From IMG/VR virus record IMGVR_UViG_3300025072_000031, positions 1 to 28,411 of that record: 28,411 nucleotides of DNA, one strand, 5' to 3'. A program made the translations under genes and the position numbers. The stretch comes from a virus. The notes beneath the pieces were generated by a model, which saw only the letters and a list, made by a program, of their open reading frames with translations, made no database searches and had not been told where the DNA came from. This document shows positions 1-28,411 of the stretch, piece after piece. How positions within the stretch are numbered: position 1 is the stretch's first letter; the number at the start of each line of letters is the position of its first letter.

Positions 1-35
1 CTTATCTGCCTGTAACCATTTCTTTCGCGGGCCAT
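1..35 (-). CDS. Possible 5' end of a leftward gene, cut by the window edge
   Basis: On the minus strand an ATG at 35 opens a frame reading MARERNGYRQI before the window ends. It lies 86 nt downstream of the promoter-like motif at 122-137, farther than the 23-31 nt seen for the other tiny genes. The space between holds a leader related in sequence to the structured RNA at 139-241. Eleven codons are too few for any family call, and the frame could be chance. Confidence 0.25.
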   Translation of the reverse strand, partial: MARERNGYRQI

Positions 36-39
36 TTAA

Positions 40-121
40 CACTTTAATTTTTTTGTCACACTATCAGGTTTCTCCTAATAATGAGGGCTCACATTTTTTG
101 CTGTTCTTTATATTTTAAGTG
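40..121 (-). ncRNA. Leader or small RNA related to the element at 139-241
   Basis: Read on the minus strand just after the motif at 122-137, this segment shares ordered blocks with the neighbouring RNA at 139-241: an AAAAYATAAAGAA start, then TGTGAG, then CTCATTATT followed by a short closing arm and AAAC/TAAC. The CCT...AGG hairpin around CATTATT keeps its position although the sequence differs, which suggests two copies of one structured RNA. No clear terminator follows before the possible ATG at 35, so this could be the 5' leader of that gene. Function unknown. Confidence 0.4.
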
Positions 122-138
122 TTATTAGTAATAGTAAA

Positions 139-241
139 AAAGAATGAGAGTAAGTCTCTTGAGTATGGTGGTACTCCAATCTTCCCACAGTTATCTCAAT
201 AATGAGCTCTCACACAAGATACGACTTACTGTTCATTCTTT
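139..241 (-). ncRNA. Structured small RNA, junction with two hairpins
   Basis: Outer pairing joins 140-147 (AAGAATGA) with 233-240 (TCATTCTT), and a second helix joins 151-156 (TAAGTC) with 223-228 (GACTTA). Inside sit two hairpins: 161-176 (GAGTA/TACTC) and 195-206 (CTCA/TGAG). On the minus strand the outer helix is followed by a T6 tract at 136-141, so the fold can itself act as terminator. No ORF of useful length is present. No motif copy directly precedes it; it probably continues from the motif at 350-365 past the hairpin at 253-279. Function unknown. Confidence 0.5.
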
Positions 242-248
242 ATGTTTT

Positions 249-349
249 AAAAACGAATGAGTTGTGGCACTCTATTCGTATGTAGTTCCATTTGTTGAGT
301 TTTATTTAACCACTACTCTTGTGTCGCTGAACCAAGCGAATTATTAATC
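249..349 (-). ncRNA. Structured small RNA with terminator
   Basis: It begins directly after the motif at 350-365 and contains no convincing ORF. Visible helices on the minus strand are TCGC/GCGA around a TTGGTTCA loop and a longer GTAGT/ACTAC arm. It ends in a terminator, ACGAAT plus GAGT (253-262) pairing with ACTC plus ATTCGT (269-279), followed by T5 on the minus strand. It does not show the conserved T-loop of a tRNA. Function unknown. Confidence 0.5.
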
Positions 350-367
350 TATTATTAATAGTAAAAA

Positions 368-388
368 AAGAAGACTATTTGTCTTCTT
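368..388 (-). terminator. Rho-independent terminator
   Basis: Perfect 8-bp stem AAGAAGAC (368-375) with GTCTTCTT (381-388), loop of 5 nt, followed on the minus strand by a T7 tract that runs into the next motif. It overlaps the stop codon of the 66-aa gene. Confidence 0.8.
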
Positions 389-575
389 CTTTATCGCTGG
401 TAAAAGTACTCTGTGCACTCTCTTTAGCTCGTTTACCATAGTTGGTAATCTTTTCTGTTGTCTTAGGACTATACTTACCTATCATTATCCAAATGAATAT
501 AATTGCAACAGCAAAGAATATACATTTAAGAAATGTTAGTACGATAACTAATGTCCAAATGATAAAATCTGTCAT
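375..575 (-). CDS. Small membrane protein, 66 aa
   Basis: The protein opens with MTDFIIWTLVIVLTFLKCIFF and continues hydrophobic to about residue 32, enough for one long or two short membrane segments. A charged tail follows, rich in Lys, Glu and Asp and ending KEEDK. No family is recognised. The start lies 23 nt after the motif at 599-614, and the stop (TAG) is inside a strong terminator, so this is a compact one-gene transcription unit. Such small phage membrane proteins often modify the host envelope or exclude other phages, but nothing in this sequence proves that. Confidence 0.7.
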   Translation of the reverse strand: MTDFIIWTLVIVLTFLKCIFFAVAIIFIWIMIGKYSPKTTEKITNYGKRAKESAQSTFTSDKEEDK

Positions 576-611
576 AGCTTTAAAGTATTAATTAATATTA
601 TTATTAATAGT

Positions 612-634
612 AAAAAAGAATGGCTAAATAGCCA
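612..634 (-). terminator. Rho-independent terminator
   Basis: Stem TGGCTA (621-626) with TAGCCA (629-634), 2-nt loop, then T6 on the minus strand (612-617) merging into the motif at 599-614. It overlaps the end of the 90-aa gene. Confidence 0.75.
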
Positions 635-896
635 CTCTTATGTTATCTGTCTCAAAGCAAGTACTCCAGTCAATATATGGCAAATCAGCATACATATCAA
701 CATCATAGTACATATCATCATAAGCTTGTTGTTTTGCAATCTCTTCCAAAGATGTAAGCTCATCTATTGGATAGAATACAGGTGTTCCTGTTAATGAATA
801 AGGACGATTACAGCTAACGCAATTAGCGTGTGTGTCAGACATTACGATACCCTTTTGGCTATCACAATTGTCGCACTCAATGAATGTAAGTTTCAT
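624..896 (-). CDS. Zinc-ribbon-like small protein, 90 aa
   Basis: Two cysteine pairs, CDNC near residue 8 and CVSC near residue 26, are spaced as in a four-cysteine zinc ribbon. The C-terminal half is acidic and rich in Tyr and Asp (YDDMYYDVDMYADLPY). No specific family is recognised. Zinc ribbons of this size are common in phage early proteins that bind nucleic acid or host proteins, which is a family expectation only. The ATG is 31 nt after the motif at 928-943. The stop is TAG and is followed at once by a terminator. Confidence 0.75.
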   Translation of the reverse strand: MKLTFIECDNCDSQKGIVMSDTHANCVSCNRPYSLTGTPVFYPIDELTSLEEIAKQQAYDDMYYDVDMYADLPYIDWSTCFETDNIRVAI

Positions 897-944
897 AATA
901 AATAGTTTAAGTTAGTAATATATTATCTATTATTAATTGTAAAA

Positions 945-1050
945 AAAAGAGAGTAGAATAAGAATCGAACTTATTTATCCTAAAGAATAACACAGGTCTT
1001 TTTAATTATCATCATAAATGATACTACCTAGCCAATCTATTCTCTTTATA
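945..1050 (-). ncRNA. tRNA-like RNA with a canonical T-arm
   Basis: On the minus strand ATAAG-TTCGATT-CTTAT forms a 5-bp T-stem around a consensus T-loop. The 5' and 3' ends pair as an acceptor-like helix (GAATAGA with TCTACTC, one A-C mismatch), and the pairing extends to a T8 tract. The 5' part reads TTGGCTAGGTAGTA, like a D-loop. The roughly 61 nt between acceptor and T-arm are too long for an ordinary tRNA, and no standard D-arm and anticodon arm pair cleanly. A 17-nt TATCA/TGATA hairpin with a 7-nt loop would give anticodon UAU. Another hairpin resembles a long variable arm. It could be a type II tRNA, a degraded tRNA or a tRNA mimic. Confidence 0.5.
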
Positions 1051-1078
1051 TTAATTAATACTTATTATTAATAGTAAA

Positions 1079-1180
1079 TATACTATACTGCACAGAATAC
1101 CACTGCCGTGAGGTTCTTGGACGCTGGGTGTGATTACTCGTATTTCAGAAACCAGGTTTGATTGAACGCAATATAATACA
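1079..1180 (-). ncRNA. Structured RNA closed by a 13-bp helix
   Basis: Positions 1168-1180 and 1079-1091 pair over 13 consecutive positions. All three non-Watson-Crick pairs are G-U on the minus strand and would be C-A mismatches on the plus strand, so the helix favours a leftward RNA. The inner 76 nt hold at least one hairpin, CAC/GTG at 1101-1110 inside AGAA/TTCT. It starts 6 nt after the motif at 1187-1202 and ends against the motif at 1063-1078. There is no ORF. The fold does not match a tRNA or a riboswitch that I recognise. Confidence 0.5.
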
Positions 1181-1203
1181 CTTACTTATTTATAATTGTA
1201 AAA

Positions 1204-1227
1204 AAAGAGAGCCGTTAGGCTCTCTTT
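1204..1227 (-). terminator. Rho-independent terminator, perfect 10-bp stem
   Basis: AAAGAGAGCC (1204-1213) pairs with GGCTCTCTTT (1218-1227) around a 4-nt loop. The minus strand continues with a T7 tract. It ends the RNA at 1228-1296 and abuts the motif at 1187-1202. Confidence 0.85.
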
Positions 1228-1296
1228 AATATGTGATTTTCGCCTAAGAGGTAGGTGGCGTATGGTGTTAACCATATGGACTCACAGTATTATCCC
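1228..1296 (-). ncRNA. Structured small RNA, three-way junction
   Basis: A closing helix TGTGA (1232-1236) with TCACA (1282-1286) encloses two hairpins: CGCC/GGCG (1241-1260) and TATGGT-GTTA-ACCATA (1261-1276). The RNA starts right after the motif at 1297-1312 and ends in the strong terminator at 1204-1227. On the minus strand ATGGTTAACAC resembles some tRNA D-loops, but there is no T-loop and the arms do not fit a tRNA. No ORF is present. The two-hairpin junction resembles the element at 139-241 in shape. Confidence 0.55.
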
Positions 1297-1312
1297 TATT
1301 ATTAATAGTAAA

Positions 1313-1462
1313 TAATCTTCTATGTGCGGAGCAATTAGAATGATATTAAATTGTGAGCGAAGCGAACACTATATTAATGAAAGATGGTGTTACGAGCAAA
1401 CTGATCGTAGATCAGCTATGATTTATCATAGAATATGCGAAGCATATATTTGCGAGTTGTTT
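1313..1462. other. Non-coding segment with a perfect cloverleaf (1396-1453)
   Basis: This stretch lies between the terminator at 1463-1506 and the motif at 1297-1312, so no motif drives it leftward. GCAAA (1396-1400) pairs with TTTGC (1449-1453) and encloses three perfect hairpins in a row: CTGATC/GATCAG (1401-1415), CTATGAT/ATCATAG (1416-1431) and ATATGC/GCATAT (1433-1447). Loops are only 2-3 nt. At 1353-1369 a further hairpin-like GTG...CAC element surrounds two AGCG repeats. The loops carry no tRNA consensus. It could be a structured RNA from either strand or a DNA site bound or cut as a cruciform. Confidence 0.5.
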
Positions 1463-1506
1463 AAAAAAGAGAGCGAGTTATATAGTTTACCACTCTATTC
1501 ACTCTC
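1463..1506 (-). terminator. Rho-independent terminator
   Basis: GAGAGCGA (1469-1476) pairs with TCACTCTC (1499-1506), one G-U pair on the minus strand, followed by T6 on that strand. It closes the unit that starts at the motif 1654-1669. Confidence 0.65.
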
Positions 1507-1587
1507 TTTTGTTGAACTATTTGTTGTCATTATGTATTGATTGTATGTTCTAAGGTTAATTACTCCTTTCGTTTCCACTATCGTCAT
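1495..1587 (-). CDS. Possible 30-aa peptide or part of a structured RNA
   Basis: The frame reads MTIVETKGVINLRTYNQYIM and ends TKESE with a TAG stop inside the terminator stem. A longer in-frame start at 1689 lies upstream of the motif at 1654-1669 and inside the neighbouring terminator, so I do not use it. The chosen ATG is 66 nt past the motif, farther than for other genes here. The leader between contains a TACAA/TTGTA hairpin (near 1620-1636). The unit could equally be non-coding. Confidence 0.3.
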   Translation of the reverse strand: MTIVETKGVINLRTYNQYIMTTNSSTKESE

Positions 1588-1668
1588 AGATTTTCGGTTA
1601 GTAAGTAAGACTATTATATCTGTACAATCATTTGTATAATATGAATGGTAATTTATTATTAATAGTAA

Positions 1669-1724
1669 AAAAAGAACTAACCAAATCAAGTCGTAGTTAC
1701 TTATGTCAAGGGTTAGCTCTTTTT
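1669..1724 (-). ncRNA. Minimal hairpin RNA with terminator stem
   Basis: AAAAAGAACTAACC (1669-1682) pairs with GGTTAGCTCTTTTT (1711-1724), a 14-bp stem with one G-U pair on the minus strand. A smaller AAGT/ACTT hairpin (1688-1702, 7-nt loop) is inside. The unit begins 14 nt after the motif at 1739-1754 and ends in a T-tract merging with the motif at 1654-1669. The whole unit is about 70 nt, too small for a protein of any size. Confidence 0.55.
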
Positions 1725-1755
1725 GTATTATGAAATACTATTATTAATAGTAAAA

Positions 1756-1843
1756 AAAGAGAGAGAGTACGCAGTCTGTATCGAAGATCAAGGTTGCGAT
1801 CCTTGCATTAAATCTTTGCTCGTTACAGACACCTCTCTCTCTA
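1756..1843 (-). ncRNA. Long bulged hairpin RNA at the end of the 70-aa gene unit
   Basis: Nested perfect helices are AGAGAGAGAG (1758-1767) with CTCTCTCTCT (1833-1842), GTCTGTA (1774-1780) with TACAGAC (1824-1830), AAGAT (1784-1788) with ATCTT (1812-1816), and CAAGG (1789-1793) with CCTTG (1801-1805) around a 7-nt loop. The unpaired bulges are on one side only. A T7 tract follows on the minus strand. There is no motif between it and the stop of the 70-aa gene at 1854, so it may be that gene's structured 3' end. The last hairpin resembles an anticodon arm, but a T-arm is absent. Confidence 0.5.
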
Positions 1844-1853
1844 TTAATCATCA

Positions 1854-2066
1854 TTACCAACCAGTTGAGAATACGGAACCACCATCACCTTCTTCTTGAT
1901 TGTTATCTGAACTCTCTTCATATCTTATTCTCTCTTTGATTGCTTCTTCAGCATCTTTTACTGCTTTCATATAATCTTTATGAGCGTAATAATTGTTTTC
2001 AGATGGAACAGGGTTATCTAAGAGATCAGCTAATGTTGCTTTAAGACTTTGTAATATTGTCTTCAT
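1854..2066 (-). CDS. Small helical hypothetical protein, 70 aa
   Basis: The N-terminus MKTILQSLKATLADLL is amphipathic and helical. It is followed by a charged helix with KDAEEAIKERIRYEES and an acidic tail EEGDGGSVFSTGW. There is no signal peptide and no recognised family. The ATG is 25 nt after the motif at 2092-2107, consistent with the other micro-genes. The stop is TAA, 11 nt before a long structured element that ends in a T-tract. Confidence 0.6.
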   Translation of the reverse strand: MKTILQSLKATLADLLDNPVPSENNYYAHKDYMKAVKDAEEAIKERIRYEESSDNNQEEGDGGSVFSTGW

Positions 2067-2117
2067 TTTATTATATGTTTTGATTAATACTTATTAGTAA
2101 TTGTAAAAGGTAATGAA

Positions 2118-2240
2118 CTACCAAAAGATAGTCCAATACCATAAGCCAAATGATTTATTATACCCTGTATCTATAAATCCTTTTGTTAAATTAGAATAAC
2201 CAAAGTGTCTTGCATGAGATACTGTTTTAAATACTTTCAT
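2118..2240 (-). CDS. Hypothetical 40-aa protein
   Basis: The frame runs MKVFKTVSHARHFGYSNLTK to a C-terminus rich in aromatic residues (GLWYWTIFW) and ends in TAG. It is basic at the start and hydrophobic at the end. The ATG lies 23 nt after the motif at 2264-2279, the same spacing as the better-supported neighbours, which is the main reason to call it. A weak GGTA/TACC hairpin follows before the next motif. No family is recognised. Confidence 0.5.
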   Translation of the reverse strand: MKVFKTVSHARHFGYSNLTKGFIDTGYNKSFGLWYWTIFW

Positions 2241-2279
2241 AACATTATATATTAATTAATACTTATTAGTAATTGTAAA

Positions 2280-2573
2280 TCAGTCATTTAAATAAATAAG
2301 ATGTAGTGAAGTTAACTATTTTATGCTAAATGACTTGACATTGTCATTTAAAATGTATAACTTCGCCCATTCAATAACTGATGTTGTTTTAAACAGTTAA
2401 ATAGAATAGATATACTATTATAACCTATAAACAATGATAAATATTCAATAACATATTGATAATCAGTTAGTTATATTATTTATTCTTAATATTATGTTAT
2501 TATTAGAGTATTATTAATAGGAGTATACTCTATATTACTCACACTTCAATACAGGATAATTATACACTTTTAG
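2280..2573. other. AT-rich gene-free stretch with inverted and direct repeats
   Basis: No ORF or complete motif copy is seen in about 295 nt. AGTCATTTA near 2281 pairs with TAAATGACT near 2326-2334 to form a wide hairpin, and a third GTCATTTA copy follows near 2345. A partial motif, TATTATTAATAGGAG near 2509, lacks the GTAAA end. The composition would suit an origin or a regulatory spacer, but no defined origin boxes are visible. Confidence 0.3.
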
Positions 2574-2598
2574 CAAAAAAAGAGACTAACTGTCTCTT
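2574..2598 (-). terminator. Rho-independent terminator
   Basis: AAGAGAC (2580-2586) pairs with GTCTCTT (2592-2598), 5-nt loop, followed on the minus strand by T7. It overlaps the stop codon of the 43-aa gene at 2586-2717. Confidence 0.8.
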
Positions 2599-2717
2599 AA
2601 TTCTTTAATACTCTTGTTTAATCGTGCTATACTTTTATCTAATTCATAGTTTCTACCCATATAGAAAGCTATAAAAGCAATTTCAATAGCAATTATAATT
2701 TGTATAATAGTTTCCAT
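2586..2717 (-). CDS. Single-pass membrane micro-protein, 43 aa
   Basis: The sequence starts METIIQIIIAIEIAFIAFYM, a clear membrane helix directly at the N-terminus. A cytosol-type charged helix with GRNYELDKSIARLNKSIKEL follows. The frame ends in TAG inside a perfect terminator. The ATG is 23 nt after the motif at 2741-2756. Its layout resembles small phage membrane proteins of unknown role. It is not in a known holin family that I can name. Confidence 0.6.
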   Translation of the reverse strand: METIIQIIIAIEIAFIAFYMGRNYELDKSIARLNKSIKELRDS

Positions 2718-2756
2718 AATACATTTATTTAGTTAATACTTATAGTCAATAGTAAA

Positions 2757-2779
2757 AAAAAGAGAGCATTAGCTTCTCT
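2757..2779 (-). terminator. Rho-independent terminator
   Basis: AAGAGAGC (2760-2767) pairs with GCTTCTCT (2772-2779), with one bulged base, followed by T8 on the minus strand merging into the motif at 2741-2756. It overlaps the end of the 43-aa gene at 2769-2900. Confidence 0.7.
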
Positions 2780-2900
2780 CTTCTGTAGTTTTACCACACT
2801 TATCTTTTATATTGTTAATATCATTCTGGAATTTATCAGAATTAAATGTTGTATACTTAAGTATCAGTATGGTTGCAATGATTGCCCCTAAAGTTGTCAT
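2769..2900 (-). CDS. Micro-protein with hydrophobic N-terminus, 43 aa
   Basis: The sequence begins MTTLGAIIATILILKYTTFN, a short membrane-type segment. A polar tail with SDKFQNDINNIKDKCGKTTE ends at a TAA stop. The ATG is 25 nt after the motif at 2926-2941, which is the right-most motif and the first leftward unit from the divergence point. It has the same hydrophobic-then-charged plan as the 43-aa neighbour but no clear sequence identity to it. Confidence 0.55.
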   Translation of the reverse strand: MTTLGAIIATILILKYTTFNSDKFQNDINNIKDKCGKTTEERS

Positions 2901-2953
2901 GACTGTGTAGGTATTGATTAATAGTCATATGTAATAGTAAACTGAGAATTTAG

Positions 2954-3014
2954 GGGAGGGTATCCAAAGTTTTGGAATGGAAGGGGGCGTTTAAGCATAA
3001 AGCCTCCCTTTTTT
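2954..3014 (+). terminator. Rightward hairpin(s) with T6 at the divergence point
   Basis: GGGGGC (2983-2988) can pair with GCCTCC (3002-3007), followed by T6 at 3009-3014 on the plus strand. GGGAGG (2954-2959) can instead pair with CCTCCC (3003-3008), and TCCAAA/TTTGGA (2963-2976) forms a perfect hairpin between them. It points rightward although no rightward gene precedes it. It may block antisense read-through into the late genes, or be the end of a short rightward RNA. Confidence 0.5.
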
Positions 3015-3036
3015 ACAAATACAAAAAAATTTTTAT

Positions 3037-3044
3037 TATCTTTG
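3037..3044 (+). promoter_or_regulatory. Bacteroidota-type promoter for the late genes, TATCTTTG
   Basis: TATCTTTG fits the TAnnTTTG -7 consensus of Bacteroidota. It is followed by a 30-nt AT-rich leader and the ATG at 3075. No TTG was seen at the usual -33 distance. It is the first promoter of the rightward block. Confidence 0.6.
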
Positions 3045-3074
3045 TAGTTATTATTAATTTAAATAGATTATATT

Positions 3075-3962
3075 ATGCCAAGAAATAGTCAAGTGGGTAT
3101 GTTTAACATCCCTAATTTTTTAGGAGGATCTTCAGTGTCAGCTAATCAAGGACTTAGATCTTCAAGTTTAGGAGGTTCAAGTGGGAGTCTTGTAGCTGAT
3201 CCTTTTGGTGGAGGTGGTCCACAAGCTAAAGAGGTGGGTGCTCTAGGAACAGGAATAGATCCAGTCCCAGTTAATGATACAAATGCTTGTATGCATAGTA
3301 TAGCAGTAACAGGAAATCCAACTCCTTGTCCCCCAAATCAAGAACATACACCAGCTCCTTGTGGTCCGTGTCAGGTTATGGGATATCCAATAGATCCTGG
3401 AACAACAGGCTTAGATCCAGGTAAAGCAAGTCAAATTCCAGGTGAAACTCCACAACCATCATCTTGTCCAGAACCAACATCTCCAAATCCTGGTAAACCT
3501 GGATCACATACTTGGAATACAGCGACATGTACTTGGGATCCATCTCTGCAATACATACCACCAAGAAACACTGGACGAGGTCTATCAGATGAAGAAAGAA
3601 AATTAAGAGATATAGTAGGGGGTAGAATGCAATATGGTAGTAATAGAGGGGCGCAATCAAGACAAGAGCTTGGACAATTTGGAAGAATAGGAGGCGGTAT
3701 AGGTGGAGGCGCCATGGGAGATATGGAGATATTTGCTAATCCTTTATTAGCTGGAGGTTCTCCTTATCTTGAGAAGAATGTATCACAATTTGCTGGAGGG
3801 GGTAGGATGAAAAATCCTTACACTTATCCTGGTGGTGGGCGTGCTGATTTTATGTCTGGAGTTAGAAGAGGTATGAATTCTGCAGTGGCTGCTGGACAAA
3901 TAAAAGAGGTTGTTAGAAATAATCGTGCATCACGAAGATTTACTTCTGGAGGTAAATTTTAA
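3075..3962 (+). CDS. Gly/Pro-rich phage protein with cysteine cluster, 295 aa
   Basis: No family is recognised. Residues 1-70 are rich in Gly and Ser and contain VADPFGGGGPQ. A DPFGGG block also occurs in the cargo-like protein at the right end of the window. Residues 75-160 are rich in Pro and Cys (CPPNQEHTPAPCGPC) and look extracellular or virion-exposed. The C-terminal part is basic and Gly-rich (FAGGGRMKNPY, PGGGRADFM, RASRRFTSGGKF), similar in style to internal or cargo proteins of Bacteroidota phages. It is the first gene after the TATCTTTG promoter and the next gene follows after 3 nt. A virion role is inferred from position. Confidence 0.75.
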   Translation: MPRNSQVGMFNIPNFLGGSSVSANQGLRSSSLGGSSGSLVADPFGGGGPQAKEVGALGTGIDPVPVNDTNACMHSIAVTGNPTPCPPNQEHTPAPCGPCQVMGYPIDPGTTGLDPGKASQIPGETPQPSSCPEPTSPNPGKPGSHTWNTATCTWDPSLQYIPPRNTGRGLSDEERKLRDIVGGRMQYGSNRGAQSRQELGQFGRIGGGIGGGAMGDMEIFANPLLAGGSPYLEKNVSQFAGGGRMKNPYTYPGGGRADFMSGVRRGMNSAVAAGQIKEVVRNNRASRRFTSGGKF

Positions 3963-3965
3963 AAA

Positions 3966-4226
3966 ATGAGAAGTATAGATACCAAAGTTGGTAAAGTATA
4001 CTATAAAGATGGCGTATTTGTATTAGAGAAAAACTTTAAAACCTTATCTCTTTTAATGGCCAAAGAAAAGTCTATTAAAGATAAAATAGCAGGACAATAT
4101 TTTAATATCTTAAAATCTTATTGGTTTATTGCTGATAATCCTTACTATGATATAGAAAGGGTTATTACAAATGATGCTTCAAAGGTGAGGTTTATATATA
4201 AATTAGAATTAGAATACACTAAATAA
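3966..4226 (+). CDS. Hypothetical protein, 86 aa
   Basis: A small basic protein beginning MRSIDTKVGKVYYKDGVFV, with a central helix (LSLLMAKEKSIKDKIAGQYF) and a strand-rich end. It has no cysteine and no membrane segment. It follows the preceding stop by 3 nt after an A-rich leader, and its TAA overlaps the next ATG (TAATG), which points to translational coupling. No family is recognised; a role in head assembly or packaging is inferred only from its place upstream of TerL. Confidence 0.7.
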   Translation: MRSIDTKVGKVYYKDGVFVLEKNFKTLSLLMAKEKSIKDKIAGQYFNILKSYWFIADNPYYDIERVITNDASKVRFIYKLELEYTK

Positions 4227-4756
4227 TGTATTTGTTAAATTTAAATCGTAAGGGAGATGTATATAAAGATGATGATGGGATAACTGGCGTTCCTGAATTT
4301 CTTACACTCATTAAGAAAGAAAAATTCGGGCCTATGGCCCTTAAGTGGGTGGCACTAGTTTTTGACTATGAAAGTCCATATCGTCATTATAGCGAATCCG
4401 AAAGAAAGAAGGCAGTAAGTAAAGACTTATACGATACCTATAAGTGGGTTGGTGAAAAAAATTTGACGCTGCAAGCAGCGTGTGAGAAGTATAAAAGATT
4501 ACAGTTTGATCCATTAGATGAGCAATTAATGGCTTTCAATGCAAAGATTATGCAATTCACTGATTTCATGAACGACATGAATGTAGATGAAGATAGTGCA
4601 GAGAGTTTACAAAAGATTATGATTGGTATTGAAAAAATATTAAAAACTAGACAGTCTTTATTAGATGCAATAGAAAGAAGAGGTGAGAGACAGAAAATTG
4701 CAGGGGATAAAGATTTATCTTTTTTAGAAAGAAGAAAAGAAATAAAAGAATTATAA
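4226..4756 (+). CDS. Hypothetical helical protein upstream of packaging genes, 176 aa
   Basis: The N-terminal part has a motif I associate with proteins of Bacteroidota phages: GPMALKWVALVFDYESPYRHY near residues 35-55. A long, mostly helical and charged region follows, with KILKTRQSLLDAIERRGERQ near the C-terminus. Size and position before TerL would suit a small terminase subunit or packaging accessory, but I see no defined helix-turn-helix and do not assign it. It is coupled by TAATG to the gene before, and only 1 nt separates it from the gene after. Confidence 0.7.
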   Translation: MYLLNLNRKGDVYKDDDGITGVPEFLTLIKKEKFGPMALKWVALVFDYESPYRHYSESERKKAVSKDLYDTYKWVGEKNLTLQAACEKYKRLQFDPLDEQLMAFNAKIMQFTDFMNDMNVDEDSAESLQKIMIGIEKILKTRQSLLDAIERRGERQKIAGDKDLSFLERRKEIKEL

Positions 4757-4757
4757 T

Positions 4758-5720
4758 ATGATTAGTTTATTATATCCTTGGATATGTTTTGATATGGCAG
4801 AAGGTGATGGTGGTGGTAGTGAAGGTGGTGCTGGCGGTGGTGCTGGTGGTACTACATTAGAATATGCTCCAGCAATATCTAATGCTCTTCCTAACGTACT
4901 CGCTCCACCAATAATAGCTTCTCCTGGGGAAGCGTTTTCCCCTTGCCCACCTACTTTCAGAATGATTAAATCATATGATGTTGGTGCAATTAATCTTAAT
5001 ACTGGACTTCCAAGCCCTACAGTTGGAGAATCACCTGGTGTTGCGTTTGGTCTTACCGCCACTCCCCATTATTCCTGGAGTGTATCCGAACCGCATTTTA
5101 GATGTATAGGTTTTAACGGTTCTCCTCAAGATGTATATCCATATAGTTCTTATTCACCTCCACGTGTAGGTCAATGTTTCAGTATTGAGCTTCATTCAAC
5201 CCCTAGCCCTGGAACACCTCCAACACCGACTGGTGCCGTAAAAAGGTTTAGAGTTACTGAGGTACTTCCAGGAAACACGAATATAGTAAATGGTGGGTAT
5301 ACCGTTCAAGGCATATCACAATCAGGTAGTCCTTTTTGTCAACTTGCTAGTCAAACTGCTCAAACAGCTACTATTCCAATTGTATCCTTCAACCCAAACC
5401 ACCCACAATTCTGGCCAGGCTACAGTACTGGTTGTACCAACATACCATGTGGTCAAGAATGTGATCAAAGTCTGACCACGTTTAGTCCTATACAATCTCC
5501 ACAGTATGGTTGTAATTACCAAGCTGTTGGTCCACTTTTACCAGGACAACCTTGTACTCAAACCGAATCGTGTGCCTCTGGGTACGTATGGAGCTCTACT
5601 TTTTGTAAATGTGTACCAATCACACCAAAACCTCAGGCAAAAACTATTGGTGGTGCTACTAAAGTAGGTATGATAACTAATTTAGATCAGTATAACGAAA
5701 ATAAAAGAATTATAAAATGA
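4758..5720 (+). CDS. Gly-rich, cysteine-rich putative virion surface protein, 320 aa
   Basis: After MISLLYPWICFD comes a glycine run (GDGGGSEGGAGGGAGG) and then a Pro/Ser/Thr-rich region of probable beta structure. The C-terminal third has closely spaced cysteines (CGQEC, CNYQ, CTQTESC, CKC) as in secreted disulphide-rich modules. It ends ITNLDQYNENKRIIK, a tail shared in pattern with the next large protein (IPKLNQYSGNKKI). The start at 4758 is 1 nt after the previous stop; the ATG at 4794 is an alternative giving a soluble N-terminus. This is the only late gene in the window ending in TGA. No family is recognised. Confidence 0.75.
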   Translation: MISLLYPWICFDMAEGDGGGSEGGAGGGAGGTTLEYAPAISNALPNVLAPPIIASPGEAFSPCPPTFRMIKSYDVGAINLNTGLPSPTVGESPGVAFGLTATPHYSWSVSEPHFRCIGFNGSPQDVYPYSSYSPPRVGQCFSIELHSTPSPGTPPTPTGAVKRFRVTEVLPGNTNIVNGGYTVQGISQSGSPFCQLASQTAQTATIPIVSFNPNHPQFWPGYSTGCTNIPCGQECDQSLTTFSPIQSPQYGCNYQAVGPLLPGQPCTQTESCASGYVWSSTFCKCVPITPKPQAKTIGGATKVGMITNLDQYNENKRIIK

Positions 5721-5767
5721 AAAGATTTAAAATACCCAGAATAGCTCGTTGTAAAGAAGGATGTTAA
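5717..5767 (+). CDS. Possible 16-aa leader peptide
   Basis: MKRFKIPRIARCKEGC starts within an ATGA overlap with the previous stop and ends in TAA 19 nt before the next gene. It is strongly basic with two cysteines. The tight overlap suggests coupled translation, but at 16 codons it may be chance. Confidence 0.3.
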   Translation: MKRFKIPRIARCKEGC

Positions 5768-5786
5768 TTTAAACAAAAATTAAATT

Positions 5787-7502
5787 ATGGCTTGTATTAA
5801 TCCAATTACAAATTTAGCCTATCAAGTAGGGGATACTGGTCCTGACGGGGGTATAATATTCTCCATTCCAGGGCAAGGTAATAATAATACAAATTATTAT
5901 TTTGAAGTTGCTCCTGTTGATGTTTCTACGACACAAAGAGCTCAAGTATTGCCCGCAACTCTTAATCCATTAACCCCATTTGATTGCACAAGTAATATAA
6001 ACGCTATACCAGGTGCAGAATTTGGGGTACATAAAGAAATAATATCACCTAGTGATAATAGCCAGCTTATTGGGGACGGTAATAGCAATACCATCCATTT
6101 AAATTCATATCCAACGTCTTTTAGTGGTGTGGCCACATCTAATCCTACGAATCCAGTGTTAGATATACATGATCTAGCTGCCATGTTATGCGTTGATTAT
6201 GTCGGCCCCAATGGACATACAGATTGGTTTCTCCCATCGTTACATGAAATGCTTGAGCTGGCATCGAATTTAAGTCCTACTTCTATATTTAATAATGTGG
6301 CTAATATAGCTAATTTTTACACAAGTATTAGTCACCCTGCATCTGCGTTTTATTGGACTTCTTCTGTTTTAGCAGGTCCTCCTGGAACCGTTTTTGATAC
6401 TATAGCCGCAGGAGTTAATGTTGTAACTGGTAATCCCATGGTAATGGATAGATGTTCCACTGGTTCGGTAAGACCTGTGAGAATGTTTAAATGTCCAACT
6501 TCATTTGATTGTACTTTTTATGCAGGAAGCAATTTGGGAGCACATATAGCAACAAACCCTATTGCTACAGGGACATCTATAGGCGCAACACAGATAGCTA
6601 ACGCAAATGATATGGCGGCTATTGAGGCAAATCTTCCAGGAAATGCCGTGATATCGTCTATAGGTACTTGTGCCAAGTATGGAAATTATGTATATAACAC
6701 TTTTGTCACGCCATGGACTGGCGCTCCCAACCCCGCCGCTACTCAGGGTATAGTAAAAATGGAGATTGATTTGGCAACTTCTAGTTTATCATACGTTCAG
6801 CACTATACTGCTAATTATGCTATTCCCCAACTAATAGGTATTGGGTGGGGGACTGGATTATGTTCAAAAAGCCAAGACACTTTGATACACGCTGATGGGT
6901 GGGTAGACCCCCCACATGTTCCTAAAATTACGGAAATACAACTTCAAGCTGGTGGAACAATTGGAGTGAACAGCTCGTTTAATATCGCATATGGTCTAGC
7001 TTGTATAGGAGATCTTATTTATAGACCCTCAGATAATTCTATTGTTATAGCTGTTGAGTCTTTTTTATCCAGTCAGCCAGTAGTACGTGCACTTCATCAT
7101 TATACTTATAGTGGAACTTTAATAGATTCTTTTGATTTAAACACCTTACCTGGTAGTAGTTCTGTATATACTATGTTTTGTTATGATGGAGATATTTATT
7201 TTCCTACCACAAATGGTGATATTTATAAGGTAACTACATATCCTTTATCTGTAACTCTAGAAACGACAAATAATCTACATAGTTTTCCTAGTACTTATGG
7301 TTCCTTTGATGGTGATGGAGCTACAAGTCCAGAATGTTGTAACTCTACAGGATCAGGAAGTAAATTAGTTAATCCAACGCCTGTTCCTACAGTTGACACA
7401 TTTACTATAAGAGATGTTGGTAATACGGAAGTAGATACTGTGGTTGATAAATTAAAAATAATACCTAAGTTAAATCAGTATAGCGGAAATAAAAAAATAT
7501 AA
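5787..7502 (+). CDS. Putative adhesin or head/tail fibre protein with Lcl_C/DUF1566-like domain, 571 aa
   Basis: Residues 10-230 look like an Lcl_C (DUF1566)-type domain: VGDTGPDGGIIF near the start, DWFLPSLHEML in the middle, FYWTSS, and the closing SVRPVRMF. In other proteins this fold is surface-exposed and binds ligands. The remainder, about 240-540, is a run of beta repeats resembling a propeller. The last residues (IPKLNQYSGNKKI) match the tail of the 320-aa protein upstream, so the two may attach to the same virion part. It lies in the late gene string before TerL. I infer a host-recognition role; the domain call is pattern-based. Confidence 0.7.
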   Translation: MACINPITNLAYQVGDTGPDGGIIFSIPGQGNNNTNYYFEVAPVDVSTTQRAQVLPATLNPLTPFDCTSNINAIPGAEFGVHKEIISPSDNSQLIGDGNSNTIHLNSYPTSFSGVATSNPTNPVLDIHDLAAMLCVDYVGPNGHTDWFLPSLHEMLELASNLSPTSIFNNVANIANFYTSISHPASAFYWTSSVLAGPPGTVFDTIAAGVNVVTGNPMVMDRCSTGSVRPVRMFKCPTSFDCTFYAGSNLGAHIATNPIATGTSIGATQIANANDMAAIEANLPGNAVISSIGTCAKYGNYVYNTFVTPWTGAPNPAATQGIVKMEIDLATSSLSYVQHYTANYAIPQLIGIGWGTGLCSKSQDTLIHADGWVDPPHVPKITEIQLQAGGTIGVNSSFNIAYGLACIGDLIYRPSDNSIVIAVESFLSSQPVVRALHHYTYSGTLIDSFDLNTLPGSSSVYTMFCYDGDIYFPTTNGDIYKVTTYPLSVTLETTNNLHSFPSTYGSFDGDGATSPECCNSTGSGSKLVNPTPVPTVDTFTIRDVGNTEVDTVVDKLKIIPKLNQYSGNKKI

Positions 7503-7721
7503 ATGGCTAAAGAAAATAAATATGATTTAGAATATTTATATATGTCTTATAAAAAACATTATAAAAAAGCTAATATGGAAAAAGCTAAAGTGTATAATGA
7601 TTTAGCTCAAAAGATACATAATGTTAATTTAGATATTGCTTATCATGATAAACTTGCTAAAAGGGAAGAGAAGTACGGTGTTTTTGGAATAGGTAAATAT
7701 AAAACAATTAAGTATGGCTAA
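7503..7721 (+). CDS. Small basic Tyr/Lys-rich protein, 72 aa
   Basis: MAKENKYDLEYLYMSYKKHY is followed by a predicted helix (KANMEKAKVYNDLAQKIHNV) and a basic end. It begins directly after the upstream stop with no spacer and its last 8 nt overlap the TerL start, so all three are probably translated together. The size and the position just before TerL would fit a packaging accessory or a reduced small terminase, but no such domain is recognisable. Confidence 0.65.
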   Translation: MAKENKYDLEYLYMSYKKHYKKANMEKAKVYNDLAQKIHNVNLDIAYHDKLAKREEKYGVFGIGKYKTIKYG

Positions 7722-9528
7722 GATAAAATTTGATCCTCAGAAATATAGACCTATTGCAAATCATGGCCATCCTGATATGAATACTGATTCTATATCTTAT
7801 CAAGAATATTGGGCTAAAGAATTAGATAGATGTGTTAATGGATTTAAACCAAAAGGAATGAAAAAGATTTCTGGTAAGTATTATTTCTATTTAAATTATT
7901 ATATGATACTTGGTAATGATGGAACAAAAGGAAATCGTAAAACATTAATACATCCTTGGTATAGACAAATGGATCATGAATATTTTGACACATTTGAACA
8001 ATGTAAAGAGGATGGTAAGGGAATGATTGTTATAAAAGCAAGGGATAAAGGATTTTCTTATATGAATTCTGGTATGGTAGCTCATGAGTTTACTTTCTTT
8101 CCTCATAATGATGTAGGTATTGCTGCTGGATTACAAGCTACAGCTGATGCATTTTTTGATAAAACGAAAAAAGGATTAAACGCTTTACATGATAATTTTA
8201 AACATAGTATATTAAGAGACACTGATGGTATTAGGCGTAGTGGTTATAAGCAAAAGAATAAAGATGGGAAGTGGGAAATAGGAGGTTATCAATCTACTAT
8301 AATTTGTAGGACAATGGATAATCCAGAGGTGTTTAAAGGAGAAAGGGTTGCTGTTATGGTATTTGAAGAAGCTGGAGAGTTTAAACATTTGAAAAATGCA
8401 TATATGTCATCTAAGGCTTGTTTTATGGATGGTGATATACAATTTGGAGTTCCTATTGTTGGGGGTACTGGTGGTGATATTACAAGAGCATCTAAAGATT
8501 TTATGGATATGTATTATAGTTCTGATGCTTATAATTTAGTTCCAATGTTTATTCCTGCCAATAGAGCTTATTATGGATTTTTTGATATTAAGACAGGAAA
8601 AGAAAAACCAGAACAGGCAAAGGAAAAGTTAACAATTGAGAGAGAAAATATACAAAAATCTGGAGATAATGAAGCTTATAATTTACATATACAAAATTAT
8701 CCCTTAACTATAGAAGAGGCATTTTTAAACACTCATTCAGCTCGTTTTGATATAGCTCTTATTAATGCTCAACGTTCAAGAATATTATCAAGTAAAGATA
8801 ATAGAAGTCAAATACAAAGAGGTTATTTAGATTGGGTGTTGGGAGATGAAGATTTTAAAGTTACTTGGAGGCCAGATCCTTATGGGCCTTATAAAATATT
8901 AGCTCATCCAGAGATAGAATATGAAAATTTAGATATTGGAGGTATTGATTCTTATGATCAAGATCAAGCTGGAGCGTCAGATTCCTTGGGTAGTGCGATT
9001 ATTTATCGTAGATTTGCAAATACTGATATGCCAAGCGATTACGTAGTTGCTGAATATACTGATCGTCCTAAGAAAAAAGAAGATTTTTGGGACGGATGTT
9101 TAAAGTTAGCAGTGTATTATAACTCAAGAATGCTGGTAGAATATACAAAAATTGGTATATTAGATTATTTTAAACGAATGAATGGGTTAAAATATTTGAA
9201 AGAGAAACCAGAATCTGCACATAATCCTGGTACAAAAACTAGAAATAGATATGGTGTGCATATGAATAAACAGGTTAAAGCTTTATTAGAAGATTTGATA
9301 GATGATTATTTAAGAGAGAGTGTGCAGGATATTTGGTTTATAGATTTAATAGATGAGTTGGCTAATTATGGATTACAAAATACTGACCGAGCTATGGCCT
9401 TTGGTCTTTGTTTGATTCATAATATAGATAATTATAGAATACAAGCTGGAATTAAAGAAGAGAAAAAAGACTTAGGATTTAAATATTATAAAATGGGATA
9501 TAATGGTGTCCCTATAGCAATAAATTAA
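7714..9528 (+). CDS. terL: Terminase large subunit (TerL)
   Basis: The packaging motor ATPase and nuclease that pumps DNA into the procapsid and cuts it. The ATPase part shows a deviant Walker A region (IVIKARDKGFSYMNSG, near residues 104-119) and a Walker B ending in the catalytic acidic pair (VAVMVFEEAG, near 212-221). The nuclease part shows GGIDSYDQDQAG followed by SLGSAIIYRR near 409-434, with the metal-binding aspartate, and later acidic residues (DLIDEL, TDRAMAFGL). Length (604 aa) and motif style match TerL of crAss-like and related Bacteroidota phages. The start overlaps the previous gene by 8 nt; the portal gene follows after 4 nt. Confidence 0.93.
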   Translation: MAKIKFDPQKYRPIANHGHPDMNTDSISYQEYWAKELDRCVNGFKPKGMKKISGKYYFYLNYYMILGNDGTKGNRKTLIHPWYRQMDHEYFDTFEQCKEDGKGMIVIKARDKGFSYMNSGMVAHEFTFFPHNDVGIAAGLQATADAFFDKTKKGLNALHDNFKHSILRDTDGIRRSGYKQKNKDGKWEIGGYQSTIICRTMDNPEVFKGERVAVMVFEEAGEFKHLKNAYMSSKACFMDGDIQFGVPIVGGTGGDITRASKDFMDMYYSSDAYNLVPMFIPANRAYYGFFDIKTGKEKPEQAKEKLTIERENIQKSGDNEAYNLHIQNYPLTIEEAFLNTHSARFDIALINAQRSRILSSKDNRSQIQRGYLDWVLGDEDFKVTWRPDPYGPYKILAHPEIEYENLDIGGIDSYDQDQAGASDSLGSAIIYRRFANTDMPSDYVVAEYTDRPKKKEDFWDGCLKLAVYYNSRMLVEYTKIGILDYFKRMNGLKYLKEKPESAHNPGTKTRNRYGVHMNKQVKALLEDLIDDYLRESVQDIWFIDLIDELANYGLQNTDRAMAFGLCLIHNIDNYRIQAGIKEEKKDLGFKYYKMGYNGVPIAIN

Positions 9529-9532
9529 AATA

Positions 9533-11836
9533 ATGGAAAATAAATATAAATCAATGCCTTCAATGTTAGTTTCTGAAAAAGAAAAGAATGACGAATGGTG
9601 CGAACAGGTACTAAACTCTATAACTAGATATATGTCTTCTGGAGATAGTATATATAATTCTAGTAAACTAAAAGATATAAGAAATTATCAAATTTATAAT
9701 GGAGACCTTAATCAAGCAGATTATAGTTATTTGACAGAACAGTATGGATTAACATATCCTGCAAGACTTGTAAATTATCCTATCATCACCCCTAAAATAG
9801 ATTTACTTGTAGGAGAAGAATTAAGAAGACCTATAGATATGAAGGTTTCAACTGTTAATAAAGAAGCTGTGGTAAGAAAACACGATCATAAAGTTACTTT
9901 AATGATGAGAGAACTTTTAGATGATTTTCATAAAGAATTTAAAGAAAGAGAAGGTGTTGATATAATAGAGCAAGGACAAGGTATTCCTATTCCTGAAGAT
10001 ATAGAATTATATATGAAATATAATTATCGTGAGATGATTGAAGAAACTGCACAAGATGGTTTAGAATATATTGTTAATAGATATAATGTAAAAGATGTAT
10101 TTAAAGAAGGTTTTAGAGATTTACTTGTAACAGGAAAAGAATTTTTTAAAGTAGAAATACATAATGGAGATCCTTATGTAAGAAGAGTCGATCCTAGAAC
10201 TATTGTATATGATTATTCTATTCATTCAGATTATTTAGATAACGCTTCGTGGGTTGGTGAAGAAAGATGGCTTACTATTAATGAAATAAATGATATCTAT
10301 AAAGATTATCTTACTAAAAAAGATTTATTAGAATTAGATAAGATGAGAAACTTATATAAAGGTGGGGATGTAAATAATTATAATTCATCTTTTGATTGGG
10401 TTGATGTTGGTCAAGGCGAAGAAACTAAAATTCGTGTGGTAAGTGCTGAGTGGAAATCTTTAAGAGCCATAAAGTTTAAATTATCAGATAATAAATATAA
10501 TCCAAGTAGACCATTTAGAAAAATGGTAAAAGATACATATAAAGCTAGAAAAGGAGAAAATATTCAAACAAAATGGGTGGATGATATTTGGGAAGCAACA
10601 AAAATAGGAGGAAAGATACTAGTGAAAGCTCAAAGAAGAGATAATCAGGTAAGAAGTATAGATGATCCTGGTAAAACTAATTTATCTTATGTAGGTTGTA
10701 TAAAAAATAATACCACTGGGAGCCCTGTTTCAATGGTAGATTTACTTGATAATATACAGATGCTTTATAATATTGTTGTTTATCAAATAGAACTTGCTAT
10801 GGCTCGTTCTGGAGGTAAAGCAGTGGTATATGATACATCACAATTGCCTACTAATTTAGGTATGGATATTCAGACTGTTTTATATCATTTAAAAACAGAT
10901 GGTATTATTCCAATTAATTCTAAAGATGAAGGTAATCAGGTGAGTACTTTTAATCAGTTTCAACAAATAGATTTTACTTTATCTCAATCTGTACAGCAAT
11001 TAATAAACTTAAAAGTAATGCTTGAAGATATGGCTGGAGGAGTTTCTGGTGTAACTAGACAAAGAGAAGGTGCAGTGGAACAATATGAATATGTTGGAAA
11101 TGTTCAAAGAAGTGTAGTCCAATCTTCAACTATTACAGAAAGTTGGTTTTATTCTCATGCAGAAGTTAAACAAAGAATATTAGAAAGTTTATGTAATTTA
11201 ATGAAAATAGCTTGGGCTAATGGTAAAAAAGCAGGTATGATATTAGGAGATGGAGCATATAAATTTTTAAATGCTATGCCAGATATTTCATTACAAGATT
11301 ATGGTGTTTATGTTGGTGATAGTGGAAAAGATGATGCAATGAGACAAGTAGTTCAGCAATTAGCACAGTCTGCTTTACAAGCTGGAAATATAGATTTATT
11401 AAATGTAATTAAAGTCTTAAAAGCAGATTCAATGACTGAAGCTGAAAAAGTTTTAGAAAAAGGTATGGATGAAATGCAAAAACAACAACAAGCAGCTATG
11501 CAACAACAAATGCAAGAGCAAGAAGCTGCTGCTCAACAGAAACAAGTAGAGTTTGAAGCTGAGGCACAGCTTAAGCAAATAGATAATGAAGCTAAATTAC
11601 AAGTTGCTAAGATTGGTGCTGATTCTAGAATTGAAGTTGCTAATATTCAATCTGAAACAGATAGAGATATTCACGATGCTAAAGAGCAAAGTGAAATGAC
11701 TAAAAAACTTGCCGATCATCATATTAGTGAAAGTGAAAAAGAAAATGATAGGGAAAATAAAAAGAAAGATGATGAAAACACCCCATCATTGAGTACAAAA
11801 AGAAGTGATTTAGAAAGAGCTAAATCAAAGATTTAA
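9533..11836 (+). CDS. Portal protein
   Basis: The dodecameric ring at the head vertex through which DNA enters and leaves. The N-terminal half has the pattern seen in Bacteroidota phage portals: ARLVNYPIITPKIDLLVGEE near residues 80-100, FREGLRD-like FKEGFRDLLVTGKEFF near 190-210, then VRRVDPRTIVYD. A long helical stretch follows (SVQQLINLKVMLEDMAGGVS). Residues 645 to the end form a Gln/Glu/Lys-rich coiled coil (QKQQQAAMQQQMQEQEAAAQ), typical of the extended C-terminal barrel. Length (767 aa) and the place right after TerL support the call. Confidence 0.92.
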   Translation: MENKYKSMPSMLVSEKEKNDEWCEQVLNSITRYMSSGDSIYNSSKLKDIRNYQIYNGDLNQADYSYLTEQYGLTYPARLVNYPIITPKIDLLVGEELRRPIDMKVSTVNKEAVVRKHDHKVTLMMRELLDDFHKEFKEREGVDIIEQGQGIPIPEDIELYMKYNYREMIEETAQDGLEYIVNRYNVKDVFKEGFRDLLVTGKEFFKVEIHNGDPYVRRVDPRTIVYDYSIHSDYLDNASWVGEERWLTINEINDIYKDYLTKKDLLELDKMRNLYKGGDVNNYNSSFDWVDVGQGEETKIRVVSAEWKSLRAIKFKLSDNKYNPSRPFRKMVKDTYKARKGENIQTKWVDDIWEATKIGGKILVKAQRRDNQVRSIDDPGKTNLSYVGCIKNNTTGSPVSMVDLLDNIQMLYNIVVYQIELAMARSGGKAVVYDTSQLPTNLGMDIQTVLYHLKTDGIIPINSKDEGNQVSTFNQFQQIDFTLSQSVQQLINLKVMLEDMAGGVSGVTRQREGAVEQYEYVGNVQRSVVQSSTITESWFYSHAEVKQRILESLCNLMKIAWANGKKAGMILGDGAYKFLNAMPDISLQDYGVYVGDSGKDDAMRQVVQQLAQSALQAGNIDLLNVIKVLKADSMTEAEKVLEKGMDEMQKQQQAAMQQQMQEQEAAAQQKQVEFEAEAQLKQIDNEAKLQVAKIGADSRIEVANIQSETDRDIHDAKEQSEMTKKLADHHISESEKENDRENKKKDDENTPSLSTKRSDLERAKSKI

Positions 11837-11846
11837 AAAAAAGTTG

Positions 11847-11854
11847 TATATTTG
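11847..11854 (+). promoter_or_regulatory. TAnnTTTG promoter before scaffold and capsid genes, TATATTTG
   Basis: TATATTTG lies 32 nt before the ATG at 11887. The leader that follows contains GGGAGTATTAATTAAAATTA, almost identical to the leader at 16128-16147, so the two genes may be controlled alike. Confidence 0.5.
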
Positions 11855-11886
11855 CAAGCTGGGAGTATTAATTAAAATTAAAAATA

Positions 11887-12891
11887 ATGGCAAAAGACGA
11901 ATCAAAATTAGTTGAAGCTGTCGAAGAATCAACAGAAGTAACAACAGAAAATGGGATTGATGAAAAATTTAATCCTTTAGCTTTTACAGAAGATGATGAA
12001 TTAAAAGAGTTAGTAACAGAAGTAAAAGAAGAAGAGGAAAAAATAGAAGAAGAAGAAAATAAAGAAGAAGATGATGATTCTTGGAAATGGGCAAAAGATG
12101 TAGAAGGAGAGGATAAAGAAGAAGAAGAAGAGGTTTATGATTGGGAAGATGAAAAAGAAAGTCCTAAAGAAGAAGAAAAAGAAGTTGTTCAAGGAGATAT
12201 TGAATGGAAAAAGGTTGCAGAAGAGTTAGGAGTGATGGGATCTTCAAAAGAAGAAATTCTACAATCAATTAATGCTTATATTCAACAAAGTACTCAAGCA
12301 ACTCCAGATAGTCAGGTGGCTGAATTTAAACGTTATTTGTCTTTTTCAGATAGAGATTTAGTTCAGGAAGAATTAAAAGCTGATGGCATGGATGCTGCAG
12401 AACTAGAAGAATCTTTAGATAAATTAGAAGATGCTGGAATGATGAAGATGAAAGCAAAAAGTATTAGAAGATTGATTAATAATGCGATTGAAACACAAAC
12501 ACAAAATCAGAATCAATCTAAAGTAGAAGAACAATTAAAAAGAAAAGAAAGTGCTGGTAAGGCACGTGAGGCTCTAAAAGGCCACATAAAAAACATGGGC
12601 GAATTTATGGGTGGGAAAGTAACAAAAAAACAGAAAGAAGAAGTTTATAAGTTTGCTACAAAACGAATGATGGATGAAATATGGTCAAGTCATGCCAATG
12701 TTGCTGACGTTGCTATGTTCATGCTTTATCGTAAGCAAATTGAAAAAATTCTTCGTTCTCAAGGCTTGGAGGATGGCAAAGCCTCTATTATGAATAGTAT
12801 AACCTCACCAAACCTTAACTCAGGAAAAAGCAAGTCTAACTTCAAAGTGAAGACAGGCAAGTTTGATCCTAAAGCGTTCATGAGCGAGTAA
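11887..12891 (+). CDS. Putative scaffold / capsid assembly protein
   Basis: Located between portal and major capsid, the usual place for a scaffold. The first 110 residues are extremely acidic, with long Glu runs (EEEEKIEEEENKEEDDD). A folded helical part follows (GVMGSSKEEILQSINAYIQQ, then KRYLSFSDRDLVQEELKADG). The C-terminus is basic (GKSKSNFKVKTGKFDPKAFM), as expected for the capsid-binding end of a scaffold. No protease motif is seen. Codon use in the acidic part gives a GAA/GAG-rich DNA strand. The assignment rests on position, charge and predicted helices. Confidence 0.75.
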   Translation: MAKDESKLVEAVEESTEVTTENGIDEKFNPLAFTEDDELKELVTEVKEEEEKIEEEENKEEDDDSWKWAKDVEGEDKEEEEEVYDWEDEKESPKEEEKEVVQGDIEWKKVAEELGVMGSSKEEILQSINAYIQQSTQATPDSQVAEFKRYLSFSDRDLVQEELKADGMDAAELEESLDKLEDAGMMKMKAKSIRRLINNAIETQTQNQNQSKVEEQLKRKESAGKAREALKGHIKNMGEFMGGKVTKKQKEEVYKFATKRMMDEIWSSHANVADVAMFMLYRKQIEKILRSQGLEDGKASIMNSITSPNLNSGKSKSNFKVKTGKFDPKAFMSE

Positions 12892-12979
12892 ACTTAATAA
12901 AGTAAGACAATGTCTGCTTATAGTTGAAAGTTAGTTGAACAATTAGTAAAATGTTTAATTAATTTAAAAAATTTAAAAA

Positions 12980-14533
12980 ATGGCTAATTTTTATACGGGT
13001 ACCTACGGAAGTGGTACTACTGCCGAGAATGCTTTGAATACAGCTTTAATGCAACACCCAGAGATTGCAAGAACGCTGATTTCACAGTATCCTCGTTATG
13101 CTGCGACTTATCTTTTAGAAAGAACAGGTCGTTATGCAAAAGAAAAAGTGTTGGGTGACAACTCTTTTGAATGGAAAGTAATGGGAAGATATAATGCCCC
13201 TACTTATATGACAGGACATTTCTCTACAACTGGTGTTGGTGCATTTACTGCAGCTGGTTCTGTTACTACAACTACAGGAGTAATTATTGATGATGCAGAT
13301 GCTAATGGAGATCAATTTTATTTAATTTGTGATGATACAACTGCTGGAAGAACTGGTAATTTCCTTAACAAATGGGATATGGTTCGTTTTCAATCTGGAG
13401 CTACTGCTTTAGTTATTGAAGATCCTGTTGCTAATAATTCAGGTTCTGCTGCTACCACTGATTATATTGTAAAGTTTGAAATGGTAGGTGCTCACGATGG
13501 TACATCTGTTGTGGCTGGATTAGAAACAGGTGATATTACTGACGAAGCAATTGTTGCTTCTATTGGTTCTGCATTCCCTAATGGGTCTGATGGTGCTGAT
13601 GTTGGTGAGAATTGGGTGTATCCTTCAACTCATACGAATTGGTTAACTACAATGCGTAAGAAATGTTCAGTAACTGGTAAAGACTTAACTGATGTAACTT
13701 GGATTGAAAATAACGGTTCAAAACTTTGGTACTTTACTAGAGAGCAACAAATGATGGATGAGTTTATGTATCAACAAGAACTACAAAGATGGTATGGTAG
13801 AAGATCTACTTCAGATACTTCTATACAAAGACCAACTGCTTATTCTCATTCTTCTTTAGGTACTTCTGGTACTATGGCTTCTTCAGTGGTAACTGGAGAT
13901 GGTTTATTATCTCAAATTAATTCTTCAAATCAAGCTTCTTATTCAATGGGAAGTTTAACTGAAGATCTTATCACTGAGTTTATTGCTAAGATTTCATTAA
14001 ACGCAACTTCTGCCGAAGGTAATGAGTGGGTTGTATTTACTGGAACTGAAGGTCGTCTTGCTTTTCATAGAGCAATGAAAGATCTAATTGTAGCTCCTGC
14101 TGGTGCAATGGGAGGAGGCTCAATGAAAGGTGTAAATGGAGACGTTAGCTTAGGTGCTAATTTCACATCTTATAGTGCATTAGGTAACAAAATTACTGTT
14201 GCTCATTGTCCTGTATTTGATGATCCTAATTTACACTCAACTGCTGGTGGAACCAATTCATTTGGTGACAACAGATTGAAAGAGTCTGCGAAGATGGTAT
14301 TTATGGATTTCGGAAAAACTTCTGGTATATCTAACGTTGAGTTGATTACCAAAGGTGCTGAAGGAGTTAACAGAAGTATGATCAAGAAGTACGTAGCTGG
14401 AATGGTGAATCCTTATGACCAAAAAGCAATGTTGGCTGCTAACGCTGATGACAAATTTGAATGCCACGTGCTTTCAGAATCTGGAATCGTTGTTAGAAAT
14501 CCATTGTCTTGTGGTATCTTAAGTGCATCATAA
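12980..14533 (+). CDS. Major capsid protein
   Basis: 517 aa, the length range of crAss-like major capsid proteins, placed after portal and scaffold. It starts MANFYTGTYGSGTTAENALN, followed by a helical segment (IARTLISQYPRYAATYLLER) resembling the N-terminal arm of HK97-fold capsids. The middle has EFMYQQELQRWYGRRSTSDT, a typical spine-helix region, and the C-terminal third has SYSALGNKITVAHCPVFDDP and GKTSGISNVELITKGAEGVN. The leader is very A-rich (12961-12979), fitting high expression without a Shine-Dalgarno. No TAnnTTTG box is obvious in the 88-nt gap before it. Confidence 0.88.
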   Translation: MANFYTGTYGSGTTAENALNTALMQHPEIARTLISQYPRYAATYLLERTGRYAKEKVLGDNSFEWKVMGRYNAPTYMTGHFSTTGVGAFTAAGSVTTTTGVIIDDADANGDQFYLICDDTTAGRTGNFLNKWDMVRFQSGATALVIEDPVANNSGSAATTDYIVKFEMVGAHDGTSVVAGLETGDITDEAIVASIGSAFPNGSDGADVGENWVYPSTHTNWLTTMRKKCSVTGKDLTDVTWIENNGSKLWYFTREQQMMDEFMYQQELQRWYGRRSTSDTSIQRPTAYSHSSLGTSGTMASSVVTGDGLLSQINSSNQASYSMGSLTEDLITEFIAKISLNATSAEGNEWVVFTGTEGRLAFHRAMKDLIVAPAGAMGGGSMKGVNGDVSLGANFTSYSALGNKITVAHCPVFDDPNLHSTAGGTNSFGDNRLKESAKMVFMDFGKTSGISNVELITKGAEGVNRSMIKKYVAGMVNPYDQKAMLAANADDKFECHVLSESGIVVRNPLSCGILSAS

Positions 14534-14560
14534 TTATTAATCCTTTAAAAAAATAAAATT

Positions 14561-14893
14561 ATGGGTTCAATTGGAAAAAACAACAGAAATAATTTTTTAT
14601 TTTTTCGTGATAGTACAACATCTATGTTATGCATACCTGCTAATAAAATAGTTTTAGTAGCAAATGAAGGTAACACTGATGTTGCAATATATTATGAAGG
14701 GGATGATGGAGCTGCTGGTAGTTTAAATCTGTTAACAACGTCTACAGAAGAACACAAAGTTATATTAGCCATATCTGAAATTATGGTTAATGGACGGGGT
14801 GTTGTTACTGTTGCTGATGATGTAGCTAATATTTATTGTAGTTCTTCATTAGATCAAGAAAACGCTGTTACTGCATTTACTATTAGCGCTTAA
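14561..14893 (+). CDS. Putative capsid decoration protein, copy 1 of a tandem pair
   Basis: 110 aa, beta-rich. It aligns along most of its length with the next protein: DVAIYYEGDDGAAGSLNL here against NVEYSYIGNDGGIGTFDL there, then a VI-A block, a GxGV block and a shared ending with ISA. Placement right after the capsid gene and the small beta fold suggest a cement or decoration protein on the head surface. It starts after an A-rich leader 27 nt beyond the capsid stop. The exact family is not identified. Confidence 0.65.
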   Translation: MGSIGKNNRNNFLFFRDSTTSMLCIPANKIVLVANEGNTDVAIYYEGDDGAAGSLNLLTTSTEEHKVILAISEIMVNGRGVVTVADDVANIYCSSSLDQENAVTAFTISA

Positions 14894-14919
14894 TGTTTAA
14901 TCTTTAAAAAATAATAATT

Positions 14920-15219
14920 ATGAGAAATGTTTTATATGCGAAAATAAGCGCAACAAACGCTGTCGCATCGCCTGGTGATAACATCAGGTTCGTAAGAGCA
15001 ACCACAGCTACAAATGTAGAATACAGTTACATTGGGAATGATGGTGGTATTGGTACTTTTGACTTAACAGTTACAAGTGGATATGCTGATGTAGTGATTA
15101 AAGCACTTTGTGTTTTAGCTGCTACTGGAACTGGTGTTTGTCACATAGGTGACGAAACTACTAGTTCTTATTTTCATCCCAAAGTTGAGGCAATTGCTGC
15201 TGTAGCTATTAGTGCTTAA
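14920..15219 (+). CDS. Putative capsid decoration protein, copy 2 of a tandem pair
   Basis: 99 aa. Its pattern (YxGxDGxxGxxxL, then TS, VIxA, GxGV, Y and a closing ISA) matches the 110-aa protein just upstream, so the pair arose by tandem duplication and then diverged widely. Copy 1 has a longer N-terminus. Its role is inferred to be the same as that of copy 1. The gene ends just before an 8-bp inverted repeat at 15226-15260. Confidence 0.65.
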   Translation: MRNVLYAKISATNAVASPGDNIRFVRATTATNVEYSYIGNDGGIGTFDLTVTSGYADVVIKALCVLAATGTGVCHIGDETTSSYFHPKVEAIAAVAISA

Positions 15220-15225
15220 TTAATT

Positions 15226-15260
15226 GGTATTTGTAGAAGATATGCCTCTATGCAAATACC
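15226..15260. other. 8-bp inverted repeat between decoration genes
   Basis: GGTATTTG (15226-15233) and CAAATACC (15253-15260) are perfect inverted copies around a 19-nt spacer. No T-tract follows, so it is a weak terminator candidate; it may be an RNA processing or attenuation site. Confidence 0.4.
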
Positions 15261-15289
15261 TTAGTAAATAACTTTAAAAATTTAAAAAA

Positions 15290-15850
15290 ATGGCAATAAA
15301 ATTTGATTTTAACAAACTAAGAACAGCTGTAACGAAATGGACTACAGGTGTTGACACAGCTTTAGGTACATTAGCTGCTGGTGATCAGGCAATATACACG
15401 CCTCACTTGAGACATGCTAGACCTACAGAACATATTACTAATGCTTCAGCTGTAACAAGAACTTTATTAGATGCTGAGTCTGGTACTCTTTTTAGTATAG
15501 ATTTATCTGCTGTAGATAATGATATAGCTATAACACTACCTACTGCTGCTGGTTCTGCTGGTGTATATTATGATTTTTGTTTCATGGTTGATTCTGATGA
15601 TGATGCAGATTTCACGCTTACAACTGGTGCTGCTGGAACTGATATCTATGGTGGTATTACTACACTAGCTGCAAATAGTACTGTGGATGCTTTTGCTGGT
15701 ATTTCCAATATCGTTGTTGATGGAAGTGTTGCACAATCTGCAGAAGGATTAAGACTTTCTGTAATTTGTGATGGGACTAACTGGCATTTAAGTGGTCATA
15801 TAATGACTGCTGTTGGTACAGTTCACCTTGTTGGTGGTGCTGGTGCATAA
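15290..15850 (+). CDS. Putative head decoration / head fibre-like protein, 186 aa
   Basis: After a short N-terminus (MAIKFDFNKLRTAVTKWTTG) the protein has a beta-rich body with alternating Ala, Thr, Val and Asp (LFSIDLSAVDNDIAITLPTA, then DFTLTTGAAGTDIYGGITTL) and a Gly-rich end. It is of a type often seen just after the major capsid gene in marine phages, possibly forming trimeric surface spikes. There are no cysteine clusters or membrane segments. It is followed by a strong hairpin, so it probably ends the capsid transcription block. Confidence 0.6.
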   Translation: MAIKFDFNKLRTAVTKWTTGVDTALGTLAAGDQAIYTPHLRHARPTEHITNASAVTRTLLDAESGTLFSIDLSAVDNDIAITLPTAAGSAGVYYDFCFMVDSDDDADFTLTTGAAGTDIYGGITTLAANSTVDAFAGISNIVVDGSVAQSAEGLRLSVICDGTNWHLSGHIMTAVGTVHLVGGAGA

Positions 15851-15875
15851 TAGTTGTTCTTAAAATTTGAGTTTC

Positions 15876-15895
15876 GGGGGAGCTTCGGTTCCCCC
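15876..15895 (+). terminator. Hairpin with UUCG tetraloop ending the capsid block
   Basis: GGGGGAGC pairs with GGTTCCCCC-type sequence around TTCG, an 8-bp stem with one G-U pair and the very stable C(UUCG)G loop. No T-tract follows on either strand, so it may stabilise the capsid mRNA 3' end rather than terminate. It lies 8 nt before the next promoter box. Confidence 0.55.
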
Positions 15896-15903
15896 AAAAT
15901 TCT

Positions 15904-15911
15904 TATCTTTG
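15904..15911 (+). promoter_or_regulatory. TATCTTTG promoter, probably giving a leaderless mRNA
   Basis: TATCTTTG matches TAnnTTTG. The ATG at 15916 is only 4 nt beyond it, about where transcription would begin, so the first mRNA would have almost no leader. Confidence 0.55.
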
Positions 15912-15915
15912 TAAA

Positions 15916-16125
15916 ATGGGAAACTTTATAGATTTTTTAAAAGATTTATCAGGAGATCCTGATTATACAAAGAAACAAGTTGAAAAGTATGAGAAGTCTA
16001 GGAAAGAACGTTTTATTATCGGTGGACAATCTGGATTTAAATGGAAAACAGAATCTGCTAATAAAACATGGATAGAAAACGGAAAAGTAGTAAAAGAAAA
16101 AAAGGGTAAAGCAATACCTAAATAA
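15916..16125 (+). CDS. Small basic hypothetical protein, 69 aa
   Basis: MGNFIDFLKDLSGDPDYTKK leads into a lysine-rich helix and a strand pair (FIIGGQSGFKWK). The C-terminus is basic (KVVKEKKGKAIPK). No family is recognised. It is the first gene after the TATCTTTG box at 15904-15911, and its own AT-rich spacer leads to the next gene's conserved leader. A virion role is inferred from position only. Confidence 0.6.
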   Translation: MGNFIDFLKDLSGDPDYTKKQVEKYEKSRKERFIIGGQSGFKWKTESANKTWIENGKVVKEKKGKAIPK

Positions 16126-16127
16126 AA

Positions 16128-16147
16128 GGGAGTATTAACTAAAATTA
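16128..16147 (+). repeat. Leader element shared with 11861-11880
   Basis: GGGAGTATTAAYTAAAATTA occurs here just before the ATG at 16154 and at 11861-11880 just before the ATG at 11887, differing at one base. The genes that follow are unrelated, so the identity lies in the leader itself. It may be a shared regulatory or translation-start element. Confidence 0.5.
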
Positions 16148-16153
16148 AATAAG

Positions 16154-16903
16154 ATGAAACATGTAGTTTTAATCAAAGCAAACAAACCTGAAAAGTTTAA
16201 TTACTGTAAGTTCGGTAATTATAAAGATGTTCGGGGAAAAAATGTAGAACTTATTGATATTAATGATAATAAAGTTTCTGGATGGGAAATGTTCCAGCCA
16301 GTAGTATCATTAGATATTAATGAAACTTATGATAAAAGAGTTTATGAATTTCTACAAGACCATCCTTTAATAAAAGGAAACTTTATAATTGAAGATTTAA
16401 GAGATAATGAGCAAAAGCAAGCAGAGATCGCTTTAAAAAGTGCTGAAGCTATTACCACTGCCTCTTCATTAAGTGATAAAGAAATGAGTGATGTATCTAT
16501 TTTATTAGGACTTAATCCTAATTTAGATAGTTTAATGTTAAAAGCAAATATTATTCAATTTGCTAATAACTCTTCAGAGAAGTTTTTATCCTTATTAAAT
16601 GATATGGATAAAGAACATAGAATATTTTTAAAGAAAGCATTAGAAAAGGGCGTGCTATCTAAACCTAATGGTGTTTGGAAACACGGAACTCTCAATGTTG
16701 GTTTAACTGATGATCAAGCAATTGTTTGGCTAAAAGATAATGCTGATGTATATGCATTACTTAAACATCAATTAAGAACTGGCAAAATAGAGAAAGTTGA
16801 AGAAATAATTGAAGAGGTTCCTGTAGTAAGTGAAACTATAGAACCAAGTTCAATATCTTCTTCAACAATGAAAGAATTAGAAAAGGATATAGAAAATAAA
16901 TAA
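16154..16903 (+). CDS. Hypothetical protein between capsid and connector genes, 249 aa
   Basis: The first 90 residues are mixed alpha/beta (KHVVLIKANKPEKFNYCKFG) and may resemble the small beta domain of virion adaptor proteins. Residues 95-190 are helical with MLKANIIQFANNSSEKFLSL and EHRIFLKKALEKGVL. The tail is acidic and Ser-rich (EEIIEEVPVVSETIEP). It is not assignable to a named family. Its TAA overlaps the next ATG (TAATG), so it is translated with the connector gene that follows. It may be an assembly factor rather than a structural part. Confidence 0.65.
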   Translation: MKHVVLIKANKPEKFNYCKFGNYKDVRGKNVELIDINDNKVSGWEMFQPVVSLDINETYDKRVYEFLQDHPLIKGNFIIEDLRDNEQKQAEIALKSAEAITTASSLSDKEMSDVSILLGLNPNLDSLMLKANIIQFANNSSEKFLSLLNDMDKEHRIFLKKALEKGVLSKPNGVWKHGTLNVGLTDDQAIVWLKDNADVYALLKHQLRTGKIEKVEEIIEEVPVVSETIEPSSISSSTMKELEKDIENK

Positions 16904-17535
16904 TGACATTAGGCGCAGCAAGAAACTTATTAGATATTTTAGTAGATAAGGCAAACAATCCTTATTTTACAGTTGCTGAAAAAGATGAGTTTTTGCAATT
17001 AGCTATATCAGATTTTATAGAAAAGTATTATACAGTATATGATATTAATGAACAATCAAGAGCTGCTCTTAAGGGGCTTGTAACCTTTAAGGAACTTCCT
17101 TCTGGTAATGATACTATAAGTTTACCTGATGGTCATATTTATTCATTATCACTTTCAGTAGAATATTGGCATCCTAATAGAATGGCTCAGGGTTCAGCTG
17201 GTAGAAATAAAGAATTTAGTTTAGCAAAACAGGTTTCTGTTGCCCAATTTAGACATCAGGCCGATCCATTTAATAAACATAGTTATGATGATCCTGTTTA
17301 TACATATATAGCTAGTGCGGGTGGAAACAAGCAAATTCATATTTTACCTTCTGATAGTATACAAAATAAATTATTGTATTATATACAAAGGCCCACGCTT
17401 GCTGAAGTGTTTACTTCTAGTAATCCTATGATAGAGGAATTGTATCAGAATGAAATTGTTCAAGTTGCAGCAAGAAAGATGCTTGCAAATATTGAAAGCT
17501 CTAATTATGAAGTACAAAGTCAAGAAGCAGAATAA
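16903..17535 (+). CDS. Putative head-tail connector / ring protein, 210 aa
   Basis: The N-terminus MTLGAARNLLDILVDKANNP and the following helix (FTVAEKDEFLQLAISDFIEK) resemble gp4/gp6-type adaptor proteins that bind under the portal. The middle is a beta sandwich-like stretch (DTISLPDGHIYSLSLSVEYW), and the C-terminal helix ends PMIEELYQNEIVQVAARKML. This layout is common for the crAss-like ring proteins. It is coupled to the upstream gene by TAATG and followed by a terminator and a promoter, so it ends its unit. Confidence 0.6.
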   Translation: MTLGAARNLLDILVDKANNPYFTVAEKDEFLQLAISDFIEKYYTVYDINEQSRAALKGLVTFKELPSGNDTISLPDGHIYSLSLSVEYWHPNRMAQGSAGRNKEFSLAKQVSVAQFRHQADPFNKHSYDDPVYTYIASAGGNKQIHILPSDSIQNKLLYYIQRPTLAEVFTSSNPMIEELYQNEIVQVAARKMLANIESSNYEVQSQEAE

Positions 17536-17573
17536 GTTGATGTATAAGATACTCTTTTGCTCCCTGCTGCAAG

Positions 17574-17611
17574 AATAGGTTGATACTAGAAATAGTTGAT
17601 GCCTATTTTTG
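17574..17611 (+). terminator. Rho-independent terminator
   Basis: AATAGG (17574-17579) pairs with CCTATT (17602-17607), followed by T5 (17606-17610). The loop is long (22 nt). Three TTGAT(G/A) copies lie in and before it, of unknown meaning. Confidence 0.5.
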
Positions 17612-17639
17612 TTTTATACACTAAAATTAACTAATTTTG
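17609..17639 (+). promoter_or_regulatory. Promoter with TTG and TAATTTTG boxes
   Basis: TTG (17609-17611) is separated by 20 nt from TAATTTTG (17632-17639), matching the Bacteroidota -33/-7 arrangement. The ATG at 17659 follows after a 19-nt A-rich leader. This is the best matching promoter of the window. Confidence 0.65.
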
Positions 17640-17658
17640 TAAAAAGTAAAAATTTCTT

Positions 17659-18951
17659 ATGGCAACCTTAAATGAAATAGCTTATAATATTAAAAATCTT
17701 GCTTATGGGGGTAACGCACCAAAAGAAGTAAATATTAGTATAAAACAAATAAAACATTGGATTCATTATCATAGAGCAAAGCTTATAGCCGATAATATTG
17801 ATAAAGGTATAATGTCTAATCATGTATTATGGCAAGAATTAAAACTTGATATTCATAATTATAATAATCCATCTGTAAGATTGTATGATCGTATGTGGGA
17901 CATATATTGGAGTGAATTTAATCAGACAGGGTCTCCTGTTAGCGCTCCAACTACTGCTGATTTAGAGCCCAAATCTGGGCAAACACCCTATGATATAGAT
18001 TTTTTAAAAAATTTACCTAAAACCACTGATGGAGATTTTAGTGGTTATTGGATAACTGGACCAAATACTATGAGTGGGATAAATGATAGCGATAGATTAA
18101 TGGGTAAAGAGAATAGAAATCAATATGGATTAACAACTCCTTCTTCTCAACTAAGAGGAGATTTTAGAAATGTAGGATCTTCAGAATTTATTATTCCAGA
18201 ATTATTAATGTTAAAAAATCATGGTTCTATAAAAGATGTTTCTTTACGAAGAATGGTATATCATAGGGATGATCGTAATTATGGTGATATGGAACCTGAT
18301 ATAGATAATCAAAATGGACCACAACATGATTTTATACATCTTCCTATGAAAACTATTGATGAGTCTTCTTATTCAGATTTTAATAGATTTTCTAGTTCTA
18401 ATAAGCCTCATGCCATTTTAAAAAGAACTAATACAACACAAAGATCAAGATTTACTGCTACTTTTGCAGGTGCTGGCGTAAATACTTGGATGGATGATAG
18501 TTATATGGATGGATTTAATAATGGAAATGGTTATCTTGAAGCAAGTATTATTTCTGGTACTCTTGTATTAGGTTTAAATGGATTACAAGTTTCCCCTAGT
18601 TATTTTCTGGATAATGATATTCCTCCAGCAAATAAAATAAGATGGGCATATGATGGAAATCTTAGGGCTATTTTGTCTAATCCTACAGAAGGTACATCTT
18701 TTCGTAGATATGATTCTTCAACCGCAATTGCTCCAATTTTAGAAAAAAATTCATTACATTTTAATAGGCATGCTGCAAGTTGGGATGATGATAAATCTCC
18801 TTATCCTATACCTACAGAATATATAAAAGATTTAATTGATAGAGTTATAGCTACAGAAGTTTCAATATCAACAAAAGTAATATCAGATGAATTAAGAGAT
18901 AATGTAGATACAACAAAAGTAATGCAATATGGGGCTAAGGTACAAGGATAA
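17659..18951 (+). CDS. Putative ring/adaptor protein of the tail base, 430 aa
   Basis: The N-terminus LNEIAYNIKNLAYGGNAPKE, followed by ISIKQIKHWIHYHRAKLIAD, is a pattern I know from Bacteroidota phage head-tail adaptor (gp4-like) proteins. The middle, about 90-390, is a long loop-rich, beta-type region with many Asn, Asp and Ser (DRLMGKENRNQYGL) that is larger than a simple adaptor needs. The C-terminus is helical (YIKDLIDRVIATEVSISTKV). In the crAss-like virion such proteins stack below the portal. It overlaps the next gene by 23 nt. Confidence 0.6.
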   Translation: MATLNEIAYNIKNLAYGGNAPKEVNISIKQIKHWIHYHRAKLIADNIDKGIMSNHVLWQELKLDIHNYNNPSVRLYDRMWDIYWSEFNQTGSPVSAPTTADLEPKSGQTPYDIDFLKNLPKTTDGDFSGYWITGPNTMSGINDSDRLMGKENRNQYGLTTPSSQLRGDFRNVGSSEFIIPELLMLKNHGSIKDVSLRRMVYHRDDRNYGDMEPDIDNQNGPQHDFIHLPMKTIDESSYSDFNRFSSSNKPHAILKRTNTTQRSRFTATFAGAGVNTWMDDSYMDGFNNGNGYLEASIISGTLVLGLNGLQVSPSYFLDNDIPPANKIRWAYDGNLRAILSNPTEGTSFRRYDSSTAIAPILEKNSLHFNRHAASWDDDKSPYPIPTEYIKDLIDRVIATEVSISTKVISDELRDNVDTTKVMQYGAKVQG

Positions 18952-19321
18952 ATATGTCTTAGTAAAAGAAATTTATAGAAGTATTAAAGATAACTTTTAT
19001 AAAAAAATAAGTTATTCTTTATTTTATAATATTGTAAAAAAATATTTTGAAATAATGATTAGAGATTTAGTTGATAGAAATAGAGAATTTTCTATACCTA
19101 ATCAGATGGGATATGTTTATCTAGACGAAAAGCCTCACAAAAGAGCTTTTCATATTAGAACAGATATAATTGCATCTAAAATTAAAGGAAGGTTAGTTCA
19201 ATATAAGGTTCCTATATTAGATGACTTTTATAAAAAAATAGTTTGGATGAGGCCAAACAAATATAAAAATTGTAAAATGTTACCTTTAGGGTATTCTAAA
19301 AAAATAATAAATAAAAATTAA
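18929..19321 (+). CDS. HU/IHF-like candidate within the tail genes, 130 aa
   Basis: A very basic protein with many Lys, Arg and Tyr. Its core (YSLFYNIVKKYFEIMIRDLV, then EFSIPNQMGYVYL and KRAFHIRTD) resembles the helix-helix-beta layout of HU/IHF-type proteins that crAss-like phages carry in the middle of their tail genes. The match is by layout and genome position, not by clear signature residues; the typical proline-tipped arm is not evident. It starts 23 nt inside the previous gene, which suggests translational coupling. Confidence 0.45.
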   Translation: MGLRYKDKYVLVKEIYRSIKDNFYKKISYSLFYNIVKKYFEIMIRDLVDRNREFSIPNQMGYVYLDEKPHKRAFHIRTDIIASKIKGRLVQYKVPILDDFYKKIVWMRPNKYKNCKMLPLGYSKKIINKN

Positions 19322-19326
19322 AAATT

Positions 19327-19788
19327 ATGGCAGATACGGATATTAATGCAGCCTCGCTCACAGTAACAATAACAGAAGCATTATCTGTGGGACATGATGT
19401 AACAGCAGATGCTAGAGATTTTGCGCAAACTATGACACATACATTTGCTTCTATCGCTAATGTTTCTAAACGTGTTTTAAAACTTGAAAATACAAACTTA
19501 ACAAAAGTGGCTACATTTAGTACTGGAGAGGAAGTAGGAACTTTTAAAAGAGCTTCAGTAAAATATATTAGAGTAACTAATTTAGATGGAACAGATGCAT
19601 TACAAGTTGGTTTAGATGATGAAGCTTCTGATGCTGCTTATACTTCACTTGCTCCAGCTTCTAGTATAATGTATACAGGAGTAGTGTGTGAAGGGGGTAA
19701 TGGGGGTACAACATTAGATAATGCAACATCATTAAAAGTAAAAGGAGTTGCTGGGCATCAATTAGAAGTGTTCATTGCTTCTGTATAA
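19327..19788 (+). CDS. Small beta-rich virion protein, 153 aa
   Basis: The sequence alternates short strands and Ala/Thr/Asp-rich turns (LTVTITEALSVGHDVTADAR, then YIRVTNLDGTDALQVGLDDE) and ends with HQLEVFIASV. This resembles small decoration or tail proteins of marine phages and, in style, the 110/99-aa proteins after the capsid gene, but there is no clear sequence identity. It begins 5 nt after the upstream stop. The role is inferred. Confidence 0.6.
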   Translation: MADTDINAASLTVTITEALSVGHDVTADARDFAQTMTHTFASIANVSKRVLKLENTNLTKVATFSTGEEVGTFKRASVKYIRVTNLDGTDALQVGLDDEASDAAYTSLAPASSIMYTGVVCEGGNGGTTLDNATSLKVKGVAGHQLEVFIASV

Positions 19789-19798
19789 AATATAAATT

Positions 19799-20899
19799 AT
19801 GCATACACATATAGATAGGGTATTTACTACAGTTAGCAGAAATCTTGGATTACAAGATTTTTCTAAGTATGTAGATAATTGGATTGAATGGGCTTATGAA
19901 GCCGAAAGATATATTGGGAGTGTAGACACTTTTGTTCAAAAAGAATCCACTTATACATCTTCTGGTGCAAAAGCATCAGGTACAATTATATTTACAGCAA
20001 TTCCAACATCTGGAGATTATATAGAACTTAATGGTGTTAGACTTTATTTTAAAGAGGCAGGTACAAATATTGGAGATGTTAATTCTCCAAATGAGTTATA
20101 TATAAAATCTACTTTAGCTAATACATTGGCTTATAATGCAGGAAAGTATGGTTTAATTCAAGCTTTAACAGGGTATAAAAATGTTACTACTATGACTAAT
20201 AGGCTTATGGATTCTGCTATATTTAATTATCCTGAAGCTTTAAATGTTGCAGATTATTCTGTAGATACTACTACTTTGACTGTAACATCAAAAGAAATAG
20301 GAGAACAGGGTAATGATTATACGCTTGCTACAGATAATGCAAATGCTGTTGTTAGTGGGCTAACATTAACAGGAGGAAAAGGAATATATAAAAATCAGCA
20401 AATAAGATTACCAGATAATATGGTAAAATTATTAGGAGTGAGAGTTGGCACTGATGATAGTACTTATCAGCATCAAGAATTTAGAAAAACGTCTGCTGTA
20501 CATAGAGGTAGGGTTGGGAAAACTGTTGATGATTCAGAGCAAAAAGCCTCTAGATATTATGTAGATGGCAATAGATTGAATATTACACATGATGATTTAG
20601 ATGAAATTACTATAGTATATCTTGCTTACCCTACAGATATGCGTGGATGGCCTATGATAAAAGATGGTCATGAAACTGCTGTTGCTCAATATATAATGTG
20701 GCAACAAAAACTTATTAAGTATTATAATGGAGAGCTCCCTCAATATATTACAAAAGATTTAGAAAAAAGATGGTATTTTTTATGTGGTAAAGTAAGGGGT
20801 GATGATGGTATGCCTACATCAGAAGAGTTAAAACAAGTTGGAAATATGTGGAATACTCTTATACCTTTAAAAAATAATCACGGTCTAATAAACTTCTAA
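19799..20899 (+). CDS. Putative tail connector with an inserted beta domain, 366 aa
   Basis: Residues 1-50 form a helical connector start (DRVFTTVSRNLGLQDFSKYV, then WIEWAYEAERYIG). Residues 55-195 look like an independent beta domain found in several phage virion proteins: SGTIIFTAIPTSGDYIELNG, VRLYFKEAGTNIGD, then TTTLTVTSKEIGEQGNDYTL and SGLTLTGGKG. The connector body resumes at IRLPDNMVKLLGVRVG, with ITIVYLAYPTDMRGWPMIKD and a C-terminal helix. The insertion within a conserved connector is the notable feature. It precedes the muzzle-type gene by 1 nt. Confidence 0.6.
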   Translation: MHTHIDRVFTTVSRNLGLQDFSKYVDNWIEWAYEAERYIGSVDTFVQKESTYTSSGAKASGTIIFTAIPTSGDYIELNGVRLYFKEAGTNIGDVNSPNELYIKSTLANTLAYNAGKYGLIQALTGYKNVTTMTNRLMDSAIFNYPEALNVADYSVDTTTLTVTSKEIGEQGNDYTLATDNANAVVSGLTLTGGKGIYKNQQIRLPDNMVKLLGVRVGTDDSTYQHQEFRKTSAVHRGRVGKTVDDSEQKASRYYVDGNRLNITHDDLDEITIVYLAYPTDMRGWPMIKDGHETAVAQYIMWQQKLIKYYNGELPQYITKDLEKRWYFLCGKVRGDDGMPTSEELKQVGNMWNTLIPLKNNHGLINF

Positions 20900-20900
20900 A

Positions 20901-23900
20901 ATGCCACAAAAACCTACAAAAAGTAAAGCTCAGGGATTTACGCATGGACTGGTTAGTGATGCCGATCCTAGATTCCAAATTAAAGGAAGTTATTCTGATG
21001 CAATGAATATTAGATTAACTAATGATACAGGTAATACTTTTACAGTTGAAAATATAAATGGTAATACTTTATTTGTAGATTTATATGCTCTTAGTTATCA
21101 AAATAAAGAAGATGTATACAATGCTTCAACAGCTGGATTGCTTGGAACAAGAACAGATATAGCTGGAGGTTCAGCCCCAGCCCCCACTGATTATTTTTCA
21201 GAAATATATTGGGATCCAAGTAATACAGATTCTAATGGAAATCCAGTTGGGCCACTTTATCCGAGTCCATTAGCCACTCCTCCAGTTGTTAATGGTGATG
21301 GCGTATTTCCCTTTCATGATTATAATGCAGATTCATTAGAATATAAATCAAGTGTTGTAGGATATACATCTTTTGGTAATGAATTAATATTAATTATTGT
21401 AAATGAGAGTTCTTTTATAAGGAAAGCTACTAGTCCTTTTTACCAAGCTGATCCAAATGGATCAACTAATAGAACTATATTTTTAAGAATAGTTTTTGAT
21501 AATAATATGAATGTAGTAAAAGTAGAAGATTTAGCTGTATGTTATTCTCATCAAGATGATCATTATCCTAATCTTGGTATGAAAATAGATGCGCCTGTAC
21601 GAGTTGAGGCTATGATTGAAAATGAATGTATTACTAGAATATATTGGACAGATAATATAAATCCATTAAGAACTTTAAATGTAGCCCAAGAAGGGAAAAA
21701 TCAATTAAATCCTACTTCTTTAGATATTACTCCGTTAATGAATCCCTCTCAACCTGTTTTAGATATGACTATTAACGGATCATTACCTGTGGGAGTTTAT
21801 CAATATACATATAAATATGTTTCTGCAAATGGAGGAGAAACAACATTTTCTCCTTTAAGTAATCTATATCATGTATCTGATCAATCATTCTCTAATTCGC
21901 AAACATATGGAGGTGGGCCTAAAGGAGAATTAGGTACTCAAGGTTTTAGATTAAATATAGATGATTTAGATCAATCTTTTACTTATATAGAATTATATGC
22001 TTTAATGTATGAAGATTTAAATTTTCCTCCTAGAATTGCTTTAATAGATAGAAAAAGACTCACTGGATTAGTTCAAACATCTTTCACTCATATTTCTTGG
22101 AATAACGAAATAGAGAATGGATTAGAAGAAATACTAATTGAATCTAATACTTGGGATATATGTAAAGATATTGCAATAAAAGATAATATATTATTTGCGG
22201 CTAATCTTAGACAGAAAAAGAATTGGATTTCAGAAAAGGAATGGAATGTTAAAGTTTTAAGATATAATATAGAAGATGGTGGTATAGGAGCAGCTGCAGC
22301 TGCATTTGAAGATGGTATTTTAACTACTAATGATCCAGAAGTAAAGCATTATGAAGGTGATGGATCTGGTGGTTTCCAAATTCCAGAAATTGCGTCAGTT
22401 TCACAACCCTGTACAGGACATCTGCATAGTAATAAAGAACATCGTCCTGCTTGGGCTACATTTATAGATCTTCAAAGAGATGGTTCTGCCGCTGCTTTAA
22501 CTGGTGCTATTAAAAAAAGAGAAGAATATAGATTTTTAAGAGATGGAGTAACATTAGGAGGAGAAAGTTGGGATTATGAAGAAAATGAATTAGGTGGATG
22601 TCGTGTAACTTTTGGATTAGAAGAAAAAGTTGCAGATGTTACTACAAATGACGGGAACAAACCTTATGTTTCTAGTGTAAATAATGGAGCAGAAGAATTT
22701 CAAACTGATAATGTTTGGGGAGTGCCACAAGTTACAGGTAATAATACAGACAATACAAATACTACATTCCATACATCAATGTCTATAGCTGGAAGTATGG
22801 ATCCTCATAATGCAGGTAATAAAAGAGGTTATCAAAGAGGTGAAATATATAGATTTGGAGTTCAAATCTATGATTTAAATGGAGCTCCAGGAAATGTATT
22901 GTGGATTGGAGATATACAGATGCCAGAAATGTATGATGTATTAAGACAATTAGATCCTACTAATAGTGGGTATAATCCTTTGGCTGCTACAGTAAATGCA
23001 CAAACATGGATTGGAGCTTTAAGCGAAGAAAATGTTTTTGTGTCTCTTGGTAAGGCTGTAGATCATAGATTATCATATCTATATGGACATACAATACCTC
23101 CAGTGGATGTAAATTGGTTTACTGGCAGAACTGCAGATTCATCTACAAGGGCTGATGCTTATTTAGATGCTAATGGAGAGCTACAAGATTTTGGTCATAA
23201 TATTGCAAATAGATTAAATCCTGTTACATTTGATACAGCCTCTGGAGGAAACTTAAATGCAAAATGGTTTCCATGGTGGGATAGATCTACTTCTCCTGCA
23301 TCGGCTGGATTAGCAAATTCTGATGATAAACATTATTTATTCGATTTATATGTAAATTTTGAATTTATAATACCAGATACAATAATGAAAAAGATGTCTG
23401 GATTTAGAGTGGTAAGAGCAGAAAGAACAGAAAATGATAGAAGAATTATTCAGCAAGGTATTTTAAATCAAACAATGATGTATGGAAGGGCTTCAAGTGG
23501 TCTTGATAGCGGATATGATTTAGATTTTTGTTGGTCTGTAAAAGATAATGAAAGCTTAGATGATGATCCAGTATTTACTAATGATTATCTTGTTTCTGGC
23601 CCCTCTGTTCCAGTACAGCCAGAATACGATACATATTTAAATGGTTATATGGGATTAGCTGAAAATAATCATTTAGCCTGGTATGTTGGAGGAGTAGGAG
23701 ATGGAACATTAACATCTGGTGATACTGCTGGGATGATATATGCTCATCCAGAAAATGAAGATGGTAGAGTAAGAGTTGGCCATAGTACTTCTCCTCCTCA
23801 TGTAAGTGCTGTACCATGGCCTTATAGAGTTGGTAATACTCCTGCAGGTAATGATGCTTTAGGAGAACATCCAGGACCAGGAGCATTAGGTAAATTTCAG

Positions 23901-26600
23901 GGACATAGTGCTTTCTTTGGTAGTTATGAAAAAATGCAAGGAGCTCAAGATTATGTTGTTTCTTCACCTGTTTCAGGTACTAGAGCTAATTCTGCTGCTC
24001 ATATTTCAGGAGTCATATTCACTTTAGATTCTCCTGATAGTGCTTTTGGAACAAGACCTTATGTTTTTAAGGAAGGAGATTTGTTAAGAATAGATTCAGT
24101 GATGAAATTATCTGATGAGAGAAGATATGAAAATGATTCTTCAGGAGATCCTATTGGATATTCTGATACTGGAATTACTTATACAAGAACAGGATCTTCG
24201 TGGGAACCAAGAAAAGTATCTGCTGCTGCTTCTACACATACTGAAGAAACAGAGCAAGATGCTACATTATTTTCTTCTAAAAAGAAACTTGATAACGATA
24301 AAGATTATGGTATGTTGTTGGGTAAATATTATATTTATGATACATATTGGGGAATTGGTATGGAAACTGATGGAGGTAAAACGTATGCAAAAGATCATGA
24401 TGTAAATATGACAGAGACAGCAAGTCCAACTGAAGATTATAGATATTTTGCAGAAATAGGTGTTGCAAAAGAAATCGGAAATGGAGAGATAATCCCTGCT
24501 GGATTTTTTAAAGCTTCTTATCAAATGACATCTGGAGATGCTCATGGATTCTCTAATCATACTTTAGGTGTTGTGAGTGATACTAGTGTATGGAATGCTA
24601 AATGGGGAGGTCCACGAAGTTTAGCTGGAGTTGTCGCACCTGTAGCAAGAATTTGGGCTAATGCCGCTAATTCAACTACAGAAGATGATTTAAATTATAA
24701 TTCAATGTCAAGTATTCAAATGGGATTGCGTTCTATAGTATTAGAAGTTCATAATACAAGTGTTTATAATTTTAATCCTAGAGATTTAACTACAATATTA
24801 TCTAATCAAAGTTGGGTACCGAGAAATGCTGCGGGAGGAATTGATTCAGGTGGATTTGATCATAATTATATGGGACATTTAGAAAAGATAAGTGCTGCAG
24901 GTGTCAAAGGGTGGAAATCTTATATACCGTTTAAATATTTATGCTCAATAGTAAGAAAAACCATTCCTTATGGTGGATATTCTAAATCTGCTATAGAATC
25001 AACGAGATATGTTCCTGCTGGAAATTTTCATCCTATAGTTTATGAAAATTATAGTGGTGTGACAAAGACAGGACATTTAAGTAAAGTTTTTGGTGGGGAT
25101 ACATTTGTTAATCTTTATGCTCATCAAAAAACATCTTGTCCTTATATGAGAAATTCTTATGCAAGATGGCAAGTTTTTCCTGTGGAATCTTTTGTAAATA
25201 CAGATATGAGAAGTGGATTAAGTTTACTTTCTGGAGATACGGAGGTAGGCGAAAGCAATATAACACCTCCTTTTAGTAATGATTGGTTGTATAATGAGGT
25301 TTATTCACAAGAAAATAATATAAAGTCTTCTATAATGATTAATGAACAGCAGGCTTGTGATGCTTTAGATTTACCATTTGAAATTGCATATTCTAATACT
25401 AAGATTTCAGGTGAACAAGGAGATGCATTTAGAGTATTTCCTATAAATCAATTTCATGATATGGAAGGTCAGTATGGAGAGATTAATAGGATTATAAATT
25501 TCAAAAATGATATTTATATTTTACAAGACGAAGCCTTTGCTAAATTATTAGTTAATCCTATATCTATGATCACTGATGATACAGGTGTTGGTATTTTTAC
25601 TGGTACTGGAGATACAGTAGAAAATCATACTTATGTAACAACCAAATTCGGGACAAGACATATGCATAGTGTTATTGGTAGTGAAGAGTCTTTATATTTT
25701 GTAGATAGTAGATATGCAAGATTATTTAAATACGATACAGAAAAGCTTATATCTTTGGGAGATTCTTTAGGTCAAAGAACAAAATTACATTCTATTATTA
25801 AAGAAAGTAATGACTTAGATAGTTTTGAAAAAGGAACTGGTTGGAATTATAGAAATTATATTGCAGATAATCATTTAGCACTTCTTGGAATACAATCAAT
25901 ATTTGATCATAAAAATAAAGAATTATTAGTTACATTTCATAATTCTAAAAAAGATAATGAAGCTAACAGAGATTCTGAAACATTAGTGTATAATGAGGGA
26001 TTAAATGCATTTACTTCTTATTTTGGAGTTACTCCTACTTTTTGGATGGTATCAGATCCAGCAATTATATCAACAGGAAATGATGTTACTGTTAATGGTT
26101 ATATAAATAATTCTAGTTATGCTACTCCATCTGGTTTTAGTTTCTACAGATTAGGAGCTTTAAAATTATGGTTATGGGATAGCAATAACCTTAAATGTGA
26201 CTTTTTTCCTGATATAACACCAACTCCATTTACAAATCTTCCTCCTCAGCCTCTTGCTTTAGCATGGATTGAAAAAGTAATAAATGATGCGGCAGAAAGT
26301 GCAAAAGTATTTGATAATGGAGAAATTATAATGACAGGTCATGATGCAATTGTATCTCTAGGAGCTCCTTTAGGGGGTGCTACAAATATAACTTGCGAGA
26401 CAGAGAATCAATCGGGCTTTATGCAGGTGACTAATTCACTCTCAAGATATAGGGATGGTGTATTAAGATTTCCAACAAGAGGGATTTCTACTGCAGACAG
26501 AATGAGGGGTACTTGGTTAAAAATGAGATTTAGCCACCAAGGTAACGAAAAATTTAATATCTTTGCAATCATAGCCAAATACCGTAAATCTTATAATTAA
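20901..26600 (+). CDS. Muzzle-type tail protein (crAss-like tail stabilisation protein), 1899 aa
   Basis: A very long, mostly beta protein at the end of the tail-base genes. The start (PKSKAQGFTHGLVSDADPRF-like: KSKAQGFTHGLVSDADPRFQ) followed by YSDAMNIRLTNDTGNTF is typical of the crAss-like muzzle protein, whose repeats build a propeller at the tail tip. Repeated strand-turn units run through it (EYRFLRDGVTLGGESWDYEE, then FRVVRAERTENDRRIIQQGI). The C-terminus (RMRGTWLKMRFSHQGNEKFN) is the usual closing beta unit. No membrane segment is seen. Its TAA overlaps the next start (TAATG). The length is at the high end for the family. Confidence 0.7.
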   Translation: MPQKPTKSKAQGFTHGLVSDADPRFQIKGSYSDAMNIRLTNDTGNTFTVENINGNTLFVDLYALSYQNKEDVYNASTAGLLGTRTDIAGGSAPAPTDYFSEIYWDPSNTDSNGNPVGPLYPSPLATPPVVNGDGVFPFHDYNADSLEYKSSVVGYTSFGNELILIIVNESSFIRKATSPFYQADPNGSTNRTIFLRIVFDNNMNVVKVEDLAVCYSHQDDHYPNLGMKIDAPVRVEAMIENECITRIYWTDNINPLRTLNVAQEGKNQLNPTSLDITPLMNPSQPVLDMTINGSLPVGVYQYTYKYVSANGGETTFSPLSNLYHVSDQSFSNSQTYGGGPKGELGTQGFRLNIDDLDQSFTYIELYALMYEDLNFPPRIALIDRKRLTGLVQTSFTHISWNNEIENGLEEILIESNTWDICKDIAIKDNILFAANLRQKKNWISEKEWNVKVLRYNIEDGGIGAAAAAFEDGILTTNDPEVKHYEGDGSGGFQIPEIASVSQPCTGHLHSNKEHRPAWATFIDLQRDGSAAALTGAIKKREEYRFLRDGVTLGGESWDYEENELGGCRVTFGLEEKVADVTTNDGNKPYVSSVNNGAEEFQTDNVWGVPQVTGNNTDNTNTTFHTSMSIAGSMDPHNAGNKRGYQRGEIYRFGVQIYDLNGAPGNVLWIGDIQMPEMYDVLRQLDPTNSGYNPLAATVNAQTWIGALSEENVFVSLGKAVDHRLSYLYGHTIPPVDVNWFTGRTADSSTRADAYLDANGELQDFGHNIANRLNPVTFDTASGGNLNAKWFPWWDRSTSPASAGLANSDDKHYLFDLYVNFEFIIPDTIMKKMSGFRVVRAERTENDRRIIQQGILNQTMMYGRASSGLDSGYDLDFCWSVKDNESLDDDPVFTNDYLVSGPSVPVQPEYDTYLNGYMGLAENNHLAWYVGGVGDGTLTSGDTAGMIYAHPENEDGRVRVGHSTSPPHVSAVPWPYRVGNTPAGNDALGEHPGPGALGKFQGHSAFFGSYEKMQGAQDYVVSSPVSGTRANSAAHISGVIFTLDSPDSAFGTRPYVFKEGDLLRIDSVMKLSDERRYENDSSGDPIGYSDTGITYTRTGSSWEPRKVSAAASTHTEETEQDATLFSSKKKLDNDKDYGMLLGKYYIYDTYWGIGMETDGGKTYAKDHDVNMTETASPTEDYRYFAEIGVAKEIGNGEIIPAGFFKASYQMTSGDAHGFSNHTLGVVSDTSVWNAKWGGPRSLAGVVAPVARIWANAANSTTEDDLNYNSMSSIQMGLRSIVLEVHNTSVYNFNPRDLTTILSNQSWVPRNAAGGIDSGGFDHNYMGHLEKISAAGVKGWKSYIPFKYLCSIVRKTIPYGGYSKSAIESTRYVPAGNFHPIVYENYSGVTKTGHLSKVFGGDTFVNLYAHQKTSCPYMRNSYARWQVFPVESFVNTDMRSGLSLLSGDTEVGESNITPPFSNDWLYNEVYSQENNIKSSIMINEQQACDALDLPFEIAYSNTKISGEQGDAFRVFPINQFHDMEGQYGEINRIINFKNDIYILQDEAFAKLLVNPISMITDDTGVGIFTGTGDTVENHTYVTTKFGTRHMHSVIGSEESLYFVDSRYARLFKYDTEKLISLGDSLGQRTKLHSIIKESNDLDSFEKGTGWNYRNYIADNHLALLGIQSIFDHKNKELLVTFHNSKKDNEANRDSETLVYNEGLNAFTSYFGVTPTFWMVSDPAIISTGNDVTVNGYINNSSYATPSGFSFYRLGALKLWLWDSNNLKCDFFPDITPTPFTNLPPQPLALAWIEKVINDAAESAKVFDNGEIIMTGHDAIVSLGAPLGGATNITCETENQSGFMQVTNSLSRYRDGVLRFPTRGISTADRMRGTWLKMRFSHQGNEKFNIFAIIAKYRKSYN

Positions 26601-28411
26601 TGTCATATAGTAACGCACAATATTCAGATTTATTAAGAGCAATTAACCAAACAGGTAGCGTATATAATTATGGTAATCCTCAATTTGTAAATCCTTATTC
26701 AGGGGCTGCATATTCTCCATTTAATTATAGAGAGATTATGTCTAGAAAAACTGCTCCTGTAGATCCAAGAAGTGCATTTACAGATTATAAACCTAGTTTT
26801 GCAGAAAGTTTAGCCACTGGCTCTTTAGGTTATCAAATGGGTAGTCAAGGATTAGAACCAATGGCTAAAGGTATTTACTCTTCTCTTGCTGAAAAGTCTT
26901 ACGCAGGTTCAACAGCAGGATTAACTTTAGGATCAACCATATATGGGGCTACAAGAGATCAGAATCCTTATGAGGTGTCACCAGCAGAACAGTTTGGTAA
27001 TATTGCTGGTCCTGCTGCAGCTGGCTATTCTATGGCTCCTATGTTGCTTGGTGCCAAGGCAGGTCCTTGGGGAGCACTTATAGGTGCAATTGCTGGAATC
27101 TTTATAAATAAAGCACAGATACGTAAAGCTGAGGAATTAGATATAAAAACAGAAAAAGAATTTCAAGAAGAAAGAACAGAATATACAGAAGATATAGCCA
27201 AAGAAGCTGAAGAACAAAGAGAACAATATGCATTGGGAGCAGAAGCAGATTTATGGGGACAAGAAGCTTCTAAATATTCTAATCAATATGGAGCATATGC
27301 AAATCCTTATGGACAATCCTATTATGATAAGGGTGGTAAAATGAAATTATATAATGGAGGTGGCGGCTATGGAGATCCACCAAGTGTTTGGGGTTGTATG
27401 GATTCTGTTGCATTAAATTATAATCCAGCTGCTACAATGGATGACGGTACTTGTACGTTTGCTTATCCAAGTGATACAGATAAAGACATTATAGATAAGG
27501 CAGGAGCGAGTGGTGAAGAAAATGTAAATCCTGACCGATTAATAGACGCACAATTAGAGTTATTACCATTAACATTGGAGTCAGGTCCAACAGGTCCAAC
27601 AAGGCCACCATATGAATCTCCAATTCAAAGATTAACAAAAGAAAAAGCTCCAATTTCTGAAGTAGTAGAAGAACCAATATCTCCTAGAAGTAATGTATTT
27701 TTAAAGGATAAGAGAACATCTGCTGCCCCTGAAGATTTAGAAGCATATAGATGGGATTTATTAAATCCTTATATTAGAGAGAACGTAGATATATTTGATA
27801 AAGGTGGAAAACTAACAAGTAAAAAAAAATCTAAGTTAAAAAAATTAGGAAGAAAAGGTGATTCAGAATTAGCACATATAAATCCTCAAGAAAAAGCAAT
27901 GCTTGAAGCTATGGGTGGATCAGGTACAACAAATCCATATACAGGACTACCAGAATATCATTATGAAGGATGGAATCCTTTTAATGCACATAATACAGGG
28001 CATCTTAATGAGGGAATTGAAAGTCTTTTTAATCCAACAATGGAGGGAGGTGTGTTACGAGATATTAATGAATGGAGTACAAGTACTTCTCCAAGTGATT
28101 ACAAATGGGCTGATAGTGAAAATTGGATGGAAATGGGTGCGGAAGCTGGATGGCTGGGACCACCAGAACCAGAGCCATCAAATTATTTACAAGCAAATCC
28201 TAGATTAGCAAAAGATCCAAGAAAGAGGAGACCTGAAGATAGAGTTAATGTGGTGGATCCTTTTGGTGGAGGTATTGGGCAAATGTCAGATACAGGTAGT
28301 CCTTCAACTTTCCAATTTGAAAATTATAGATGGGATTTAGCAAATCCATACATTCGTGAGAATGTAGATATATTTGACAAGGGCGGAAAATTAACCAAAA
28401 AAGAAAAATCT
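26600..28411 (+). CDS. Cargo-like internal virion protein, partial (first 604 aa)
   Basis: The frame is open from the ATG at 26600 to the window end. Residues 1-130 are loop-rich. About 135-175 is a Gly/Ala-rich hydrophobic segment (KAGPWGALIGAIAGIFINKA) able to span a membrane, followed by a Glu-rich helix (TEKEFQEERTEYTEDIAKEA). Then come DKGGKMKLY, a GCMDSVALNYNP...DDGTC module, and an 87-nt unit present twice (27746-27832 and 28325-28411) with NPYIRENVDIFDKGGKLT. After the first unit, AHINPQEKAMLEAMGGSGT and GLPEY form a motif I have seen in marine phage proteins. Position after the muzzle gene suits a cargo/ejection protein. The call is inferred. Confidence 0.65.
   Translation, partial: MSYSNAQYSDLLRAINQTGSVYNYGNPQFVNPYSGAAYSPFNYREIMSRKTAPVDPRSAFTDYKPSFAESLATGSLGYQMGSQGLEPMAKGIYSSLAEKSYAGSTAGLTLGSTIYGATRDQNPYEVSPAEQFGNIAGPAAAGYSMAPMLLGAKAGPWGALIGAIAGIFINKAQIRKAEELDIKTEKEFQEERTEYTEDIAKEAEEQREQYALGAEADLWGQEASKYSNQYGAYANPYGQSYYDKGGKMKLYNGGGGYGDPPSVWGCMDSVALNYNPAATMDDGTCTFAYPSDTDKDIIDKAGASGEENVNPDRLIDAQLELLPLTLESGPTGPTRPPYESPIQRLTKEKAPISEVVEEPISPRSNVFLKDKRTSAAPEDLEAYRWDLLNPYIRENVDIFDKGGKLTSKKKSKLKKLGRKGDSELAHINPQEKAMLEAMGGSGTTNPYTGLPEYHYEGWNPFNAHNTGHLNEGIESLFNPTMEGGVLRDINEWSTSTSPSDYKWADSENWMEMGAEAGWLGPPEPEPSNYLQANPRLAKDPRKRRPEDRVNVVDPFGGGIGQMSDTGSPSTFQFENYRWDLANPYIRENVDIFDKGGKLTKKEKS
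27746..27832 (+). repeat. Direct repeat, copy 1 (protein-level) with copy 2 at 28325-28411
   Basis: Both copies are 87 nt, lie 579 nt apart (193 codons) and encode YRWDL-NPYIRENVDIFDKGGKL followed by a Lys-rich stretch. The DNA differs mainly at synonymous positions (for example CCTTATATTAGAGAG against CCATACATTCGTGAG), so the protein motif rather than the DNA has been kept. Confidence 0.8.

Follow-up and report, generated by a model that had tools for sequence, protein, structure and literature searches.

A strand-specific motif in the early-side cassette array of a marine crAss-like phage changes with virion RNA polymerase lineage

What does a short motif do that recurs on one strand before a series of tiny genes and small RNA units at the start of a phage's early-side module, and what reads it? 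The question is raised by the window, i.e., the whole stretch of DNA analysed here, which is a complete viral record of 28,411 bases and itself a fragment. We approached it computationally, through the motif, its strand and module, its versions in related phages, the fold and tree of a candidate polymerase, terminators, and insertions and deletions; from these we infer where transcription would start, at which position, where it would stop, and what would read the motif. The answer that we consider probable is that a transcription system encoded by the phage, most likely its virion RNA polymerase, uses the 13 motifs as early promoters.

The rightward genes of the window include a crAss-type terminase, portal, and major capsid protein. 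PHROG families for terminase, portal, and major head were matched, and the best matches of the terminase were crAss phages (28–30% identity over at least 90%). Judged by its terminase, portal, and capsid genes, the phage appears to be crAss-like (Crassvirales). The leftward 2.9 kb are the beginning of its divergent early-side module. For comparison, near-identical and related contigs were taken out of viral collections.

Using a weight matrix, we located motif A, TTTACTATTAATAATA, in 12 strong leftward copies within the first 2.9 kb, and a weak copy opens the array. This bears out the thirteen same-strand copies counted in an earlier note on this DNA, with 12 above the matrix threshold. No match was found on the forward strand of the array, and the rest of the 28.4 kb holds one isolated match, at 21403, antisense within a structural gene. 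Markov shuffles gave 0.2 expected matches per window with both strands combined, compared to the 12 observed. In G002, a 43.9-kb relative that spans the array, the whole early module, and part of the late module, 10 of 10 matrix matches point leftward, i.e., along the early strand; the strong ones all fall in the early module, within the initial 2 kb of the array, and weaker copies lie upstream of further early genes. Motif A is limited to early genes and to a single orientation, and the random, both-strand placement that the earlier note had proposed to look for was not found. A purine stands directly after the motif at 75 of 75 sites, and the motif has no hairpin of its own. A loose-pattern scan for motif A over the whole set of viral contigs drowned in matches from unrelated AT-rich ones.

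All units of the array lie on the minus strand, with the 5′ end of each motif at its higher coordinate. Copy 1, the weak one (TTTACTATTACATATG, 2926–2941; recognized from the sequence), is followed by a 43-aa ORF with a hydrophobic N-terminus (2769–2900). Copy 2 (TTTACTATTGACTATA, 2741–2756) lies directly 3′ of the terminator hairpin and T-run of this unit and precedes another 43-aa ORF (2586–2717), which has its own hairpin and T-run at 2581. Next comes a non-coding block without motif A (2280–2578), putatively origin-like and kept at the same place in relatives with motif A and in those with its counterpart, motif C (see below). Copy 3 (TTTACAATTACTAATA, 2264–2279) precedes a 40-aa ORF (2118–2240), and copy 4 (2092–2107) a 70-aa ORF (1854–2066) with a long structured 3′ part that includes a terminator (1866–1751, z −2.6). 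Copies 5 (1739–1754), 6 (1654–1669), and 7 (1297–1312), all of consensus sequence, introduce RNA-only units: one with a 5′ hairpin immediately after the motif and a terminator stem (1666–1738; z −5.45 in folding against shuffles), one with a terminator (1463–1653), and one with a strong terminator hairpin (1199–1296; z −4.49 by the same measure). Two more RNA-only units follow, the first of which, behind copy 8 (TTTACAATTATAAATA, 1187–1202), folds no better than its shuffles (1079–1186); the second, behind the consensus copy 9 (1063–1078), has a tRNA-like GTTCGATTC arm and drew no tRNA call (944–1062). Copy 10 (TTTACAATTAATAATA, 928–943) stands before a 90-aa ORF with two CxxC pairs (624–896), and copy 11 (consensus, 599–614) before a 66-aa membrane-type ORF (375–575). 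Behind copy 12 (consensus, 350–365) is one unit with two RNA modules (136–349; modules 349–249 and 260–136), of which 118 bp are kept in the relative G005 (96%). With copy 13 (TTTACTATTACTAATA, 123–138) the next unit begins (1–122), and in the near-identical contig L056 the array extends left past the window edge with two further motif copies.

Six ORFs of 40–90 aa and about seven RNA-only units thus lie between the motifs. Their description as tiny proteins and structured RNAs holds for the tiny ORFs and for some of the RNA units, with z values of −5.5 (1738–1666), −4.5 (1296–1199), and about −2 to −2.6 (three others); however, three RNA units fold unremarkably (z −0.6 to −1.2). No Rfam match at E ≤ 1 was found anywhere in the window, and no tRNA or tmRNA was called in it. 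Most of the array also fits the proposal of one motif per unit, except that the stretches at 1466–1313 and 2578–2280 are non-coding and lack a motif of their own. At eight sites, 6–8 T after a G+C-rich hairpin run directly into the motif (ACTATTAATAATA), which confirms the merging of T-tract and motif noticed at first reading. Copies without an upstream terminator still have a shorter TTT at the motif start; since TTT is present also where no terminator precedes, it is part of the motif and not of the terminator alone. Most ORF units contain a second AT-rich leader element (TATTAATTAA...) between motif and ATG.

Comparison of related arrays revealed gain and loss of whole units. In G005, the membrane-protein unit and the RNA unit, adjacent in the window, are separated by a 429-bp cassette with clean junctions on both sides. 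L086 and L078 differ from each other by two lost units and one gained unit, again at junctions. The 66-aa membrane ORF occupies a different array position in L060, where it lies before the conserved non-coding block, whereas it lies after the block in the window. In addition, one cassette has a leader (the motif and about 30 nt more) that matches those of unrelated cassettes. These cassette-sized insertions and deletions exactly at motif junctions support the view of the units as interchangeable cassettes. Homologous recombination between the repeated junctions would account for the exchange without a dedicated enzyme.

Marine crAss-like relatives of the phage carry either motif A or motif C, TTTCAACTTAATAATA. 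Some of them seemed motif-less at first, until a listing of the words after terminator T-runs gave TTTTTT followed by CAACTTAATAATA. TTT, TTAATAATA, and the following purine are common to both versions, which differ in four bases (ACTA compared to CAAC). Sites scoring at least 15.5 numbered 48 for A and 1 for C in A genomes; C genomes had 28 C and 0 A. When both matrices were run on twelve long records, the early strand of A records yielded no C matches and C records yielded almost no A matches. The exceptions are two A genomes, G003 with a C-like site (TTTCTACTT) upstream of a mid-module gene and G019 with another C-like site. Orthologous early genes occur in both kinds of genome, namely those of the GMFVREHTF type, those of the YMKDLKKLL type, and those for small CxxC proteins, to which the 90-aa ORF of the window is similar; each of the three groups lies 20–35 nt downstream of an A motif if the genome is of type A, and downstream of a C motif if it is of type C. 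A change at many sites together, with the genes kept, points to one trans-acting reader with altered specificity; most likely, then, the motif is a promoter, and its reader is a phage factor particular to the lineage rather than the host. Its promoter-like nature, suggested by the earlier note, is strongly supported by the fixed strand, the place before ORFs and RNAs, the restriction to the early module, and the coordinated swap before orthologues. More distant polymerase-bearing contigs, which have other junction motifs or none, were left aside.

At the divergence point, the rightward late operon is preceded by TATCTTTG (3037–3044, plus strand), a host-type −7 box with an AT-rich tract before it. 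This element was found there in the window and in L078, L086, L060, and L099 (A), in nine C genomes, and in L126 and L133, which form a third group. Since it is identical in all three groups, the late signal is constant while the early signal changes. The Bacteroidetes host promoter has TTTG at −33 and TAnnTTTG at −7; its box is present before the late operon and there is none on the array strand, a weak result given that about 2 would be expected there. To this extent, the motif is indeed unlike the host promoter, as had been remarked from the sequence.

A candidate reader, the giant polymerase, is encoded in the long relatives that have a terminase at least 85% identical to that of the window. 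The gene is not in the window, as the earlier note had said of the polymerase; the phage's own copy would lie beyond the right end. A relative of the window's last gene, sought as a route to the window's own polymerase, was not found. The gene product is a conserved late protein of 3,700–4,100 aa that contains DLDGD. Sequence and profile searches with this protein against phage records and PDB sequences returned nothing, and fold comparison alone was successful. A model of residues 1690–2790, built from 30 relatives (pLDDT 82), had as its best match, first by far, the phi14:2 virion RNA polymerase 6VR4 (Foldseek E 1.6e-23; Z 21.6 over 932 aligned residues, VIA), followed by the QDE-1 family. 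From this modelled core, the giant late protein is predicted to have the two-barrel fold of the phi14:2 virion polymerase.

In the polymerase tree, G013, G002, and G019, all with motif A, group together (100/100), as do G020, G041, G030, G025, G015, G018, and G024, all with motif C (99/100). G041 was typed as C only after its polymerase had been found, and G019 was typed as A via contig L076, which has a 6.3-kb overlap with it at 100% and bears the A motif. The terminase tree differs, with G013 near G015, G018, and G024. A terminase-like grouping is rejected by the polymerase alignment at a cost of 621 log units (AU p = 0.0005); in a ten-genome test of the terminase, the A clade was not significantly rejected (p = 0.116). 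Mere kinship of the phages was considered as the source of the A/C difference and set aside, given the different grouping in the terminase tree (the ten-genome test alone having the p value just stated). Divergence between A and C polymerases peaks at about residues 460–760, 980–1050, and 2570–2730 (numbering of the G018 protein). The genomes are mosaics, and in a quartet test the same A/C split was backed by 9–10 of 24–26 gene families, the major capsid protein included; the polymerase tree has the split only once, so that it counts as one contrast. The capsid gene, which gives the same split for G013 and G019, was also tried as the true partner of the motif. It is an unlikely partner because the A-type window has a capsid protein of the C kind, 81% identical to those of C genomes and 58–60% to those of A genomes. 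Motif type thus appears to change with polymerase lineage, in an association that is not unique to the polymerase gene. The link to a virion polymerase, drawn in the earlier note, is well supported by a tree that splits by motif type and by the structural homologue 6VR4, but it is not proven that this polymerase reads the motif.

If the virion polymerase does read the motifs as early promoters, it would enter the cell together with the DNA at infection and use every motif as an initiation site, with the start probably on the purine that follows AATA and each unit giving one short mRNA or small RNA. The polymerase would stop at the hairpin and T-run of the unit, the last T residues of which would also be the first bases of the next promoter. 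A cassette would then be a transcription unit of its own, gained or lost without disturbing its neighbours. Transcription of the late structural genes would run the opposite way, with the host-type TATCTTTG element as promoter. A joint change would have taken place in sister phages, in which a switch of polymerase lineage went with a switch of every early promoter from ACTATT (A) to CAACTT (C).

The promoters might instead be read by another phage factor, such as a second polymerase or an early-made protein of the sigma-like or activator kind, with or without the host polymerase. Several other late genes share the A/C split, these phages make many early proteins without an assigned function, and phage P23-45 has a second, non-virion polymerase that reads its own promoter class (PMC10770324). 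However, the array opens the leftward module, and whatever makes the first transcripts there must already be in the cell or virion; a non-exhaustive scan of the early module showed no further gene for a polymerase or with a sigma signature. We consider such a factor unlikely. It is clearly less probable again that the host housekeeping polymerase is the reader, with the motifs as its promoters or as an AT-rich upstream element. In favour are the very high AT content of the sequence and the fact that many phages rely by default on the host polymerase. Against this, TAnnTTTG is lacking on the array strand (weak, as noted), and phages with the same late TATCTTTG element have replaced A by C throughout their early units; a host polymerase common to them does not explain this unless the hosts differ.

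The least probable explanation, to which we give very little weight, is that the motif is an element of another sort: one at which a long polycistronic transcript is processed, a translation leader, or a recombination site for swapping cassettes. It fits with this that cassettes are exchanged at the motif and that the TATTAATTAA... leader follows it in most ORF units. Yet the motif also stands before RNA-only units and is therefore no translation signal, a terminator for each unit would make a long transcript pointless, and exchange at the junctions follows from repeated homology, for which a special site is unneeded.

Extended to marine crAss-like phages, the reading of the motifs as early promoters of a virion polymerase leads to a wider proposal, the chances of which we see as about even. 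These phages would have at least two exclusive early-promoter codes and would switch between them by polymerase exchange with all early promoters rewritten. Their terminator-promoter junctions would be a cassette platform for tiny proteins and small RNAs, integron-like with a promoter per cassette and, as far as the family searches go, without an integrase. The array is a clean promoter candidate with a built-in control: two promoter versions and two polymerase lineages, which are predicted not to cross. The early locus seems suited to the rapid turnover, by gain and loss, of tiny genes and RNAs directed against the host and is a possible place of unknown anti-host functions, in what is an abundant virus group.

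The proposed system resembles several known ones in part. In phage N4, an injected polymerase transcribes the early genes, as suggested here; this virion polymerase is T7-like and reads promoters that are hairpins, whereas motif A has none. The polymerases of T7, T3, and SP6 have mutually exclusive promoter sets made of a constant AT-rich part and a few changed bases. They belong to another polymerase family, however, and here the exchange is found within one genus-like group of environmental phages.

Among crAss-like phages, phi14:2 has a virion polymerase that makes rifampicin-resistant early transcripts, and its late genes are probably transcribed by the host polymerase (PMC10136315). Packaging of the polymerase in the virion and its injection are known from the literature for phi14:2 and crAss001. 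Like the protein of the relatives, phi14:2 gp66 (6VR4) is a giant single-chain two-barrel polymerase of the late module with a DxDGD centre and the same fold, and its early module is likewise divergent from the structural module; in contrast, its sequence is too distant for tblastn or profile search. A motif-terminator array was sought in the early regions of phi14:2 and crAss001 and not seen there, and it is therefore not general among crAss-like phages. No promoter for the virion polymerase is described in the accessible literature, a scope that does not include the primary phi14:2 paper.

The Thermus siphovirus P23-45 differs in that its polymerase is fused to the tape measure protein, and neither two exclusive motif versions in relatives nor RNA cassettes are reported for it. 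Its virion polymerase gp96 has AT-rich pre-early promoters (PMC10770324), and the likeness to the array lies in an AT-rich conserved motif before the first genes and in special terminators near those genes (PMC10770324). Relatives of P23-45 that lack the virion polymerase also lack the motif (PMC10770324), which is the closest precedent for the comparative logic followed here.

A non-coding block containing GCGAAGTTATACATTTTAAATGACANTGTCAAG (window 2280-2578, minus strand) holds the same position in relatives carrying either version of the promoter-like motif (A or C), with 68-86% identity; one or two units precede it there. This block could serve as an origin of replication, or it could act in packaging or control. 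Most of the ORF units contain a second element, an AT-rich leader (AGTATTAATTAA...) lying between the motif and the ATG, for example at window 2262-2241. The same element also precedes early genes that lack the motif and is probably a translation leader.

The RNA unit at window 944-1062 (minus strand) bears a tRNA-like arm, TTCGATT; neither ARAGORN nor Rfam gave a tRNA call for it. Structured non-coding segments without the motif form a series on the minus strand at L145 and L146 (G002 about 38700-39200), within the early module of this 43.9-kb motif A relative. Compared with the RNA-only unit behind the motif copy at 1739..1754, its relative in contig L060 (positions 319-130, minus strand) has an additional 104-nt module, inserted 3' of the 5' hairpin and ending in its own long stem and T-run. 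This suggests that RNA modules are gained and lost within single units as well. The early strand of L126 and L133, contigs from a clade more distant than the A and C relatives, has a third junction word, TTTTTTT followed by GTTATATATAAGTATTAATT; this is possibly a third version of the candidate promoter.
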